From Haloactinopolyspora alba (GTDB lineage Bacteria; Actinomycetota; Actinomycetes; Jiangellales; Jiangellaceae): DNA of 64,000 nt. Each line of letters starts with the position of its first letter. Within the stretch, counting starts at the first letter, position 1. Location: contig NZ_PYGE01000002.1 in NCBI RefSeq assembly GCF_003014555.1, positions 434,001-498,000 of the forward strand. Reading direction: 5' to 3'. A program made the position numbers and the translations under genes. The notes under the pieces were generated by a model. That model was not told where the DNA came from. It saw nothing but the letters and a program-made list of their open reading frames with translations, and ran no database searches. Of this stretch, positions 1 to 64,000 are shown one piece after another.

Positions 1-1
1 C

Positions 2-3000
2 GACTGCGCCGGCGGCCCGGTGAACGACTCACCGAACAACACCGGCATCACCCAGCTCCCGCCCGCGGTCGAGGCGGAGGTCTGGTACGGCTATTCGCCC
101 AACCCGCAGTTCCCCGAGATCGGCGGGGGCGGCGCGCCGATGGCCGGCGGCGTCTACCGCTACGACCCGTCCGTCGAGTCCGACCGGCAGTGGCCGGCCT
201 ACTGGGACGGCAAGGCCGTCTTCGCCGAGTGGAACCAGGGCAACCTGTACAGCTTCCAGCTCGACGGCGCCGGCAGCGCGGTCACCGACATCAACGCGCT
301 GTTCCCGGACATGCAGTTCCTGCGTCCGCACGCGATGGAGTGGGGCCCGGACGGCGCGCTGTACCTGATCGAGTGGGGCAGCGGCTTCGGTGGTGACAAC
401 GCCGACTCCGGCGTCTACCGCATCGACCACGTCCAGGGTGAGCGGGCACCGATCGCACGCATCGATGCCGGTCCGTTGTCCGGGCCGACCCCGCTCGAGG
501 TGAACTTCGACGCCTCGGGGTCGATCGACCCGGAGGCCACGACGCTGACGTACGAGTGGGACTTCGACGGCGACGGGACCGTCGACTCCACCGAACCGAC
601 CGTCAGCCACACCTACACCGAACCCGGCGACTACACGGTGGCGCTGACGGTCACCGACGCCGACGGGCAGCAGGACATCGCGAACGTCGAGGTGACGGCC
701 GGTAACACCGCACCCGAGATCACCGTTACCGCGCCCGCCGACGGCGGGTTCTTCGAGTTCGGCGACACCATCGCCTACGAGGTCAGTGTCACCGACGCCG
801 AGGACGGCGAGGGCGTGTGCGACCGGATCGTCACCCAGCCGGGGCTCGGGCACAACGACCACTCGCACGAGTACGAGGAGAACTTCGGCTGCACGGGCAC
901 CTTCGAACTGCCCGGCGACGAGGGCCACACCGGCGCGAACATCTTCGGCACCGTCACGGTGACCTACACCGACGACGGTGCTCCCGGTGTCAGCCCGCTC
1001 ACCAGCCGGGAGGTGCTGGTCCTGCAGCCCAAGCGCCGTCAGGCCGAGCACTTCGACGAGACGGGACGGCTGGCGGGGTCCGACGCGGGCGGCGACCCCG
1101 GTGTTCAGACCGAGGAGACCGGCGACACCGCCGGCGGCGGTCAGAACGTCGGGTTCATCGAGGACGGCGACTGGTGGTCGTGGGACCCGATGAACCTCAC
1201 CGCCATCGACGACATCACGCTGCGGGCCGCGACCCCCAACATCGGCGCGACCGTGGAGGTGCGTACCGGTGCGCCGGACGGCCCGACGGTGGCGACCATC
1301 CAGACCGAGCCCACCGGCGACTGGCAGGTGTACGACGAGTTCACCGCGTCGGTCAGCGGCGACACGGCGACGTCGAGCGGACCGCTGTACTTCGTGAAGA
1401 CGACCGGGCAGCTCAACGTCAACTGGGTCGACTTCGGCGGCAAGGGCGTCACCGAGAACCAGCGCCCGGACGTCACCGTCAGCGCCGACCCGGCCAGCGG
1501 CACGGCGCCGCTGGACGTCGGCTTCGCCGCCGAGGCGAGCGATCCCGAGGGCGACACGCCGCTGACGTACGCGTGGCAGTTCGGGGACGGCGGCACCGCG
1601 ACCGGCGCCACCGCCCAGCACACCTACACCGAGGCGGGCACCTACGACGCCGAGGTGACGGTGACCGACGCGCGCGGCGCGGAGGTGACGGAGAGCGTCA
1701 CGGTGGACGTGCAGGACGGCGGCGAACCGCCGGTGTGCCTGAAGGGGCGCTCGGACGCCTTCGACGGCGACACTCTGGACCGCGACCGCTGGACGACGGT
1801 GGTCCGCGAGAACCAGGACCTGGCCGTGCAGGACGGTCATCTGGTGCTGCCGGCAACGAGCACCGACATCTACGGCACCAACAACACGGACACGCCGAAC
1901 ATCGTCCTGCAGGACCTGCCGGACGGCGAGTTCACGGCCACGGCGAAGCTGACCATGCAGGCCTACCGGGCGTACCAGCAGGCCGGGCTGGTCATCTACG
2001 GCGACGACGACAACTACGCCAAGATGGTGCTGCAGGGCCGCGACACCGGCGCGAGCAACCCGGCGGCGCGGATCTTCCAGTTCATCCGCGAGGAGAACGG
2101 CGAGCCGAACGAGGTCGGCGACAGCAACACCGCCCAGCTGGGCGCGGACTACCCGGACACCGTCTGGGTGCGCTACACCAGCGACGGCTCGAACCTGCGG
2201 GCGGCTTACAGCGCCGACGGTGAGACGTTCACCGAGATGCCGCAGACGAAGAGCCTGGACGGCATCACCGACCCGAAGATCGGCCTGATCGCACTGGCCG
2301 GAACGGACCAGCCGGCCGGTGAGGCGCGGTTCGACCACTTCCAGATCACGCCCGACGACACCGCGCCGGCCGCCGAGCCGAACGACGAGTTCGACGGCAC
2401 CGCGCTGGACGGCTGCCGGTGGAGCGTGCTCCGGCCGGACGAGTCCGGTTACCGCGTCGCCGACGGCGCCCTGGAGATCGACACCAGCGACGGTGACATC
2501 TACGAGGACGGCAACTCCGGCCCGTCGAACTTCGTCCTGCAGCCGGCGCCCGAGGGCGACGAGTGGACGATCGAGACGAAGGTCGACGGTTCGGCGTTCG
2601 ACGAGCAGTACCAGCAGGGCGGGCTGATCGTGTACGGCGACGACGGCAACTACGTCAAGTTCGACTACGTCGTCGACAACGCCGCCGGCGACCCGGTGTC
2701 GCCACGCCTGGAGCTGCGCAGCGAGGTCGGCGACGCCGTCCAGACCCCGCAGCCGAGCGTCACCGAGCTCGACCAGGCCATCTGGCACCTGCGGCTCACC
2801 CGCTCCGGCAACACCTACACGGGGTCGTACAGCGCCGACGGCGAGACCTGGACGGACATGCCGGAACCGGTCACCAACTCCGCGGTGGCCGCGGACGCGA
2901 AGGCCGGCCTGTTCGCGCTCGGAGGCGCGCAGGGCGCGTCGAAGACCGCCCGGTTCGACTACTTCCACGTCAAGGAACTCGAGGTCGACGAGACGCCGCC

Positions 3001-3895
3001 CACGGTCGACGTCACGCTCGACCCGTCCGAGCCGTCCGGCAGCAACGGATGGTGGACCGGGCCGGTCACCGTCACGGCCGAGGCCGCTGACGACGGGGAC
3101 GGCCCCGTCGACGTCGAGTACCGCGTCGACGGCGGCGACTGGGCGCCTTACACCGAGCCGGTGGTCGTCGAGGCCGACGGCGAGCACGTCGTCGACGTCC
3201 GCGCGACCGACGCGGCCGGCAACACCTCGGAGCCGGTGGGCACCGAGATCGCCGTCGACGCCACCGCTCCGGAGCTCGACGTGTCCGGGGTGGAGCACGG
3301 TGTGCTCTACGGCGACAGCCAGGACCTGGAGCTGGCCTGGGATTCCAGCGACACCGGGTCGGGCGCCGGCGAGACCGTCGCGCGCCTGGACGGCGACCCC
3401 GTCGAACCGGGTGCGCTGGTCCTGCACGAGATCCCGCTGGGCCTGCACGACCTCGAGGTCGAGGCGCGCGACCGAGCGGGCAACCGCACGACCGAACGGT
3501 TCACGTTCTTCGTCTCCACCTCGTTCGCCGACATGCGGTCGCTGGTGAGCAGGTTCGAGTCGGAGCAGCGGCTGGACCGGCCGAGCACCAAGCGGTTGGA
3601 GAACACGCTGGGCACGGCCGCCAGGCAGGCGGTCATGGGCCGGGAGACGCGCGCCGTCGAACGGCTCGAGAAGGTCAAGGACATCGCGAACGACAAGGTG
3701 GCGGACGACGTGGTCCGCGACGTGCTGATCCGCGACGCCGACGCGATGATCGGGCGGCTCGGCGCGACCCCGTCGGATGCCGGCGCGGGGGTGACCGCCA
3801 ACGGCGGACAGTCCCTCGACGGCACCGGCCGGCTCGCCGGCGACCCGGCACCGAAGGTCGGCGGCGTCGAGATGACGCCCAATCGTCTCGAGTAA
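2..3895 (+). CDS. Secreted GSDH/PKD/CBM6/DUF1349 multidomain protein, 5' end outside window
   Basis: The first 1,297 residues' worth of open frame continues to the window edge without a start, so this is the C-terminal part of a larger protein. Residues 1-150 are the end of a glucose/sorbosone-dehydrogenase-type beta-propeller (the stretch DCAGGPVNDSP matches the same point in the paralogue at 41.5-46.5 kb). Then come PKD (about 155-235), a CBM6-like domain (345-490), a second PKD (490-575), two DUF1349/concanavalin-like domains (585-790 and 795-990), Ig/OmpL47-like repeats (995-1180) and a charged helical tail. Families of this build are extracellular and act on or bind polysaccharide; a soluble sugar-oxidising role is inferred from the propeller only. 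Unlike the paralogue it ends without a DUF1080 domain. No obvious sortase signal is seen at its C-terminus. Confidence 0.85.
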   Translation, partial: DCAGGPVNDSPNNTGITQLPPAVEAEVWYGYSPNPQFPEIGGGGAPMAGGVYRYDPSVESDRQWPAYWDGKAVFAEWNQGNLYSFQLDGAGSAVTDINALFPDMQFLRPHAMEWGPDGALYLIEWGSGFGGDNADSGVYRIDHVQGERAPIARIDAGPLSGPTPLEVNFDASGSIDPEATTLTYEWDFDGDGTVDSTEPTVSHTYTEPGDYTVALTVTDADGQQDIANVEVTAGNTAPEITVTAPADGGFFEFGDTIAYEVSVTDAEDGEGVCDRIVTQPGLGHNDHSHEYEENFGCTGTFELPGDEGHTGANIFGTVTVTYTDDGAPGVSPLTSREVLVLQPKRRQAEHFDETGRLAGSDAGGDPGVQTEETGDTAGGGQNVGFIEDGDWWSWDPMNLTAIDDITLRAATPNIGATVEVRTGAPDGPTVATIQTEPTGDWQVYDEFTASVSGDTATSSGPLYFVKTTGQLNVNWVDFGGKGVTENQRPDVTVSADPASGTAPLDVGFAAEASDPEGDTPLTYAWQFGDGGTATGATAQHTYTEAGTYDAEVTVTDARGAEVTESVTVDVQDGGEPPVCLKGRSDAFDGDTLDRDRWTTVVRENQDLAVQDGHLVLPATSTDIYGTNNTDTPNIVLQDLPDGEFTATAKLTMQAYRAYQQAGLVIYGDDDNYAKMVLQGRDTGASNPAARIFQFIREENGEPNEVGDSNTAQLGADYPDTVWVRYTSDGSNLRAAYSADGETFTEMPQTKSLDGITDPKIGLIALAGTDQPAGEARFDHFQITPDDTAPAAEPNDEFDGTALDGCRWSVLRPDESGYRVADGALEIDTSDGDIYEDGNSGPSNFVLQPAPEGDEWTIETKVDGSAFDEQYQQGGLIVYGDDGNYVKFDYVVDNAAGDPVSPRLELRSEVGDAVQTPQPSVTELDQAIWHLRLTRSGNTYTGSYSADGETWTDMPEPVTNSAVAADAKAGLFALGGAQGASKTARFDYFHVKELEVDETPPTVDVTLDPSEPSGSNGWWTGPVTVTAEAADDGDGPVDVEYRVDGGDWAPYTEPVVVEADGEHVVDVRATDAAGNTSEPVGTEIAVDATAPELDVSGVEHGVLYGDSQDLELAWDSSDTGSGAGETVARLDGDPVEPGALVLHEIPLGLHDLEVEARDRAGNRTTERFTFFVSTSFADMRSLVSRFESEQRLDRPSTKRLENTLGTAARQAVMGRETRAVERLEKVKDIANDKVADDVVRDVLIRDADAMIGRLGATPSDAGAGVTANGGQSLDGTGRLAGDPAPKVGGVEMTPNRLE

Positions 3896-4153
3896 CGCAG
3901 AAACCGTCACCTGAGGAGGAGACGTCACCATGAGAGTCCAGCAACCGCTCGGCGCGTCGCGCCGGATCGGAATCCGGTGCCCGGGCACCTCGGCCCTGCC
4001 CGGGTACCACCGGCCGGGCTCTCATGGTCGGCGGGGGGCCGGTCTCGACCGGCCCTCGGCCCCGGTGCCGGGTTTCGGCGCCCCGTTCCGGCACCGGGGC
4101 ACACACACCTGGTTCCTGCCCGCTGCGCGTGGGTTCGATGAAAGGAGCCAGGC
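3896..4153 (+). promoter_or_regulatory. Structured leader ahead of the ebo-type operon, with a possible upstream ORF
   Basis: This 258-base gap holds a row of strong hairpins: 3962-3977, the palindrome at 3978-3987, 4036-4055 (9-bp arms around TC) and 4060-4099 (perfect 12-bp arms, 16-nt loop). A good ribosome site (GAGGAGGA, from 3913) precedes an ATG at 3930, which opens a 75-codon frame ending at 4157; its stop overlaps the cyclase ATG at 4154 as ATGA. The encoded peptide is Arg/Gly/Pro-rich and matches nothing I know, so I do not call it a gene. The arrangement resembles an attenuator with a leader ORF, or simply a terminator for the previous gene plus a chance frame. A separate ribosome site AAAGGAGCC serves the cyclase. 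Confidence 0.45.
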
Positions 4154-5323
4154 ATGAGCAACGAAACGAACCGGTCCGACGGACGCACCGGTGTGTGGTT
4201 CGTCGGCGCCCGTGGATCCGTGGCCACGACGACGGTGGTGGGCGCGCTGGCCGTGCACGCCGGACTGGCCGAGCACACCGGCATGGTCTCCGAGCTGCCG
4301 GAGGTGTCCGCGGCGCGGCTGACCGGCATCGACCGGCTCGTCTTCGGCGGTCACGAGGTCGCCGAAGGCAGCCTGGCCAAACGCGCCGAGGAGCTGCGTG
4401 CCGGTGGCGTGCTGCCCCCGGCCGTGGTCGCCGCCGTGGCCGAGGAACTCGCCGCCGTCGACGCGCGGGTGGCGCCCGGCGTGCCCCCGGGGAGCGTGTC
4501 CCAGCGCGCGGCCACCGGCCGCATCGAGGCCGACCTGCGCGCCTTCCGCGACGAGCACGAGCTGGACCGCGTCATCGTCGTCGACGTGTCCAGCACCGAA
4601 CCGCCGGTGGCCGACGATCCCGCGCTGAACGACCTGGACCGGCTCGAGGCCGCGCTCGACGACGGCGGGGCGCCGCTGCCCGGCAGCTCGGCCTACGCGT
4701 ACGCGGCGTTCCGCGCGGGCTGCCCGTACGTCGCGTTCACCCCGAGCCCGGGACCGCGGCCGCCCGCCCTGGCCGAGCTCGCCGAACGACAGCGGCTGCC
4801 CTGGGCAGGATCGGACGCCAAGACCGGGGAGACCCTGGTCAAGACCGTTCTCGCACCGATGTTCGCGATGCGGGCGCTGAAGGTGCGCTCGTGGTCGTCG
4901 GTGAACCTGCTGGGCGGCGGCGACGGGCAGACGCTCGCCGACCCGGTGAACGCGGCCAGCAAGACCGCCACCAAGGCGCACGGCCTCGAGGAGATCCTGG
5001 GCCACCGCGTCGACGGGCCACTGCACATCGACTACGTCCCCGACCTGGGTGACTGGAAGACGGCCTGGGACATGATCTCGTTCGAGGGCTTCCTCGGCAC
5101 CCGGATGTCCATGCAGTTCACCTGGTCCGGATGCGACTCCGCGCTGGCCGCGCCGCTGGTGCTGGACCTGGTCCGGCTGGTGGCGCGCGCACACGAGCGC
5201 GGTGAGTACGGTCCGGTCCCGGAGCTCGGGTTCTTCTTCAAGGACCCGGCCGGTGCCGGCGGCCACGATCTCAGCGGACAGTGGGACCGCCTGGTCGAGT
5301 GGTGCGCGCGGGACACCCGATGA
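4154..5323 (+). CDS. myo-Inositol-1-phosphate-synthase-like sugar-phosphate cyclase, ebo cluster
   Basis: 389 residues. The N-terminal VWFVGARGSVATTT is the Rossmann NAD site of the Inos-1-P synthase family, and the core GSDAKTGET, LLGGGDGQTL, ASKTATK and YVPDLGDWKTAWD follow the order of the eukaryote-like synthases, where the NAD-dependent reaction cyclises glucose 6-phosphate. The Lys-x3-Lys pair of SKTATK is kept, but the usual LGNNDG loop reads LGGGDG, so the substrate may differ. It is the first gene of a run joined by ATGA overlaps (stop overlaps the prenyltransferase start at 5320). In cyanobacterial ebo clusters a dehydroquinate-synthase-like EboD is the cyclase; this gene appears to fill that place. 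Product unknown. Start chosen on AAAGGAG 7 bases upstream. Confidence 0.85.
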   Translation: MSNETNRSDGRTGVWFVGARGSVATTTVVGALAVHAGLAEHTGMVSELPEVSAARLTGIDRLVFGGHEVAEGSLAKRAEELRAGGVLPPAVVAAVAEELAAVDARVAPGVPPGSVSQRAATGRIEADLRAFRDEHELDRVIVVDVSSTEPPVADDPALNDLDRLEAALDDGGAPLPGSSAYAYAAFRAGCPYVAFTPSPGPRPPALAELAERQRLPWAGSDAKTGETLVKTVLAPMFAMRALKVRSWSSVNLLGGGDGQTLADPVNAASKTATKAHGLEEILGHRVDGPLHIDYVPDLGDWKTAWDMISFEGFLGTRMSMQFTWSGCDSALAAPLVLDLVRLVARAHERGEYGPVPELGFFFKDPAGAGGHDLSGQWDRLVEWCARDTR

Positions 5324-6327
5324 GGCTGCACGACCTGGCCGAGCTGGTGCGCCTGCCCGCTGCGCTGACCGTGCCGGGCGACGTGCTCGCCGGCGCGAGC
5401 GCCGCGGGTTACCCGCACGGCCGCCGGACCTGGGCGATGCCGGTGGCTTCGGCGTGCCTGTACTGGTCCGGCATGGCGCTGAACGACTACGCCGACCGCG
5501 AGCTGGACCGCGCCGAACGGCCGGAACGCCCCATCCCGTCCGGGCGGGTCCGCCCCGGGCAGGCGCTCGCGGTCGCCGGCGGGCTGACCGGCGCGGGCCT
5601 CGGGCTCGCGGCGTTCGGCGGCGGGACGCGGGCGTTGCGGGTGGCCGCGCCGCTGGCGGCGACGGTGTGGGGCTACGACCTCCTGGCCAAGCCGACAGCC
5701 GCGGGGCCGGCGTTCATGGCGGCCGCCCGCGGGCTGGACGTGCTGCTCGGCGCGGACGGGCGGTTGCGGCCGGCGGCGTTGCCCGTCACCGCGATGGCCG
5801 TGCACACCGCCGGCGTCACCACACTCAGCCGCGGCGAGGTGCACGGAACGTCGCCGGCAGTCGCGCGGGTCGCGGTGGGGACGACGGTGGCGGCTGCTGT
5901 CGCTTCGGCGTGGCCCCGGGGGCTCTCGTGGCGTTCGGCGGGGGTGGGGGATGGCGTCCTCGCCCGGTCGGCGCTCGTTCCTCGCGCCTCTTTTACGCCC
6001 GGCCACACCGCGGACGCCATCCCCCACCCCCGCCGTGGTCTTGCGTCGCGTCCCGGCCAGACCGCGGACCGAGCGCAGGCAACGCGTCTCGCTGCGGCGG
6101 CGGGGGCGGCAGCCGTCTACGCGGCATCGGTGGGCAGGGCGCAGGCGGCGGCCGTCCGGCGGCCGGACGCGCCGACAGTGCGCACCGCGACCGGCGCGGG
6201 CATCCGCGGCATGATCCCGCTGCAGTCCGCGCTCACCGCGCGTACCGGCGCGATCGCGCTCGCGGCGGGCGTGCTGGCGGCGGGGCCGCTGGCCAAGCTC
6301 GCGTCGAAGGTGGTGTCGCCGACATGA
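5320..6327 (+). CDS. eboC: UbiA-family prenyltransferase, EboC-like (SCO3242 type)
   Basis: 335 residues, several hydrophobic helices. NDYADRELDRAERPERPIPSG is too long to be chance: it carries the NDxxDxxxD prenyl-diphosphate motif at about residue 62, and WGYDLLAKPTAAG with RGLDVLLG follow, as in the prenyltransferases that accompany EboA in actinobacteria. The family moves a polyprenyl chain onto an acceptor in the membrane; the acceptor here is unknown. ATG overlaps the cyclase stop (ATGA), hence translational coupling. Residues about 206-239 are encoded by a 98-bp palindrome (5937-6034) that looks like an in-frame insertion, rich in Arg, Pro and Gly, between two helices; the conserved C-terminal IRGMIPLQSALTA resumes after it, so the enzyme may still be active. 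Confidence 0.88.
   Translation: MRLHDLAELVRLPAALTVPGDVLAGASAAGYPHGRRTWAMPVASACLYWSGMALNDYADRELDRAERPERPIPSGRVRPGQALAVAGGLTGAGLGLAAFGGGTRALRVAAPLAATVWGYDLLAKPTAAGPAFMAAARGLDVLLGADGRLRPAALPVTAMAVHTAGVTTLSRGEVHGTSPAVARVAVGTTVAAAVASAWPRGLSWRSAGVGDGVLARSALVPRASFTPGHTADAIPHPRRGLASRPGQTADRAQATRLAAAAGAAAVYAASVGRAQAAAVRRPDAPTVRTATGAGIRGMIPLQSALTARTGAIALAAGVLAAGPLAKLASKVVSPT
5937..6034. repeat. 23-bp-arm inverted repeat inserted in eboC
   Basis: Arms 5937-5959 and 6012-6034 are perfect inverted copies of 23 bases (inner part GGGGGTGGGGGATGGCGTCC), separated by 52 bases. Next to it an 18-bp direct repeat with one mismatch is seen (5998-6015 and 6052-6069, CCCGGCCAsACCGCGGAC). The palindrome lies inside the prenyltransferase reading frame and keeps it open. 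Its form suits a small non-autonomous or REP-like element; no second copy was recognised in this window. Confidence 0.7.
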
Positions 6328-7244
6328 CGCTGCGCTTCGGATACGGCACCAACGGGTTCGGCAGTCACCGCCTGGACGACGCGCTCGCGGTGATCGCGGA
6401 GCTCGGCTACGAGGGCGTGGCGCTGACCGTCGACCAGCCGCACCTCGACCCGTTCGGCACCGACCTGGGCGCGCGGACCGCCGCCGTGCACCGGCGGCTC
6501 GACGAGCTGGGACTCGACGTCGTCGTCGAGACCGGCGCGCGGTACGTCATGGACCCGTGGTACAAGCACGAGCCGACACTCGTCTCCGACACCGGGCGCG
6601 AACGCCGGGTCGACTACCTGCGGCGGGCGGTGCGCATCGCGGCCGACCTCGGCGCGGAGGCGGTGTCGTTCTGGTCGGGCACCCTGCCGGCCGGGGTCGA
6701 CGACGCCGAGGGCTGGCGCCGGGTGGTCGACGGCGTCGGCGCCGTGCTCGACGAGGCGGACAGCCGCGGCGTGGTGTGCGCGTTCGAGCCCGAGCCGGGC
6801 ATGTTCGTCGACACGGTCGGCGGTGTCCTGGAGCTGCGCCGGCGCCTCGGCTCACCGGAGCACTTCCGGGTGACCCTGGACATCGGGCACTGCGTGTGCA
6901 ACGAGAAGGGCACGGTCGCCGAGTGCGCGCACCAGGCGGGTGAGCTGCTGGGCAACGTGCAGCTCGACGACATGGTGCCCGATGTGCACGAGCACCTGGA
7001 GTTCGGCGCGGGCGAGATCGACCTGCCCGCGGCTCTCGGGGCGCTGCTGGACGTCGGCTACACCGGCCTCGCGGCGGTGGAGCTGCCGCGGCACGGGCAT
7101 GCGGCCCCGGTCGTCGCGGAACGATCGATGCGAGCCCTGCGCGCGGCCCTGGACACCGCCCTGGACGGTTCGACCCCCCACCATCGATCAACGCGACACG
7201 GGGGTGGCAGTGAGTTCAACGGGGGAGAGGAGGCACAGACATGA
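6324..7244 (+). CDS. Sugar phosphate isomerase/epimerase-like TIM barrel in ebo cluster
   Basis: 306 residues of the AP-endonuclease-2/xylose-isomerase-like fold: GYGTNGFGSHRLDDAL at the N-terminus, then AFEPEPGMFV (metal-ligand Glu), LDIGHCVCNEKG and VHEHLEFGAGEID, the usual metal-site strands. Such enzymes move a keto or hydroxyl group on sugars or cyclitols using a divalent metal. ATG at 6324 overlaps the eboC stop, and its own stop overlaps eboA at 7241, so it belongs to the same coupled operon and probably acts on the cyclase substrate or product. The last 25 residues (His/Gly/Ser-rich) are outside the barrel. Substrate cannot be read from sequence. Confidence 0.8.
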   Translation: MTLRFGYGTNGFGSHRLDDALAVIAELGYEGVALTVDQPHLDPFGTDLGARTAAVHRRLDELGLDVVVETGARYVMDPWYKHEPTLVSDTGRERRVDYLRRAVRIAADLGAEAVSFWSGTLPAGVDDAEGWRRVVDGVGAVLDEADSRGVVCAFEPEPGMFVDTVGGVLELRRRLGSPEHFRVTLDIGHCVCNEKGTVAECAHQAGELLGNVQLDDMVPDVHEHLEFGAGEIDLPAALGALLDVGYTGLAAVELPRHGHAAPVVAERSMRALRAALDTALDGSTPHHRSTRHGGGSEFNGGEEAQT

Positions 7245-7951
7245 GCGCGACACTCGAGCGGGTGACGCCGCACCTGGACGGTCAGGCGCGTGCCGCCCTG
7301 AGTACGCTGGTGGACGAGGTGACCGCGAACCCGGGCGCGATCTCGACCCTGTTCCCGGCCGTCGGGCGCCGGGTCGCACGCGGGCCCAGCGACGCGGACG
7401 ACCCGGACGGGCTGCGCACGCCGCGGCTGGAGGACGAGGCCCGCACGGCGCTGCTGGTGGCGGCTGCCGAGGCCTGGCACACCGAGCCGCACCGGCTGGT
7501 CGACGAGGTCTCGCAGCTGTACCGCTACGGCGACACCGACGAGAAGCGCGCGGTGCTGCGTGCGCTGCCGGAACTGGAGGCGGTGCCCGGAATCACCGAC
7601 GCCGGGCTGTCCGCGGTGGCCGACGCGCTGCGCACCAACGACCTGAGGCTGATCGCCGCGGCCATGGGCCGCTACGCCGCCGCGCACCTGGACGACCCGT
7701 CCTGGCGGCAGGGCGTGCTGAAGTGCCTGTTCGTCGGCGTCCCGCTGGATGCCGTGGCCGACCTGGACCGGCGATCCGACGCGGAGCTGGCGCGGATGGT
7801 GGCCGACTACGGCAACGAGCGCGTCGCCGCCGGGCGTTCGGTGCCGTCGGACGCCTGGCGGATCCTCAACCACGATCCGGACGCGGTCGCGGGGCGCTTA
7901 CCGGCGCCCGCTGCCGCGAGCACCGCACCGGCGCAAAGCGAGGAGGACTGA
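7241..7951 (+). CDS. eboA: EboA domain-containing protein
   Basis: 236 residues, alpha-helical, with the recognisable features of EboA: a conserved WHTEPHRLVDEVSQLYRYGDTDEK-type helix pair (about residues 80-105), RAVLRALPELE, and KCLFVGVPLDAV near residue 165. EboA has no known biochemical activity; its cluster is needed for moving scytonemin precursor to the periplasm in Nostoc and was noticed in Pseudomonas biofilm-edge mutants. Its position directly before eboB and its ATGA coupling to the upstream isomerase support the name. The C-terminal 20 residues are Ala/Pro-rich linker. Confidence 0.85.
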   Translation: MSATLERVTPHLDGQARAALSTLVDEVTANPGAISTLFPAVGRRVARGPSDADDPDGLRTPRLEDEARTALLVAAAEAWHTEPHRLVDEVSQLYRYGDTDEKRAVLRALPELEAVPGITDAGLSAVADALRTNDLRLIAAAMGRYAAAHLDDPSWRQGVLKCLFVGVPLDAVADLDRRSDAELARMVADYGNERVAAGRSVPSDAWRILNHDPDAVAGRLPAPAAASTAPAQSEED

Positions 7952-8835
7952 TGCGCGTCTTCGACCCCCACATCCACATGACCTCGCGTACCACCGACGA
8001 CTACGCCCGGATGTACGCCGCCGGGGTGCGGGCGCTGACCGAGCCGGCGTTCTGGCTCGGTCAGCCGCGGACCAGCGTCGGCTCGTTCTGCGACTACTTC
8101 GACGGGCTGCTCGGCTGGGAGCGCTTCCGTGCCGCCCAGTACGGCATCCGGCACCACTGCACCATCGCGCTGAACCCGAAGGAGGCGAACGACCCCCGCT
8201 GCGTCGAGGTGCTGGACGTGCTCCCGCGCTACCTCGCCAAGGACGGTGTCGTCGCCGTCGGCGAGGTCGGCTTCGACTCGATGACCGACGACGAGGAGAA
8301 GGTCTTCGTCCGCCAGCTCGACCTGGCCGGCGAGCACGACCTGCCGGTCCTGGTGCACACGCCGCACCGCGACAAGGCGGCCGGCACCCGCCGCACGCTC
8401 GAGCTGGTCGCCGCCAGCGGGCTGCCCCCCGAGCGGGTGCTCGTCGACCACCTGAACGAGACGACGGTGGGCATGGTCGCCGACTCCGGCTGCTGGATGG
8501 GTTTCTCGATCTACCCGGACACCAAGATGGACGAGCACCGGATGGTGCGCATTCTGGCCGATCGGGGCCTGGACCGGATGATCGTCAACTCGGCGGCGGA
8601 CTGGGGACACAGCGACCCGCTGAAGACGATCGCCACCGGGCGGGCCATGCTCGGGCACGGTTTCACCGACGACGACGTCGACCGCGTGCTGTGGCAGAAC
8701 CCGGTGGCCTTCTACGGGCAGAGTGGCCGGCTGCTGCTCGACGACGAAGGCGCCGGCATCGAAACCGGTCCGTCCGCGACGTTCGAGGGCAACTCGGTGC
8801 TGCGCGGGCAGCGTCCGTCCGGGCAGGAGGAGTGA
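7951..8835 (+). CDS. eboB: EboB, TatD-like metal-dependent hydrolase
   Basis: 294 residues. The opening MRVFDPHIHM gives the HxH of the amidohydrolase superfamily; GEVGFDS, LVHTPHRDK and LVDHLNE supply the Glu, His and His of the TatD-like metal centre, and NSAADWGHSDP the final Asp. TatD-like enzymes are phosphoesterases or nucleases, but the ebo members have no proven substrate. The ATG shares one base with the eboA stop (TGATG), preceded by GGAGGA. Directly followed by eboE after three bases. Confidence 0.88.
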   Translation: MRVFDPHIHMTSRTTDDYARMYAAGVRALTEPAFWLGQPRTSVGSFCDYFDGLLGWERFRAAQYGIRHHCTIALNPKEANDPRCVEVLDVLPRYLAKDGVVAVGEVGFDSMTDDEEKVFVRQLDLAGEHDLPVLVHTPHRDKAAGTRRTLELVAASGLPPERVLVDHLNETTVGMVADSGCWMGFSIYPDTKMDEHRMVRILADRGLDRMIVNSAADWGHSDPLKTIATGRAMLGHGFTDDDVDRVLWQNPVAFYGQSGRLLLDDEGAGIETGPSATFEGNSVLRGQRPSGQEE

Positions 8836-8838
8836 CGG

Positions 8839-10020
8839 ATGCGCCTCCGGCACGGCGACGGCACCGTCGTCCACCTCGCGTACTGCACGAACGTGCATCC
8901 CACCGAGGACGTCGAGGCGCTGATCGATCAGGTCGGGACCTACGGCGGGCGGATCCGCGCGCGCCTCGGCGTCGACCGGCTCGGACTCGGGCTGTGGTTG
9001 CCGGCTCCGGTGGCTGCGCGGCTGGTCGCGCACTCGGACCTGACGCGGCTGCGACGGGTGCTGGACGACAACGGGCTCGAGGTCGTCACGTTGAACGCGT
9101 TCCCCTACCAGGGGTTCCACGACCCGGAGGTGAAGAAGGCGGTCTACCATCCTGACTGGGTCGAGCCGCGCAGGCTGGACTACACGCTCAACTGCGCGTG
9201 GATCCTGTCGCGGCTGCTGCCCGACGACGCCGCCCGCGGCAGCATCTCCAGCGTCCCGCTGGGCTGGCGCAGCCCCTGGGACGCCGACCGGCAGCGGCAG
9301 TCGCGTGAGCACCTCGACCGGCTCGCCGACGAGCTGGCGAAGATCGAGACCGAGACCGGCCGCACCATCCGCGTCGGGCTCGAGCCGGAGCCGGGGTGCG
9401 TCGTCGAGACCGGCGCCGACGCCGTCGAGCGGATGGCCGGAGTGGACACCAAGCACATCGGCGTCTGCGTGGACGCCTGCCACCTGGCGGTCCAGTTCGA
9501 ACAGCCCGGCACCGTGCTGGGCGGGCTCGCCGGCGCGGGCCTGCCGGTGGTGAAGGCACAGGCGTCGGCGGCGTTGCACGTCGACGACCCGGCACAGCCG
9601 GCCGCCCGGTCCGCGCTGGCCGCCTACGCCGAGGACAGGTTCCTGCACCAGGTGCGCGAACCGTCGGGTGATCGGCCCGGCGACGAGATCGACGGGCGCG
9701 ACGACCTGCCGGAGGCCCTGGCCGGGCACGGTGCGCTGCCGGGCCGGCAGCCGTGGCGGGTGCACTTCCACGTCCCGGTGCACGAGCGCCCCGAACCGCC
9801 GTTGACGGCCACCCAGGACCACCTGAACGAGACCCTCGGTGCGTTGTTCGGCGGTTCACACGCCGTGACCGATCACCTGGAGGTCGAGACCTACACCTGG
9901 TCGGTGCTACCGGAGAACCGCCGGCCGGAGGGACCGGACGGCCTCGCCGACGGTCTCGCCGCCGAACTGCGGTGGGTGGCGGACCGGCTGACGGAGAACG
10001 GACTGACGCTCACCGGCTGA
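8839..10020 (+). CDS. eboE: Metabolite traffic protein EboE (xylose-isomerase-like barrel)
   Basis: 393 residues. HLAYCTNVHPTEDVEA at the start is characteristic of EboE, followed by TLNAFPYQGFHD, VGLEPEPGCVVETG and CVDACHLAVQFEQPG, the metal-binding strands of a sugar-isomerase-type TIM barrel, and a C-terminal VHFHVPVHER. EboE proteins accompany EboA and EboB; their reaction is not established, and the fold suggests isomerisation or epimerisation of a sugar or cyclitol. GGAGGAG ends just before the ATG at 8839. It is the second TIM barrel of this operon. Confidence 0.88.
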   Translation: MRLRHGDGTVVHLAYCTNVHPTEDVEALIDQVGTYGGRIRARLGVDRLGLGLWLPAPVAARLVAHSDLTRLRRVLDDNGLEVVTLNAFPYQGFHDPEVKKAVYHPDWVEPRRLDYTLNCAWILSRLLPDDAARGSISSVPLGWRSPWDADRQRQSREHLDRLADELAKIETETGRTIRVGLEPEPGCVVETGADAVERMAGVDTKHIGVCVDACHLAVQFEQPGTVLGGLAGAGLPVVKAQASAALHVDDPAQPAARSALAAYAEDRFLHQVREPSGDRPGDEIDGRDDLPEALAGHGALPGRQPWRVHFHVPVHERPEPPLTATQDHLNETLGALFGGSHAVTDHLEVETYTWSVLPENRRPEGPDGLADGLAAELRWVADRLTENGLTLTG

Positions 10021-10058
10021 GCGTGAACGCCGACCAGGAAAGACCCGGAGGAGACAGC

Positions 10059-11441
10059 GTGAACAAACTGCTCGTACTCGACGTCGTGGGCTTGACGCCG
10101 CGGCTGCTGGAACACGCCCCGTCGTTGCGGGCCGTGGCCGCGCAGGGCTGGCAGGCGCGGCTGGACACCGTGCTGCCGGCGGTGACCTGCCCGGTCCAGT
10201 CGACGTTCCTGACCGGCTCGATGCCGCGCGAGCACGGCATCGTCGGCAACGGCTGGTACTTCCGCGACCTGGGCGAGGTGTACCTGTGGCGCCAGCACAA
10301 CAAGCTGGTCCAGGGCGAGAAGGTCTGGGAGACCGCGCGCAGGGCCGAGCCCGGCTACCGGGTGGCGAACGTGTGCTGGTGGTACGCCATGGGTGCCAGC
10401 ACCGACTGGACGGTGACCCCGCGGCCGATCTACCACGCCGACGGGCGCAAGTCGCCGGACTGCTACACCCGGCCGCCGGAGCTGCACGACGCCCTCACCA
10501 ACGCGCTCGGCCCGTTCCCGCTGTTCAACTACTGGGGGCCGACGGCGTCGCTGAAGTCGAGTGAGTGGATCGTGGCGGCCTCGCGGAAACTGCTGCCGCA
10601 GGCCGACATGACGCTGACCTACGTCCCGCACCTCGACTACGACCTGCAGCGTTACGGCCCCGACAGTCCGGAGGCGATCGCTGCCGTCCAGGACGTCGAC
10701 CGGGTGCTCGCGCCGTTGCTGGCCGACGCGCGCGAGCAGGGCGCGACGGTGCTGGCGATGAGCGAGTACGGCATCCAGCCGGCGAACAGGCCGGTGCACA
10801 TCAACCGGGCGCTGCGCGAGGAGGGCCTGCTCGAGGTCTACACCCAGGCCGGCATGGAGTACCTCGATCCGTGGAAGTCGCACGCGTTCGCCGTCGCCGA
10901 CCATCAGGTCGCGCACGTCTACGTGTCCGAGCACGCGGACCTGGCCGCGGTCCGGCGGGTGTGCGAGGGGCTGCCCGGGGTCGAGCTCGTCCTCGACCGG
11001 GCCGGGCAGCACGACTACGGCATCGACCACGAACGGGCCGGCGATCTGGTGCTCGTCGCCGAGCCGGGCGCGTGGTTCGCCTACTACTACTGGCACGACG
11101 ACGCCCGCGCGCCGGACTTCGCCCGTGGCGTCGACATCCACCGCAAACCCGGCTACGACCCGGCCGAGCTGTTCTTCGACCCGGACGATCCGCGGGTGAA
11201 GATGCGCGCGGGCATGGCGCTGGCGCGGAAGAAGGCCGGACTGCGGTACACGATGAACGTCGTGCCGACGGACGGACGGTGGGTGAAAGGCACCCACGGC
11301 CGGCTGCCCGACGACCCCGTCGACGGGCCGGTGCTGCTGTGCAGCGACCCGTCGACGGCACGGGACCGGCTGGCGGCGACGGACGTGCGGGATCTGATGC
11401 TCGAGCTCGCCGGCGTGTCCGTCCCCGCCACGACCACCTGA
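10059..11441 (+). CDS. Alkaline-phosphatase-superfamily phosphodiesterase/pyrophosphatase, last gene of ebo operon
   Basis: 460 residues of the type I phosphodiesterase/nucleotide pyrophosphatase family. LVLDVVGLTP holds the first metal Asp and PAVTCPVQSTFLTG the Thr nucleophile; HLDYDLQRYGPDSP and the DYGIDHERAGD segment fit the later metal ligands. There is no signal peptide visible, so it is probably cytosolic. Cyanobacterial clusters carry a phosphatase of the same superfamily (EboF), which supports a role in removing phosphate or a nucleotide from the cluster's intermediate. GTG at 10059 chosen because GGAGGAGA lies 6 bases upstream; the 38-base gap after eboE suggests same transcript. 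Confidence 0.82.
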   Translation: MNKLLVLDVVGLTPRLLEHAPSLRAVAAQGWQARLDTVLPAVTCPVQSTFLTGSMPREHGIVGNGWYFRDLGEVYLWRQHNKLVQGEKVWETARRAEPGYRVANVCWWYAMGASTDWTVTPRPIYHADGRKSPDCYTRPPELHDALTNALGPFPLFNYWGPTASLKSSEWIVAASRKLLPQADMTLTYVPHLDYDLQRYGPDSPEAIAAVQDVDRVLAPLLADAREQGATVLAMSEYGIQPANRPVHINRALREEGLLEVYTQAGMEYLDPWKSHAFAVADHQVAHVYVSEHADLAAVRRVCEGLPGVELVLDRAGQHDYGIDHERAGDLVLVAEPGAWFAYYYWHDDARAPDFARGVDIHRKPGYDPAELFFDPDDPRVKMRAGMALARKKAGLRYTMNVVPTDGRWVKGTHGRLPDDPVDGPVLLCSDPSTARDRLAATDVRDLMLELAGVSVPATTT

Positions 11442-11455
11442 CCACCGCGACCCAA

Positions 11456-11517
11456 GAAATGATCACGTTCAGCATGGAATTCCATGCGTCACCAGGCTTA
11501 CAGCCCTAGTGATGCGT
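11456..11517 (+). repeat. GCATGGAATTCCATGC palindromic element, copy 1
   Basis: The block GAAATGATCACGTTC, the 16-bp perfect palindrome GCATGGAATTCCATGC (11472-11487), and a second stem CGTCACCAGGC..GTGATGCGT form one unit that recurs, reversed, at 26168-26230. The unit sits between the phosphatase stop and the isomerase start, so it could be a terminator, an operator, or a mobile repeat. Confidence 0.7.
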
Positions 11518-11549
11518 CGGAAGTCCTGGTGACGGAAGGAGTACATCGC

Positions 11550-12554
11550 ATGAGCCGACCGATCACGTTGTTCACGGGGCAGTGGGCCGACCTGCCGTTC
11601 GAGGAGGTCGCCCGGCTCGCCTCGGAGTGGGGGTACGACGGGCTGGAGATCGCCTGCTGGGGTGATCACCTGGACGTCTGGCGCGCCGCCGAGGACGACG
11701 CCTACGTGCGCTCCCGGCACGACGTGCTGGAGAAGTACGGGTTGAAGGTGTGGGCGATCTCCAACCACCTGAAGGGGCAGGCGGTCTGCGACGATCCCAT
11801 CGACGCGCGGCACCGGGCGATCCTGCCGGACGCGATCTGGGGTGACGGCGACCCCGAGGGTGTCCGGCAGCGCGCCGCCGAGGAGATGAAGGTGACCGCG
11901 CGCGCGGCGGCGCGGCTCGGTGTCTCGACGGTGGTCGGGTTCACCGGCTCGGCCATCTGGAAGTACGTCGCGATGTTCCCGCCGGTCTCGCAGGACCTGA
12001 TCGACGCCGGCTACCAGGACTTCGTCGACCGCTGGAACCCGATCCTGGACGTGTTCGACGAGGTGGGCGTGCGGTTCGCGCACGAGGTGCACCCGTCGGA
12101 GATCGCCTACGACTACTGGACGACGGTGCGCACGCTGGAGGCCATCGGCCACCGTCCGACGTTCGGCCTGAACTGGGACCCCAGCCACATGGTGTGGCAG
12201 GGCATCGACCCGGCCGGGTTCCTGTGGGACTTCCAGGACCGGATCTACCACGTCGACTGCAAGGACACGAAGCTGCAGGTGCCCAACGGCCGGGCCGGCC
12301 GGCTCGGGTCGCACCTGGCCTGGGCCGATCCGCGCCGTGGGTGGGACTTCGTGTCCACCGGGCACGGCGACGTGCCGTGGGAGCAGTGTTTCCGCGTGCT
12401 CGGCGCCATCGGCTACGAGGGCCCGATCTCGGTGGAGTGGGAGGACGCGGGCATGGACCGGCTGCGCGGAGCGGCTGAGGCCGTGCAGTACGTCCGCTCG
12501 CACTTCTTCGAGCCCCCGGAGGCGGCCTTCGACGCCGCGTTCAGCTCCTCCTGA
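11550..12554 (+). CDS. Cytosolic sugar phosphate isomerase/epimerase
   Basis: 334 residues, TIM barrel of the AP-endonuclease-2 family: [20 protein letters not shown] at the start, [33 protein letters not shown] and [10 protein letters not shown] carry the typical Glu, Asp, His and Glu metal ligands. Family members include 3-keto-sugar and inosose isomerases; the exact substrate is not readable. ATG at 11550 is preceded by GGAAGGAG at a normal spacing; a frame extends 22 codons further upstream into the repeat, which I reject as start. It is followed by a hairpin and the Tat-exported isomerase on the same strand, suggesting shared sugar chemistry. Confidence 0.85.
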
Positions 12555-12582
12555 CCCGACCCACCCGAGACCCACCCAACCC

Positions 12583-12645
12583 CACCCCATGATCATCGGC
12601 ACTTGGCGGCCATACAGACGTCTAACTGCCGATGATCATCGGGGT
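12583..12645. terminator. Hairpin with TGATCATC arms, family A copy 1
   Basis: ACCCCATGATCATCGGCACTT is paired with its near-inverted copy across a 20-odd base loop containing CGGCCATACAG. It lies between two same-strand isomerase genes, 28 bases after a stop. Very similar stem and loop motif recurs at 41451-41513. A terminator role is likely from the position; no T-run follows. Confidence 0.55.
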
Positions 12646-12693
12646 GTCGGTCAGTGCTCGATCCACGCATCACCCTACGGAGAGGGGAACACC

Positions 12694-13653
12694 ATGTGTT
12701 ACGGGTATGACGGCCACGGCGCGCTGCGCCAGTCGCTGTCCGAGCGGGGCCTCGACCGCCGCGGCTTCCTGAAGGGCGCGGCGGCCACGGCCGGTGGCGT
12801 GGCGCTCGCCGGTGCGGGTGCAACGGCCGCCGCGCAGGCGACGGCCCGGCCCGCGCCGAACCGCCCGATCGTGCCGCCGGGGCTGATCAGCATCCAGCTG
12901 TACTCGGTCCGCGAGGCGCTGGGCGGCGAGCCGGGCTTCGACGCCACACTGCGCGCGATCGCGGACTTCGGCTACCCGAAGGTGGAGCAGGCCGGCTATT
13001 ACGGCCGTACGGCCGCCGAGCTGCGTGCGTTCTACGACGAGATCGGCGTGAAGTGCACGTCCAGCCACGACGGCATCAGCGGTGATCAGGCAGGGCTCGA
13101 CCAGAAGATCGAGAACGCGCTCACCCTCGGCCAGGGCTACATGGTCGTCCCGTACCTGAACTCGTCGAGCCTCAGCGACTGGCAGGCATGGGCCGAGCGG
13201 ATGAACGTCGAGGCCGAGCAGGCCAAGGCCGCCGGACTGCGGTACGGCTATCACAACCACGCGCACGAGTTCACCATCGACCTCGGCGGTGGCCGCACGC
13301 CGTGGGACGTCCTCACCTCCGAGCTGGACCCGGGGCTGGTGCACCTGGAGATCGACATCTACTGGGTGGTCACCGGCGGTATCAACAGCGGCGAGGGTGT
13401 GGACGACCCGGAGGGCTTCACGCTCGACGTCATCCGCCGCGCTCCGCAGAAGGTGCTGCAGTACCACGTGAAGGACCGGCACGCCGACACCGGCGACATG
13501 GCCGACCTCGGCACGGGGCACATCGACTTCCCGCGGATCTTCCGCGGGCACCGGGTGCTCGAGTACATCATGGAGAACGACACACCGGACGTCACGCCGC
13601 TGCAGACCGCGCGGGTCGGCTACGACTACCTGCGCAACGTGCGGATGCGCTGA
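12694..13653 (+). CDS. Tat-exported sugar phosphate isomerase/epimerase
   Basis: 319 residues. The N-terminus carries a twin-arginine signal, DRRGFLKGAAATAGG, followed by a hydrophobic stretch and mature start near residue 50. The rest is an AP-endonuclease-2 TIM barrel: SIQLYSVREAL, GYHNHAHEFT, HLEIDIYWVV and QYHVKDRH supply His, Glu, Asp and His ligands. Export folded through Tat fits a metalloenzyme that must be loaded inside. Such exported isomerase-like proteins often occur with ThuA/DUF1080 and 3-keto-sugar genes, both present in this window. AGAGGGGAA precedes the ATG. Confidence 0.85.
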   Translation: MCYGYDGHGALRQSLSERGLDRRGFLKGAAATAGGVALAGAGATAAAQATARPAPNRPIVPPGLISIQLYSVREALGGEPGFDATLRAIADFGYPKVEQAGYYGRTAAELRAFYDEIGVKCTSSHDGISGDQAGLDQKIENALTLGQGYMVVPYLNSSSLSDWQAWAERMNVEAEQAKAAGLRYGYHNHAHEFTIDLGGGRTPWDVLTSELDPGLVHLEIDIYWVVTGGINSGEGVDDPEGFTLDVIRRAPQKVLQYHVKDRHADTGDMADLGTGHIDFPRIFRGHRVLEYIMENDTPDVTPLQTARVGYDYLRNVRMR

Positions 13654-13889
13654 CGCACCCGGCTTGCGGCCGGTCGCACGTCCCGAAAGGAGGGGCGCGC
13701 GGCCGGCCGTCGTCGTTCTCGGTGCGGGATCCTCGGTGAGCGGCGGCCGTGCGGATGCTCGTGCGAGCGAGCGTGCGCGTGGCTGTGCACGTCATCCGCG
13801 ACGATGTTCAGGTGAACGATGATCGTCGAATCGGCTCGGAAGGGTAGATGTGAGCCAGTCCCGCAGGGCACACTTGGTGGCGAGCCGAG
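13654..13889. other. Intergenic region before sigma factor
   Basis: About 240 bases without a supported gene. An imperfect inverted repeat lies at 13799-13828 (CGACGAT-GTTCA..TGAAC-gat-GATCGTCG) and may be an operator or the promoter region of the downstream sigma gene. A run of GCG/GTG-rich sequence precedes it. Nothing else is recognisable. Confidence 0.35.
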
Positions 13890-14927
13890 GTGGTGCCGGT
13901 GGTTCGATCGAGGGTGGACGATCATGCGGTGCCGTCCCAACGCGGGCGGCACGAGCACGGTGGACATGCGGGTGCCGTGGCCGCGGAGACGGCAGCGGCC
14001 GAGGCCGGCAGTGGCCGTGACGACGGCGCCGATCTCACCAGGCGATACCTGCGCGAGATCGGACGGGTGCCGCTGTTGTCGGCGGCCGACGAGGTGGCGC
14101 TGGCGCGGGCCATCGAGGTCGGCGTGCTGGCCGAGGAGCGGCTGTCGTCGTCGAACGGACGCGATCCCGACCACGACGCCCTGGTCGAGCTGGTCCGCCG
14201 GGGCCGGCAGGCGAAGGCCGAGCTGGTCGAGGCGAACCTGCGGCTGGTGGTCTCGGTCGCTCGCCGCTACACCCGCCGTGGCCTGCCGCTGCTCGACCTG
14301 GTGCAGGAGGGCAACGTCGGCCTGATGCGCGCGGTCGAACGGTTCGACTACGCCAAGGGTTTCAAGTTCTCGACCTACGCCACCTGGTGGATCCGCCAGG
14401 CCATCAGCCGCGCGCTGGCCGAGCAGGGGCGGACCATCCGGCTGCCGGTGCACGTGGTCGACGAGCTGAACCGGGTGCTGCGGGCGGTGCGTTCGGCCGC
14501 GCAGATCCAGGCACGCGACCTCAGCGTCGACGAGATCGCGGAGGCGACGTCGCTCGACCCGGAGCGGGTCGCCGAGCTGCTGTCGTACGCCGACGAGCCG
14601 GTGAGCCTGCAGTCGCCGGTGGGCGAGGCCGCCGACACCTCGTTCGGCGATTTCGTCGAGGACAACGACGCCCTCACGCCGGACGAGCTGGTGGCCCGGC
14701 TGATGTTACGCGACCAGGTCGAGCAGGTGCTGGACGGCCTCAGCGAGCGCGAACGTCGGGTCGTGCGGCTGCGGTACGGGCTGGACGACGGCCGGGCGCG
14801 CACGCTCGAGGAGGTCGGCCAGGAGTTCGGCGTCACCCGCGAGCGGGTCCGCCAGATCGAGCACCGCACGCTGACCAAGCTGCGGCGGAACGAGTGGGCG
14901 GGCGAGCTGCGCGACTATCTCGTGTAA
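13890..14927 (+). CDS. RNA polymerase sigma factor, sigma-70 family group 1/2 (RpoD/SigB-like)
   Basis: Up to 345 residues. Regions are clear: 1.2 [20 protein letters not shown], 2.1-2.4 [21 protein letters not shown] through [17 protein letters not shown], 3 [17 protein letters not shown], 4.1 [18 protein letters not shown]-like and 4.2 [20 protein letters not shown]. The region 2.4 helix with a short non-conserved N-terminus (no long 1.1 extension) is that of a principal-like alternative sigma (HrdA/C/D or SigB class) rather than the essential HrdB. The start is uncertain: 13890 is the most upstream GTG, several in-frame GTG codons follow, and none has a strong ribosome site. No anti-sigma gene lies beside it. 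Confidence 0.88.
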
Positions 14928-14958
14928 CGGGGCGGAGCCACTCGTCTATGGTGGCCGT

Positions 14959-15447
14959 GTGCGTCTACGGCGAAACCGCGATGTCGAGGGGCTGCGGCCC
15001 GGCGAACGGCTGCTCGCGAAGGCGGAGAGCACCGACGGTGGCGACGTGGTGGCCACGAGCCGGGGCCTGCGCCTGCCCGGAGGACCGGAAGGCTCCGAGG
15101 AGGTCGAGTGGAGCAGCATCGAGTCGGCCTCGTGGGATGGTGACGACAACCGGCTCGACGTGCGCGAGGTGCCCGACGCCGCGGGCGGGCGCCGCCGGCA
15201 CCGGGTGGCGCTGCAGGAGCCGGGGCCGCTGGTCGACATCGTCCGCGAGCAGGTCACGGCCAGCGTCCTCATCAGCCGGCACGTGCCGGTCACCGGCGGT
15301 CGTGGCGTGCGGGTGACCGGACGCCGCACCGCCGACGACAAGATCGTGTGGTCCGCGCAGCTCGACGCGGGAGTGGACGTGAACGACCCGGACGTCCGCG
15401 AACAGGTCGAAGCCGCGGTGTCACAGGTCCGCAACGAGGTGGAGTGA
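14959..15447 (+). CDS. Hypothetical cytosolic protein
   Basis: 162 residues, not recognised beyond being a conserved type of actinobacterial small protein. No signal peptide or membrane helix; begins LRRNRDVEGLRPGERLLAKAE, contains a PH-like alternation of beta strands (VVATSRGLRL, VEWSSIESASWDG, RHRVALQEPG) and ends in a charged helix DVNDPDVREQVEAAVSQVRNE. The N-terminal layout resembles short PH-domain-like or DUF proteins that begin with a GERLLA motif. Starts 31 bases after the sigma gene on the same strand, so could be co-transcribed. GTG start at 14959 has no clear ribosome site. Confidence 0.6.
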   Translation: MRLRRNRDVEGLRPGERLLAKAESTDGGDVVATSRGLRLPGGPEGSEEVEWSSIESASWDGDDNRLDVREVPDAAGGRRRHRVALQEPGPLVDIVREQVTASVLISRHVPVTGGRGVRVTGRRTADDKIVWSAQLDAGVDVNDPDVREQVEAAVSQVRNEVE

Positions 15448-15483
15448 GCGTCCCACCCCTGACATTCATGGGGAGACGGGGGG

Positions 15484-15942
15484 TCAGCCGTTCCCGGCGG
15501 CGCGGCCCTCGAGCGCTGCGGCGCGCTCGGCGAGCCCGTCGACCGAGCGTTGCAGGAACGTCGTCAGGCTCCGGCGGTAGACGCCGCCCATGCCCGGCAT
15601 CTTCGCGCGGAACGTCGAGTGCCAGCGGATCCGCGTGCCGTCGGCCGTCTCGGTGAGATCGATGTCGGCCCGGTAGCCCCGGACGGCCATGCCCTCGAGC
15701 AGGACGTAGCTCAACCGGCGCCCGGGGACGCACTCGACGATCCGCTCGCGGTTGCGCAGCCGACCGGTCCGGAAGATCCGGATGGCGCCGGCGCCCTCGC
15801 TGCCGTCGTCGGCCGGTCGCTCCAGCTCGAACGAGCCCAGTGGCGACCACGTCGGCCAGGTCGCGCCGTCGACCAGCAACGCGTGCACGGTGTGTGGCGA
15901 CGCGGCTGTCGTCGCGCTGACGTCGATGTCCTGAACAGCCAT
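15484..15942 (-). CDS. SRPBCC-family (polyketide cyclase/START-like) protein
   Basis: 152 residues. ASPHTVHALLVDGATWPTWSP at the N-terminus, GAIRIFRTGR, LSYVLLEGM and the C-terminal FRAKMPGMGGVYRRSLTTF helix are those of the START/SRPBCC ligand-binding fold. These small proteins bind a hydrophobic ligand; the ligand is unknown. Divergent from the TetR gene at 15993 with a palindromic site between them, so probably its target. Confidence 0.82.
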   Translation of the reverse strand: MAVQDIDVSATTAASPHTVHALLVDGATWPTWSPLGSFELERPADDGSEGAGAIRIFRTGRLRNRERIVECVPGRRLSYVLLEGMAVRGYRADIDLTETADGTRIRWHSTFRAKMPGMGGVYRRSLTTFLQRSVDGLAERAAALEGRAAGNG

Positions 15943-15962
15943 GGTGGAACCTCCCCAACGGT

Positions 15963-15978
15963 TGTACCAAATGGTACA
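15963..15978. promoter_or_regulatory. TetR-type operator
   Basis: TGTACCA-AA-TGGTACA is a perfect 7-bp-arm inverted repeat midway between the divergent SRPBCC and TetR starts, 15 bases before the TetR start codon. Binding of the adjacent regulator is inferred. Confidence 0.6.
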
Positions 15979-15992
15979 GATACGATGTCGGG

Positions 15993-16607
15993 GTGACCGA
16001 GGAGGGCGGCAGGCAGCGCCTGCTCGAGACCGCGGTGGAATACGTCGCGGCGCACGGCGTGGGTGAACGCAGCCTCCGGCAGATCGCGTCGGCGCTGGGC
16101 ACCAGCCATCGGATGCTGATCTACCACTTCGGCTCGAAGGAAGGGCTGCTCGTCGAGGTGGTGCGGCTCATGGAGCAGCGCCAGCGCGACTCGCTGGCCG
16201 AGCTGGAGGTCGACGACGCGCCGCCTGGCGAGGTCGCACGCAGGTCCTGGGCCAGGGTGTCCGATCCGCAGCTGTGGCCGTACGAGCGGTTGTTCTTCGA
16301 GGTCTACGGGCGTGCGCTGCACGGCGACCCGGCGGCGACGCCGCTGCTCGACGGCATCGTCGACGCGTGGGTCGACCCGCTGGCGGTCTCGATGCAGCGC
16401 TGGGGACTGACCGGCGACGACGCCCGGGCGCAGGCACGCCTCGGCGTGGCGGTCGCGCGCGGACTGCTGCTCGACCTGCTCGCGACCGGTGACCGCGCCG
16501 GCGTGGACGCCGCGATGGAGCGGTTCGTCGCGCTGGTGGAAGGGCTCGCCGCCGGGGGCGATGCGGACTCAGCCGGGAGGCGTCCAGTCGAGCACCGGTG
16601 TGAGTGA
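15993..16607 (+). CDS. TetR/AcrR-family transcriptional regulator
   Basis: 204 residues. N-terminal helix-turn-helix: RLLETAVEYVAAHGVGERSLRQIASALGTSHRMLIYHFGSKEGLL-type sequence (residues 8-55), followed by an all-helical ligand domain. It should repress the divergent SRPBCC gene, with the palindrome at 15963-15978 as likely site. Its 3' end overlaps the convergent FAD monooxygenase gene by 39 bases. GTG start is set by frame and by the operator position. Confidence 0.88.
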   Translation: MTEEGGRQRLLETAVEYVAAHGVGERSLRQIASALGTSHRMLIYHFGSKEGLLVEVVRLMEQRQRDSLAELEVDDAPPGEVARRSWARVSDPQLWPYERLFFEVYGRALHGDPAATPLLDGIVDAWVDPLAVSMQRWGLTGDDARAQARLGVAVARGLLLDLLATGDRAGVDAAMERFVALVEGLAAGGDADSAGRRPVEHRCE

Positions 16608-17684
16608 ACGTACGAGCGCCGATCGGGGCGTGCGGGCCATCACCGCGTCGCGCAGCGCCACCGCTGGCGCCGCCGACCATTGCGCCACCCGGCCGATCCG
16701 GCGGGCGCGCCGCGCGATCATCCGGGTGCGCGGCCGCCGTGACCGATCGTAGGCGGCCAGCGCGTCGTCCATGTGGCGACCGCCGGCCGCCGACGCGGCG
16801 AGTACCACCGAGTCCTCGAGCGCCTGGCAGGCGCCCTGGCCGAGATCAGGGGTCATCGCGTGCGCGGCGTCGCCGAGCAGGGCGACGCGGCCGGCCGTGA
16901 AGGTCCGCAGCGGCGGCAGGTGGTGGATGTCGTGCCGCGCGACGGCGTGCGGCTCGGTGGCCGCGAGTAGTCGCGGGATCGGCTCGTGCCACGACGCGAA
17001 CCGTGTCCGCAGCGCACTCACGTCCGCCTCCACGCCACCCTGCGGCGCGTTCACGGTGGCGAAGCAGTAGGCGCGTCCGTCCGGCAACGGCGCGTACCCG
17101 AAGCGGGTGCCGCGTCCCCACGTCTCGCCGCCGTCCTCCAGGTCGACCGGTGAGGTGACCATGCGCCAGGCGGTGTAGCCGGCGTAGCGCGGTGCCGGCG
17201 CGTCCGGCACGACCGAGCGCCGGACCACGCTGCCGATGCCGTCGGCGCCGACCACGACGTCACCGCCCGAGGTGCCGTCCGAGTGCCGCACGGTGCCGTC
17301 CGGCGTCACCTCGTGCACGGTCACGCCCGGGTGCAGCGCACCGGGCGGCACGTTCGAGCGCAGCGTGTCCAGCAGGTCGGCGCGGTGCAGCATGGCCATC
17401 TGGCCGAACCGGCGCTCGAGCTCGTCGGTGTCGGTGCGCGACAGCCACCGGCCGGTGCGGTCGCGGATCCCGGCCTGCATGCTCAGCAGCGCCCGACTCC
17501 GCACCACCGAACCCACACCCAGCGTGTCCAGGGCGCGCAGCGCGTTCGGCCACAGCGATATGCCGGCGCCGACCTCGGTGAACTCGTCCGCGCGCTCCAG
17601 GACCTCCACCTGCCAGCCGTGCCGATCGAATGCCACCGCCGCCGCGAGCCCGCCGATGCCGCCGCCCACGATGAGTGCTTTCAT
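16569..17684 (-). CDS. FAD-dependent monooxygenase (aromatic hydroxylase type)
   Basis: 371 residues. ALIVGGGIGGLAAAVA is the FAD Rossmann motif, VVVGADGIGSVVRR the DG motif and ALLGDAAHAMTPDLGQGACQ the second flavin-binding GD motif of class A flavoprotein hydroxylases (salicylate/PHBH type). They use NAD(P)H and O2 to hydroxylate an aromatic or polyketide substrate, which cannot be named here. The ATG faces the TetR gene at 17734 across an obvious palindrome, so this is its likely target; the 3' end overlaps the upstream TetR gene. Confidence 0.88.
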   Translation of the reverse strand: MKALIVGGGIGGLAAAVAFDRHGWQVEVLERADEFTEVGAGISLWPNALRALDTLGVGSVVRSRALLSMQAGIRDRTGRWLSRTDTDELERRFGQMAMLHRADLLDTLRSNVPPGALHPGVTVHEVTPDGTVRHSDGTSGGDVVVGADGIGSVVRRSVVPDAPAPRYAGYTAWRMVTSPVDLEDGGETWGRGTRFGYAPLPDGRAYCFATVNAPQGGVEADVSALRTRFASWHEPIPRLLAATEPHAVARHDIHHLPPLRTFTAGRVALLGDAAHAMTPDLGQGACQALEDSVVLAASAAGGRHMDDALAAYDRSRRPRTRMIARRARRIGRVAQWSAAPAVALRDAVMARTPRSALVRSLTPVLDWTPPG

Positions 17685-17694
17685 CGGTATTCTC

Positions 17695-17730
17695 CTCTAC
17701 ATCAGTAGTGGACATACTACAGCTGTAGAG
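17695..17730. promoter_or_regulatory. TetR-type operator, 36-bp interrupted palindrome
   Basis: CTCTACATCAGTAGTGG is mirrored by ACTACAGCTGTAGAG: outer arms CTCTACA/TGTAGAG are perfect and inner AGTAGT/ACTAC nearly so. It fills the space between the divergent monooxygenase (start 17684) and TetR (start 17734) genes, as expected for autoregulated control of both. Confidence 0.65.
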
Positions 17731-17733
17731 GAT

Positions 17734-18288
17734 ATGCCGATGACGCGCCGGTCCGAGATCACCGACGCCGCGATCACGACGGCCGCCCGTGCCGGCATGC
17801 GCGGGCTGACCCACCGTGCCGTGGACCGCGCCGCGGGCCTGCCCGAGGGATCGACGTCGTACTACTTCCGCACCCGGGACGCACTGCTGCAAGGCATGCT
17901 GGAGCGCCTCGTCGAGCGCGACGCGGCGGAGCTGCCACCCGCGAACCGGGACCTCGACGGCTTCGCCGACCACGTCGCCGGGGTGCTGGTACGGCGGCTC
18001 ACCGTCGAACGTGAGCGCGAGCTCGCCCGCTACGAGCTCACCCTCGAAGCCACCCGCCACCCGGAGCTCCGGGAAGTGCTGATCGAGACCGGGGCACGGG
18101 TCCGCGGCATGATCGCCGCGCAGCTCGGTGCCGCCGGTGTCGCCGAGCCCGAACGACGGGCACGGGAGTTCATCGCGTTCGTCGACGGGCTGCTGTTCGA
18201 CCAGGTCGCCCGAGCCGGGACGGAGGAGCTGTCCACCGCCCGGCTCCGGCGCCTGATCCGTGCCCTGCTCAGCGCTCTCGGCGCGTGA
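17734..18288 (+). CDS. TetR/AcrR-family transcriptional regulator
   Basis: 184 residues from the first ATG (a second ATG at 17740 is equally possible). The helix-turn-helix is RSEITDAAITTAARAGMRGL then HRAVDRAAGLPEGSTSYYFRTRDAL; the rest is a short helical effector domain with a C-terminal pair of helices (REFIAFVDGLLFDQVARAG), like the YxaF/RutR-type regulators. No ribosome site is visible and the start lies right after the palindrome, so translation may be leaderless. Likely represses the divergent monooxygenase. Its stop overlaps the convergent secreted phosphodiesterase gene by 20 bases. Confidence 0.85.
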   Translation: MPMTRRSEITDAAITTAARAGMRGLTHRAVDRAAGLPEGSTSYYFRTRDALLQGMLERLVERDAAELPPANRDLDGFADHVAGVLVRRLTVERERELARYELTLEATRHPELREVLIETGARVRGMIAAQLGAAGVAEPERRAREFIAFVDGLLFDQVARAGTEELSTARLRRLIRALLSALGA

Positions 18289-21200
18289 GGTGTACGCGAA
18301 CGGTCTCGGTCGCGTCGTTGACGGTGACCCGGACCGTCGCCACCCCCGGACGCAGCGCCGTGAGCTCCCTGGTCGACGGGTCGAAGGCCGCGACGTGCCG
18401 TCGTCCCGCGTCTGCGGGCTCGCCCACGTACACGTTGGGCGCGGGGTCCCAGTCGGAGCTGACCGGGTAGTCGACCGGAACGCTGCGCCCGCCCTGGGCG
18501 ACCGTGGCGGTCAGCGTCGTCGTCGCGCCGACCGGCAGTGGATCGGGCGTCGACACCGTCAGCTCGTCCACGTGCGGGCGCAGCTCGGCGGTGATCCAGT
18601 CCGGCCCGCCCTCGTGCGGGGCGGCGGCCGCCTCGTCCTGCTCCGGCGGTGTCACCGGGTCCACGCCGAACATCGACCAGCCACTGAACCCGCCGTCGGC
18701 CGCGCCGGTGGACGGGGTCTTGGCCGCGTTGCCGTTGATCACGTACGGCACGCCGTCCACCGACTCGGCGTGGAACAGTCCGACGTGCCCGCCGACGAAG
18801 GCCACGCCCTTGCCGGTGTCGTGCTGGAACTCGGCGAGCCACTGCTCCAGGAGTGCCGCTTCGTGCCGGTCGGCGAGCTGGCTGTTGTCGGACGGCGTCG
18901 GGTCACGCGGCGGGTGGTGCTGGATGACGACGACCGAGTTCACCGCCGGGTCCTCGGCGGCGGAGTCCAGTGCCTGGCGCAGCATCGCGATCTGGTCGAA
19001 GCCGCTGCCGTTCCAGGTGCCCAGCGCCGTGTTCATGGTCACGAACCGGGTGCCCTGGTGATCGAAGACGCGATGGGTCTCGCCGAAGTGCTGCTCGAAG
19101 TTGGCGATGTCCGCGCCCATGACCTCGTGATTGCCGGGAACGTAGTAGTAGGGGACGGAGTCGCCGATCTCCTCGTCCAGGATCCGCCGCGCGAGCCGGA
19201 AGTCCGCCTCGGACGCCTCGTCGACGAAGTCGCCGGCGATGACGAAGAAGTCCGGGTCGGCTGCCCTGATCTCACGGAGCGTGCGGCGCGCGCCCCGCAC
19301 CAGTGCGGAGTCGGGGTTCCGAGCCACGAACTGCGCGTCGCTCATGACCGCGAAGGTCCATTCCTCGTCGCCGGCGGAGGCGTTCTGCGCGACCACCGGG
19401 TCCTGTGGCTCGGACGGGGCTGGCACCTCGACGGACGGCGCGGCCTCGACGTACAGGTTGTCGATGGCGACCTCGCCGGTGTACTGCGCGGAGGCCTTCG
19501 TCTCGATGATCGTCAACCGCTTGAACGCGAGATCGTCCGGATAGCCCTCCGGCACGGCCAGCTCCACGGTGCGCCAGCCCTCCCAGGTGACGTACGGGCC
19601 GTAGACCGCGGGCAGGGTGTTGCCGTCACCGTCGACGAACGTGAACGCGGTCCACTCGCCCTGGCCGCTGCCGCGGATGGACAGCCCGAACGAACGCGAC
19701 CGGCCCTCGACGCCCAGCGGCTCCTCGAGCGACGCGACCCCCAGCCGGGTGGCCGTGGCCTGGGTGAAGTCGTACGAGAGCTGTAGTCCGGCGCCGTCCT
19801 CACCGTCCGGGGTGGGCGCCACCTCCGCGGTGGCGCGGGTGCCGTACGCGTACCACGCCGCCGGGTCGTCGAACGTGTCCAGGACGTGGCGTTGCACGCC
19901 GACGCTCACCGCGACGACCGTCTCGGCGCCGCCGACCCGTACCGCGACCCGGCCGGCGACGCCTTCGCGGACCGGCTCCACCCGGAAGCCGCGGGCCCCG
20001 TCCGGGACGACCTCGAACAGCGCCGGGTCGTAGTCCAGCTCGACATCGGCCGGCTCGATCGGTGCGGTGTTCCCGTGCGCGTCGTGTCCGATGACGCCGA
20101 AGGTGGCGGTGTCGTCCACCGAGGCGACGTTCACCGAGCGCTCGGTGGTGGTGACCCGTTCCGGCGCCTCCAGCACCTCGAGCGTGACGTCGTCGGACGC
20201 GTCGCCGGCCGCCGCGGTCACGGTGGCGGTGCCGGGCTCGTCCGGCACCGCGACGGCGGTGGTCCCGTCCCCGGTCACGGTCCCGTTGGTGCTCTCCCAG
20301 CTGAGCTGCGGATCGTCGGTGGCCGGGGCGAACGACGAGTCGTGCGGACGGGCGGTGATGGTGCGGCCGAGCCCCGCGAACACCCGGTCGGGCCGCCCGC
20401 CGGGCACGGGCGCGTCACCCGGCGCGGTCGCGGACGAGAGGGCGGTCGAGGCCCGGACACCGGCCGTGGCGCCGTCGGCCTCGGGGGCGAAGACGCCCAG
20501 GCCGTTCGGGACGCTGCGCAGTCCGCCGTCGCTGAGCTCGTTGTCCACGGTGAGCGTGTCGGTGCCCGGCTCGCGCGTCACCATCGTCGACGAGCCGCCG
20601 CCGTCGATCTCCACGGCGGTGTGCACGCCGCGGTCGGCCATCAGGCGAGCCATCTCGCCGAGGGTGGCTCCGCGGCTGTGGCTGTGGTTGTCGCCGTCGG
20701 CGCTCAGGATGGTGATCTCGGAGCCGTCGGCGGAGAAGCCGATCGCGGTGCGCGCGGCGTAGATGCTGTCGTTCACCGGCCGTGCCGTGCCGTCGTCGAC
20801 CAGCAGCGCGCCGGTGCCGATCGCGGTGTGCACCGGCTCGCCGTCGGCCGTGGTGGCCTCCCACGACACAGTGACGGGGTCGCCGGGCTCCAGCGCGCCG
20901 AGCAGGCTCGCGCCGTCGCCGCGACCGACGAGCGCGACGGAGCCTTCCGGCAGGGTGCCCGTGCCGGCGGCGTCGCTGACCGAGCGCACCACGTCGTCGG
21001 CGACGATCACCTCGGTGACGTCCGCGGCGTTCTGGACCGCGCGGGTCCGCGGGTGCGCACCCCACGCCGGCGTGTAGGCGCCGATGCCGTCGGCGGGCAG
21101 GGTGGAGGTGTTCAGCCGGTCGAGTGTGGCGTCGTCGCCAGGCAGGTCCACGGAGCCGGTGAACTCGAGGCCGGTGACCCGGCCGGTGCTGTCGTCGTCG

Positions 21201-21667
21201 AACGCGACGATCCGGCCGTCGCCTCCGGACGGCGACTTGAGCAACTCACCGTCGCGCACGACGGCGCCGTTCGGCGCGTTGGAGTTGTTGATGTCGTAGA
21301 AGTCGCCGTTCACGGCCGCGACCGCACCGGCCGCCTCGGCCTGCTCGGTGACGGGGGCGACGTCGGTGAGGCTGCCAGCCGCGAGGTAGCCGACCGAGGC
21401 GCCCTCGTCGACGTCGACCGTGACGGCATCGGTGACCTGCCAGCCCCGGTCGTCGATCGTCTCCGTCTCCTCGGCGGTGACGCCGGCGGTGACCGGACGC
21501 GTGCGCGTGTCGGTCTCGATCACGTCCGGTGGGGCGGCGGTCGTGGACGGCGCGGCGCTGGACACGGCGGACGACGCGGCCACGCCGGGCGTCACCAGCG
21601 CGACCGCGGTGAGCAGTGCGTACGCCGGCCGGCGTCTGCGCCCCCGGCCGGTTGCGGAGCTGAACAC
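18269..21667 (-). CDS. Secreted phosphodiester glycosidase / metallophosphoesterase fusion
   Basis: 1,132 residues with an N-terminal signal (basic run GRRRRPAYALL, then hydrophobic, cleavage near 40). Residues about 100-395 form a phosphodiester glycosidase (NAGPA-like) domain: NGDFYDINN and EIDGGGSSTMV are its catalytic-type motifs. Then follow Ig-like and carbohydrate-binding beta domains (400-760), and a calcineurin-like metallophosphoesterase (about 765-990) with MSDAQF, AGDFVDEA, PGNHEV, QHHPPRD and GGHVGLFH. NAGPA enzymes release GlcNAc from phosphodiesters, so the pair could strip sugar phosphates from teichoic-acid-like or phosphoglycan material and then hydrolyse the phosphoester; this sequence of action is inferred. 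A C-terminal BIG2-like domain ends it. Confidence 0.85.
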   Translation of the reverse strand: MFSSATGRGRRRRPAYALLTAVALVTPGVAASSAVSSAAPSTTAAPPDVIETDTRTRPVTAGVTAEETETIDDRGWQVTDAVTVDVDEGASVGYLAAGSLTDVAPVTEQAEAAGAVAAVNGDFYDINNSNAPNGAVVRDGELLKSPSGGDGRIVAFDDDSTGRVTGLEFTGSVDLPGDDATLDRLNTSTLPADGIGAYTPAWGAHPRTRAVQNAADVTEVIVADDVVRSVSDAAGTGTLPEGSVALVGRGDGASLLGALEPGDPVTVSWEATTADGEPVHTAIGTGALLVDDGTARPVNDSIYAARTAIGFSADGSEITILSADGDNHSHSRGATLGEMARLMADRGVHTAVEIDGGGSSTMVTREPGTDTLTVDNELSDGGLRSVPNGLGVFAPEADGATAGVRASTALSSATAPGDAPVPGGRPDRVFAGLGRTITARPHDSSFAPATDDPQLSWESTNGTVTGDGTTAVAVPDEPGTATVTAAAGDASDDVTLEVLEAPERVTTTERSVNVASVDDTATFGVIGHDAHGNTAPIEPADVELDYDPALFEVVPDGARGFRVEPVREGVAGRVAVRVGGAETVVAVSVGVQRHVLDTFDDPAAWYAYGTRATAEVAPTPDGEDGAGLQLSYDFTQATATRLGVASLEEPLGVEGRSRSFGLSIRGSGQGEWTAFTFVDGDGNTLPAVYGPYVTWEGWRTVELAVPEGYPDDLAFKRLTIIETKASAQYTGEVAIDNLYVEAAPSVEVPAPSEPQDPVVAQNASAGDEEWTFAVMSDAQFVARNPDSALVRGARRTLREIRAADPDFFVIAGDFVDEASEADFRLARRILDEEIGDSVPYYYVPGNHEVMGADIANFEQHFGETHRVFDHQGTRFVTMNTALGTWNGSGFDQIAMLRQALDSAAEDPAVNSVVVIQHHPPRDPTPSDNSQLADRHEAALLEQWLAEFQHDTGKGVAFVGGHVGLFHAESVDGVPYVINGNAAKTPSTGAADGGFSGWSMFGVDPVTPPEQDEAAAAPHEGGPDWITAELRPHVDELTVSTPDPLPVGATTTLTATVAQGGRSVPVDYPVSSDWDPAPNVYVGEPADAGRRHVAAFDPSTRELTALRPGVATVRVTVNDATETVRVHLTRRER

Positions 21668-21981
21668 TGGTTGGACCTCCTCTGAGTGGGCAGAGCCTGC
21701 CCAGTGTGTCCGGTGGGTGAAGATTGTCCGTTAACAGATGTCGGCTGCGCGACGAACGTCGTCCATGCCGGTGCGGTGAAGCCACATCTGTCCGGCGCTG
21801 CGAACGGTGCCGACCACGCACTCGGGCGAGCCGTTGACGCCCCAGAGGCGTGTGTGTAATATCTCGGCAAACTTACGCAAAACTGGAACTGTTTAACGTT
21901 CTAGTGGAGTGTTACCGCCGCAAAGTCCGACGGATCGATCCACTCTTGCCCTTTGTCCCCACAAAGAAAGAGGTGTCCGTC
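21668..21981. other. Divergent promoter region
   Basis: 314 bases between the two divergently transcribed secreted-protein genes. A ribosome site GAGGAGG precedes the minus-strand gene (21674-21680) and AAAGAGGTG the plus-strand gene (21966-21974). The AT-rich part 21850-21912 (TAATATCTCGGCAAACTTACG, then AACTGTTTAACGTT) is unusual for this genome and is the likely promoter area. No confident operator was found. Confidence 0.4.
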
Positions 21982-24900
21982 ATGTCGGTTCCAAGATCAC
22001 CGAGCGCGCTCCCTCGCCGCATCGGGCGAGGCCTGACGGCCGTGCTACCGGCGGCAGTGCTGGTCATGGCCGGTTTGCCGAGTTCGCCCGGGCAGGCCGC
22101 GCACGTCCCCGCCTCCACCCCCGCCGGGGACGACCTCGCCGCGGACCGCCCGATGAGCGCGAGCAGCCACACCGACGTCTACGTCGCGGCGAACGCCAAC
22201 GACGGCGATCCGGGCAGTTACTGGGAGAGCGCGAACCACGAGTTCCCAGAGTGGCTCCAGGTCGACCTCGGCGTGTCCGTCCCGGTCGACAGCCTGGTGC
22301 TGCGCCTGCCTACCGGCGGCTGGGAGGCGCGCACCCAGGCCATCGAGGTTCTGGGCAGCTCCGACGGCTCGTCGTTCTCCACCCTGGTCGCCGAGGACCG
22401 GTACACGTTCCGACCGGAGGGCTCCAACACCGTGACCGTCACGTTCGACGCCGTCACGGCCCGGTACCTGCGGCTCCGGTTCACCGCGAACACCGCGTGG
22501 CCGGCCGGTCAGCTGTCCGAGCTCGAGGTGTACGGCCCGTCCGGAGGCGACACCGAGGCGCCGAGCGCCCCGGCGAACCTGGCCTACAGCCGGCCGTCAG
22601 CCGACGAGATCGAGCTGACGTGGGACGCCGCGAGCGACGACGTCGGCGTGACCGGCTACGACGTGTACGCCAACGGCGAGCTGCTGACCAGCGTCGACGG
22701 CTCGGCGTTGTCGTACACGGACACGCGTCCCGCGCACGAGACAGTCACCTACCACGTCCGGGCGCGTGATGCCGTGGGCAACCAGTCGCCCGACAGCAAC
22801 GCCGTCACCCGCGAGGGCGCAGGTGACGGACCCGGCCGGAACCTGGCGGCCGGGCGGCCGATCAGCGCGTCGTCGACCGTGCACACCTATGTCGCGGCCA
22901 ACGCCAACGACGACGACACCGGCACCTACTGGGAAGGGGCGCCCGGAGCGTACCCGAGCACACTCACTGTCGAGCTGGGCGCGAACGCCGAGGCCAACGC
23001 CGTCGTCGTGCAGCTGAACCCGGACCCCGTCTGGGGGCCGCGGACACAGACGCTGGAGGTCCTCGGTCGTGCGCAGGGCTCGAGCTCGTTCCAGAGCATC
23101 GTGCCGGAGCGGGAGTACGCGTTCGACCCGGCGTCCGGCAACACCGTGACCATCCCGGTGTCCGCGACCGCGGCCGACTTCCGCCTCGAGTTCACTGCGA
23201 ACACCGGCGCGCCGAATGGTCAGGTCGCGGAGTTCCAGGTGATCGGCGAGTCGGCGCCGAACCCGGACCTCGTGGTCGCCGACCTGGCGTGGAGCCCGGG
23301 CGCGCCGTCCGCGAGCGACGACGTGACGTTGTCGGCAACCGTGCGCAACACCGGTGAACTGGCAGCGCCCGCGACGTCGGTCGACTTCTCGCTGGACGCG
23401 GCCACGGTGGGATCGACCGAGGTCGGACCGCTCGACGCCGGCGCGTCGGCCAGCGTGTCGGCGGACGTCGGAGCGCTCGACGCGGCCTCGTACGAGCTGA
23501 GCGCCGAGGTCGACCCGGCTGGATCGGTGGTGGAACGAGACGACACCAACAACACCGAGACGCATCCGGACGCGCTGGTCGTCGCGCCGGCGGCGACCTC
23601 GGACCTGGTCCCGGTGTTGTCATGGACGCCGCAGAACCCGGCTGCGGGCGAGACCGTCGATTTCACCGTCGCGCTAGAGAACCGGGGCACCGTCGCGTCC
23701 GCCAGCGGTGCGCACGGCGTCACGCTGACCGTGACCGACGGTTCCGAGAACGTCGTACGAACCCTGAGCGGGTCGCACGACGGCGTCCTCGAGCCGGGCG
23801 CGGGCTCCGCACCGGTCGACGTCGGCTCGTGGACCGCGGCGGACGGGCAGTTCACGGTGGCGGTCGAGGCCGACGCGGACGCGAACGAACTGCCCGTCGC
23901 TCAAGACAACAACACCGCGAACCGGTCGCTGTTCATCGGCCGCGGCGCCGACATGCCGTACGTGATGCTCGAGGCGGAGGACGCCGTCGTCGGCGGCGGG
24001 GCGCAGGTGCTGGCCCCGAACCGGACCATCGGCGACCTCGCGGGGGAGGCGTCCGGACGGCAGGCCGTGACGCTGGACCGCACCGGCGAGTACGTCGAGT
24101 TCACCACGACGCAGAGCACGAACACGCTGGTCACCCGCTTCTCCATCCCGGACGCCGCGGGCGGCGGCGGGATCGAGGCCACCCTGAACGTCTACGTCGA
24201 CGGCGAGTATCTGCGGTCGATGCCGCTGACCTCGAGGTTCGCCTGGCTCTACGGCAACGAGGCCAGCCCCGGCAACTCGCCCGGCCTCGGTGAGCCGCGG
24301 CACATCTACGACGAGGCGAACATCCTGCTGGACACCACGGTGCCCGCCGGAAGCACCATCCGGCTGCAGAAGGACGCGGAGAACACGTCGACCTACGCGA
24401 TCGACTTCGTCAGCCTCGAACAGGTCGCCCCGGAACCGAACCCGGACCCGCAGCGCTACATCGAGCCCGACGGGTTCACCCACGCCGACGTGCAGGACGT
24501 CCTGGACGAGTTCCGCATGGACACGTCCGGCGAACTGCTCGGTGTCTACCTGCCGCCGGGCGACTACCGGACCGGGCGGAAGTTCCAGGTCTACGGCAAG
24601 CCGATCGAGGTGATCGGCGCGGGCCCCTGGTACACCCGGTTCAACGCACCCGCCACGCAGAACAACACCGACGTGGGGTTCCGCGCCGACTCGTCGGTCA
24701 ACGGGTCGACGTTCTCCGGGTTCGCCTACTTCGGCAACTACACGTCGCGCATCGACGGCCCGGGCAAGGTGTTCGACTTCCACGACGTCTCGGACATCAC
24801 CATCGACGACATCTGGGTCGAGCACATGGTCTGCATGTACTGGGGCACCAACACCGACAACATGACGATCAAGAACTCGCGGGCGCGGAACCTGTTCGCC

Positions 24901-25623
24901 GACGTGCTGAACATGACCAACGGCAGCACGAACAACCTGGTCACCAACATCGAGTCGCGTGCTTCCGGCGACGACAGCTTCGCGCTGTTCGCCGCCACCG
25001 ACAGCGGCGGCGGTGACCAGACCGGCAACGTCTACGAGAACCTGACCTCGATCCTGACCTGGCGGGCCGCGGGACTGGCCGTGTACGGCGGCTACGGCAA
25101 CACGTTCCGCGACATCCACATCGCCGACACGCTGGTCTACTCCGGCATCACGATCAGCTCGCTGGACTTCGGCATCCCGATGGACGGGTTCGGAGCGGAC
25201 CCGCCCACCCGGTTCGAGAACATCTCCGTGGTACGTGCCGGTGGCCACTTCTGGGGAGCCCAGACGTTCCCCGGGATCTGGATCTTCTCGGCGTCGGAGG
25301 AGTTCCAGGGCATCCGGGTGAACAACGTCGACATCGTCGACCCGACGTACTCGGGGATCATGTTCCAGACCGGCTACGAGGGTGGGCAGCCGCTGAACCC
25401 GGTGACCGACACCGTGTTCACCGACGTCACCATCCGTGGGGCACGGAAGAGCGGCGACGAGTTCGACGCGAAGTCGGGCTTCGGCATCTGGGTGAACGAG
25501 ATGCCCGAGCAGGGACAGGGTCCGGCTGTCGGCTCGGCGGTGTTCGACAACCTGACGTTGATCGACAACCACCAGGACATCAAGAACACCACGTCCACCT
25601 TCGAGCTCGTCATCAACGAGTAG
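21982..25623 (+). CDS. Secreted beta-helix glycan hydrolase, GH87 (alpha-1,3-glucanase)-like, with discoidin and CARDB domains
   Basis: 1,213 residues with a signal peptide (RRIGRGLTAVLPAAVLVMAG, cleavage near AQA-like site 40). Order: F5/8 type C (discoidin) at about 50-190, fibronectin III 195-280, second discoidin 285-425, two CARDB-like domains 430-650, a CBM6/35-like domain 655-815, then a right-handed beta-helix 825-1213. The helix has RYIEPDGFTHADVQDVLDEF, VYLPPGDYRTGRKF and SRASGDDSFALF, where the Asp-Asp pair sits like the catalytic Asp residues of GH87 mutanase/mycodextranase. Role inferred: cleavage of alpha-1,3-glucan or a related fungal or bacterial glycan outside the cell. A longer reading frame starts at 21850 but has no ribosome site. 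Confidence 0.82.
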   Translation: MSVPRSPSALPRRIGRGLTAVLPAAVLVMAGLPSSPGQAAHVPASTPAGDDLAADRPMSASSHTDVYVAANANDGDPGSYWESANHEFPEWLQVDLGVSVPVDSLVLRLPTGGWEARTQAIEVLGSSDGSSFSTLVAEDRYTFRPEGSNTVTVTFDAVTARYLRLRFTANTAWPAGQLSELEVYGPSGGDTEAPSAPANLAYSRPSADEIELTWDAASDDVGVTGYDVYANGELLTSVDGSALSYTDTRPAHETVTYHVRARDAVGNQSPDSNAVTREGAGDGPGRNLAAGRPISASSTVHTYVAANANDDDTGTYWEGAPGAYPSTLTVELGANAEANAVVVQLNPDPVWGPRTQTLEVLGRAQGSSSFQSIVPEREYAFDPASGNTVTIPVSATAADFRLEFTANTGAPNGQVAEFQVIGESAPNPDLVVADLAWSPGAPSASDDVTLSATVRNTGELAAPATSVDFSLDAATVGSTEVGPLDAGASASVSADVGALDAASYELSAEVDPAGSVVERDDTNNTETHPDALVVAPAATSDLVPVLSWTPQNPAAGETVDFTVALENRGTVASASGAHGVTLTVTDGSENVVRTLSGSHDGVLEPGAGSAPVDVGSWTAADGQFTVAVEADADANELPVAQDNNTANRSLFIGRGADMPYVMLEAEDAVVGGGAQVLAPNRTIGDLAGEASGRQAVTLDRTGEYVEFTTTQSTNTLVTRFSIPDAAGGGGIEATLNVYVDGEYLRSMPLTSRFAWLYGNEASPGNSPGLGEPRHIYDEANILLDTTVPAGSTIRLQKDAENTSTYAIDFVSLEQVAPEPNPDPQRYIEPDGFTHADVQDVLDEFRMDTSGELLGVYLPPGDYRTGRKFQVYGKPIEVIGAGPWYTRFNAPATQNNTDVGFRADSSVNGSTFSGFAYFGNYTSRIDGPGKVFDFHDVSDITIDDIWVEHMVCMYWGTNTDNMTIKNSRARNLFADVLNMTNGSTNNLVTNIESRASGDDSFALFAATDSGGGDQTGNVYENLTSILTWRAAGLAVYGGYGNTFRDIHIADTLVYSGITISSLDFGIPMDGFGADPPTRFENISVVRAGGHFWGAQTFPGIWIFSASEEFQGIRVNNVDIVDPTYSGIMFQTGYEGGQPLNPVTDTVFTDVTIRGARKSGDEFDAKSGFGIWVNEMPEQGQGPAVGSAVFDNLTLIDNHQDIKNTTSTFELVINE

Positions 25624-25958
25624 CCCGGGTAAGCCGGGTGGAGCGTTCGCCGGCCGCGGTGGCTCAGCTTGCCGCGACCGGCGAACGCATCTCGCCGTCT
25701 CGGATCACGTCGAGTCGGACGTGCTCAACCGGTATGCGGAACCGCGGCCACCGGCCGTCCGCACTTGGCTCCGGGGACTACGGACCCATGGTCGCACCGA
25801 TGAACCTCGACCTTGTGATCTGCCTGTCCACCGTCCTGGGTGTTCGGCCTGCCGCGTCCGGATCGTCCGGCCTGCCGTCCGTAGACCACCGTCGGCGTGG
25901 CGACGAACGTCGAGTGCTCGTGGGCCGGAGGTATACGTGCGTGCTGGATGTACATATG

Positions 25959-26036
25959 AGCGTCGGATATACAACTGAGCGACGAACACAGCCGCGAAAG
26001 TGCCGGTATCCGACGCTCAGTTGTATATCCGACGCT
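25959..26036. repeat. 23-bp inverted repeat with a partial third copy
   Basis: AGCGTCGGATATACAACTGAGCG (25959-25981) is exactly inverted at 26014-26036, loop 32 bases. The right arm is followed at once by a further degenerate copy of the unit CCGACGCTsAGTTGTAT (26029-26045), making a direct repeat CCGACGCTCAGTTGTAT / CCGACGCTGAGTTGTAT. The AT-rich centre is atypical. Candidate terminator or remnant of an insertion. Confidence 0.6.
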
Positions 26037-26167
26037 GAGTTGTATGCCGATGTGTCGGCGGGCGACGGCTGTGTGTGATGTGCGCTGCTCGAGGGCTGAA
26101 CCTGGTCGAGCCGTGAGTGGCCTGCGTCTCCGTCGCCGCGGAGGTCGGGCCATCACGAGGCGTGTGC

Positions 26168-26230
26168 ACGCATCACCAGGCTTGCAGGGGTGGTGACGCA
26201 TGGAATTCCATGCGGAACGTGATCATTTTC
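26168..26230 (-). repeat. GCATGGAATTCCATGC palindromic element, copy 2
   Basis: Reverse-strand copy of the unit at 11456-11517: AAATGATCACGTTC, palindrome (26198-26213), GTCACCA..TGGTGATGCGT stem. The outer sequence is the same in both except the loop between the second stem arms. It ends 8 bases from the stop of the MalG-like permease gene. Confidence 0.7.
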
Positions 26231-26238
26231 GGGAGGGG

Positions 26239-27222
26239 TCAGCCTTTGACGGCGCCGCCGAGGCCGGCGTTGCGGAGGAACAGCCGCTGGAACGCGAGGA
26301 AGATCGCGATCGGCAGTGCCATCGAGATGAGCAGCGCGGCGAGGAACACGTCCAGCTCGACGGTGTCGCGGATGATCGGCAGCCGCACCGACAGCGGCTG
26401 GATCGTCGGCTCCGGCAGTACGATCAGCGGCCAGAGGAAGTCCTTCCACGCGTTCAGCACGGCGAAGATCGACACGACGCCGAGGATCGGCTTGGACATC
26501 GGCAGGACCACGGCGACGAGCATCCGGAACGGACCGGCCCCGTCCATCCGGGCGGCCTCGAAGACGTCCCGCGGCAGGCTGTCCATGAACCGCTTGACCA
26601 GCAGCAGGTTGAACGCGTTCGCCCCGGCGGGCAGCCACACCGCCCAGTAGGTGTTGAGCAGCGACGTTCCCAGCACCGGCAGCTCCAGCACGGTGAGGAA
26701 CAGCGGCACGAGAACGACGACACCGGGCACGAACAGCGTCGCCAGCACAGCGCCGGTGAGCAGCCGCGAGAACCTCGGCCGCAGCACGGACAGCACGTAT
26801 CCTCCGGTGGTCGCGACCAGCAGCTGGCAGAACCACGAGCCCAGGGCGACCCACACCGTGTTGGTGAAGTACCTGCTGATCTCCGCCTCGTTCCACGCCG
26901 TCGACAGGTTCGCCCAGTCGATCCCGTTCGGCCACAGCGCCAGGGGAGTGCGCAGCGTGTCCTGCGTGGTGGTCACTGCCGCCTTGGCCAGCCACAGCAT
27001 CGGCCCGATAGCGGCGACCAACAGCATGACCAGCACCAGGCCCTGTGCCGTGCGCATCGCCCACCGGGTGCGGGGCCGGGCCCGGTCGAAGTCGGAGAGG
27101 ATGCCCCGCTCGCTCGGCCGGGCTCTCCGTCGCCGCGGCGCCGTCGCCGGCGCGACCCGGCCCGCCGGCGCCTCCGGATTCGACTGCCGGGTCTTCTCGG
27201 GCGCTTGCACGGACTCGCTCAT
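26239..27222 (-). CDS. CUT1 sugar ABC transporter permease, MalG-like
   Basis: 327 residues, six predicted membrane helices after a 70-residue polar N-terminus (RRRRARPSERG). The cytoplasmic loop EAARMDGAGPFRMLVAVVLP is the EAA motif that docks the ATPase. ATG overlaps the stop of the MalF-like gene (ATGA, 27219-27222), fixing the start. Together with the partner permease and the binding protein at 28195-29589 it imports alpha-glucosides, judged from the GH13 gene in the same operon. No ATPase gene is present; actinomycetes often share one MsiK-type ATPase among such systems. Confidence 0.9.
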   Translation of the reverse strand: MSESVQAPEKTRQSNPEAPAGRVAPATAPRRRRARPSERGILSDFDRARPRTRWAMRTAQGLVLVMLLVAAIGPMLWLAKAAVTTTQDTLRTPLALWPNGIDWANLSTAWNEAEISRYFTNTVWVALGSWFCQLLVATTGGYVLSVLRPRFSRLLTGAVLATLFVPGVVVLVPLFLTVLELPVLGTSLLNTYWAVWLPAGANAFNLLLVKRFMDSLPRDVFEAARMDGAGPFRMLVAVVLPMSKPILGVVSIFAVLNAWKDFLWPLIVLPEPTIQPLSVRLPIIRDTVELDVFLAALLISMALPIAIFLAFQRLFLRNAGLGGAVKG

Positions 27223-28106
27223 GACGTGCTCCAGGACCGGGTGACACGGAAGTACAGCGCGGACATGATCGCCAGGAACAGGGCGAGCAGCACCGACAGT
27301 GCGGTGGCCGCTCCGTAGTCGCCGAACCGGAACGCGTAGTCGTAGATCTGCAGCAGCACCGTCGTCGTCGCGTTCTGCGGTCCGCCGCCGGTCATCAGGA
27401 ACGGCTCGGTGAAGATCTGGAACGTCGAGATCACCTGGAGGATCAGCGTGATCAGCAGGATGTTGCGCAGCTGCGGCAGCGTGACGTGCCAGACCTTCTT
27501 CCACAGCCCGGCGCCGTCGACCTCAGCAGCGTCGTACAGTTCGGTGCGGACGCCGGTCAGTGCGGCCAGGTAGATGAGCACGGTGGCCCCGGCGTTGGCC
27601 CAGGTCGCCTGCAGGACGAGGGACGGCATCGCGGACGAGGCGTCCTGGATCCACGGGAACGGGCCGAGCCCGACCCAGCCGAGGATCGTGTTGAACACGC
27701 CCGTCGAGCTCGCGTCGTAGAAGAACCGCCACAGCAGCACGGCGACCACCGGCGGGACCACGACCGGCAGGTAGGCCAGCACGCTGAACAGGCCCTTCGC
27801 CCGTCGCACCTCGCTCATCAGGACGGCCAACAGCAGTGGCACCGGGTAGCCGAACAGCATCGCCAAGAGGGTGAAGTAGACCGTGTTCCGCACCGAGGTC
27901 CAGAACAGCGGGTCACCCAGGACCTGACGGAAGTTGTCCAGTCCCACCCAGGACGGGTCGGTGACCAGGTTGGTCTCCTGCAGGCTCATGACCAGCGCCC
28001 GCCCGATCGGGAACCAGGCGAACAGTCCGAAGACCACCAGCAGTGGCAGCAGCAGAACCAGCGTGCTCAGGCCGCCGCCGCGCGCCCAGCGGGCTATTGC
28101 GCTCAC
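27219..28106 (-). CDS. CUT1 sugar ABC transporter permease, MalF-like
   Basis: 295 residues with six membrane helices; first helix LVLLLPLLVVFGLFAWFPIG. EAA loop reads DAAEVDGAGLWKKVWHVTLP. Standard length for the family. Ninety bases downstream of the binding-protein gene and coupled to the next permease. Partner of the permease at 26239-27222. Confidence 0.9.
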   Translation of the reverse strand: MSAIARWARGGGLSTLVLLLPLLVVFGLFAWFPIGRALVMSLQETNLVTDPSWVGLDNFRQVLGDPLFWTSVRNTVYFTLLAMLFGYPVPLLLAVLMSEVRRAKGLFSVLAYLPVVVPPVVAVLLWRFFYDASSTGVFNTILGWVGLGPFPWIQDASSAMPSLVLQATWANAGATVLIYLAALTGVRTELYDAAEVDGAGLWKKVWHVTLPQLRNILLITLILQVISTFQIFTEPFLMTGGGPQNATTTVLLQIYDYAFRFGDYGAATALSVLLALFLAIMSALYFRVTRSWSTS

Positions 28107-28194
28107 TGAGTTCCTCCCCGGTCGTCGGTCGGTGACTTCCCGGGGCCCGCGGGGTGGGCGGTCACCCGCGGGCCCCAGGCCGTGCGGTGTGCGC

Positions 28195-29589
28195 TCACCC
28201 GTCGGCGAGCAGGCTGCTGACGTTTTCGTTCGCGGTTTCGAGCAGGGCGTCGATGTCGGCGTTCTCGTCGTTCAGCACGGCCTGCACCACGGTGTCGAGC
28301 TCGGCGTACAGCTCCTGTGCCTTGACCGGCGGTTCCGGGATCAGCGGCTGATCGAGGATCCCGTTCTTGAACGGCATCATCTGCTCGAGTGGGACGTTGA
28401 CGTACTCGGCGATCCACGTCTCGGCCTGTTCGAGCTGGTCGGCGTCGAAGATCGGCAGGGTGGGCGTGCCGACGGGAGCGTCGCTCTCGGCCTTGCTCAT
28501 CGCGTCCGCGACCGCGGCCTCCTGCTCGGTGAGCTTGCCCATGTAGTAGAAGTCGATCCACTTCACGGCGGCAGCCCTCTCCGCGTCGGAGGCGTCCGGC
28601 CGTACGGCGACGATGCTGCCGCCGCCGAGCACGCCGGAGTCGGGGCCGTCCAGCGGGATGGTCGTCAGCCCGTAGGTCTCCGGGTCCACGTTGTTCTCGG
28701 TGACCAGGCTGTTGTAGACGTCCGAGCCGCCGATGTACATGCCCACCTGGCCTGCGGCGAACGCCTGGTTGATTGTTCCCCACTCGTACAGGAAGTTGTC
28801 TCCCATCGAGTCGTCCTCCCAGCGCATCGCATGCAGCGTCTCGAGCGCGCGCCGGGTCGCGGGGTTGTCGAGCGTCGCGGTGACGTCGTCGCCGGAGCCT
28901 TCCTCGACCCGGCCGCCCATCGCGTAGGTCTGGGTGGTGAGGATCCAGCCGCCGGTGTTGTTCTGGCTCATCTGGGCGTAGCCGGCCTGGCCGGTGGCGT
29001 CGGCGATGGTGTCGGCGTACCGGCGGATCTCGTCCCAGGTCTGTGGCGGCTTGTCGGGGTCGAGGCCCGCCTGCTCGAACAGTGCCCGGTTGTAGTGCAG
29101 TCCCATCCCGTACGCCTCGACGGGGACGCCGTGGATCGCGCCGGACTCGTCCTGGACGACCTCGAGAACACTGGGGTTGAAATCACCGGCGTACGGCAGC
29201 GACTTCACCTCGGCGGTGAGGTCGGCGACCTGCCCGCGCTCGATCAGCTCCTTGCCGTAGGTGAACGGGAACTGGAAGGCCGTCGGCAGCGTGCCGCCGG
29301 CGAGCTGGGCGGCGAACGTCGCGGGGTCCCACTCGTACTCGCTCGGCTCGACGTCGATGTTCGGATGGGCCTGCTCGAACTCTTTCACCCGGGCCAGGAA
29401 CGCCTTCCTGGCCGCCTTCTCGGTCGACGGCGGCAGGTTGGTGACACCGATGGTCACGCCGGCGTCGTCCGAGCCGCCGTCGCCGTCCGAGCCGGCTCCG
29501 TCGTCGTTGTCGGACCCGCAGGCGGCGACCGTGCTCAACGCCAGCACTGCGGCGGTGACGGTCCCCAGCCGGGTACGCGTGCTGCTCAT
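28195..29589 (-). CDS. Sugar-binding lipoprotein of ABC transporter
   Basis: 464 residues. Lipoprotein signal with lipobox LSTVAAC, lipidated Cys 24, then an Asp/Gly/Ser-rich linker. The mature part is a cluster B type solute-binding protein: VTIGVTNLPPSTEKAARKAF, QFPFTYGKELIERGQ, AAAVKWIDFYYMG. The chosen ATG gives a normal signal peptide; a longer in-frame extension encodes no signal sequence. Gene order LacI, GH13, this protein, MalF, MalG on the minus strand is typical of alpha-glucoside operons. Confidence 0.9.
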   Translation of the reverse strand: MSSTRTRLGTVTAAVLALSTVAACGSDNDDGAGSDGDGGSDDAGVTIGVTNLPPSTEKAARKAFLARVKEFEQAHPNIDVEPSEYEWDPATFAAQLAGGTLPTAFQFPFTYGKELIERGQVADLTAEVKSLPYAGDFNPSVLEVVQDESGAIHGVPVEAYGMGLHYNRALFEQAGLDPDKPPQTWDEIRRYADTIADATGQAGYAQMSQNNTGGWILTTQTYAMGGRVEEGSGDDVTATLDNPATRRALETLHAMRWEDDSMGDNFLYEWGTINQAFAAGQVGMYIGGSDVYNSLVTENNVDPETYGLTTIPLDGPDSGVLGGGSIVAVRPDASDAERAAAVKWIDFYYMGKLTEQEAAVADAMSKAESDAPVGTPTLPIFDADQLEQAETWIAEYVNVPLEQMMPFKNGILDQPLIPEPPVKAQELYAELDTVVQAVLNDENADIDALLETANENVSSLLADG

Positions 29590-29660
29590 CTCGTGCTCCA
29601 ATTCCTCTTCGCGCCGCGTCGGACGGCGGCGTCCGGTCGGTTCGGATCCCCGGTGCCTCG

Positions 29661-31319
29661 TCAGGACGCTGACGACAGCCGCAGCCACGCAGTGGTGTCG
29701 GCGGGCAGCCGGCCCTGCTCGAGGTCGGCGCTCGACAGCACGACCCGGTCGTGCTCGGGCAGATCGACGGAACGGGTGGACAGGTTGACGATGCAGGCGA
29801 ACCGATCGCCACGGCGGAAGGCCAGCACGTCGTCATCGGTGGAGGGCAGCCACTGCAGGTCACCGTCACCGAGCTCCGGCTCGGTGCGTCGTAGCCGCAG
29901 CGCGGTGCGGTAGAGCGTCAGCGTGGACGCCGGGTCGGCGTCCTGGGCGGCGACGGTGCGGTCGGACCAGTCGCCGGGTTGGGGCAGCCACGGCTCCGCC
30001 GCGGCGCCGGAAGGGTTGAAGCCGTACGGCGGTTCGTGCCCCTCCCACGGCAGCGGTACTCGGGCGCCGTCGCGTCCGGGATCGATGCCGCCGGAGCGGA
30101 AGTACATCGGGTCCTGGATCCGGTGCGCCTCGATGTCCTCGACCTCGGGAAGCCCGAGCTCCTCGCCCTGGTACACGTAGACCGCGCCGGGCAGCGCCAT
30201 GGCCAGCAGCGCGGCGGCCCGAGCGCGGCGCAGGCCGAGCGCGGTGTCGGTGGGGACGCCGGCTCGCTTCGACTCGAAGGCGAACGACGTGTCGTCGCGT
30301 CCGTACCGGGTGACCGGGCGGGTGACGTCGTGGTTGGACAGCACCCAGGTGGCCGGGGCGTCCACCAGCGCATGCGCGGCGAGCGTGTCGTCGATGACCC
30401 GGCGCAGCCGGCCCGGCTCCCACGGGCAGGTGAGGAAGTCGAAGTTGAACGCGGTGTGCAGCTCGTCCGGGCGCAGGTAACGGCTCATCCGGTGCGGATC
30501 GGGGAGCCAGATCTCGCCGATCAGGACGCGCGGCTGCGGATAACCGTCGGCGATCCGCCGCCAGCTGCGGTAGATGTCGTGCAGCTCCTCGCGGTCGACG
30601 TGCGCGTGCTCGCCGGGAGCGTGGTCCGGGTCGACCTCCGGCAGGTCCGGGTGTTTGACCAGGAGTGCCGCGGAGTCGATGCGGACGCCGGCGGCGCCGC
30701 GGTCGAACCAGAACTTCAGGATCTGCTCGAACTCGTGGTGCACGGACGGGTGGTCCCAGTTCAGGTCCGGTTGTTCCGGAGCGAACAGGTGCAGGTACCA
30801 CTCGCCGGGCGTCCCGTCGGCGTTCTTGGACCGGGTCCACGCCGGGCCGCCGAAGTTGGACGTCCAGTTGTTCGGCGGCTCCTCGCCGTTGGCGCCGCGG
30901 CCGGGCCGGAACCAGAACCGTTCCCGCGCCACCGACCCGGGAGGCGTGTTCAGCGCCGCCTCGAACCAGGGGTGCTGGTCGGAGACGTGGTTGGGGACGA
31001 CGTCGACGATGGTGCGGATGCCCAGCTCGCGGGCCTCGGTGATGAGCTGCTCCGCCTCGGACAGCGTGCCGAAGGTGGGGTCGACGGAGCGGTAGTCGCT
31101 GACGTCGTACCCGCCGTCGGCCATCGGCGACGGGTACCACGGCGTGAACCACAGCGCGTCGACGCCGAGGTCACGCAGGTAGCCCAGCCGGGACCGGACA
31201 CCGGCGAGATCGCCGGTCCCGTCGCCGTTCCGGTCGGCGAAGCTGCGGACGTAGATCTGATAGATGACCGCGCCGCGCCACCAGTCGTGGTCGGCGTCGA
31301 GCGCCTGTTCCCGCATCAT
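29661..31319 (-). CDS. GH13 alpha-glucosidase/oligo-1,6-glucosidase-type enzyme
   Basis: 552 residues, cytosolic (no signal). WWRGAVIYQIYVRSFADRNG opens the barrel; the four GH13 motifs are all present: DVVPNHV, GVRIDSAAL (Asp nucleophile), LIGEIWL (acid Glu) and LSNHDV. The family hydrolyses alpha-1,4 or alpha-1,6 glucosides taken up by the neighbouring ABC system. Start chosen at the ATG-ATG pair (31319 or 31316), downstream of an 8-bp-arm palindrome at 31323-31343; no strong ribosome site is seen. Regulated by the LacI protein encoded just upstream. Confidence 0.9.
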   Translation of the reverse strand: MMREQALDADHDWWRGAVIYQIYVRSFADRNGDGTGDLAGVRSRLGYLRDLGVDALWFTPWYPSPMADGGYDVSDYRSVDPTFGTLSEAEQLITEARELGIRTIVDVVPNHVSDQHPWFEAALNTPPGSVARERFWFRPGRGANGEEPPNNWTSNFGGPAWTRSKNADGTPGEWYLHLFAPEQPDLNWDHPSVHHEFEQILKFWFDRGAAGVRIDSAALLVKHPDLPEVDPDHAPGEHAHVDREELHDIYRSWRRIADGYPQPRVLIGEIWLPDPHRMSRYLRPDELHTAFNFDFLTCPWEPGRLRRVIDDTLAAHALVDAPATWVLSNHDVTRPVTRYGRDDTSFAFESKRAGVPTDTALGLRRARAAALLAMALPGAVYVYQGEELGLPEVEDIEAHRIQDPMYFRSGGIDPGRDGARVPLPWEGHEPPYGFNPSGAAAEPWLPQPGDWSDRTVAAQDADPASTLTLYRTALRLRRTEPELGDGDLQWLPSTDDDVLAFRRGDRFACIVNLSTRSVDLPEHDRVVLSSADLEQGRLPADTTAWLRLSSAS

Positions 31320-31322
31320 GGC

Positions 31323-31343
31323 GGTCACGTTAACGACGTGACC
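31323..31343. promoter_or_regulatory. Palindrome at the start of the GH13 gene
   Basis: GGTCACGT-TAACG-ACGTGACC, perfect 8-bp arms, lies immediately before the GH13 start codon on the minus strand. Could be a second regulator site or a hairpin masking the start. A separate CTGCAA..TTGCGC pair farther upstream (31350-31377) resembles the half-sites of the LacI operator. Confidence 0.4.
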
Positions 31344-31420
31344 AACACCGCGCAAGAGTTAGACAGTTTTTTGCAGGAAAGCGATAGACGCCGGTGTGAC
31401 GACGGCAGCCCCGCGGATGG

Positions 31421-32437
31421 TCACCGCGCCGTGCCGGTCGGCGGCGCGGTGGAGCCACGGACGACGAGCTCCGGCTCGTGCAGGAGCTCGTCAGCCGCGA
31501 TGCCGCTGCCGGAGATCAGCCGCACCAGCAGATCGACCGAGGCCTTGCCCATGGCCTCGATCGGCTGCCGGACCGTGGTCAGCGGGGGATCGGTGCAGTT
31601 CATGAACGCGGAGTCGTCGTAGCCGACGACGGACAGGTCGTGCGGGACGGCCATGCCGGCGCGTTTGGCGGCGCGGATGGCACCGAGAGCCATCGGGTCG
31701 CTGCCGCAGATCACGGCCGTGACGCCACGGCGCAACAGGCGTGCCGCTGCGGCCTGCCCGCCCTCGAGCGAGTGCATCGCGTGTTCGACGTGTGTGTCGG
31801 CGAGCTCGACGCCAGCGGCGGCCATGGTGCGACGGGCGGCGGTCAGCTTGCGCAGCGAGGGGACGTGATCGGGCGGGCCCAGGACGAGGCCGATGCTGGT
31901 GTGCCCGAGTGACAGCAAGTGTCCGACCGCCTGTTCGGCCGCGACGGCGTCGTCGCACGACACCCGGGGGAATGGCAGCCCGTCGATGCCCGCGTTGACC
32001 ATCACCGTGGGCAGTTGCCGCTCCGCCAGCTGGGCGTAGTGGTCATGGGCGCCGTCGGCGCCGCTGTACAGCCCGCCGGCGAACAGCACGCCCGAGACGT
32101 GCTGCTGGAAGAGCAGTTCGATGTAGTCGGCCTCCGAGACGCCGCCGACCGTCTGCGTGCACAGCACCGGTGTCAGGCCCTGCTGGGCGAGCGAGCCGCC
32201 GACGACGTCGGCGAACGCGGGAAAGATCGGGTTCTGCAGCTCCGGCAGGACCAGTCCCACCAGTCGAGCGCGTTCGCCGCGGAGCTTGGTCGGCCGCTCG
32301 TAGCCGAGTACGTCCAGTGCCGTGAGTACCGAGTCGCGGGTCGCGTCCGAGACGCCTGGGCGACCGTTGAGCACCCTGCTCACCGTCGCTTCGCTCACGC
32401 CGACCTTGATCGCGACCTCAGTCAATCGTCCTGCCAT
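31421..32437 (-). CDS. LacI-family regulator of alpha-glucoside operon (MalR/Reg1-like)
   Basis: 338 residues. N-terminal helix-turn-helix with hinge: LTEVAIKVGVSEATVSRVLNGRPGVSDATR; C-terminal periplasmic-binding-like sugar domain (VGLVLPELQNPIFPAFADVV). Placed directly upstream of the GH13 and ABC genes on the same strand. A perfect CTGCAAG-TAT-CTTGCAG palindrome lies 24 bases before its start, the kind of site bound by MalR/Reg1 in Streptomyces, so autoregulation is likely. Confidence 0.9.
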   Translation of the reverse strand: MAGRLTEVAIKVGVSEATVSRVLNGRPGVSDATRDSVLTALDVLGYERPTKLRGERARLVGLVLPELQNPIFPAFADVVGGSLAQQGLTPVLCTQTVGGVSEADYIELLFQQHVSGVLFAGGLYSGADGAHDHYAQLAERQLPTVMVNAGIDGLPFPRVSCDDAVAAEQAVGHLLSLGHTSIGLVLGPPDHVPSLRKLTAARRTMAAAGVELADTHVEHAMHSLEGGQAAAARLLRRGVTAVICGSDPMALGAIRAAKRAGMAVPHDLSVVGYDDSAFMNCTDPPLTTVRQPIEAMGKASVDLLVRLISGSGIAADELLHEPELVVRGSTAPPTGTAR

Positions 32438-32460
32438 GGCCGCAACTCTACGACAGATAT

Positions 32461-32477
32461 CTGCAAGTATCTTGCAG
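32461..32477. promoter_or_regulatory. CTTGCAG-type LacI operator
   Basis: CTGCAAG-TAT-CTTGCAG is a perfect 7-bp-arm palindrome, nested inside a wider GACAG..CTGTC pair (32452-32482). The CTTGCAG heptamer is the known recognition element of the Streptomyces maltose regulator. Confidence 0.65.
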
Positions 32478-32509
32478 CTGTCAGCGGTGGGTCGGGGGCC
32501 GCCGCGGGG

Positions 32510-33325
32510 TTACCGGCTCCGGGCGGGCTCGCGTCCAGCCACGAGCACCGTGCCGTCGAGCGGGGCGGAAGCGCCGATGCCGGCCAGGACCTCGTCGAGC
32601 TCCGGGCCCGGCGGGTTGCGATGTCCGAGCGCGACCGCGACCACCTGCGTGTGCTCGTCGACGGCCCCGCGGGTACGCAGGCGTGTGACGCTGTGCGCGA
32701 ACGCGTCGAGATCATGATGGTCGTCCACGGGAGGCCCGAGCCCGTTGGTGCAGTCCAGCAGCACCACGTCGTACGTCGGATGGTCGTGCTCGGGCAGCGG
32801 CGCGCCGGTGTCCCAAGCGGCGAGCACCCGGTCGTCGACGTTGTAGAGCAGCGCCGGGCCGACGTGCGGATCGTCCGGCCAGTGCCGTGCGGGCATGGCG
32901 GCGACGGTGTGCCCACTGGCCAGCCGGAGGCGCTGCCCGCCCGACAGTGGCGTCCAGGTCACCGGCCCGGCCGGGGCGACCCACGGCCGGCAGATCTCCA
33001 GCGCCGCCGGCGGGCCGGCGATCTCGAGCGGCGCCTCCCGCCGATCGGTGCCGGCGTGCGCGCTCTGCCGCCAGAACAGCGGCTGCGGGTCGGCGTGGTC
33101 CGGGTGCGCGTGCGTGAACAGGACGGTGCGCACGTCGTCAAGCGGCACTGCGGCCCGACGCGCGCTGCCGGTGTCGATCAGCAGGGTGCGGTCGATCAGC
33201 ACGGACGTCTGTCCGCGAGCCGCGCCCGGGGTTGCCCGCGCCCAGTCGCACGAGCGGCAGCGGCACCACGGATTCGGCCAGCCGTCGCCCGCGCCGGTGC
33301 CCAGCAGGAGGATCTCCACGCGCGC
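32510..33325 (-). CDS. Metallo-beta-lactamase-fold hydrolase with Cys cluster (PhnP-like)
   Basis: 271 residues. LLLGTGAGDGWPNPWCRCRSC carries a three-Cys zinc ribbon as in PhnP and CobU-linked hydrolases; the dinuclear metal site is FTHAHPDHAD (HxHxDH), with further ligands MPARHW, AAWDTG and ALGHR. PhnP-type enzymes cleave cyclic phosphodiesters, but the substrate here is not shown. ATG at 33325 has GGAGGG about 10 bases upstream; a GTG at 33340 would put that site next to the codon. Separated from the sialidase-like gene by a conserved hairpin. Confidence 0.8.
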   Translation of the reverse strand, partial: ARVEILLLGTGAGDGWPNPWCRCRSCDWARATPGAARGQTSVLIDRTLLIDTGSARRAAVPLDDVRTVLFTHAHPDHADPQPLFWRQSAHAGTDRREAPLEIAGPPAALEICRPWVAPAGPVTWTPLSGGQRLRLASGHTVAAMPARHWPDDPHVGPALLYNVDDRVLAAWDTGAPLPEHDHPTYDVVLLDCTNGLGPPVDDHHDLDAFAHSVTRLRTRGAVDEHTQVVAVALGHRNPPGPELDEVLAGIGASAPLDGTVLVAGREPARSR

Positions 33326-33348
33326 CATTGTCCACGCCACCCTCCCGC

Positions 33349-33402
33349 GTGATCGTCAGGGATCCGCTACTGCTCTGGCGCGAGAAGATCCCTGACGATC
33401 AC
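33349..33402. terminator. Hairpin with TGATCGTC arms, family B copy 1
   Basis: GTGATCGTCAGGGATC (33349-33364) is exactly inverted at 33387-33402; the loop contains CTACTGCTCTGGCG. A near copy with the same loop lies at 35555-35608. It separates the sialidase-like gene's 3' end from the hydrolase gene's 5' end, both on the minus strand. Confidence 0.55.
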
Positions 33403-33411
33403 CGTGAGTGG

Positions 33412-35127
33412 TTACGGAAGCACCGGCACTCGGGAGACGTACTGGTTCGCCGGGTCCATGGCGTCGCTCCGGGTGAAGAACGACAGGAAGTCCGTGCCGT
33501 CCGTTCCGAGCCCGACGTAGTCCCCGGGGAAGAACCCGCCGGCGAACGGCAGGTCCGCCGTGTCGAACGAGGAGTCCGTGACGCGGACCTCGCCCGCCGG
33601 TGTCCAACTGGCCGGGTTCGAGCAGTCCGCGTGGCAATGCACGACGAACTGGTCCGTGCTCGCCTCACCGAGGTCGTCGCCGACCCCGTCGTCCGGGTCG
33701 TTGTTGCGGAAGTCGTAGTAACTCACGGCCACGACCCCGTCGTCGTTGACTCGGACCATCGGGACGAACGCCTGCCGGTTGCCGAGGGGGAGCTCCGTCG
33801 GCGTCTGGTTGATCTTGATCGGATCGGACCAGGTGGACCCGCCGTCGGTGGACATCATGAACGCGATCTCGTCGACGAGCCGGGTCGGGTCGCCGAACCC
33901 GCCGGCCTCGGCGGCGCTGAACCGGGCGTCCTGCCAGACGACGTACAGGTTTCCGTTGTTCGGGTCGACGGTCACCTCCGGGATCACGTCCGCGGTCCGC
34001 ACCGCGTTCTCGCCCGCGAGGGTCGCGTCGCCGGTGGCGTCCGGCAGATAGACACCGACGAACGGCGAGGGCGTGAACAGGGTTCGTGGCAGCATCTTGG
34101 CGGCCCGGATCGGCCGGCCGCGAGGCTCCCAACGCTCGCCCTTGTCCGTGGAGGACTTCAGGGCGACGTTGAAGTCGAACTGCGGGCCGCCGTCGTCGTT
34201 CCTGAAGTTGAGGATCTCGTTGAAGACGTCGACGAGCGTGCCGTCGGGCAGGACCACGATCTGGTTGCCGATGGTCTGGTTGATGCCGCCGGGATCGTAG
34301 AGCTTGCGCACCGGTTCCCAGCTCTGGCCGCCGTCGGTACTTCGCGTGAAGACGGCAGCGCCCTTGAAGGCGAGCCCGCCGCCGAAGACACCGCGGTCGG
34401 GGTTGCGTTTCGCTCCCTCGTTGAGGTCGAGGAAGTCCCACACGGCGTAGACGTGGGAGCCGTCCGCGACGGTCGGGTCGGCGGTCATCGTGTTCTTGTC
34501 GTGCAGGCCCCCGCCTTCGTCGACGGCGAGCGGGATCGGCGGACCCCACTCGGCGTCGGTGACGACGCCGTCCGCCAACGCGGCGGCCGGGACCTTCTGC
34601 GCCACCATGCCGTTTCGTCCGGAGAACGCCCCGGGCTTGCCCTCGGGAAGCTCGACGTCGAAGACCAGGTGCATCAGGTGCAGGTCACCGTTGGGTGCGA
34701 ACGACAGCCACGGGTCCGACGCCCGGTCGAACACGGCGAAGCCCCCACCGGCCGCAGCCGGATTCTCGGTGCAGTCCGTGGTGTTCGGGGGGATCAGGCT
34801 GGTCCAGCTCGCTCCGCCGTCGGCGCTGAGCGCGAGCACGTTGCCGCGAGATCCGCCGTCGCTCCAGCGGTCCTGCTGCCAGAACCCGGCCATGACATCG
34901 GGGTCTGCCGGGCTCACGTCGAACCAGGGTTCGACCTCGCTGTCGAGGAACAGTTGCGAGTTCTCGTCGACCGGGTCGAGCCCACAGGTCGCGTCGAACG
35001 GCGTGGCACCGGTGACCTGAGCCGGCGTGGTCGAACCGAGCGGTCCGGCGACACCCACCAGGCCCGGGGTGAACAACGCCAGGGCGCCGAGCGCCCCCAG
35101 CGACGCCACCAGACGTCTCGTGTGCAT
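33412..35127 (-). CDS. Secreted sialidase-like BNR/Asp-box protein
   Basis: 571 residues with a signal peptide (RRLVASLGALGALALFTPG). Four Asp-boxes are visible: SADGGASW, STDGGQSW, STDKGERW and STDGGSTW, the repeated S-x-D-x-G-x-x-W turns of six-bladed sialidase propellers. The clear catalytic RIP/Arg triad of true sialidases was not found, so it may be a BNR-repeat glycoside-binding or exo-sialidase-like protein of other specificity. Stands alone, upstream of a 567-base gap. Confidence 0.75.
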   Translation of the reverse strand: MHTRRLVASLGALGALALFTPGLVGVAGPLGSTTPAQVTGATPFDATCGLDPVDENSQLFLDSEVEPWFDVSPADPDVMAGFWQQDRWSDGGSRGNVLALSADGGASWTSLIPPNTTDCTENPAAAGGGFAVFDRASDPWLSFAPNGDLHLMHLVFDVELPEGKPGAFSGRNGMVAQKVPAAALADGVVTDAEWGPPIPLAVDEGGGLHDKNTMTADPTVADGSHVYAVWDFLDLNEGAKRNPDRGVFGGGLAFKGAAVFTRSTDGGQSWEPVRKLYDPGGINQTIGNQIVVLPDGTLVDVFNEILNFRNDDGGPQFDFNVALKSSTDKGERWEPRGRPIRAAKMLPRTLFTPSPFVGVYLPDATGDATLAGENAVRTADVIPEVTVDPNNGNLYVVWQDARFSAAEAGGFGDPTRLVDEIAFMMSTDGGSTWSDPIKINQTPTELPLGNRQAFVPMVRVNDDGVVAVSYYDFRNNDPDDGVGDDLGEASTDQFVVHCHADCSNPASWTPAGEVRVTDSSFDTADLPFAGGFFPGDYVGLGTDGTDFLSFFTRSDAMDPANQYVSRVPVLP

Positions 35128-35311
35128 CTACCTCACCTCACTGATTCCGGACCCGTGTCTCGGGCCGGGTCCTTCCGCCCTGGCTCCCTGACGGGGCGAC
35201 CTGGGTGGATCAGGTGACGTAGCTGCTCGTGGCTACCGCCGGCACTCGGTCCGTGACGCGCCCGAAGGGAGTCTTTCCTCTTCGCGCCGGCGTGGGCCCG
35301 GCGGAGCCACA

Positions 35312-35362
35312 GCCGGCGGGGGACGGGCACGGGCGCATCGGCTACCGTGCCCGTCCGCCGGC
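35312..35362. terminator. Strong GC-rich hairpin
   Basis: GCCGGCGG plus ACGGGCACGG pairs with CCGTGCCCGT plus CCGCCGGC around a loop CGCATCGGCTA and a 3-base bulge. Between divergent promoters, so its role is unclear; the call as a terminator is tentative. Confidence 0.4.
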
Positions 35363-35554
35363 TAGTGACGGACGCGTACGTGTCCGGTGTGGTCGTGCTC
35401 GACGAGTGGACCGAGATGGTCTGGACGTGCCCGGCTCGCGGCGGAGTGGCCTGCGCCTCCGGGAGATGGTGTTGTGCGCCGCATGACCCGCCCCCCTTCA
35501 CAACAGCACGTACCAGAAGCTACTCCTCGTCGGCCATTAATCAAGTGCCGCTCG

Positions 35555-35608
35555 GTGATCGTCAGGGATCCACTACCGCTCTGGCGATAGCACATCCCTG
35601 ATGATCAC
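35555..35608. repeat. Hairpin with TGATC(A/G)TC arms, family B copy 2
   Basis: GTGATCGTCAGGGATC is matched by ATCCCTGATGATCAC with one G-T type change. Stem and loop (CTACCGCTCTGGCG) are nearly identical to 33349-33402. Located between divergent genes, where a simple terminator is not expected, which favours a dispersed repeat. Confidence 0.55.
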
Positions 35609-35694
35609 TGAGCGAGGCGAGCCCGGAACCGGCCGGTGGCCGTTCCCGTCCTAGCTGTGCGGGAGATGTTCACCGGCGTGGTGGGAGGCGGCTC

Positions 35695-36162
35695 ATGAGC
35701 TCGCGCAAGTTCGGCATCGTGGTTGGGGTTGCCGCAGTTCTTCTCGGCGGATGCGGCGCGTCCGAATCGCCCGAATCGCCCGACTCGGAGTCATCGGACT
35801 CGTCGGGCGTGTCTGAATCGTTCGACTCGACGACATCGGAGATGAACGCGGCCTGCGCGGCTCCGTTGACGCTCGTCGACCCACGGACGGCCGCGCCTGG
35901 CGAGGAGATCCGGGTCACGGCCAAGTACATGGCGAACGAATGCAACGACACCGGGCGCGATATCGAGGTCGATGGCCTGAAGAACCAACACGTCGTGTGG
36001 ACTCAGGGCGCGGCCGAGATCGAGCTCGCCGTCGTGGACGCCGACGACGAGACCTACGAGGCGAGTACGACGGTGACCGTTCCCCTCGACGCCGGCGACG
36101 GTCCCGCGGAGATCGCCGTCGGCCGCGCCGAGCCCGCCGAGCTCACGGTGCGAGCTGAGTGA
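35695..36162 (+). CDS. Small secreted lipoprotein of unknown function
   Basis: 155 residues. Lipobox VLLGGC with lipid Cys at residue 20, then a Ser/Asp/Glu-rich linker (ESPESPDSESSDSS), then an Ig-like beta domain with PLTLVDPRTAAPGEEIRVTAKY and a final AEPAELTVRAE strand. One Cys pair (Cys 54 and Cys 82 region) may form a disulfide. Not recognised as a named family. Its end is 2 bases from the stop of the convergent GTPase gene. Confidence 0.75.
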   Translation: MSSRKFGIVVGVAAVLLGGCGASESPESPDSESSDSSGVSESFDSTTSEMNAACAAPLTLVDPRTAAPGEEIRVTAKYMANECNDTGRDIEVDGLKNQHVVWTQGAAEIELAVVDADDETYEASTTVTVPLDAGDGPAEIAVGRAEPAELTVRAE

Positions 36163-36164
36163 AG

Positions 36165-38153
36165 TCACCCGGTGTTCTCCAGCCGGTGCGCCAGGCGCAG
36201 CAGGTACTCCTTGCGGTCCAGCGGGTTGTGATCGGTGCGGGGCCGGCTCGGTGGCGGGCCGCTGACCGGCTGGTAATGGTCGAAGCCGCACTCCAGCACG
36301 CCGTCGCCGTGGGTCAGGGACGGGAGCAGGCGCTGCAGCTCGTCCGTGGTCGCCGCGGGAACCGTCCCGTCCACCACGAACGTGCGGCCCTGCGCCTCCG
36401 CCGCGCCGGGCACGGCACGTAACCGCGCCAGGGCGGGCAGCACCGACCCGTACACGTCGTCCGGCACCTCGAGACGGAAGCGGTGCATCGGCTCGTGCAC
36501 CCGGGTGCCGGCCTGCCGCAACGCGCTCATCAGCACCAGCGGCGTCAGCTGTCGGAAGTCTCCGGCCGAGGTGGATATGGCGCTCCATCCGGTGGGTGGC
36601 GCAGGCGTGTAGGCGGAGTCCGTCAGCGTGACCGTGCAGTCGGTGACCCGCCATCCGTGTAGCCCTTGATCCAATGTCCGGTGGACGGTCTCTTCGACCG
36701 CCTTCACGAACGCGTGCGGCAGCGAGCCGCGTTCGATCCCCAGCCGGAACCGCACCCCGGCATCCACCGGCGCGGGCTCGACGCGCAGCCCGACACCGGC
36801 GCGGAACGGGTTGTCGTCGGCGCCCATGATCTCCACGGCGGTCCCGGTGCCGACTGGACGCTCGATGAACAGCGTCGTCGTCTCGCGGAACGCGACGTCC
36901 AGGCCGTACTCGTCCGCCAGTGTCGCCTGGAGCACCTCCTTCTGCACGTCGCCGTAGAGCGAGACGGAGATCTCCCGCCGGACGTCGTCCCGGCGCAGGC
37001 CGATCAGCGGATCCTGCTCGGCGAGCTGGGTCAGCGCGACGTGCAGGGCCGCAGGGTCGGCATGCTCACCCGGAACGACGACGGCCTCCAGCGTCGGCGG
37101 GGCGAACTGGTGCTCGCGCGTGCGCTGCGCCGGAGGTGAGCCGATCGCGTCTCCGACGCGGACGTCGTCCAGCCCGCGGACGGTGCCGATCTGCCCGGCG
37201 ACGACGGTGTCGCGCGCCACCGCGGCGCCGCGGTCGAAGACGTGGATCGCGGTGACCTTCGACTCGCGGCCGTCCCGGAACGGCACCGTCTCGCGGACAC
37301 GCAGCGTCCCCGAGACCATCCGGACGTAGGCGATCTTCTCACCGGCCCGGCCGCGCCCGACCTTGAACACCACACCCGACGGCGGTCCCTCGGCGCCGCC
37401 GTCGGTCGTGGGGAGCAGCGCGGTGATGCCGGCGACGAGGTCGTCGACACCCGCCCCGGTGATCGCCGAGCCGAAATACAGCGGGTGCACCCGAGCCCGC
37501 GCCGTCTGGGTGGCGAGCGCATCGCGCAGACGCCGGCCCGAGGCCGCCGCCTCGTCGTCGACGTAGGCCGCCAGCAGCGCGTCGTCGTGCTCGGTGAGCA
37601 GGTCGAGCAGCGCCGTGGCGAACGACGTGTCGGCAGCGTCGAACGGCACGTGTCGGGCCTCGCGGGTTTGCGCGGCGGCGACCGAACCCATCGGCAGGCA
37701 GTCCGCGGTCAGCTTCTCGCGCACGTCCTGGACGACGTCGTCCGGACGGGCGCCGGCACGATCGACCTTGTTCACGAAGACCAGGGTGGGAATGCGCAGG
37801 CGCTGCAGCGTGCGCATCAGCACTCGGGTCTGCGGCTGCACCCCCTCGACGGCGGAGACGACCAGCACCGCGCCGTCGAGAACGTTCAGCACCCGCTCCA
37901 CCTCGGCGATGAAGTCCGGATGGCCGGGTGTGTCGATCAGGTTGACCGCGACGTCGTCGACGACGAAGGAGGCGACGGCGGACTTGATCGTGATGCCCCG
38001 AGTCCGCTCCAGGGCGAGGAAGTCGGTCCTGGTGTCGCCGTCGTCGACCCGGCCGACGTCGTCGATGACACCGGCGGCGTGCAGCAGCCGCTCGGTCAGG
38101 CTCGTCTTACCGGCGTCGACATGCGCCAGGATCCCCAAGTTCAGTGTTCGCAC
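36165..38153 (-). CDS. Ribosome-protection-type GTPase, TetM/OtrA-like
   Basis: 662 residues. N-terminal GTPase motifs: LAHVDAGKTS (P-loop), LERTRGITI (switch I), DTPGHPDF and NKVDRAG. It is followed by translation-factor domains II-V. Overall length and the conserved N-terminal NLGILAHVDAGKTSLTE are those of Tet(M)/Otr(A) proteins, which remove tetracycline from the ribosome; in actinomycetes without tetracycline use the same family may serve other stress roles, so resistance is not proven. GTG start at 38153. A strong upstream ribosome site and ATG at 38217 open a 36-codon leader frame overlapping the start. Confidence 0.88.
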   Translation of the reverse strand: MRTLNLGILAHVDAGKTSLTERLLHAAGVIDDVGRVDDGDTRTDFLALERTRGITIKSAVASFVVDDVAVNLIDTPGHPDFIAEVERVLNVLDGAVLVVSAVEGVQPQTRVLMRTLQRLRIPTLVFVNKVDRAGARPDDVVQDVREKLTADCLPMGSVAAAQTREARHVPFDAADTSFATALLDLLTEHDDALLAAYVDDEAAASGRRLRDALATQTARARVHPLYFGSAITGAGVDDLVAGITALLPTTDGGAEGPPSGVVFKVGRGRAGEKIAYVRMVSGTLRVRETVPFRDGRESKVTAIHVFDRGAAVARDTVVAGQIGTVRGLDDVRVGDAIGSPPAQRTREHQFAPPTLEAVVVPGEHADPAALHVALTQLAEQDPLIGLRRDDVRREISVSLYGDVQKEVLQATLADEYGLDVAFRETTTLFIERPVGTGTAVEIMGADDNPFRAGVGLRVEPAPVDAGVRFRLGIERGSLPHAFVKAVEETVHRTLDQGLHGWRVTDCTVTLTDSAYTPAPPTGWSAISTSAGDFRQLTPLVLMSALRQAGTRVHEPMHRFRLEVPDDVYGSVLPALARLRAVPGAAEAQGRTFVVDGTVPAATTDELQRLLPSLTHGDGVLECGFDHYQPVSGPPPSRPRTDHNPLDRKEYLLRLAHRLENTG

Positions 38154-38217
38154 GACGTGTCATGTCCTCTGCGTAGATGCGGAATCGCTGCTGAGTGGAC
38201 ATGCACGTACGGCGCAT
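38107..38217 (-). promoter_or_regulatory. Possible leader ORF overlapping the GTPase start
   Basis: AAGGA six bases before ATG at 38217 opens a 36-codon frame (begins MRRTCMSTQQRF) that stops at 38107 inside the GTPase gene, in another frame. Ribosome-protection genes are often controlled by leader-peptide attenuation, so this may be a sensor of stalled ribosomes. Not proven to be translated. Confidence 0.35.
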
Positions 38218-38321
38218 GGGGTGTCCTTCCGTTCGGCGGTGCTCCGGTGCCGACAGTGCACCAACGTCCGGCCCGGCCGGGCAACCGAATTTCGGCGTTC
38301 CGGTTCGTTTATGGTGATCGT

Positions 38322-38852
38322 GTGTCCGGCCCGGGACGAGGATGGCCGCGCGTGCTGCGCGGCGGATTCCTGGCCTGCCTGTGTCTCGTGGTGTCGCTGC
38401 TCGGCCACGCGGCCGGCGGCGGCGCCGTCCACGTCACCGCCGGGCTGCTGGCGGGCGGGCTGGTCGTGGCCGGGTCGTGTATCGCGGTGGCGGGTGCGCA
38501 GCGCGGCTTCGTGGGCATTCTCGTGGCGACCACGGCCGCGCAACTGTTGCTGCACCTGCTGGCCGGCGCCGAGGCGCACCACGGCCACGCCGGCGCGGCC
38601 CCGTCCGGCCCAGGCATGATCACGGCGCACGTGCTGGCGTCGTTGGTGGTCAGCGCGATCGTGGCGGACGGCGAGCGGCTCGTCTGGACCCTGTGCGCCC
38701 TGGTGACGACGCGGCGGCTGCGCGCCCTTCTGGACGTGACCGCCCCGGCCCCGCCAACGGCGTCGGCGCCCGCGGCCGTCGCCGCCGTCCCGATCCCGAC
38801 GCACGCCTTTCCCCGGCAGGGCGCCACCTGGCGCGGGCCGCCGCGTAGTTGA
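38322..38852 (+). CDS. Small membrane protein with His-rich loop
   Basis: 176 residues. About four hydrophobic helices (LACLCLVVSLLGHA, VTAGLLAGGLVVAGSC, VGILVATTAAQLLLHLLAG, ITAHVLASLVVSAIVADG). Between helices three and four lies AEAHHGHAGAAPSG, a His-rich loop that could bind metal. Not assigned to a named family. GTG start at 38322. Lies 118 bases upstream of a ferric-reductase-like protein on the same strand, so metal handling is a plausible shared theme. Confidence 0.65.
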   Translation: MSGPGRGWPRVLRGGFLACLCLVVSLLGHAAGGGAVHVTAGLLAGGLVVAGSCIAVAGAQRGFVGILVATTAAQLLLHLLAGAEAHHGHAGAAPSGPGMITAHVLASLVVSAIVADGERLVWTLCALVTTRRLRALLDVTAPAPPTASAPAAVAAVPIPTHAFPRQGATWRGPPRS

Positions 38853-38970
38853 CGTCCGCCTGATCGCGGCACTCGGCGCTCCGCGCCGGCCGCGAGCGGA
38901 CCACACGCGTCCCCGCTGCCGGGCTGCGACCGCGACCCGGCAGGTCCCGCACGAGCTCAGTGCGCCCGGC

Positions 38971-40026
38971 ATGAGTGCAGAGGTTGTGATGTCGATGCCC
39001 GATTTCTCCCGAACTCGAGGTGCCCGCCCGCGACGATTCGACACGGCAGAACTGGGACGCGATCTGCGCGCGGCGTCCTGGGACGCGGGCGCCGCGCTGG
39101 CCGTCACGATCGGCCTGTTCGTCTGGTTCTACCGGCGCGTCGAGACCGGCGCCTCGGCGACTGTGCAGATCATGCCGATGCTGGCCGACGCCGACCGGTA
39201 CTGGTTGTACTGGCTGTGCCAGGCGTTCGGCTGGGCCGGCCTGCTGTGGGCCTGGATCACGGTGATGCTGGGGCTGGTGCGCTCGAGCAGCCGGCCCGGC
39301 GGGCTGCGAATATCGGCGGCGCGGCTGGAGAAGTGGCACCGCACCACCAGCCTCACCACGATCGGGCTGATGTTCGCTCACGCGTTGGCGTTCTTCGCCG
39401 AACGGGTGCGCGGCAACGGCGACGGCCACGGCGCCGTTGGCCGGGTGTTCCACGCCTTCGTCGAGGTGTTCGTGCCGGGAGGCTACGACAGCGGCACCGG
39501 CCGCACGGCGATCCTCCTCGGGCTGCTGGCGTTCTACATGGCGATCCCGCTGGGGCTCGCCTACTACTACCGGCAGGCCACGGGCTCGCGGGTCTGGCGG
39601 ACGCTGCACCGGTTCGTCATCGTCGTGTACGTCCTCAGCGTCTGGCACACGCTGCTGTACGGCACGAGCGTGTGGTTCGACGGCTGGTTCCGCACCACCG
39701 TGTGGCTGCTGCAGATCCCCGTCGCGGCGCTGCTGCTGATCCGGCTGCTCGCGCCGGCGCGACCGAGCGAGCGGTTGCGCCGTGACCGGTCGGCGAGTAT
39801 CGGTTTCGCCGCCCGGGCGGCCGGGCGGGTCACCGTGGCCGCGACCGTCGTCGTGCTGCTGGTCGTCGCGGCCAGCGGGCGCGACGGCGGGCGCACGCCC
39901 GGAGGCGAGTCCGCCGAGCTGACCGTCACCCAGGCGATGATCTGGGCCGGTCTGGCCGCGCTCGTGCTGGTCGTGGGTGTCGCGGTGCACCGCTCGTGGC
40001 GCCTCGCCCGCCGCCCGTCCCGATGA
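38971..40026 (+). CDS. Ferric-reductase-like transmembrane heme protein
   Basis: 351 residues with about seven hydrophobic helices. Two heme-binding His pairs of the ferric reductase/NOX-type domain are seen: KWHRTTSLTTIGLMFAHALA and TLHRFVIVVYVLSVWHTLLYG, each about 13 residues apart. No FAD or NAD(P)H domain follows, so an electron donor must be a partner protein. Likely moves electrons across the membrane; could serve ferric iron or a quinone. The C-terminal third adds two more helices. Confidence 0.82.
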   Translation: MSAEVVMSMPDFSRTRGARPRRFDTAELGRDLRAASWDAGAALAVTIGLFVWFYRRVETGASATVQIMPMLADADRYWLYWLCQAFGWAGLLWAWITVMLGLVRSSSRPGGLRISAARLEKWHRTTSLTTIGLMFAHALAFFAERVRGNGDGHGAVGRVFHAFVEVFVPGGYDSGTGRTAILLGLLAFYMAIPLGLAYYYRQATGSRVWRTLHRFVIVVYVLSVWHTLLYGTSVWFDGWFRTTVWLLQIPVAALLLIRLLAPARPSERLRRDRSASIGFAARAAGRVTVAATVVVLLVVAASGRDGGRTPGGESAELTVTQAMIWAGLAALVLVVGVAVHRSWRLARRPSR

Positions 40027-40113
40027 CCGGCGGGTGAGCACCGTCGTGATCGGGTACGTCTAGGGTGAACGGGCACTGGTTGCCGGGCGTGGTGGAAGGG
40101 CGGTGGCGCCGCG

Positions 40114-41460
40114 ATGGGTTTCGTGACGTCCCAGGTCGTCGATGCTCCCCTGGACGAGGTGTTCGCGTGGCACCAGCGGCCCGGCGCGGTGCACCGGCTG
40201 ACGCCGCCGTGGCAGCCGGTGCGCGTGCGCTCCGAAGCGGAGTCGCTACGGGACGGGCGGGCCGTGCTGTCCGTGCCGCCCGGCCTGCGCTGGGTGGCCC
40301 AGCACCGCGCGGACGGCTACCAGGAACGGCGCCGGTTCACCGACGAGCTCACCTCGTTCCCGTTGCGGACGTTGACGCGGTGGCGGCACGTCCACGAGTT
40401 CGACGCGGCCGGCCCGGAGTCCACCCGGGTGACCGACCGCGTCGACACGCTCGTGCCCGATGCGCTGCTGCGGCCGATGTTCGCCTACCGGCACCGCCAG
40501 CTCGCAGCTGACCTCGCCGTACACGCCGCACATCGGGAAACTCGCGAATCCGGCGCAGAGCCGATGACCGTCGCGGTGTCCGGCAGCAGCGGCCTGGTCG
40601 GGTCGGCGTTGACGGCGTTCCTGTCCACCGGCGGACACCACGTGGTGCGCCTGGTGCGCCGGCCCGCCCGCGCCGGCGACGAGCGGCACTGGCGACCCCA
40701 CGACCCGGACGGCGACCTGCTGGTCGGGGTCGACGCCGTCGTCCACCTGGCCGGTGAGCCCATCGCCGGCCGGTTCACCGACCGGCACCGGCGTGCGCTG
40801 CGTGACAGCCGCATCGGACCCACGCGACGGCTGGCCGAGCTCGCCGCCTCGACCGACGGCGTGCGGTGCCTGGTGACCGCGTCGGCCGTCGGGTACTACG
40901 GCCCCGACCGTGGAAGTGAGGTGCTCACCGAGGACAGCCCGCGCGGCGACGGGTTCCTGGCCGATCTCGTCGACGAGTGGGAACGGGCGTCGACGCCGGC
41001 GCGGGACGCTGGCGTGCGGGTGGTGAACGTGCGCACCGGCATCGTGCAGTCTCCTGCCGGCGGCGTGCTGCGGTTGCTGTATCCGGTCTTCTTCGCCGGG
41101 CTGGGCGGCCGGATCGGCGACGGCAGGCAGTGGATGTCGTGGATCGGTATCGACGACCTGCTCGACGTGTACCTACGGGCGGTGCTCGACGAGCGGCTGA
41201 CGGGCCCGGTCAACGCGGTCGCGCCGGCCCCGGTGACCAACGACGAGTACACCCGTGTCCTGGGCCGGGTGCTGCGGCGGCCGACGCTGCTCACCGTCCC
41301 GTCGGCGGCACCCCGGGCAGTGCTCGGCACCCAGGCCGCCGAGGAGTTCGCCCAGGCCAGCCAGCGCGTCGAGCCGTACCGGCTGGCCGGCCTGGGGCAC
41401 CGGTTCCGCTCTCCCGATCTGGACGGGACACTGCGGCACCTGCTCGGCCGCCTCCCATGA
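40114..41460 (+). CDS. TIGR01777 epimerase with N-terminal SRPBCC domain
   Basis: 448 residues. Residues 1-145 are an SRPBCC ligand domain (VVDAPLDEVFAWHQRPGAV, RVTDRVDTLVPDALL). From about 150: VSGSSGLVGSALTAFLSTGGH is the NAD(P)-binding glycine-rich motif, then the SDR-type epimerase fold and the C-terminal DUF1731 domain (APAPVTNDEYTRVLGRVL). Fusion of the two is common in this family. Substrate unknown. Its stop codon lies inside the left arm of the convergent hairpin at 41451-41513. Confidence 0.87.
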   Translation: MGFVTSQVVDAPLDEVFAWHQRPGAVHRLTPPWQPVRVRSEAESLRDGRAVLSVPPGLRWVAQHRADGYQERRRFTDELTSFPLRTLTRWRHVHEFDAAGPESTRVTDRVDTLVPDALLRPMFAYRHRQLAADLAVHAAHRETRESGAEPMTVAVSGSSGLVGSALTAFLSTGGHHVVRLVRRPARAGDERHWRPHDPDGDLLVGVDAVVHLAGEPIAGRFTDRHRRALRDSRIGPTRRLAELAASTDGVRCLVTASAVGYYGPDRGSEVLTEDSPRGDGFLADLVDEWERASTPARDAGVRVVNVRTGIVQSPAGGVLRLLYPVFFAGLGGRIGDGRQWMSWIGIDDLLDVYLRAVLDERLTGPVNAVAPAPVTNDEYTRVLGRVLRRPTLLTVPSAAPRAVLGTQAAEEFAQASQRVEPYRLAGLGHRFRSPDLDGTLRHLLGRLP

Positions 41461-41513
41461 TCATCGGCACTAACCGGCCATATAGGCGGCAAAGTGCCGA
41501 TGATCATGGGAGG
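41451..41513. terminator. Hairpin with TGATCATC arms, family A copy 2, between convergent genes
   Basis: Perfect 21-bp arms CCTCCCATGATCATCGGCACT (41451-41471) and 41493-41513, loop 21 bases with CGGCCATATAGG. The epimerase stop TGA (41458-41460) is in the left arm, so the hairpin both ends translation and can terminate transcription from both sides. Close relative of 12583-12645. Confidence 0.6.
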
Positions 41514-41520
41514 GGACGGG

Positions 41521-44500
41521 TCACCGTCCGCGGCTGGGGCGGCCGACGTCCGACTTGGCCGCCGCGGCGCGTATCGCACCACGCTCCCGGGCGTCGATGA
41601 CACCGGCGGCGACCAGCGGATCGAGGACGTCGCCGACGTGGCGCACGAACGCTCCGTGCGTCCGCCACTCACGTCCGTCCTCGATCAGGTCGTTGATCGT
41701 GCAGCCGTTCTCGGTGGTGCGGTTCGGCACGCCGCTGTCGACCGAACCGGCGACGACGGTCGCGCGTGCGTCGGGCTGCGGACACGGCGACTCGGGCTCG
41801 TCGCCGACGGGCCCGATCCAGATGTCGCGGAACTCCACGTCCGAGCCCGGGTGGTGGTTCTGCAGACCGATGTGGCCCTCGAGCGCCCGGCTGCCGTCAC
41901 CGGTGTAGGTGTTCACCACCTCGCCGTTGAGGATGACGGTGTACTCCTGCCCCACGGCCTTGATCTCGTAGGTGTTCCACTCGCCGATCGGCCGCGCCAG
42001 CAGGTCGGTGATGGTCGCGAAGTTGTAGATCGAGCCCGTCTTCTGCGGGTCGCCTCCGTCGGGGTTGTCCTCCAGCTGTGCTTCGTAGCCGCGGACGCTG
42101 TCGTCCGGCTGGCTGACCCACGGCCCTTCCCAGTCGCGCGGCGCCGGGAAGCGCATGAAGACGCCGGAGTTGTCGGTCGGGTTGTTCATCCGGTACTTGA
42201 GCTTGAGGTGGAAGTCGCCGAACGACTCCTCCTCGTACCACAGCAGTCCGCCCGATCCGCGACTCATCAGCGTGCACTCGTCGGTCACGGTGAACGACCC
42301 GTTCCCGAGGTGCTGCCAACCGTCGAGCGTCTTGCCGTCCCACAGTGAGGTGAAACCCTCCGGCGGTTCCGCCGGCTCCGGGCACGGCTCCGGCTCGGGC
42401 TCCGGCTCGACGTCCGTGGTCATCCGGAACCAGTCGAACGAGGCGTCGATGACGGGGATCGACGGGTCGCCGTTGCCACCGGACAGTGCGGCCACCCCGA
42501 CGTCCCACGGCCCGGCTCGGTCGAGGTCGTAGGGGCGTCCCAGCGGCGTCCAGTTCTCGCCGTCGGTGGAGTACGCGGCGGTGGCCTGGGCGCCGTCGCT
42601 GGTGATGCGCAGCTCGAACGTGGTGGGGAAGTCGTCGGGCAGCGCGACGTAGTCGGGGTCGGCGTTGCGGGTCTGACCGTCGGCGACGGTGAAGAACGAC
42701 ATCCGGCGGCTGCCGTCGGGACGGGCCATCACGACCGCCTTGGCGAAGTCGTCCTGGCCAGCATGCAGGACGAGCCCGGCCTGCTGGTACGCGTCAGTGG
42801 GGTCGATGGTGACCCGGGTCGTGGCCTGCCACGCGTCGTCCGGCGCGGGCTGCATGATCAGGTTGGGCAGCTCGAACATGGTGGCGGTGAGCTCGCCGTG
42901 CGCCGTCGGCAGCGTCAGACTGCCGTCGCCCAACTGGTAGCCGCTCGGGTCGTGGCCGATCGTCGACGACCACATGTTCAGGTCGAGCTGGTCGCCGTCG
43001 AACTCGTCGCTGCATTCCTCGGGGCAGTCCCGCGGCGCCCGCGCGACCGTGACCGGGACCTGCGCCGTGCCCTGCCGGCCCTCGGCGTCGGTGGCCGTCA
43101 CGACGGCCTGGTACTCGCCGGGCTCGGTGTAGGTGTGCGTCACCGCCGCACCGTCGGCCTGCTCACCGTCACCGAAGTCCCAGCTGTACCCGGTGATGTC
43201 GGACCCCTCCGGGCTGGTCGCCGACGCGTCGAACGAGACCTCCAGCGGCGCCGCCCCCTCGGTGGGTGTGGACTCCGCGGTGACCTGGGGTCCGATGGGC
43301 ACCGAGACGCCGTCACCCTGGAAGCGCAGATAGTCGAGCGCGAACAGGTCCGGGCCGCCGGACGTCCACTCGTCGTTGCGGAAGACCATGTACAGCGTGA
43401 ACGTGCCGCCCGGATCGGTGACGTCGGCCGTGCGCTCGACCACGTCGTCGTAGCTGCCGGTCACCGGCACGTCCACCGTCCCCAGTAGCTCGCCGTCCGG
43501 CGCGTCCTTGCGCAGCTCGATCGTGCCGCCCATTCCTCCGGACGACACGCCGAACCTCACGGCGTCGATGCCGGTGAGGTCGACGGGGGAGTACGTGATC
43601 CAGTCGCCGTCGGTGACGTCGCCGATGCGGGCGCCGGCACGGGCCTGTTCGCGGTCGTACACGGTGATGCCACTGGCATCGGCGAAGTGCTCGCCCTCGG
43701 TGTCCTGCGGATTGAGCCGGACGGCGTCGCGCCCGGTCAGCGGGTCGACGCTCGGCGCCCCGGCGTCGGTGTAGGTCGCGTCGAGCACGTAGTAGAGGTT
43801 GGTCTCCTGCCCGTGGCTGCCGTCGAGGATGGTCGGCACTGACCCTTCGCAGGACGGGTAGTTGTCCAGCGGGTGCGAGTGCTCGTTGTGGCCGAGCGAG
43901 GCGCCGACGACGACGTCGGTGCAGGCGACGCCGCCGTCCTCGACGGAACCGTCCTCGGCGTCGGTGACCTGGACGTCGTAGTCGACGGCGTCGCCCCAGT
44001 CGAAGAACCCGCCGTGGGGCGGCCAGGCGATGCGCGTGTCCGGGCGGGTGTTGCCGGCGGAGATCCGCACCGCCGCGACGGACTCACGGCCGTGCGAGTC
44101 GGTGACCGTCAGCAACGCGGTGTAGCTGCCCGGCTCGGTGTAGGTGTGCGACGGGTGCGCCTCGCTGGAGGTGGTGCCGTCGCCGAAGTCCCAGTGGTAG
44201 GTCATCGGCAGGCCGGACGGATGGTGCGTGCCCTCGCTGGAGAAGTCGACCTCGAGTGGGAGCTGCCCGGACGTCGGCGAGCCGGTCGCCTCCACGGCGG
44301 GTGGCCGGTCGCCGCCGACGTAGTCGATCCGGTAGATGCCCGCCCCCCGGTTGACGTCACCTCGGCCCTCGCCGGAACCGCTGCCGAAGTCGATGGTGTA
44401 GAGCGAACCGTCCGGGCCGAACTCGGCGTCGAACGGGCCGCGGAAGTCGGCCGACCCGAGGAACGGGTTGATCGACAGCAGATCTCCCTCGGAGACCGGG

Positions 44501-46515
44501 GCGAACCGGTCGTGGGAGAACTCCATGTCCTGCTCGGCGAGGGTGATCGTCTTGTAGAAGCCGCGGGTGTACTCGAAGACGAACCACTTGCCGTCGTAGT
44601 ACTCGGGGAACTTGGTGTCGGAGTCCAGCTCCGGGTCGTAGTCGTAGACAGGCCCGCTCATCGGCGCGGCGCCGCCGTAGCCGAGCTCGGGGAACTGCTC
44701 GGACGGGCCGTACCCGTACCAGATGAACGCCTCCTGCACCGGCGGGAGCTGCTGCAGGCCGGTGTTGTGCGGTGAGTCGTTGACCGGGCCGCCCGCGCAG
44801 TCGAACGGCCCGCCGGACTCGCCGGTGGCGAAGTCGTAGTCGATGTAGGGCTTGTTGTCGGCGACGCAGTGCGGCCAGCCGTAGTTGCCGGGTTCGGTGA
44901 TCCTGTTCCACTCGACGAGCCCTTCCGGGCCGCGCGCGGGGTCGGCCTGGGTGGCGTCCGGGCCGTAGTCGCCGACGAGCAGCGCCCCGCTGTGCGGGTC
45001 GACCGAGATGCGGAACGGGTTGCGGAAGCCCATCGCGTAGATCTCCGGGCGGGTCTTGTCCTGGGTGTCCTCGGACTCCGGGAACAGGTTGCCGTCGGGG
45101 ATCGTGTAGCTGCCGTCGTCGGTGGGCGTGATCCGCAGCACCTTGCCGCGCAGGTCGTTCGTGTTGGCGGCGGTGGCCTGCGCGTCCCAGGGCGCGCGAC
45201 CCTCGCGCTCGTCGATGGGCGCGTAGTTGTCCGACTGGGAGAAGTCGGTGTTGTCGCCCATCGACGCGTAGAGGTTGCCCTCCGGGCCGAACTGGACCGC
45301 GCCGCCCATGTGCACGTTGGCCAGGCCGCGGTCCCGGTAGGTCGGGAAGTCGAGCAGGCGCTGCTCGGAGTCCATGTCCAGCACATCGTTGGCGAAGTCG
45401 AAAGTGAACCGAGAGATGTTGATCCGCGCCACGTCCGGGTCGGAGTACATCGCGTAGAGCCAGCCGTTGTCGGCGAAGTTCGGATCCAGGGTGAACCCCG
45501 TCAGCCCGTCGGAGTGCCGGGCGGTGCTCAGCCCCAGCTCGAGGTCACCGATGGTGGACACCTCCAGGGTGTCCTGGTCGATCATCTTGAACTGGCCGGT
45601 GCGCTGGATGTAGATGACCCGGCCGTCCGGCGTGACTTCCAGCTCGAACGGATCGGCGAGATCGTCGGTGAGCTGCGTCTTCGCGAAGCTGTCGTCGTCG
45701 GTGGCGCCGCAGTCACCGGGCACAGCCCCGGCGGCCCACTCGATGCCGCCGAGCAGGTGGTCGCCGAAGGCGGGCTCGTCGAACGCCGACGGTGCGTGCC
45801 CGCCAGCGGTGTACCACGAGCGTCCGCCCTCGTAGACCTGGCACCAGGAGTACGGGTGGTCGACACCGGTGTTCAGCCCGGGGATCCCGTCGCGGAGCTT
45901 GACCTGCGCCAGGACGTGCACGTCGCCGGTCGGGTTCGGGCCGAGGTTGTACCACTCCTCCTCGCGCTCCCACAGCTGGGGGAGCGCACGGGTGGACGGA
46001 TGCACCTGGTCGAGGACCTTGATGCGGCCCGGGTAGGTACCGCCGGTGTCGCCGAAGTCCGGGTGGTCGGTGAACGACGCGCCGACCAAGCCCTGATACC
46101 ACTGCCAGCCCGGCTCGGTCGCCGCGGCGTTGTGCAGGCCGACGTACCCGCCGCCGGCCTCGACGTAGCGGGTGAACGCCTCCCGCTCGGCGCCGGTCAG
46201 CAGCGGCGCGGCGTCGGTGGAGCTCGTGTTGTTGAAGACGACGACGTCGGTGTCGGCGAGAACGTCGTCGGTGAACACCGAACTGTCGTCGGTGACCTGG
46301 ACCTCGAAGTCGTGGGCCGCGCCGAGACGTTCCACGAGCGCCTTGCCGGCGGGGATCGACTCGTGGGCCACGTCGGTGGTCTCGGAGTAGACGAGCGCGC
46401 GGAACCGGGGCTCCGCGCGCTCGCTCGTGTCGTCGGCGTGGACCGGCTGGGCTCCGAGCAGGGACGCCAGGACGGCTCCTGACCCGAGGGCCGCGAGAGG
46501 GATGCGTCGGTTCAT
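41521..46515 (-). CDS. Secreted ThuA / GSDH / PKD / CBM6 / DUF1349 / DUF1080 giant protein
   Basis: 1,664 residues with a signal peptide (LAALGSGAVLASLLGAQPVHA, cleavage near 28). Domains: ThuA-like glutamine-amidotransferase-fold domain (about 35-255; FRALVYSETTDVAHESIPAG), glucose/sorbosone dehydrogenase propeller (265-735), PKD (748-825), CBM6-like (942-1080), second PKD (1085-1165), DUF1349 (1172-1385), then DUF1080 (1388-1568; EGFTSLWDGKTLDGW, DNSGVFMRFP, EWNTYEIKA), which includes 3-keto-disaccharide hydrolases. Hence a secreted protein that may oxidise sugars to 3-keto forms and cleave them; the activity of each domain is inferred. An AAGCGCTT LacI-type operator lies upstream at 46545-46558. 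Confidence 0.85.
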   Translation of the reverse strand: MNRRIPLAALGSGAVLASLLGAQPVHADDTSERAEPRFRALVYSETTDVAHESIPAGKALVERLGAAHDFEVQVTDDSSVFTDDVLADTDVVVFNNTSSTDAAPLLTGAEREAFTRYVEAGGGYVGLHNAAATEPGWQWYQGLVGASFTDHPDFGDTGGTYPGRIKVLDQVHPSTRALPQLWEREEEWYNLGPNPTGDVHVLAQVKLRDGIPGLNTGVDHPYSWCQVYEGGRSWYTAGGHAPSAFDEPAFGDHLLGGIEWAAGAVPGDCGATDDDSFAKTQLTDDLADPFELEVTPDGRVIYIQRTGQFKMIDQDTLEVSTIGDLELGLSTARHSDGLTGFTLDPNFADNGWLYAMYSDPDVARINISRFTFDFANDVLDMDSEQRLLDFPTYRDRGLANVHMGGAVQFGPEGNLYASMGDNTDFSQSDNYAPIDEREGRAPWDAQATAANTNDLRGKVLRITPTDDGSYTIPDGNLFPESEDTQDKTRPEIYAMGFRNPFRISVDPHSGALLVGDYGPDATQADPARGPEGLVEWNRITEPGNYGWPHCVADNKPYIDYDFATGESGGPFDCAGGPVNDSPHNTGLQQLPPVQEAFIWYGYGPSEQFPELGYGGAAPMSGPVYDYDPELDSDTKFPEYYDGKWFVFEYTRGFYKTITLAEQDMEFSHDRFAPVSEGDLLSINPFLGSADFRGPFDAEFGPDGSLYTIDFGSGSGEGRGDVNRGAGIYRIDYVGGDRPPAVEATGSPTSGQLPLEVDFSSEGTHHPSGLPMTYHWDFGDGTTSSEAHPSHTYTEPGSYTALLTVTDSHGRESVAAVRISAGNTRPDTRIAWPPHGGFFDWGDAVDYDVQVTDAEDGSVEDGGVACTDVVVGASLGHNEHSHPLDNYPSCEGSVPTILDGSHGQETNLYYVLDATYTDAGAPSVDPLTGRDAVRLNPQDTEGEHFADASGITVYDREQARAGARIGDVTDGDWITYSPVDLTGIDAVRFGVSSGGMGGTIELRKDAPDGELLGTVDVPVTGSYDDVVERTADVTDPGGTFTLYMVFRNDEWTSGGPDLFALDYLRFQGDGVSVPIGPQVTAESTPTEGAAPLEVSFDASATSPEGSDITGYSWDFGDGEQADGAAVTHTYTEPGEYQAVVTATDAEGRQGTAQVPVTVARAPRDCPEECSDEFDGDQLDLNMWSSTIGHDPSGYQLGDGSLTLPTAHGELTATMFELPNLIMQPAPDDAWQATTRVTIDPTDAYQQAGLVLHAGQDDFAKAVVMARPDGSRRMSFFTVADGQTRNADPDYVALPDDFPTTFELRITSDGAQATAAYSTDGENWTPLGRPYDLDRAGPWDVGVAALSGGNGDPSIPVIDASFDWFRMTTDVEPEPEPEPCPEPAEPPEGFTSLWDGKTLDGWQHLGNGSFTVTDECTLMSRGSGGLLWYEEESFGDFHLKLKYRMNNPTDNSGVFMRFPAPRDWEGPWVSQPDDSVRGYEAQLEDNPDGGDPQKTGSIYNFATITDLLARPIGEWNTYEIKAVGQEYTVILNGEVVNTYTGDGSRALEGHIGLQNHHPGSDVEFRDIWIGPVGDEPESPCPQPDARATVVAGSVDSGVPNRTTENGCTINDLIEDGREWRTHGAFVRHVGDVLDPLVAAGVIDARERGAIRAAAAKSDVGRPSRGR

Positions 46516-46774
46516 CGAAAGGCTCCATCCGCTGAGACCAGGCAGGAAAGCGCTTACCGATTACTCTCGTGGAGCCGTTTCAGTGTTGTCAAGTGTGTGG
46601 ATTTGTTGATGTGATGTCTAAATACGTTGTCTATCCGACGTCGTTGCACACGTCGTGGTGGCTCCCGGTCCGATGCGCGGCCGTTGCTCGCACCGCCCCA
46701 GGCGTGATGAGGGCGTGGCTACTGGGGCTATGACACCACCAACCGCACCCCCATCACATGCGCGGCCTCATCCG
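46516..46774. other. Intergenic region with putative LacI operator
   Basis: 259 bases upstream of the ThuA gene. GGAAAGCGCTTACC at 46545-46558 is a near-palindromic LacI-type operator, and TGTCAA (46587-46592), the reverse of TTGACA, is a candidate -35 box. A GC-poor patch follows (46590-46640). No gene is supported. Confidence 0.5.
46545..46558. promoter_or_regulatory. LacI-type AAGCGCTT operator
   Basis: GGAAAGCGCTTACC, half-sites GG(A/T)AAGC and GCTT(T/A)CC around the CG centre, as recognised by many actinobacterial sugar LacI regulators. Thirty bases before the ThuA giant's start on the minus strand. Confidence 0.55.
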
Positions 46775-47332
46775 TCACCCGGTGAGCAGGTTCTCGACGC
46801 GTGAGAGCGTCTCGTGGACGTTCTCCTCGGTGGTGGCGTCGTACGCGTCCGGCAGGTCGAACCAGCGCACGAGCGCGTCGGGCTTCTCGGGCCGGGCGGA
46901 GTCGGGTTCCGCGGTGGCGAGAACGTAGCGAAGGTCGGCGTGCTCGTGGGCGGGATCGTCGCCCTTGGCCGGCACCGGCACGATCACCACGTGCGCCAGC
47001 GCATCGTTGGGCCACGGCTCGAGGTCCGGCAACCCGGTCTCCTCACGGCCCTCGCGGAGCGCGACCTGAAGCGGTTCGGTCTCGCCGGGATCGCCGTGCC
47101 CGCCCACCTGAAGCCACGCCTCCTGCCGCGGGTGCCACCGCAGCAGCGCCCGCCGGCTGGGCGGATGCACGATCAACGCCGACGCGGTGACGTGCAGCGG
47201 GATCGACTGCGACCAGGGGTCCGGCGCGTCGCGGACGAGAGCGTGGACACGGGCGACGTCGGCGATCTCGGTGGCGCCACGAGGGCGGTGGCGGGACAGG
47301 GCGCCGGCGATCGGACCGGCTGTGGAGACCAT
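46775..47332 (-). CDS. Nudix hydrolase
   Basis: 185 residues. Nudix box GHGDPGETEPLQVALREGREETGL (one residue longer than the strict consensus, as in a known actinobacterial subgroup) gives the metal-binding Glu residues; the N-terminal VTASALIVHPPSRRALLRWH and APKGDDPAHEHADLRYVL-type strands fit the fold. The nucleotide or sugar-nucleotide substrate is not readable. ATG at 47332 chosen; an open frame runs farther upstream but loses all similarity. Confidence 0.88.
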   Translation of the reverse strand: MVSTAGPIAGALSRHRPRGATEIADVARVHALVRDAPDPWSQSIPLHVTASALIVHPPSRRALLRWHPRQEAWLQVGGHGDPGETEPLQVALREGREETGLPDLEPWPNDALAHVVIVPVPAKGDDPAHEHADLRYVLATAEPDSARPEKPDALVRWFDLPDAYDATTEENVHETLSRVENLLTG

Positions 47333-47546
47333 GGGCCGGAGGCTAACCGGAGCAGCCGACCGTGGGCGAGGACTTTTCCGTGCTCGGCTGAGGTCGGCGA
47401 CCGGTGGCGACGGTGGGCCGCTGACATGGTGTCGAACGACACGTGACATCCTGGGTCGACGGACTTGATGATCTTGCGCATCGACGCATTCTCCGACAGA
47501 GTCAATTGTCACAGTCCGGTCCTTTAGGGCAAGGAGGATGTGCCGG

Positions 47547-48020
47547 ATGAAACGTGGCTTGTTCGCGAGCGCCCTGGTCGGTGTGCTCCTCCTCCTTGGC
47601 TTCGCCACTCCGGCCGGCGCCGGTGGCAACTCGACTCTTCCGGCGAGTGCACTGTCGGCCGCCTCCGGTCCGTGCGGAGGTTCGTACAGCCACATCGGCC
47701 ATTACCGGATCAATTCGTCCGCGGGGACACTCGCCTATCTGGACGTGTACTGGTCCGGCCGGGCGAACCGGAACTGCCTGGTGACGAACCACTCCGGCAG
47801 GACGTACGGCGTCTCGCTGTACACCCAGGCGACCATCCGCCCGAGCGGGTGGAACTGGCCGAGCTGCCCGAACAGCACCGGGTGCGACGGCGGCCACTAC
47901 AGCTACTACGCCGGGCCCGTCTACACGCCGGCCGGGGTCAACATGACGAACCGGTGCATCGACGTCAAGGGCGTCATCGACTGGACCGGACGGACGCTCA
48001 CCCGGATCCACTGCGGCTGA
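47547..48020 (+). CDS. Small secreted protein, SapA (spore-associated)-like
   Basis: 157 residues with a signal peptide (FASALVGVLLLLGFATPAGAGG, cleavage near 30). Mature part has CGGSYSHIGHY, RNCLVTNH, and YSYYAGPVYTPAG.. with a later RCIDVKG, a pattern resembling the spore-associated protein A family (a Cys-containing small beta protein). AAGGAGG ends 9 bases before the ATG at 47547. Function unknown; SapA proteins are found on spore surfaces in Streptomyces. Confidence 0.65.
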   Translation: MKRGLFASALVGVLLLLGFATPAGAGGNSTLPASALSAASGPCGGSYSHIGHYRINSSAGTLAYLDVYWSGRANRNCLVTNHSGRTYGVSLYTQATIRPSGWNWPSCPNSTGCDGGHYSYYAGPVYTPAGVNMTNRCIDVKGVIDWTGRTLTRIHCG

Positions 48021-48070
48021 CCCGGATGCCACGCGCCGCGTCCGGCCGTGCCCGTTCCGTGGGGGGTGGG

Positions 48071-48622
48071 CTACGTGCCGCTGCTCAGAAGGGCGACAGC
48101 CCGGTCGAGGGCCTTGCTCCGGTTTTCGGGCGAGCGGGCTTTGAGCAACGGCAGTATCACCGCGTAGCGCTCCGACCGGGTCAGACGTTCGAAGGCGGCG
48201 CCCGCGCGGGCGTTACCGGCGAGCGCCGCCGCGAGATCGGGCGGCACCTCGGCGCTGCGCTGCGGCTCGTATGCGGCCTCCCACCGGCCGTCGGCGCGAG
48301 CGGCGGCCACCTCGGCCATCCCTGGGTCGCGCATGCGACCGGCCGCGATGAGCGCGTCGACCTTCTCGGTGTTCACCCGGGACCATGAACTGCCCGGACG
48401 CCGGTGCGAGTACCGCTGCAGATACGAGACCTCGTCGTGCTTGCGGCGCTGCCCGTCGATCCAGCCGTAGCACAGGGCGACGTCGAGCGCGTCGGTGATC
48501 GTGATCAGGGTGACGCCAGCATGGCGCTTGCCGATGCGCAGCCACGCCTCGGTCCGGGTGTCATGGTTGGCGGCCAGCCAGGCTTCCCACCCGTCGGCGT
48601 CGGGAAACTCGAGCACGTCCAT
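48071..48622 (-). CDS. YdeI/OmpD-associated-family protein
   Basis: 183 residues. FPDADGWEAWLAANHDTRTEAWLRIGK and DALDVALCYGWIDGQRRK are the signature of the YdeI family, with RVNTEKVDALIAAGRM and a C-terminal RYAVILPLLKA-type helix. Bacterial members occur near bleomycin-type and stress genes; function unclear. ATG at 48622 lies one base from the stop of the upstream VOC gene. Confidence 0.85.
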   Translation of the reverse strand: MDVLEFPDADGWEAWLAANHDTRTEAWLRIGKRHAGVTLITITDALDVALCYGWIDGQRRKHDEVSYLQRYSHRRPGSSWSRVNTEKVDALIAAGRMRDPGMAEVAAARADGRWEAAYEPQRSAEVPPDLAAALAGNARAGAAFERLTRSERYAVILPLLKARSPENRSKALDRAVALLSSGT

Positions 48623-48623
48623 C

Positions 48624-48902
48624 TCACACCTGCTTCGGTGACGCGACGACGTCCACGTGGTGCGAGTTGTGCATGTCGGCACCACCGGGAGCGCCCGTCG
48701 CGCTCGGCGGCCGGTACCCGTTGTCGATGATGCCGAGCTCGTCCTGGTGATCACCGACGCGGAACTCGGCGTAGGCGAGCCGTCCGGCGGGCGCGTGCCG
48801 TTCGAAGTAGGGCGGTATGCCCAGGAAGTCCGCGGACCAGGCGGCTGCCGCGCTCACGTCGTCGGACCAGAAATTCATGATGGCGAATCCTCGCAGGCTC
48901 AT
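48624..48902 (-). CDS. Short VOC/glyoxalase-like protein, probably C-terminally truncated
   Basis: 92 residues. The start FAIMNFWSDDVSAAAAWSADFLGIPPYFE fits the first beta-alpha-beta module of a vicinal-oxygen-chelate protein, and YAEFRVGDHQDELGIIDNGY the second strand; the family normally runs to 115-130 residues and the expected last strand with its Glu ligand is absent. It may be a broken gene or a short variant. Ends 1 base before the YdeI gene. Confidence 0.6.
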   Translation of the reverse strand: MSLRGFAIMNFWSDDVSAAAAWSADFLGIPPYFERHAPAGRLAYAEFRVGDHQDELGIIDNGYRPPSATGAPGGADMHNSHHVDVVASPKQV

Positions 48903-48992
48903 CGTGTGTCCTTCCGTCGTCGATGTCCGTGCGGTGACGGTATCGGCTGTTGTGGAACGTGTGGTTCCTCAATGCGTGCCAGACTGAGATTC

Positions 48993-49946
48993 GTGCTGGA
49001 AACGTCGGTCAGGTTGCTCCGTCTGCTGTCCCTTCTGCAGGGACGGCGCGACTGGTCCGGTGCGGAGCTCGGCGATCGCCTGGGCGTCACCACCAGGACC
49101 GTGCGCAACGACGTCGAACGGTTACGCATCCTCGGCTACCAGGTGCACTCCAGCACCGGGGTCGCAGGCGGCTACCGGCTCGGTCCCGGCGCCGAGATGC
49201 CGCCGCTGGTGCTGGACGACGACGAAGCCGTCGCCGTGGGTGTCGGGTTACGTGCCGCGGCTTCGGGCACGGTCACCGGCATCGAGGAGACGTCGGTCCG
49301 GGCGATGGCGAAGCTCGAGCAGACGATGCCGTCCCGCCTGCGGCATCAGTTGGACGCGCTGCGCGAGGCGACGGTCTCCGCGGCCGGTGGCGGGCCGACA
49401 GTGGAGATGGCGACGCTCACGACCATCACCACGGCGTGCCGTGACGAGCAGCAGTTGCGCTTCGACTACGAAGCCCACGGCGGCGGGACCGGCCTCCGGC
49501 GGGTCGAGCCGCACCGCCTCGTCTACACGGGCCGTCGCTGGTACCTGCTCGCGTGGGACCTCGACCGGGAGGACTGGCGCACGTTCCGGGCCGACCCGCG
49601 CACGCCCATCGGGCCACGGTTCGTGCCGCGGGAGCCGCCGGAGGACGCGGCACGGCACGTCGTCCGCGGGACCGGCTCGCTGGCCTGGACGTATCAGGCG
49701 CGCGTCCGGCTGCACGCGCCCGCCGAGACGGTGGCCGAGCGGCTGACGCCGGCCGCCGGGCTGCTGCAGGCGGTCGACGACGACAGCTGCGTGCTGGAGA
49801 CCGGCGGTGACTCGCTGCGTGACCTCGTCGGGTTCCTGACGAGCGTGGACGTCGGGTTCGAGGTGCTGGACCCGCCGGAGCTCCGGGCCCTGTTCCGTGA
49901 GCTCGCCGAGCGTTACGCCGCGGCCGCCGGCGCCCCGTTCTTGTGA
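48993..49946 (+). CDS. WYL-domain transcriptional regulator (DeoR/YafY type)
   Basis: About 317 residues. LETSVRLLRLLSLLQGRRDW then LGVTTRTVRNDVERLRILGY is an N-terminal winged helix; the middle carries the WYL-type ligand domain RRVEPHRLVYTGRRWYLLAWDLD and a C-terminal WCX domain. GTG at 48993 gives the usual family N-terminus; an ATG at 48972 would add seven residues. Divergent from the VOC/YdeI pair. Its stop codon lies in a palindrome at 49943-49994. Confidence 0.87.
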   Translation: MLETSVRLLRLLSLLQGRRDWSGAELGDRLGVTTRTVRNDVERLRILGYQVHSSTGVAGGYRLGPGAEMPPLVLDDDEAVAVGVGLRAAASGTVTGIEETSVRAMAKLEQTMPSRLRHQLDALREATVSAAGGGPTVEMATLTTITTACRDEQQLRFDYEAHGGGTGLRRVEPHRLVYTGRRWYLLAWDLDREDWRTFRADPRTPIGPRFVPREPPEDAARHVVRGTGSLAWTYQARVRLHAPAETVAERLTPAAGLLQAVDDDSCVLETGGDSLRDLVGFLTSVDVGFEVLDPPELRALFRELAERYAAAAGAPFL

Positions 49947-49994
49947 TCATCAACGATTCACCACATCAGGGTGTGGCGAATCGTTGATGATCAC
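49943..49994. terminator. Bidirectional hairpin containing both stop codons
   Basis: GTGATCATCAACGATTC (49943-49959) is exactly inverted at 49978-49994, with a further CCACA..TGTGG stem in the loop. The WYL gene stop (49944-49946) and the AraC gene stop (49991-49993) are inside the arms. Shares the TGATCATC tip with family A and B hairpins. Confidence 0.65.
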
Positions 49995-50812
49995 GAGAGT
50001 CGGCCGCGGCCGCGGCGGCGGGGCGTGTGGCCGAACCGGGCCGCGAAGGCGGCGACGAACGCGGACGTGCTGGCGTAGCCGACCCGCCGGGCCACCGCCG
50101 TGACCGGCTGGGTCTGCACCAGCGCTCGTGCGGCCCGCAGCCGGAGCTCGGTCCGCCAGCGTGAGTACGGCATGCCGAACTCGCGGTCGAAGTCGCGTTG
50201 CAGGGTCTTGACGCTGATGTGCAGCCGCGCCGCCCATTCGGACAGCGCGGTGGGATCACCGGGATCGTGCGCCATGGCCCGGGCCACGGTCATCGCGTGA
50301 CCGGAGCCGGTCGCGTGGTGACCGACGAACTCACGGGTCGAGCCACCGAGGCCGGCGAGGATGCGGGCACGTGCCGCCAGCGCCCGGTCCTCGTCGTGTC
50401 CGGGCCGGGCGATCGTCCGCAGCAGCCGCCCGGCCTCGTCGTCGATCGACGCCGCACCGGCGCGCACCCCGTCCAGCGAGCCCGGCACCTCCCGCAGGCA
50501 GACCCGGTAGACGGTGCCCTCGTCGGCGGCGCGCACCTCGTGGCTGACGGCTCGCTGCACCCAGAACGCCTCGCTCGGTCCGACGAACTGGGTGTTCAAG
50601 CCGTGGCTGGTGGACAGCAGGGCGTCCGGTGACCAGTACAGCTGGTGCAGGAAGTCCTGCCGGCTCTCTCCGAACTCCAGCGTCCCGGCCGACCGGTACT
50701 TGAGCACGAAGATGCCGTCCGGCCGGCCCAGTCCGTAGCCGTACTCCTCGCACCAGAGCGGGTCGGTCCCGTAGTGGGCTGTGACCGACACAACGTGACC
50801 TCCGATCGACAT
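49991..50812 (-). CDS. AraC-family transcriptional regulator
   Basis: 273 residues. C-terminal AraC DNA-binding domain: LSEWAARLHISVKTLQRDFDREF, then ARRVGYASTSAFVAAFAARFG; N-terminal cupin-like sensor with VLKYRSAGTLEFGES. Divergent from a siderophore-binding lipoprotein gene with an iron-box half-site between, so it is likely an iron- or siderophore-responsive activator of the AlcR/YbtA kind (inferred). Confidence 0.87.
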   Translation of the reverse strand: MSIGGHVVSVTAHYGTDPLWCEEYGYGLGRPDGIFVLKYRSAGTLEFGESRQDFLHQLYWSPDALLSTSHGLNTQFVGPSEAFWVQRAVSHEVRAADEGTVYRVCLREVPGSLDGVRAGAASIDDEAGRLLRTIARPGHDEDRALAARARILAGLGGSTREFVGHHATGSGHAMTVARAMAHDPGDPTALSEWAARLHISVKTLQRDFDREFGMPYSRWRTELRLRAARALVQTQPVTAVARRVGYASTSAFVAAFAARFGHTPRRRGRGRLS

Positions 50813-50828
50813 TCCGGCAGCAATAGCA

Positions 50829-50840
50829 AGGCTAACCTAA
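50829..50840 (+). promoter_or_regulatory. Iron-box half site (DtxR/IdeR-like)
   Basis: AGGCTAACCTAA matches the centre and right half of the IdeR consensus TTAGGTTAGSCTAACCTAA without mismatch; the left half is poor. It lies between the AraC and binding-protein genes, consistent with iron control. Confidence 0.5.
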
Positions 50841-50885
50841 GTAGCTGTTCGCTGGTCCGCACGCCCCATCGGGAGGTCTACGTCC

Positions 50886-51881
50886 ATGCCTGCTCGCCTG
50901 TGCCGTCGCATCGCGGGCGCCCTGGTCGTCGTCGCCGTGGTCGCCGGCTGCGGCTCGGGAGAGGACGACGTCGCGTCGGCAGGTGCCCAGCAGACGCGTG
51001 TGTTCGAAGCCGACAACGGAGAGGTCGAGATCCCGGCCGACCCGCAGCGCGTCGTCGCGACCGGGTACGCCGTGCCGGTGCTCATCGAGGTGGACGCGCC
51101 CCTGGTGGGCATCTCCGGCTGGCAGCGCGGCGTCCCGATGATGAGCGACGAGGACCGCGCCACGTACGAAGACCTGGAGAAGATCGCCGGCGAGACCGCC
51201 GCGTCGACCGACTACGAGGCGATCGCCGAGTTGAACCCGGATCTGATCATGATCGGCGTGCCGCAGCCGGTGCTGACCGACGTCGACATGGAGTACCTGG
51301 AGTCCATCGCGCCGGTCGTGGTTCTCGGACCCACGTCGCCGGACGGCTGGCGGGAGCTGTCCCATCGCCAGGCCGACGCCGTCGGGCGCGTCGCCGAGTT
51401 CGAGGCCGACCGTGCGGCGTACGAGGAACGGGCGGAGGAACTGGCCGCCAAGTACGAGGACGCTCTGGCCGGCCTGAAGTTCGGCCACGTCGGCGCCTAC
51501 GGCGAGACCGCCGCGGGCACGTTCCAGCGCGAGTTCAGCGGGTCGTGGGGGACGAACGTCGCCGAGGACGTCGGCGTGACCTACTACGGCGAGGTGAAGG
51601 AGAAGAAGGGGGGAGGGCGCAACGTCAGCGAGTACCCGTCGCTCGAGAAGATCCCGGACAGCCTCGGCGACGCCGACGCCGTCACGTACTCGGTGCAGCC
51701 GGACGGCACGCCCAACGAGTCGGTGCGGTCGGTCCTGGACTCGCAACTGTGGCAGAACCTGCCGGCGGTGCGGGCGGACAACACGTTCGCGATCCGCTAC
51801 ACCGAGGCGGCGACCTACGAGTCGGCGCTGATGACCCTGGACGCCATCGACCAGGCGCTCGCGCCGTTGCTGACCCGATGA
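50886..51881 (+). CDS. Iron-siderophore ABC transporter substrate-binding lipoprotein
   Basis: 331 residues. Lipobox VVAGC, lipid Cys 22. Class III solute-binding fold: ADPQRVVATGYAVPVLIEV, IAELNPDLIMIG, SIAPVVVLGP, and the C-terminal ADNTFAIRYTEAATYESALMTLDAI. Family members bind ferric siderophores. No FecCD permease or ATPase genes are adjacent; the next gene is a siderophore-interacting reductase overlapping by ATGA. Confidence 0.88.
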   Translation: MPARLCRRIAGALVVVAVVAGCGSGEDDVASAGAQQTRVFEADNGEVEIPADPQRVVATGYAVPVLIEVDAPLVGISGWQRGVPMMSDEDRATYEDLEKIAGETAASTDYEAIAELNPDLIMIGVPQPVLTDVDMEYLESIAPVVVLGPTSPDGWRELSHRQADAVGRVAEFEADRAAYEERAEELAAKYEDALAGLKFGHVGAYGETAAGTFQREFSGSWGTNVAEDVGVTYYGEVKEKKGGGRNVSEYPSLEKIPDSLGDADAVTYSVQPDGTPNESVRSVLDSQLWQNLPAVRADNTFAIRYTEAATYESALMTLDAIDQALAPLLTR

Positions 51882-52696
51882 GCGCGCACCCGGACCGCCG
51901 CGATCCCGCGCCCAAGGTCGCCGCGCACCACCGGCACGGCGCCGGGCTGGAACGGATCCCGTATCCGATCGACGTGCGGACCGTCACCGTCGCCGCCCGC
52001 GAGTACGTGACGCCGCGGATGCTTCGCCTGACGCTGGGCGGCGCCGGGCTCGACGGCGTGCACACCTACGAGGCCGACGACCACGTCAAGATCGTGTTTC
52101 CGGACGACGACGGCACGCTGCGCGCTCCGGTGCCCGATGACCGGCTGATGCTCGACTGGCCGCGCCCGATGCCGACCACGCGCGAGTACACCATCCGGCA
52201 CTACGACGCCGCCGAGCGCCGGCTCGACCTGGACCTCGTGCTGCACGACGGCGGGCTGGCCGCCACCTGGGCGACGACGGTGCCGCTGGGCGCACCCGTC
52301 GTCGTCGCCGGTCCTCCCGGGGCGAAGGCGTTCCCGCGCTCACGACCGCACTACGTGTTCGCCGTCGACGCCACCGGACTGCCCGCGGTCTCCCGGTGGC
52401 TGGACGAGTCGCCACTGGACGTCTCCGCCGACATCGTGGTGGAGACGGCACACGAGGACGAGCACGCCTACCCGCTGGCGCACCGGGACGGCGTTCGGGT
52501 CACCCGCCTGATCCGCAGGCCGCACGAGTCCGCGCTGGCCGGAGCGGTGTGGGCGCTGGACGTGCCGGCGGGAACGTTCCTGTTCGCCGCGGGCGAGGCC
52601 GACGACATCAAGCCGTTGCGCTCGTGGGCCTCCTCCCGCCAGGACGCGTCGATCACCGGCTACTGGAAGCGCGGCGTCGCCGGTTTCGACGACTAA
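51878..52696 (+). CDS. Siderophore-interacting protein, ferric-siderophore reductase (SIP)
   Basis: 272 residues. PIDVRTVTVAAREYVTPRMLR is the SIP N-terminal strand, TTREYTIRHYDAA is the flavin-binding R-x-Y-T/S motif, and FLFAAGEADDIKPLRSWAS the NAD(P)H site of the ViuB/SIP family, with C-terminal ITGYWKRGV. Reduces iron off the siderophore with a flavin. ATG overlaps the stop of the binding protein (ATGA), so the two are coupled. Confidence 0.9.
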   Translation: MSAHPDRRDPAPKVAAHHRHGAGLERIPYPIDVRTVTVAAREYVTPRMLRLTLGGAGLDGVHTYEADDHVKIVFPDDDGTLRAPVPDDRLMLDWPRPMPTTREYTIRHYDAAERRLDLDLVLHDGGLAATWATTVPLGAPVVVAGPPGAKAFPRSRPHYVFAVDATGLPAVSRWLDESPLDVSADIVVETAHEDEHAYPLAHRDGVRVTRLIRRPHESALAGAVWALDVPAGTFLFAAGEADDIKPLRSWASSRQDASITGYWKRGVAGFDD

Positions 52697-52779
52697 CCAC
52701 CGCGGTGATCACGGACCGAGTGGGCGCGGCGGGGGTCCGATAGGGTTCCAGCCGATGGGAATCGGACGGACGGGCGGGG

Positions 52780-53820
52780 ATGAGTGAGTTGTCGGTCACC
52801 GAGCGCCGTCGTGAGGTGCGTGCGGATGATCCGGTGCTTCGCTGGGTGGGTGCGGTGGAGGTCGAGCACGGTGCGGGGTGGTCGCGGGGGTGGCGGCTGC
52901 CGTTGAGCCGGATCGGGTTGTTCCCGGGTGAGGCGCTTCGCGGGCGTGCGGCGATGCAGGCCGGGGTGCGGGTGGTGTTCGGCACCGATGCGGGGATGGT
53001 CGGTGGCCGGCTGGTCGTGGGCCCGGACGTCGAGGATCCGTTGCGGGTCGACCTGGTGGTGGACGGTGAGCTGGTGGACTCGGCGCCGGTCGGCGCGGAC
53101 GGGTCGTTCCGGTTCGCCGGTGTTGTGGCGGGGGAGAAGACCGTCGAGGTGTGGTTGCCGCAGTTCGGTGACGTCGGGCTGGCGGCGGTCGAGGTGGACG
53201 AGGCCGCGCGGGTGTGGGCGGCGCCCGATGAGGGCCGGCCGCGGCTGGTGACGTATGGCAGTTCGATCACGCACTGTCGCTCGGCGGCGTCGCCGGCGCG
53301 GACGTGGCCGGCGCTGGTGGCGCGTGAGCTGGGGGCGGATCTGACGTGTCTGGGCTTCGGTGGGCAGTGTCATCTGGACCCGATGGTCGCTCGGACGATC
53401 GGGGACCTGCCGGCCGACGTGATCGTGACGTGTCTGGGCATCAACGTGTACGGCGGCGGCTCGTTCACCGAGCGCTCGTTCCTGCCGGCGGTGCTGGGGC
53501 TGCTGGCCACCATCCGGGACGGGCACCCGACGACGCCGCTGATCGTGATGTCGCCGATCGTGTGCCCGGACCGCGAGGACACCGCGGGCGCGGGCGGGAT
53601 GAGCCTGGCGTTCATCCGCGCGCAGGTGGCCGAGGCGGTGCGGCTGCTGCGTGAGCACGGCGACGAGGACGTCCGGCTGCTGGACGGGCTGGACGTGTTC
53701 GGGCCCGAGCAGGCGCACATGCTCGGCGACGGCCTGCACCCCGACGCCGACGGCTACGCGCACATGGCCACCTCCATCACCCCCACGGTGCGCGCCGCCC
53801 TGGACACCGCCGAGGTTTGA
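52780..53820 (+). CDS. SGNH/GDSL hydrolase
   Basis: 346 residues, no signal peptide. N-terminal 150 residues form a beta-sandwich; the SGNH core has VTYGSSITHC (Ser nucleophile), LGFGGQCHLD, VIVTCLGINVYG (the Asn block) and the His/Asp block GDGLHPDADGYAHMA. Family members are esterases, often on acetylated sugars. The TG-rich codon choice in its first 200 codons looks different from the neighbours, which could point to transfer. Confidence 0.87.
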   Translation: MSELSVTERRREVRADDPVLRWVGAVEVEHGAGWSRGWRLPLSRIGLFPGEALRGRAAMQAGVRVVFGTDAGMVGGRLVVGPDVEDPLRVDLVVDGELVDSAPVGADGSFRFAGVVAGEKTVEVWLPQFGDVGLAAVEVDEAARVWAAPDEGRPRLVTYGSSITHCRSAASPARTWPALVARELGADLTCLGFGGQCHLDPMVARTIGDLPADVIVTCLGINVYGGGSFTERSFLPAVLGLLATIRDGHPTTPLIVMSPIVCPDREDTAGAGGMSLAFIRAQVAEAVRLLREHGDEDVRLLDGLDVFGPEQAHMLGDGLHPDADGYAHMATSITPTVRAALDTAEV

Positions 53821-53826
53821 CGACGG

Positions 53827-54321
53827 TCACGCCGCCGTCGGGTCCGCGTCCGCCCGGGCGGTGTGTCGCAGACCGGCCGCGATGCTGACGCCGAGGAACG
53901 CGGACAGCGGTGCGTACACCGTGAGGTCCAGCCTGTCGAAGATCGTGGTGTCGCCGGTCAGGTCGGAGGGCAGGAAGTAGACGGAGCGTCCGAGCAGCCC
54001 GGCTGCCATGCCCCAGGACGCGAGCCGGGCCGCCGTGTGCAGCCGCCCGGGCCGGAGCCGGCGGGAGTGGGCAGCGCTGACGGCCCCGGCCGCGCCGGTC
54101 AGGCCCAGCGCCATCGCCCACGTCGCCGCCGTCGAGGGCATCTCGGGCGACCCGGCCAGCCGTTCGGCCCAGGCTTCGTCGGTGCCGCCCGGCCATCTCC
54201 AGCCGAGTGCCCAGGCCGCGTGCACAGCGCCGAGACCGGCCAAGCCCGCCGGCCCCACCAGCTCGAGCGCGCTCCGGCGTGGCCCGCTGGTGTTCGGATT
54301 CTGCTTCGTGATGTCGCTCAC
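53827..54321 (-). CDS. Hypothetical four-helix membrane protein
   Basis: 164 residues with about four hydrophobic helices (LVGPAGLAGLGAVHAAWALGW, TWAMALGLTGAAGAV, ASWGMAAGLLGRSVYFL, YAPLSAFLGVSIAAGLRH). Resembles DUF3995-type small membrane proteins, but assignment is not secure. GTG at 54321 has GGAGGGG 8 bases upstream. Follows the next gene by 19 bases on the same strand. Confidence 0.7.
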   Translation of the reverse strand: MSDITKQNPNTSGPRRSALELVGPAGLAGLGAVHAAWALGWRWPGGTDEAWAERLAGSPEMPSTAATWAMALGLTGAAGAVSAAHSRRLRPGRLHTAARLASWGMAAGLLGRSVYFLPSDLTGDTTIFDRLDLTVYAPLSAFLGVSIAAGLRHTARADADPTAA

Positions 54322-54340
54322 CTCCGCGTCCCCTCCGCCG

Positions 54341-54820
54341 CTACGCGGTCGTAGGGACGGCGTCGGCGTCCGGTTCGGATCGTGCCTGCCGGCTGCGCTC
54401 GCGGTCGCCGAGAACGATGAGCCCACCGACGACGGGCAGCGCCCACCCGGGAGACGCGGGCAGCACGGACACCATCGGCACACTCCAGCCCAGGACCATC
54501 CAGCCGAGCCATCCCGGAACGCGGTGACCGTGCCGAGCCGACCAGACGACGGAGGAGCCGAGCACCAGCATCGGGGCGCCGAAGCTGCCCAAGGTGACCC
54601 AGAAGGTCTCCGAACGTTCGAGCTCGGCGAGTGAGGTCGCCTTGTCCAGGGTGAAGGTGTTCAACCACCCCTCGGACACCACCTGCGACCAGACGTCGCG
54701 GGTGTCCAGCGGCGCGACGGCGATGTGGACGGTGCCGAAGGCGGCGGCGATCCAGCCGGCCGACTGCGTCAGCCGGCGGCCCGCGGTGCCGGCAGCTCGG
54801 CGCGGACTCGTGCGGATCAT
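54341..54820 (-). CDS. Hypothetical four-helix membrane protein, DUF6463-like
   Basis: 159 residues, about four hydrophobic helices (IAAAFGTVHIAVAPL, FWVTLGSFGAPMLVLGSSVVW, WLGWMVLGWSVPMVSVLPAS, ALPVVGGLIVLGD). The first-helix GTVHIAVAPLDT fits the DUF6463 type of small membrane protein. Paired in an operon with the following membrane protein; divergent from a TetR regulator whose two operator-like sites precede its start. ATG at 54820 follows TTGGAG. Confidence 0.72.
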   Translation of the reverse strand: MIRTSPRRAAGTAGRRLTQSAGWIAAAFGTVHIAVAPLDTRDVWSQVVSEGWLNTFTLDKATSLAELERSETFWVTLGSFGAPMLVLGSSVVWSARHGHRVPGWLGWMVLGWSVPMVSVLPASPGWALPVVGGLIVLGDRERSRQARSEPDADAVPTTA

Positions 54821-54834
54821 CGGCACTCCAATCC

Positions 54835-54848
54835 ATACGGGTGCGTAT
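54835..54848. promoter_or_regulatory. Operator-like site 1, TACGNNNNCGTA
   Basis: ATACG-GGTG-CGTAT is a perfect 5-bp-arm palindrome with the same core as 54870-54883. It precedes the membrane-protein operon's start by 14 bases. Confidence 0.5.
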
Positions 54849-54869
54849 AAATGTACGGTAGCAATATAT

Positions 54870-54883
54870 GTACGCCGTCGTAT
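54870..54883. promoter_or_regulatory. Operator-like site 2, TACGNNNNCGTA
   Basis: GTACG-CCGT-CGTAT, with TACG..CGTA as the perfect core. Midway between the divergent starts; the two sites are 35 bases centre to centre. Confidence 0.5.
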
Positions 54884-54925
54884 AGATTCAGTGGCCGGTC
54901 GAGACAGAGGTCACAGAGGTGAGGC

Positions 54926-55498
54926 ATGGCGACGGCTCGCACACCGCGAGGGGCGTGGATCGACGCAGGGCTGGCCGCGCTCGCCGCGGGCGGCCCCGAC
55001 GCGGTCCGGATCGAAACGTTGGCGCGGACGCTGGGCGTCACCAAGGGCGGCTTCTACGGGTACTTCGCCGACCGGACGGCACTGCTGGAAGAGATGCTGC
55101 AGACCTGGGAGCGGCGCAGCGTCGACGACGTGCTGGACAGTGTCGAGCGCGAGGGCGGCAGTGCGCTGACCCGGGCGCAGCGCGCGGCGGACCTCACGTT
55201 CTCCGACGCGCTGTTGCCGATCGATCGGGCGATCCGCGACTGGGCCCGCCGGGACGCGGCCGTCGCCGAGCGGCTCCGGCGGGTCGACAACCAGCGGATG
55301 GACTACCTGCGCTCACTGTTCGCCGGGACCGGATCGGACCCGGCCGAGCTCGAGGCGCGCTGTCTGTTGGCGTTCTCGGCGGCCGTCGCCGGCGACCTGA
55401 TCCTCGCCGACCATCCGCACCAGACCCGGAACGAGGTCCTGGAACTGGCCGCGAGCGTGCTGTTCGCCCGCCCTGCCGAGGGCGAGAGCCGGTCCTGA
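54926..55498 (+). CDS. TetR/AcrR-family transcriptional regulator
   Basis: 190 residues. Helix-turn-helix: GAWIDAGLAALAAGGPDAVR then TLARTLGVTKGGFYGYFADRTALLE; helical ligand domain follows (MDYLRSLFAGTGSDPAELEARCLLAFSAA). Regulates the divergent pair of membrane proteins, judged from position and the paired palindromes. GAGGTGAGG precedes the ATG. Confidence 0.87.
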   Translation: MATARTPRGAWIDAGLAALAAGGPDAVRIETLARTLGVTKGGFYGYFADRTALLEEMLQTWERRSVDDVLDSVEREGGSALTRAQRAADLTFSDALLPIDRAIRDWARRDAAVAERLRRVDNQRMDYLRSLFAGTGSDPAELEARCLLAFSAAVAGDLILADHPHQTRNEVLELAASVLFARPAEGESRS

Positions 55499-55556
55499 CA
55501 ACCGGCACCTCGCGACGGCGGGCGCGGCGCCGCCGTCGTCCCGTCGGTGCCGGAAG

Positions 55557-56255
55557 CTAGCATCCGGGCACGTGGTCGATGGCCGAGCGCACTTCCGCGA
55601 GCAGCGTGTGCATGGCCAATTCGGCGGCACCGGTGTCTCCGTCGCGCACCGCCCGGGCGACCTCGTCGTGCGTGGCGAGCGCGACCGGCACTGGCGGGCT
55701 CGGCATCAGGCCGTGGTGGGTGCGACCCTTGAGCACTTCGCCGACGACGTCGGTGAGCGCGGCGAACATCTCGTTGCCGCTCGACCGGAGTACCAGGGTG
55801 TGGAACGCGACGTCGTGCTCGAGGAACGCCTCGAGTCGCCCGTCCTCGCCGGTCTCGCGCATCCGCTGCGCGAGGTCGGCGATGTGGCCACGCTCGGCCG
55901 GGCCGGCGTTGCGTGCCGCGGCTGCCGCGGCCATCGGCTCGACGGCCATCCGTAGTTCGGTGAGCGTGCGCAGCTGCTCCGCTCGGTACGGCCCGTCGAG
56001 GCGCCAGCGGATGACCCGCGCGTCGTACACGTTCCACTCCGGCATCGGCCGCACGACGATGCCGACGCGGCGGCGTGAGTGGACGAGGTTCATGGCCTCG
56101 AGGATGCGCATGGCCTCGCGCATCACGGTGCGTGATACGCCGAACCGTTGCTGCAGCTGGTCGAGCGTCAGCACGTCGCCGGCCGCGTGGACCCCGCTGG
56201 TGATGTCCATGCCCAGGCGGTCCAGGACGGAGCTGTGCAGGACCGGCGCAGCCAC
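55557..56255 (-). CDS. GntR-family (FadR/FCD) regulator, gluconate-type
   Basis: 232 residues. N-terminal wHTH LDQLQQRFGVSRTVMREAMRILEAMNL, then the helical FCD domain with metal-binding His residues (LEHDVAFHTLVLRSS, MHTLLAEVRSAIDHV). Divergent from a gluconokinase gene; the 11-bp-arm palindrome 56280-56314 lies before both starts. This is the GntR/gluconokinase arrangement of many actinomycetes, with gluconate or its 6-phosphate as likely ligand. Confidence 0.88.
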   Translation of the reverse strand: MAAPVLHSSVLDRLGMDITSGVHAAGDVLTLDQLQQRFGVSRTVMREAMRILEAMNLVHSRRRVGIVVRPMPEWNVYDARVIRWRLDGPYRAEQLRTLTELRMAVEPMAAAAAARNAGPAERGHIADLAQRMRETGEDGRLEAFLEHDVAFHTLVLRSSGNEMFAALTDVVGEVLKGRTHHGLMPSPPVPVALATHDEVARAVRDGDTGAAELAMHTLLAEVRSAIDHVPGC

Positions 56256-56279
56256 GTGTGCCTCCCTCGTCTCCCTCGA

Positions 56280-56314
56280 AAGGTATCATCAATATTCGGA
56301 AAAGATGATACCTT
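56280..56314. promoter_or_regulatory. GntR-type operator
   Basis: AAGGTATCATC (56280-56290) is exactly inverted as GATGATACCTT (56304-56314), spacer AATATTCGGAAAA. AT-rich and between divergent starts, so it probably overlaps the promoter of both genes. Confidence 0.65.
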
Positions 56315-56382
56315 CGCCGGATGTGGTGCCGCATCCGGTGCTCGCGTCGTGGCGGGCGACACGCTCGAGGAGGAGTCCAGTG

Positions 56383-56937
56383 GTGAACGACCCTGCACAT
56401 CTCGTCGTGATGGGCGTATCGGGCTCCGGCAAGTCCACGGTCGCCGAACTGCTGGCCGCACGGTTGCGACGGCCGTTCGCCGAGGCCGACGAGTTCCATC
56501 CCCCGGAGAACATCGACAAGATGGCCGCTGGGGAGCCGCTGACCGACGACGACCGCTGGCCCTGGCTGCGTACGATGCGCGACTGGCTGACCGCGCAGTC
56601 CGCGCTGCACCAGCCGGCCATCGTCACCTGCTCCGCGCTGCGCCGGGTCTACCGCGACGTGCTGCGCGAGGCGCGCGGGACCGTGCTGTTCGTGCACCTG
56701 TCCGGCGACCCCGCCCTGGTGGGCGAGCGGATCGGCGACCGAAGCGGGCACTTCATGCCTGCGTCGCTGCTGCCGTCGCAGTATCAGACCCTCGAACCGC
56801 TCGGGACCGACGAGCGTGGCGTGACGGTGTCGGTGGAGGGCACCCCGGAGGAGATCACCACCGAAGTCATCGACGGGTTGGGGCTCGGCGCCGAGCCGAC
56901 GTCCTGGCCGGGCGGGTCGCAACACGGCGTGGACTGA
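56383..56937 (+). CDS. gntK: Gluconokinase
   Basis: 184 residues. P-loop VVMGVSGSGKSTV at the start, DEFHPPENIDKMAAGEPLTDDDRWPWL is over-long to cite but its core ADEFHPPENIDKM and LTDDDRWPW are the GntK signature, with CSALRRVYRD and GHFMPASLLPSQ later. Phosphorylates gluconate to 6-phosphogluconate. GTG at 56383 (or 56380) follows GAGGAGGAG. Control by the divergent GntR is inferred from the shared palindrome. Confidence 0.88.
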   Translation: MNDPAHLVVMGVSGSGKSTVAELLAARLRRPFAEADEFHPPENIDKMAAGEPLTDDDRWPWLRTMRDWLTAQSALHQPAIVTCSALRRVYRDVLREARGTVLFVHLSGDPALVGERIGDRSGHFMPASLLPSQYQTLEPLGTDERGVTVSVEGTPEEITTEVIDGLGLGAEPTSWPGGSQHGVD

Positions 56938-56985
56938 CGACGCCCACCGCGATCGCCGAGACGGCGTTCGGATTCAGCCGGTCGG

Positions 56986-57933
56986 CTACAGCGCCAGTAC
57001 GGCCTCGGCAAGTGACCGGTGTGTCACGATGCCGTTCATCAGGTGATGCCGCAGAGCGAGGTGCACGGATTCGGCCTTCCGCTCGTCGAAGACGACGGCG
57101 ATCCGCTCTCGAGCCTGACTGAGCATCTCGATGTCCGGCGCGACGACGTGCTGGTGGGCGGCGCTGGGCACGGTGCGACCGTGGCTGTCGATGGGCATGC
57201 CGACGACCTCGGCGACGGCGCCGCGTTCGTCGGCATCGTGCCGGACCTCCGGCGGCAGGTGGTCGTAGATGACCGACAGCGCCGGCCGCCACGTCCCGAC
57301 GCCACTGACGAACACGTCGAGCTGCGGAAACAGCTCGAATGCCCGGCAGACTTCCGGCTGCACCATGTAGCTACGCCTGGCTCCCTCGCTCGAGGCGATC
57401 ATCGGCGCGTAGAAGACGTGGGCCCGGCCGCCGGACATCCGGGTCAGGCTCCGGATGCTGCCGATGACGTCCGCGGCGTCCACGCGCGGGAGCTGCCCCG
57501 TCAGCTGAACGAACGTGCACCTCGGGATCGGTGCGGACGTGTCGGCGATGCCCATCAGGGTGCGGGTTGACGCGAGTCCGACCAGATCTCCCTCCCGGAT
57601 GACCTGAGCCAGGAGAGAGACGGCCGCCTCCCCGAGGCGGTGGGCGAGTTCGGAAGGGTCCGGCCCGTCGTCGATGACCACGACGTGTCGCAGGCGGAAC
57701 GTCTCCTCCATCTCGCGCGAAAGGTTCAGGTTGAGGTCGCCCGGCAGGTTGACGGTGATCTGGACGATGCCTTCGTCGTGCGCGGCCTGCAGGAGCCTGG
57801 CCACCTTGAACCGGCTCAGAAAGAGCTGTTCGGCGATGTCGCTCTTGCTCATGCCGCCCACGTAGTGCTTGCGCGCCACGTGTGCCATCAGGGTGAGATC
57901 GCGCTCACGTGTGCGGGACTGGCTGGCTGACAT
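56986..57933 (-). CDS. SorC/DeoR-family sugar-binding transcriptional regulator
   Basis: 315 residues. N-terminal HTH MSKSDIAEQLFLSRFKVARLLQ; C-terminal sugar-phosphate-binding domain (GEAAVSLLAQVIREGDLVGLA, VFVSGVGTWRPALSVI). The regulator of the divergent ABC/sulfatase/mannitol dehydrogenase operon, judged from two copies of a TGCTCnnnnGAGCA palindrome in the intergenic region. ATG at 57933 chosen; the longer frame upstream is open but unrelated. Confidence 0.88.
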   Translation of the reverse strand: MSASQSRTRERDLTLMAHVARKHYVGGMSKSDIAEQLFLSRFKVARLLQAAHDEGIVQITVNLPGDLNLNLSREMEETFRLRHVVVIDDGPDPSELAHRLGEAAVSLLAQVIREGDLVGLASTRTLMGIADTSAPIPRCTFVQLTGQLPRVDAADVIGSIRSLTRMSGGRAHVFYAPMIASSEGARRSYMVQPEVCRAFELFPQLDVFVSGVGTWRPALSVIYDHLPPEVRHDADERGAVAEVVGMPIDSHGRTVPSAAHQHVVAPDIEMLSQARERIAVVFDERKAESVHLALRHHLMNGIVTHRSLAEAVLAL

Positions 57934-57943
57934 GAACTCATAA

Positions 57944-57957
57944 TGCTCGGATGAGCA
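57944..57957. promoter_or_regulatory. SorC operator-like site 1
   Basis: TGCTC-GGAT-GAGCA palindrome 11 bases before the SorC start; same core as 58027-58042. Confidence 0.6.
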
Positions 57958-58026
57958 AACTCGTGCAAGACCTTGACGTATCTTCGCTGGTTTTATTGAC
58001 TCGCACGCCGTAACACTCACGACGGT

Positions 58027-58042
58027 TTGCTCAGACGAGCAA
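58027..58042. promoter_or_regulatory. SorC operator-like site 2
   Basis: TTGCTC-AGAC-GAGCAA, perfect 6-bp arms, about 93 bases before the ABC binding-protein start. The two sites 84 bases apart could allow looping by a tetramer, as known for SorC-type regulators. Confidence 0.6.
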
Positions 58043-58134
58043 TTCGGGTGCCGCCCACGTGCTGTCCACGCGTTGCCATTGCACAGCAGCCGCCGGCGGT
58101 CGCCCCGACCGGCCGGCGACGACAAGGAGGTCAC

Positions 58135-59538
58135 ATGGCCAAGCGCAGTGCCGTGCGCGGAATGCTCGGCGCCGCCGCGATCGGCGCGATGCTCCTGCCC
58201 GGATGCGCCGCTGGAGGCATCAGCGGCGCATCCGGCGACCAGGCGGTCGATCTCGAGGCCGACGTGGAGCAGTTCCTCCGCGACCGTGGCGCTGATCTCG
58301 ATGTGCCCCGGATCAGCATCCTCGCGCAGAGCTCGCCGCAGGCCGACGCCATTCAGCAGATGGCGGGCCAGTTCACCGAACTTACCGGCATCGACGTGGA
58401 ATGGACCATCCTGGACGAGCAATCCACCGAGAACCGCGCAGCGGTAGCGCTGGGCGCGGGCAACGGCGGCTTCGACGTGCTCCAGACCCCGTCGGCATTC
58501 ATTCCCACCTACGTAGACCGCGGCTGGATCGCCTCGATCGACGAGTTCATGGCCGACGAGCAGAGCCTGATTCCCGGGTGGGACCTCGACGCGTTCGGCG
58601 CCGGAACGACGGCCCAGCTCAGCCGTGACGACGAGGTGTACGGCGTGCCGATGTTCATCGGCACGCAGGTGTTCTACTACCGCACCGATGTCTTCGCCGA
58701 ACACGGCATCGAGCAGCCGCCCACGACCTATCGCGAGCTCGTCGAGGTGGTGAAGACCATCGATGGCGGCAAAGTCGACGGCATAGCGCTGCGCACCGCG
58801 CCGAGCGTCTCCCAGCTCCTGTTCGTATGGTCCGCATGGCTCTACGCCTACGGCGGCAGCTACTACGAGCAGGTCGAGCAGGGCAACTACTCCGGATCGG
58901 CGCTGAACTCGTCCGAAGCGGTCAAGGCTCTCGAGGTCTTCACCGACCTGGTGCAGAACCACGCTCCGTCCGGCGCCACCAACTGGAGCGTCGACGACGT
59001 CACCCGCGCGTTCCTGTCCGGGCGTGTGGGGATCGTCCAGGAGGGCGCGGTCTTCGGCGGCACCTTCAACGACCCCGAGGTCTCGCAGGTTGCCGGTGAC
59101 ATCGACACGTTCACGCTGCCCGCCGGGCCCGCCGGCTCCTACGTCCCGTACAACGCGCACGGCTGGACCATCGCCGAGGACAGCCGGGCCTCCGAGGCCG
59201 CCTGGCTCTTCGTGCAGTGGGCGACGCTGACCGAGACGCTGACCGCGGCCACCCAGACCGACGCGAACTTCGGTGCTCCACCGCTGGCCGAGGTCTACGA
59301 GTCGCAAGAGTACGCCGAACAGTACGGGTTCGGCAGCTTCGTCGACAGTGTCGTCGGCACGATCGCGATCGCCGATGACGGCGGAGTCAGCCCGCTCCCC
59401 GGTGACGCCAACTACCTTCCCGCCACGACCGACTGGGCGACGGTCGGCCAGCAGATCGCCGAAGAGCTCAGCCGCGCGGTCACCGGCCAGGTCAGTGCGG
59501 CGGACGCGATCCGCGCCGCCGCGTCCCGTATCGGCTGA
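58135..59538 (+). CDS. Polyol/sugar-binding lipoprotein of ABC transporter
   Basis: 467 residues. Lipobox AMLLPGC, lipid Cys 24. Family 1 sugar-binding fold: RISILAQSSPQADAIQQMAGQ, FDVLQTPSAFIPTYVDRGWI, YGVPMFIGTQVFYYRTDVF. The early QTPSAFIPTY.. segment and the operon's mannitol dehydrogenase suggest a SmoE/mannitol-type polyol-binding protein. AAGGAGG ends 7 bases before the ATG. Confidence 0.88.
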   Translation: MAKRSAVRGMLGAAAIGAMLLPGCAAGGISGASGDQAVDLEADVEQFLRDRGADLDVPRISILAQSSPQADAIQQMAGQFTELTGIDVEWTILDEQSTENRAAVALGAGNGGFDVLQTPSAFIPTYVDRGWIASIDEFMADEQSLIPGWDLDAFGAGTTAQLSRDDEVYGVPMFIGTQVFYYRTDVFAEHGIEQPPTTYRELVEVVKTIDGGKVDGIALRTAPSVSQLLFVWSAWLYAYGGSYYEQVEQGNYSGSALNSSEAVKALEVFTDLVQNHAPSGATNWSVDDVTRAFLSGRVGIVQEGAVFGGTFNDPEVSQVAGDIDTFTLPAGPAGSYVPYNAHGWTIAEDSRASEAAWLFVQWATLTETLTAATQTDANFGAPPLAEVYESQEYAEQYGFGSFVDSVVGTIAIADDGGVSPLPGDANYLPATTDWATVGQQIAEELSRAVTGQVSAADAIRAAASRIG

Positions 59539-59570
59539 CCGCCCGCCCACCGAGTCGGAGACGAAACCGT

Positions 59571-60458
59571 ATGACCACCATGATCACCAGAACCCGGCCG
59601 CGCCTGCGCGGCTGGCAGCTCGGCTTCACCGCCCCGCTGTTCTTCGTCCTGCTGGCGACGACCATCCTGCCCGTCCTCTACTCGCTCGCGCTCGCTCTCG
59701 GCGGGTCCGACGACGACCTCGCACCGCGCACGCCACTGAGCCTCGACAACGTGGAGACGGTCTTCTCCGGGGGAGCGGTGTGGGACTCGCTCGCTCTCGT
59801 CGTCGTCTTCCTCGCCGGGGCGATGGTCGGCGAGCTCGCCCTCGGGGTCTTCACCGCGCTGGTCCTCGACCGCTACCTGCCGAACCGTCACGGCTTGCGC
59901 GTCCTCCTGCTCTGGCCGGCGGTGTTACCACCGATCGCGGTGGCGCTGGTCTTCCGGTTCATCCTCCAGGGCGAGATCGGGCTGATCTCGTACTACCTCG
60001 GACAGGTCGGCATCGACCAGGAATGGCTGACGCAGCCCGTCTCGGCGATGGCGGTGATCATCGCGATCGACATGTGGCAGTTCACCCCGTTCGTCATCCT
60101 GCTCACGCTCGCCGCACTGAAGACGGTCCCGGACGACGTTCTCGAGGCGTCGCAGCTGGACGGCGCCGGTGCCGTCCGAACGGCGTGGACCGTCGTCCTG
60201 CCGATCATCAAGCCGGCGCTGATCTCGATCGCGCTGCTCCGTTTCATCGACGCGGTTCAGGTCTTCCCGACCATCTACGTCCTCACCCGAGGTGGACCGG
60301 GGTCGAGTACCCAGCTGCTCACCTTCTACAACTTCGAGGTCTTCTTCGGGCAGCTCAACTTCGGCCAGGGAGCGGCGATCGCGGTGTTCGTGGTGCTCTT
60401 CACGATCGGATGCGTGGCGCTGTTCATGCAATTCCAGCGCCGCGCAGAGAGGGTGTGA
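59571..60458 (+). CDS. Polyol/sugar ABC transporter permease, first of pair
   Basis: 295 residues, six membrane helices, first GFTAPLFFVLLATTILPVLY. EAA loop EASQLDGAGAVRTAWTVVLP. Follows the binding protein by 32 bases. Partner of 60462-61307. No ATPase gene in the operon. Confidence 0.9.
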   Translation: MTTMITRTRPRLRGWQLGFTAPLFFVLLATTILPVLYSLALALGGSDDDLAPRTPLSLDNVETVFSGGAVWDSLALVVVFLAGAMVGELALGVFTALVLDRYLPNRHGLRVLLLWPAVLPPIAVALVFRFILQGEIGLISYYLGQVGIDQEWLTQPVSAMAVIIAIDMWQFTPFVILLTLAALKTVPDDVLEASQLDGAGAVRTAWTVVLPIIKPALISIALLRFIDAVQVFPTIYVLTRGGPGSSTQLLTFYNFEVFFGQLNFGQGAAIAVFVVLFTIGCVALFMQFQRRAERV

Positions 60459-60461
60459 CCC

Positions 60462-61307
60462 GTGGCTGTCCTCCGGACCACGCATCGTAACGGCGGCATG
60501 CTGCCCCGGATCGCCGCCTACGTCTTCATCGGCCTCATGCTCGTGGTCTTCACGCTGCCGACGCTGTACGCGCTGCTGACGTCGCTGCAACCGTCGGACG
60601 TGACGCTCAACCCGGTTCCGCAGTGGATCTTCCGGCCGACGCTCGAGAACTTCGTCACGCTGTTCGAGACCTACTCGTTCCTGGGACCGCTGCTCAACAG
60701 CGCCCAGACCAGCATCGGCTCGGCCGTGCTCGCGGTGGTGATCTCCGCTCCGGCCGCGTACGCGCTGAGCCGGGCGCGGGTCTCATCGGCGGGCATTGTC
60801 GGATTCTGGCTGCTCGCAGCCCGGGCACTGCCGGCGATCGGACTCGCCATTCCCGCCTACGCGATCGTCAACCAGATCGGCATGGGCGACTCGCTGATCC
60901 CGTTGCTGGTGGTCTATCTCCCGTTCAACGTGGGGCTCGCGACGCTCATGCTGAAGGTCTTCATCGACGGCATCCCGCGGGAGCTCGACGAGGCGGCCGC
61001 GATCGACGGCGCCGGACCGTTGCGCACGATGCTGCGGGTGGTGCTGCCGATCGCCCGGCCCGGGCTGGCGTCGGTGACGATCATGACGTTCCTGTTCTCC
61101 TGGAACAACTTCCTCTTCCCGCTGGTCCTCACCGGGAGCCGGAGCACCACGATCCCGCTCGCTCTCCAGCAGTTCCTCGGCAGCTACACGTTGCAGTGGA
61201 ATCAGGTGATGGCTGGTGTGGTGCTGCTCTCCCTGCCGCTGATCGTCCTCGGCGCGTTCTTCGGCCGGTACATGGTGGGCGGCCTCGCCGCGGGGAGTGT
61301 GAAGTAG
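60462..61307 (+). CDS. Polyol/sugar ABC transporter permease, second of pair
   Basis: 281 residues, six membrane helices, first AYVFIGLMLVVFTLPTLYAL. EAA loop EAAAIDGAGPLRTMLRVVLP. GTG start 3 bases after the first permease stop, RBS inside the end of the upstream gene. Length as expected for a MalG/SmoG-type permease. Confidence 0.9.
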   Translation: MAVLRTTHRNGGMLPRIAAYVFIGLMLVVFTLPTLYALLTSLQPSDVTLNPVPQWIFRPTLENFVTLFETYSFLGPLLNSAQTSIGSAVLAVVISAPAAYALSRARVSSAGIVGFWLLAARALPAIGLAIPAYAIVNQIGMGDSLIPLLVVYLPFNVGLATLMLKVFIDGIPRELDEAAAIDGAGPLRTMLRVVLPIARPGLASVTIMTFLFSWNNFLFPLVLTGSRSTTIPLALQQFLGSYTLQWNQVMAGVVLLSLPLIVLGAFFGRYMVGGLAAGSVK

Positions 61308-61398
61308 CCGGCCTTCCCGAGACACCCGGGCACGACGCGACGCCGCCCGTCCCGCGCACCTGATCCGCGAACCATCGCACGAGGAGCACACCCGCCCC

Positions 61399-62859
61399 AT
61401 GGACTCTCGCCCCAACGTCCTGCTGATCTGCACCGACCAGCACCGATTCGACGCCGTGTCCACCTGTCCCGGCAGCCCGGCGATCACGCCCAACCTGGCC
61501 GCCCTCGCCGAGCAGGGCGTCGTCTTCGACCACTGCTACACTCCGAGCCCGATGTGCGCGCCGACCCGGGCGTCGTTGCTGACCGGTGAGCTGCCGAGTT
61601 CGCACGGGCTGTGGGCGAACGGCGTCACGCTGCCCGAGGGCCGCAGCCTCGTGTCGAGAGAGCTGGCCGACGCAGGATATCGGACCGGGCTCGTCGGCAA
61701 GCTCCACCTCTCGGCCGCGTTCCAGGGCGCGACCGAGAAGAGAGGCGACGACGGCTTCGAGGTCTTCCGGTGGGCGCACGACCCGTTCCACGGCTCGCCG
61801 GAGAACGCGTACCACCAGTGGCTGCGGGAGCGGCATCCCGCGCAGTGGGAGGCGGCTCGGACGGATGTCGTCACGCCCGACGTCGCCGGATTCAAGCACC
61901 GCAACACCCGCTTCGACGAGATGCCCACCGAGTCGCACTACTCGACGTGGGTCACCGACGAGGTGACCGACTTTCTCGCGGCCGACGACGACCGCCCGTT
62001 CTTCCTCGTGGCCAACTTCTTCGACCCGCATCATCCGTTCGCGGCGCCGAAGGAGCACCTCGACATGTACCCGCCCGGGTCGGTTCCGCCGCCGGTCGGT
62101 GGTCGGGACGAGCTCGCATCCAAGCCCGCTCGGCAGACCGACGCCTCCGACTCCAGCTACGTCGGGCACGGGCCTTCGTTCGTCGATCACACCCCGGAGG
62201 AGATCGACGAGATTCGCCGGACTTACTACGCCTCGATCACCCTGGTGGACGACTGTGTCGGCCGGATCTTGGCCAGGCTGCGTGAGCGGGACGACTCCCG
62301 GGACACGATCATCGTCTTCACCAGTGACCACGGCGAGATGCTCGGTGACCATGCGCAACTGCTCAAGGGGCCGATGCTGTACGACGTGGCGGTCCGGGTC
62401 CCGCTGATCGTGGCGGCGCCCGGGCAGGCGCCGGCCGGTACCCGGGTGGATGGCTTCGTCGGGTCGCACGACGTGGCCACCACTGTGCGGCGTGCCGCCG
62501 GCCTCGGTCCGGCCGCTCGTGACCAGGGGCGCGACTTGCTCGCGATCAGCCGCGGCGAGGCGCCCGCACATCCGTACGCGTGGTGTGAGTACCGCAACTC
62601 CGGTTACGAGTACGACCCGCCGGCCAACACGACCATGGTGCGGCGCCACGACTACAAGATCGTCGTCTGGCACGGTGACCCGGACGAGGACCGGCCTGCC
62701 ACCGGCGAACTCTACGACATGGTCGCCGATCCGCACGAGCTGCGTAACCTGTGGCACGACCCGGCGTATCGCGACGTCCGGCTGGAGCTGTACGAGCAAC
62801 TGTGCGATCTGCAGATGAACCACGAGGACCGGCACGCCGAACGGGGCGCCCCGTGGTGA
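61399..62859 (+). CDS. Cys-type sulfatase
   Basis: 486 residues, no signal peptide. Sulfatase signature PMCAPTRASLLTGELP: Cys 53 of CxPxR is turned into formylglycine. Metal ligands: NVLLICTDQHRFD at the start and FTSDHGEMLGDH near residue 310. The TDQHRFD start is that of choline-sulfatase-like cytosolic enzymes. Its place between the polyol permeases and a mannitol dehydrogenase suggests removal of sulfate from an imported sulfated polyol or sugar. Formylglycine-generating enzyme is not in the window. Confidence 0.9.
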   Translation: MDSRPNVLLICTDQHRFDAVSTCPGSPAITPNLAALAEQGVVFDHCYTPSPMCAPTRASLLTGELPSSHGLWANGVTLPEGRSLVSRELADAGYRTGLVGKLHLSAAFQGATEKRGDDGFEVFRWAHDPFHGSPENAYHQWLRERHPAQWEAARTDVVTPDVAGFKHRNTRFDEMPTESHYSTWVTDEVTDFLAADDDRPFFLVANFFDPHHPFAAPKEHLDMYPPGSVPPPVGGRDELASKPARQTDASDSSYVGHGPSFVDHTPEEIDEIRRTYYASITLVDDCVGRILARLRERDDSRDTIIVFTSDHGEMLGDHAQLLKGPMLYDVAVRVPLIVAAPGQAPAGTRVDGFVGSHDVATTVRRAAGLGPAARDQGRDLLAISRGEAPAHPYAWCEYRNSGYEYDPPANTTMVRRHDYKIVVWHGDPDEDRPATGELYDMVADPHELRNLWHDPAYRDVRLELYEQLCDLQMNHEDRHAERGAPW

Positions 62860-62919
62860 TTGCGGTCGCGCACAGGACTCGGCAGTCGGCGTGAGAGTTC
62901 GACCATGGAGAGGAACGGA

Positions 62920-64000
62920 ATGAGGCTTGACGTCAGCTCGCTCGGACGGCTCGGCGACGAGGTCGCAGTGCCGGCCTACGATCGGTCGCGCTCGACCGTC
63001 GGGATCGTGCACATCGGCGTCGGCGGGTTCCACCGGTCGCACCAGGCGATGTATCTCGACCGGCTGATGAACGACGGGCTCGCGCACGACTGGGCGGTGT
63101 GCGGCGTCGGCCTGATGCCCGGCGACGCGCGGATGCGCGACGTGCTGCGCGACCAGAGCGGCCTGTACACGTTGATGCTCAAGAGCGCCGGAGAGCGCTG
63201 CGTCCGCGTCATCGGCTCGGTCGCCGAGTACCTGTTCGCGCCGGACGACCCCGGCGCGGTCGTCGAGCGGATGACCGACCCAGGGGTACGCATCGTCTCG
63301 ATGACGCTCACCGAGGGCGGGTACAACGTCCACCCGGCGACCGGCGAGTTCGACGCGGACAACCCGGACGTCCGGGACGACGTGGCGAACCCGGGTGCGC
63401 CACGGACCGCCTTCGGGCTCGTGGTCGAGGCGCTGCGCCGCCGGCGGGAGCGGGCAGTGCCGCCGTTCGCGGTGATGTCGTGCGACAACGTCCAGTCCAA
63501 CGGCGACGTGGCGGCGAATGCGGTCAGCTCCTTCGCTGACCTGGTCGATCCCGGGCTCGGCGGCTGGATCCGTGCGCATGTCGCCTTCCCGAACTCGATG
63601 GTCGACCGGATCACCCCCGTCACCACCGACGCCGACCGCGAGGAGGTCCGGACCCGGTTCGGCATCGACGACGGCTGGCCGGTGGTGGCCGAACCGTTCA
63701 CCCAGTGGGCGTTGGAGGACCGCTTCCCGCTCGGCCGTCCTCCGTTCGAGCGGGCGGGGGTCCAGCTCGTCGACGACGTCGAGCCGTACGAGCTGATGAA
63801 GCTCCGGCTGCTGAACGCGACACACCAGGGCATGTGCTACTTCGGCACGCTGGCCGGGTACCGGTACGCGCACGAGGCGACCGCCGACCCGGCGATAGAG
63901 CGGCTGCTGCGCACCTACATGGACACCGAGGCGACGCCCACGCTGCAGCAGTTGCCGGGCGTCGACCTCGACGCGTACAAGGGCACGCTGATCGAGCGGT
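62920..64000 (+). CDS. Mannitol dehydrogenase family oxidoreductase, 3' end outside window
   Basis: The first 360 residues are visible and open to the edge. GIVHIGVGGFHRSHQAMYLD is the NAD-binding start, then CDNVQSNGD, FPNSMVDRITPVT and KLRLLNATHQ, all conserved in mannitol/fructuronate/tagaturonate dehydrogenases, the last with the catalytic Lys. Polyol or uronate oxidation with NAD is expected. GGAACGGA precedes the ATG. Sixty bases after the sulfatase gene, so last visible gene of the SorC-controlled operon. Confidence 0.9.
   Translation, partial: MRLDVSSLGRLGDEVAVPAYDRSRSTVGIVHIGVGGFHRSHQAMYLDRLMNDGLAHDWAVCGVGLMPGDARMRDVLRDQSGLYTLMLKSAGERCVRVIGSVAEYLFAPDDPGAVVERMTDPGVRIVSMTLTEGGYNVHPATGEFDADNPDVRDDVANPGAPRTAFGLVVEALRRRRERAVPPFAVMSCDNVQSNGDVAANAVSSFADLVDPGLGGWIRAHVAFPNSMVDRITPVTTDADREEVRTRFGIDDGWPVVAEPFTQWALEDRFPLGRPPFERAGVQLVDDVEPYELMKLRLLNATHQGMCYFGTLAGYRYAHEATADPAIERLLRTYMDTEATPTLQQLPGVDLDAYKGTLIER

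Follow-up and report, generated by a model that had tools for sequence, protein, structure and literature searches.

An ebo-type operon of Haloactinopolyspora alba in which a myo-inositol-phosphate-synthase homologue and an epimerase-fold partner very probably stand in for EboD

The ebo operon is found across many bacterial phyla and also in algal plastids, and to our knowledge no product is known for any of these operons. Among cyanobacteria, Nostoc requires the ebo genes to export the scytonemin monomer (PMC6282210). The EDB cluster of Pseudomonas fluorescens is similar in that ebo genes are required for a nematode-repelling trait, and differs from the locus described here in being of the EboD type, both according to PMC6282210. 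The proposal of an isoprenoid-cyclitol product dates from 2016 (PMC5133447) and that of a lipid-carrier role from 2018 (PMC6282210); neither idea is hence new here. In some versions EboG takes the place of EboA (PMC5133447), as was also seen in this study. The cyclase of the present locus (MIPSL) is homologous over its full length to archaeal myo-inositol-1-phosphate synthase (A. fulgidus, PDB 1U1I, 3QVS). PDB 6K96, which we take to be Ari2, is only remotely similar to MIPSL (49 bits), and Art22 (PDB 8Z1I) is presumably a member of the aristeromycin pathway. The aristeromycin system likewise uses a MIPS-family cyclase for secondary metabolism, together with a TIM-fold-class isomerase, but has no prenyltransferase and yields a nucleoside; Ari2 was described as a MIPS orthologue with a different substrate (PMC11188666). 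In Streptomyces coelicolor, SCO3242 and SCO3243 are listed inside the calcium-dependent antibiotic (CDA) cluster (PMC3610822), which puts a genetically tractable model organism at hand. Known here from the locus listing, the two are a namesake prenyltransferase and a myo-inositol phosphate synthase with adjacent locus numbers, and the CDA region likely holds the MIPSL+TIM pair; the papers searched do not tie the pair to ebo. The word "inositol" was absent from the ebo papers searched for it, and a search for published Streptomyces clusters that combine an inositol phosphate synthase with a prenyltransferase and TatD yielded the 2016 ebo paper alone, where no inositol phosphate synthase is named.

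The window, the whole stretch of DNA analysed, comprises 64,000 nucleotides of H. alba contig NZ_PYGE01000002.1. Seven intact genes lie on the + strand at 4154-11441 in the order MIPSL-PT-TIM-A-B-E-F (PT, UbiA-family prenyltransferase). A sequence-only reading had reported seven same-strand genes with four overlapped junctions, which is exact: the MIPSL/PT, PT/TIM and TIM/EboA junctions overlap as ATGA and EboA/EboB as TGATG. EboB and EboE are 3 nt apart, and EboE and the phosphodiesterase 38 nt. The features are as follows.

20..3895, +, 3' portion of a gene for an exported multidomain protein (ThuA, glucose/sorbosone dehydrogenase, PKD, CBM6, DUF1349; Pfam, signal peptide, full ORF)
4154..5323, +, MIPSL, cyclase at the EboD position, homologous to myo-inositol-phosphate synthase and of archaeal type (PF07994/PF01658, A. 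fulgidus mIPS 1u1i, catalytic residues, tree)
5320..6327, +, SCO3242-family UbiA prenyltransferase, sister to EboC (PF01040, motif alignment; 373 bits on the SCO3242-family model NF045897, cut-off 260)
6324..7244, +, TIM, xylose-isomerase-like protein with ketose 3-epimerase fold, partner of MIPSL (PF01261, AlphaFold model, fold matches)
7241..7951, +, EboA, predicted alpha-helical HEAT-like solenoid (NF035938, 164 bits, cut-off 50; model, fold search)
7951..8835, +, EboB, metal hydrolase of the TatD/amidohydrolase clan (PF01026, AF_1765 relative, metal-type residues)
8839..10020, +, EboE, xylose-isomerase-like TIM barrel (NF035939, 431 bits, cut-off 250)
10059..11441, +, EboF-like phosphodiesterase of the alkaline phosphatase superfamily, GTG start (PF01663, 237 bits)
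11550..12554, +, TIM2, cytoplasmic xylose-isomerase-like protein, accessory (PF01261, recurrence at related loci)
12694..13653, +, TIM3, Tat-signal xylose-isomerase-like protein, accessory (PF01261, weak TAT_signal, recurrence)

As in the described eboA-F operon (PMC5133447, PMC6282210), the genes are clustered and co-directional and encode EboA, EboB, EboE, an EboF-like phosphodiesterase and a UbiA prenyltransferase of the family sister to EboC. Unlike that operon, the window has a MIPS-family cyclase and an epimerase-fold TIM with no EboD, its prenyltransferase belongs to the SCO3242 family and not to the EboC equivalog, and the genes stand in the order given above. Because most actinobacterial EboE loci repeat this order, the arrangement is far beyond chance. 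The MIPSL>PT junction is a four-base overlap in 68 of 71 loci and of the TGATG type in one more (start/stop overlap in 69/71), and start and stop overlap at the PT>TIM junction in 77 of 81. The seven genes proposed as the operon stand, but the set reaches further, with the ThuA/sugar-dehydrogenase gene upstream and the two TIM-barrel genes downstream recurring at many related loci. The upstream gene carries a signal peptide, starts ~1.7 kb before the window, and belongs to a family that adjoins 48 of 103 related loci. The TIM2 family adjoins 20 related loci, window copy counted, and the TIM3 family is present at 42, with a Tat motif in 38 of its 43 members.

MIPSL carries both Pfam domains over its full length, and its nearest solved structure is A. 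fulgidus mIPS (1u1i, E 1.6e-70). The MIPSL sequences form one clade (SH-aLRT 98). All nine A. fulgidus positions tested (D225, K227, N255, D261, K274, K278, K306, D332, K367) are invariant in 39/39 MIPSL, so that the catalytic lysines and aspartates tested, and N255, are kept. Besides its operon context, MIPSL differs from the archaeal enzyme at the D259/N354 position: the residue aligned with yeast N354 is glycine (Gly255) throughout the actinobacterial ebo clade (39/39), whereas the 19 other sequences have Asn (18) or Asp (1). The substrate of MIPSL may therefore differ from glucose 6-phosphate. That MIPSL is the housekeeping Ino1 was ruled out by the tree and by a separate INO1 elsewhere in the genome (at C14), which scores 692 bits on the mycothiol INO1 model TIGR03450, as against 27 bits for MIPSL (cut-off 638). 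A second ebo set, completed by an EboD elsewhere in the genome, was also ruled out: no EboD-like gene was found there at a threshold of E 1e-60, and the DHQ-synthase family is represented by a single PF01761 match, on another contig. Viral contigs searched for MIPSL relatives gave none.

In the survey of 396 actinobacterial genomes, 17 had a strong MIPSL match (above 330 bits), and each of these also had EboA and EboE (Fisher p 6e-29); MIPSL thus occurs strictly with EboA, itself found in 18. An EboD-like gene was confined to G381, which alone among the EboE genomes lacks both EboA and MIPSL. The 99 EboE loci examined comprise 74 with MIPSL, one with EboD, seven with neither cyclase and 17 truncated loci, so that seven of 82 resolvable loci lack either cyclase. 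Six of these seven genomes have a MIPSL-like gene elsewhere (in G279 a more distant copy only), and the seventh, G400, has only a housekeeping-type match. This tabulation and the domain matches bear out the earlier proposal that a different cyclase family occupies the EboD position. The exchange is not one-for-one, since a dedicated epimerase-fold TIM is added: TIM is present at 73 of 74 MIPSL loci and at none of nine EboD loci. EboD has very probably been replaced by a MIPSL+TIM cassette, two genes for one.

The AlphaFold model of TIM (pLDDT 91) matches UlaE and D-tagatose 3-epimerase with Z of about 30-32 over 250-267 residues, at about 20% sequence identity to the solved members. E155, D186, H189 and E253 are invariant in 18 TIM proteins, also when haloarchaeal TIM is added, and by analogy with the family would be metal ligands. 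At two loci no stop codon separates TIM from EboA. The cassette version is also present in Gemmatirosa and in haloarchaea; coverage of phyla beyond the actinobacteria is based on plasmid records and papers. The haloarchaeal set consists of MIPSL, TIM, prenyltransferase, EboB and phosphodiesterase, without EboA and EboE, and is a candidate minimal pathway. The possibility that its TIM proteins are EboE was ruled out by their scores (157-178 bits on the TIM profile vs 34-40 on EboE). The conserved core proposed from the sequence is thus narrower than first described: prenyltransferase, EboB and phosphodiesterase are common to every complete set seen, whereas EboA and EboE are dispensed with in haloarchaea, and EboG may stand for EboA.

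The UbiA assignment of the prenyltransferase stands at the level of the family; the protein is a member of the SCO3242 sister family and not EboC, scoring 118 bits on the EboC equivalog model (cut-off 250). Its first Asp-rich motif, NDxxDxxxD, reads NDYADRELD. The aligned region that may hold the second Asp-rich motif reads SRGEV in the window and mostly T..AK.E in EboC; SCO3242 and most EboC proteins have in common NDxxDxxxD and a putative second site of the type T..[SA][RK].E. DGGGP synthase, an enzyme that adds a prenyl group to a polyol phosphate, is the nearest solved relative. The EboA model (pLDDT 95) retrieved HEAT-like solenoids only, with Z < 10, and the likeness may merely reflect a common arrangement. 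EboB, conserved in position at every locus, shows the HxH, E, H, H and D residues; its nearest solved relative is AF_1765, and the haloarchaeal EboB matches those of Streptomyces and of EboD-type operons at 42-47%. Among solved structures, the phosphodiesterase is closest to phosphonoacetate hydrolase.

The exchange of EboD for MIPSL+TIM among common partners suggests that the product shared by both types is a ring sugar (cyclitol) compound. The cyclitol idea was previously argued from the EboD family alone; two unrelated sugar-phosphate cyclases in one slot are independent evidence for a cyclitol as common building block, and thereby support a prenylated cyclitol product. The window operon may accordingly be read as a MIPS-type variant of the ebo system, and the chances are about even that the whole chain, through the phosphate-removal and scaffold step, runs as follows. 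MIPSL, as a member of its family, would form a cyclitol phosphate by cyclising a sugar phosphate, for which glucose 6-phosphate is the simplest choice. The cyclitol or its keto form would be epimerised or isomerised by TIM, and the membrane prenyltransferase of the SCO3242/EboC group would add a prenyl chain to it or to a derived product, as in DGGGP synthase. EboB, EboE and the phosphodiesterase might then trim and rearrange the product, phosphate removal included, with EboA as scaffold. Products of the MIPS family normally retain the phosphate, whereas EboD-family sugar-phosphate cyclases split it off, and the later steps must therefore differ between the two routes. The operon may prenylate its product and might export or anchor it; most speculatively, the prenylated cyclitol could work with enzymes or metabolites at the outer face of the cytoplasmic membrane. 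The soluble MIPSL+TIM pair offers a well-understood starting enzyme for identifying the building block.

It is possible, though doubtful, that the two types make different end products with common tailoring and membrane machinery, the cyclase setting the ring (six-carbon and inositol-like here, seven-carbon with EboD). EboD groups with sugar phosphate cyclases near users of sedoheptulose 7-phosphate (PMC5133447), MIPSL is of an unrelated family and comes with an extra epimerase, and the metabolic genes adjoining ebo loci vary widely. However, the unusual exported partners ScyD/ScyE and PQQ or GSDH dehydrogenases, and the ferritin-like family PF12902, stand beside both types, and EboB, EboE and the phosphodiesterase are clearly homologous across them, which favours one function. 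Aromatic acceptors are common among the UbiA enzymes whose function is known. The sole EboC homologue assayed, Ubi-297, farnesylates 8-hydroxyquinoline-2-carboxylate in vitro, its substrates being aromatic quinolines and not cyclitols (PMC9235831). The cyclitol might accordingly be dehydrated by the xylose-isomerase-like proteins, in the manner of IolE, to a polyphenol-like ring and prenylated to a quinone- or quinoline-like membrane compound. This is unlikely: the similarity of TIM2 to IolE is weak and far under the cut-off (43 vs 290 bits), TIM resembles ketose 3-epimerases and not dehydratases, and DGGGP synthase acts on a polyol phosphate. A pathway of carbohydrate oxidation or uptake, in which imported sugars are the substrates of MIPSL and TIM and membrane export plays no part, would suit the sugar ABC transporters, Gfo/Idh oxidoreductases, ThuA and sugar dehydrogenases near the window and haloarchaeal operons, but is improbable given the NRPS or polyketide clusters beside many Streptomyces ebo loci and the need for ebo genes in scytonemin monomer export in Nostoc (PMC6282210). 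Least probable is a prenylated cyclitol that exported beta-propeller oxidoreductases (GSDH/PQQ-type, ScyD/ScyE) use as a cofactor or lipid partner, in place of a role as export carrier. The earlier view that the ebo system is not specific to scytonemin is supported.

After removal of close relatives, exported neighbours were found at 18 of 37 loci vs 8 expected, a modest enrichment with a crude predictor. PqqC and PqqE over cut-off are absent in 10 of 12 MIPS-type genomes, that of the window among them, and the window operon is nonetheless preceded by an exported protein with a glucose/sorbosone-dehydrogenase domain.

The operon of the window consists of seven intact genes in the order claimed by the sequence-only reading, with a MIPS-like cyclase (MIPSL) in the EboD position:

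4154-5323, +, MIPSL, archaeal-type myo-inositol-phosphate-synthase homologue; intact, first of seven
5320-6327, +, PT, UbiA prenyltransferase passing the SCO3242-family curated cut-off; intact
6324-7244, +, TIM, xylose-isomerase-like protein of ketose-3-epimerase fold; intact
7241-7951, +, EboA, passing its curated cut-off; intact
7951-8835, +, EboB; intact
8839-10020, +, EboE, passing its curated cut-off; intact
10059-11441, +, EboF-like phosphodiesterase (PF01663); intact, last of seven

The first four junctions overlap as ATGA, ATGA, ATGA and TGATG, as had been read. Start and stop codons overlap between MIPSL and PT in 69 of 71 loci and between PT and TIM in 77 of 81, and these overlaps indicate that the three genes are translationally coupled. 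The ebo operon, the SCO3242 family and MIPS are already known. The word 'inositol' is absent from the open-access ebo papers that were searched. In PMC5133447, Actinobacteria appear only for fused EboA proteins; a figure in PMC9235831 depicts Saccharomonospora ebo loci, in which a MIPS gene may be visible but unremarked. The CDA cluster list in PMC3610822 gives SCO3242 as a transferase and SCO3243 as a myo-inositol phosphate synthase.

MIPSL is homologous over its full length to archaeal myo-inositol-1-phosphate synthase, with A. fulgidus 1U1I as the top solved relative (E 1.6e-70). It is distinct from the housekeeping mycothiol-type INO1, an identity ruled out by a score of 27 bits versus 692 bits for a separate gene on contig 14. 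Across 58 aligned non-redundant sequences (39 actinobacterial ebo MIPSL and 19 others), A. fulgidus D225, K227, N255, D261, K274, K278, K306, D332 and K367 are invariant in all 39; changes in PDB 3qvw, 3qvx and 3qw2 map by alignment to K278, K367 and N255. The site of yeast N354 (A. fulgidus D259), among the conserved catalytic-domain residues (PMC5614600), is glycine in 39/39 (Gly255 in the window) and Asn or Asp in 19/19 of the others. Given nine invariant positions but a glycine at this site, MIPSL is probably an active enzyme, and its substrate may be other than glucose 6-phosphate. Fructose 6-phosphate is the substrate of the MIPS orthologue Ari2 (PMC11188666). The 39 sequences group together in the tree (SH-aLRT 98); the haloarchaeal sequences form a group of their own and Gemmatirosa is placed elsewhere, so that one or several recruitments both fit.

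MIPSL replaces EboD in most actinobacterial ebo loci. Among a random set of 396 Actinomycetota genomes, EboE was found in 19, EboA in 18 and MIPSL above 330 bits in 17, all of which carry both EboA and EboE (Fisher's exact test for MIPSL against EboA, p 6e-29, the genomes being related and not independent trials). The weaker matches (~33-46%) come from actinobacterial genomes that lack EboE and represent MIPS relatives. In the 18th EboA genome (G279), EboE is broken and a more distant MIPSL lies with TIM on another contig. An EboD-like protein was present in one genome of the 396 (G381), with EboG, EboB, EboE, EboC and EboF and without EboA or MIPSL. The cyclase at 99 EboE loci (80 from named genomes, 19 from the random set) was MIPSL in 74, EboD in 1 and neither in 7, with 17 cut by a contig end. 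When the seven 'neither' genomes were re-searched, five (G128, G396-G399) held a full MIPSL elsewhere (56-58%), the other locus of G128 being a complete set; G279 held its more distant copy, and G400 gave only a weak housekeeping-type match. The exceptions thus make the association weaker without overturning it. Two Streptomyces genomes have second copies (L140 6-1728, L142 291-1713) that retain only the first ~75 MIPSL residues beside TIM, in L140 also with EboA, and are truncated or decayed cassettes.

MIPSL and TIM make up a two-gene cassette: TIM is found with MIPSL in 73 of 74 loci and was absent by profile search from nine EboD-type loci; in one of these nine, Gloeothece L154, EboB and EboD are the only ebo genes present. 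Two loci have no stop between TIM and EboA, in agreement with the TIM-EboA fusions mentioned in PMC5133447. The TIM structure model (pLDDT 91) matched best L-xylulose-5-phosphate 3-epimerase UlaE and D-tagatose 3-epimerases. Art22 (PDB 8z1i), which we take to be the aristeromycin isomerase, is also among the matches. We infer that TIM alters a cyclitol made by MIPSL. The two are also paired outside ebo operons, in Hymenobacter, Roseomonas, Methylobacterium and G279. Paired relatives without ebo genes lie at L148 7590-14216, L149 7641-14993 and L130 8644-15579; the Hymenobacter and Roseomonas runs include Gfo/Idh, YcaO, HD-domain or MBL-fold and PIG-L deacetylase genes, and in Methylobacterium the pair has similar spacing in an unannotated region. 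These runs possibly represent another undescribed cyclitol pathway.

PRENYLTRANSFERASE. For the window PT, EboC is the next-best model after SCO3242, with a score below the EboC cut-off; the nearest solved relative is DGGGP synthase, a weak match. The motif NDxxDxxxD followed by RPxRPxPxG-like residues is common to SCO3242, EboC and haloarchaeal proteins. The second site reads T..SR.E in SCO3242 proteins, mostly T..AK.E in EboC proteins, and is looser in the haloarchaeal ones, whose PT fits the SCO3242 and EboC models about equally (178 and 164 bits).

Gemmatirosa (Gemmatimonadota) carries TIM, MIPSL, PT, phosphodiesterase, EboB and EboG in the same orientation and EboE on the other strand. 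Plasmids of Halocatena, Halobaculum and Natronococcus encode EboB, TIM, PT, TIM and MIPSL, and phosphodiesterase; EboA and EboE were searched for at these loci and none was detected. Haladaptatus has the same gene set but no MIPSL nearby. The haloarchaeal TIM proteins score as TIM, and profile scores rule them out as EboE. EboD-type plasmids occur in Azospirillum, Ketogulonicigenium, Mycetohabitans, Deinococcus, Aureibacter, Roseivivax and Salipiger.

In the proposed pathway a cyclitol phosphate would be formed and epimerised, PT would prenylate the cyclitol product, and EboB, EboE and the phosphodiesterase would trim it; EboA, HEAT-like in its model (pLDDT 95), may serve as a scaffold, and the product would act at the outer face of the membrane. 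Nostoc is reported to need ebo genes for scytonemin production, and the authors propose a lipid carrier whose head is a cyclitol (PMC6282210); a prenylated cyclitol is proposed in PMC5133447. A second, unrelated cyclase is now added to that argument.

The operon is preceded by a gene for an exported protein that combines domains of the ThuA, glucose/sorbosone dehydrogenase, PKD and CBM6 types (window 20-3895; L179 8313-11999); the family of this protein adjoins 48 of 103 related loci. PqqC and PqqE over the cut-off are absent from the window's genome and from 9 of 11 other MIPS-type genomes. TIM3, an accessory gene of the window (12694-13653, +), encodes a Tat-signal TIM-barrel protein of a family found at 42 loci. 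Other MIPS-type loci hold a member of the ScyD/ScyE family (256 bits against a cut-off of 80) plus a multicopper oxidase, an NRPS cluster that includes a Tat protein, or genes for type II polyketides. EboD-type loci hold a PQQ dehydrogenase or a ferritin-like protein of family PF12902; S. zagrosensis, too, has a PF12902 protein close to its MIPS-type operon. Such proteins were seen in the neighbourhood of ebo genes with either type of cyclase (L131 4987-6069, L155 6865-8133, L154 14144-15262, identified by similarity and annotation only, and L062 15530-16519); the family also occurs in VioB-like enzymes. A predicted exported same-strand neighbour was found at 18 of 37 complete loci versus 8 expected from 279 background genes (close relatives removed), a lead only, since the home-made predictor is crude and flags MIPSL itself once. 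Upstream of the ThuA/dehydrogenase gene, L179 1805-8176 appears by eye to encode a ROK-like regulator, an ABC transporter of sugar type and a Gfo/Idh-like oxidoreductase. Beside the ebo-like genes of Halocatena (L127) lie an ABC transporter and ThuA, and beside those of Natronococcus (L150) a partial ABC transporter and a sugar dehydrogenase. A sigma-70-like factor gene, also recognized by eye, follows TIM3 on the same strand (window 13899-14927).
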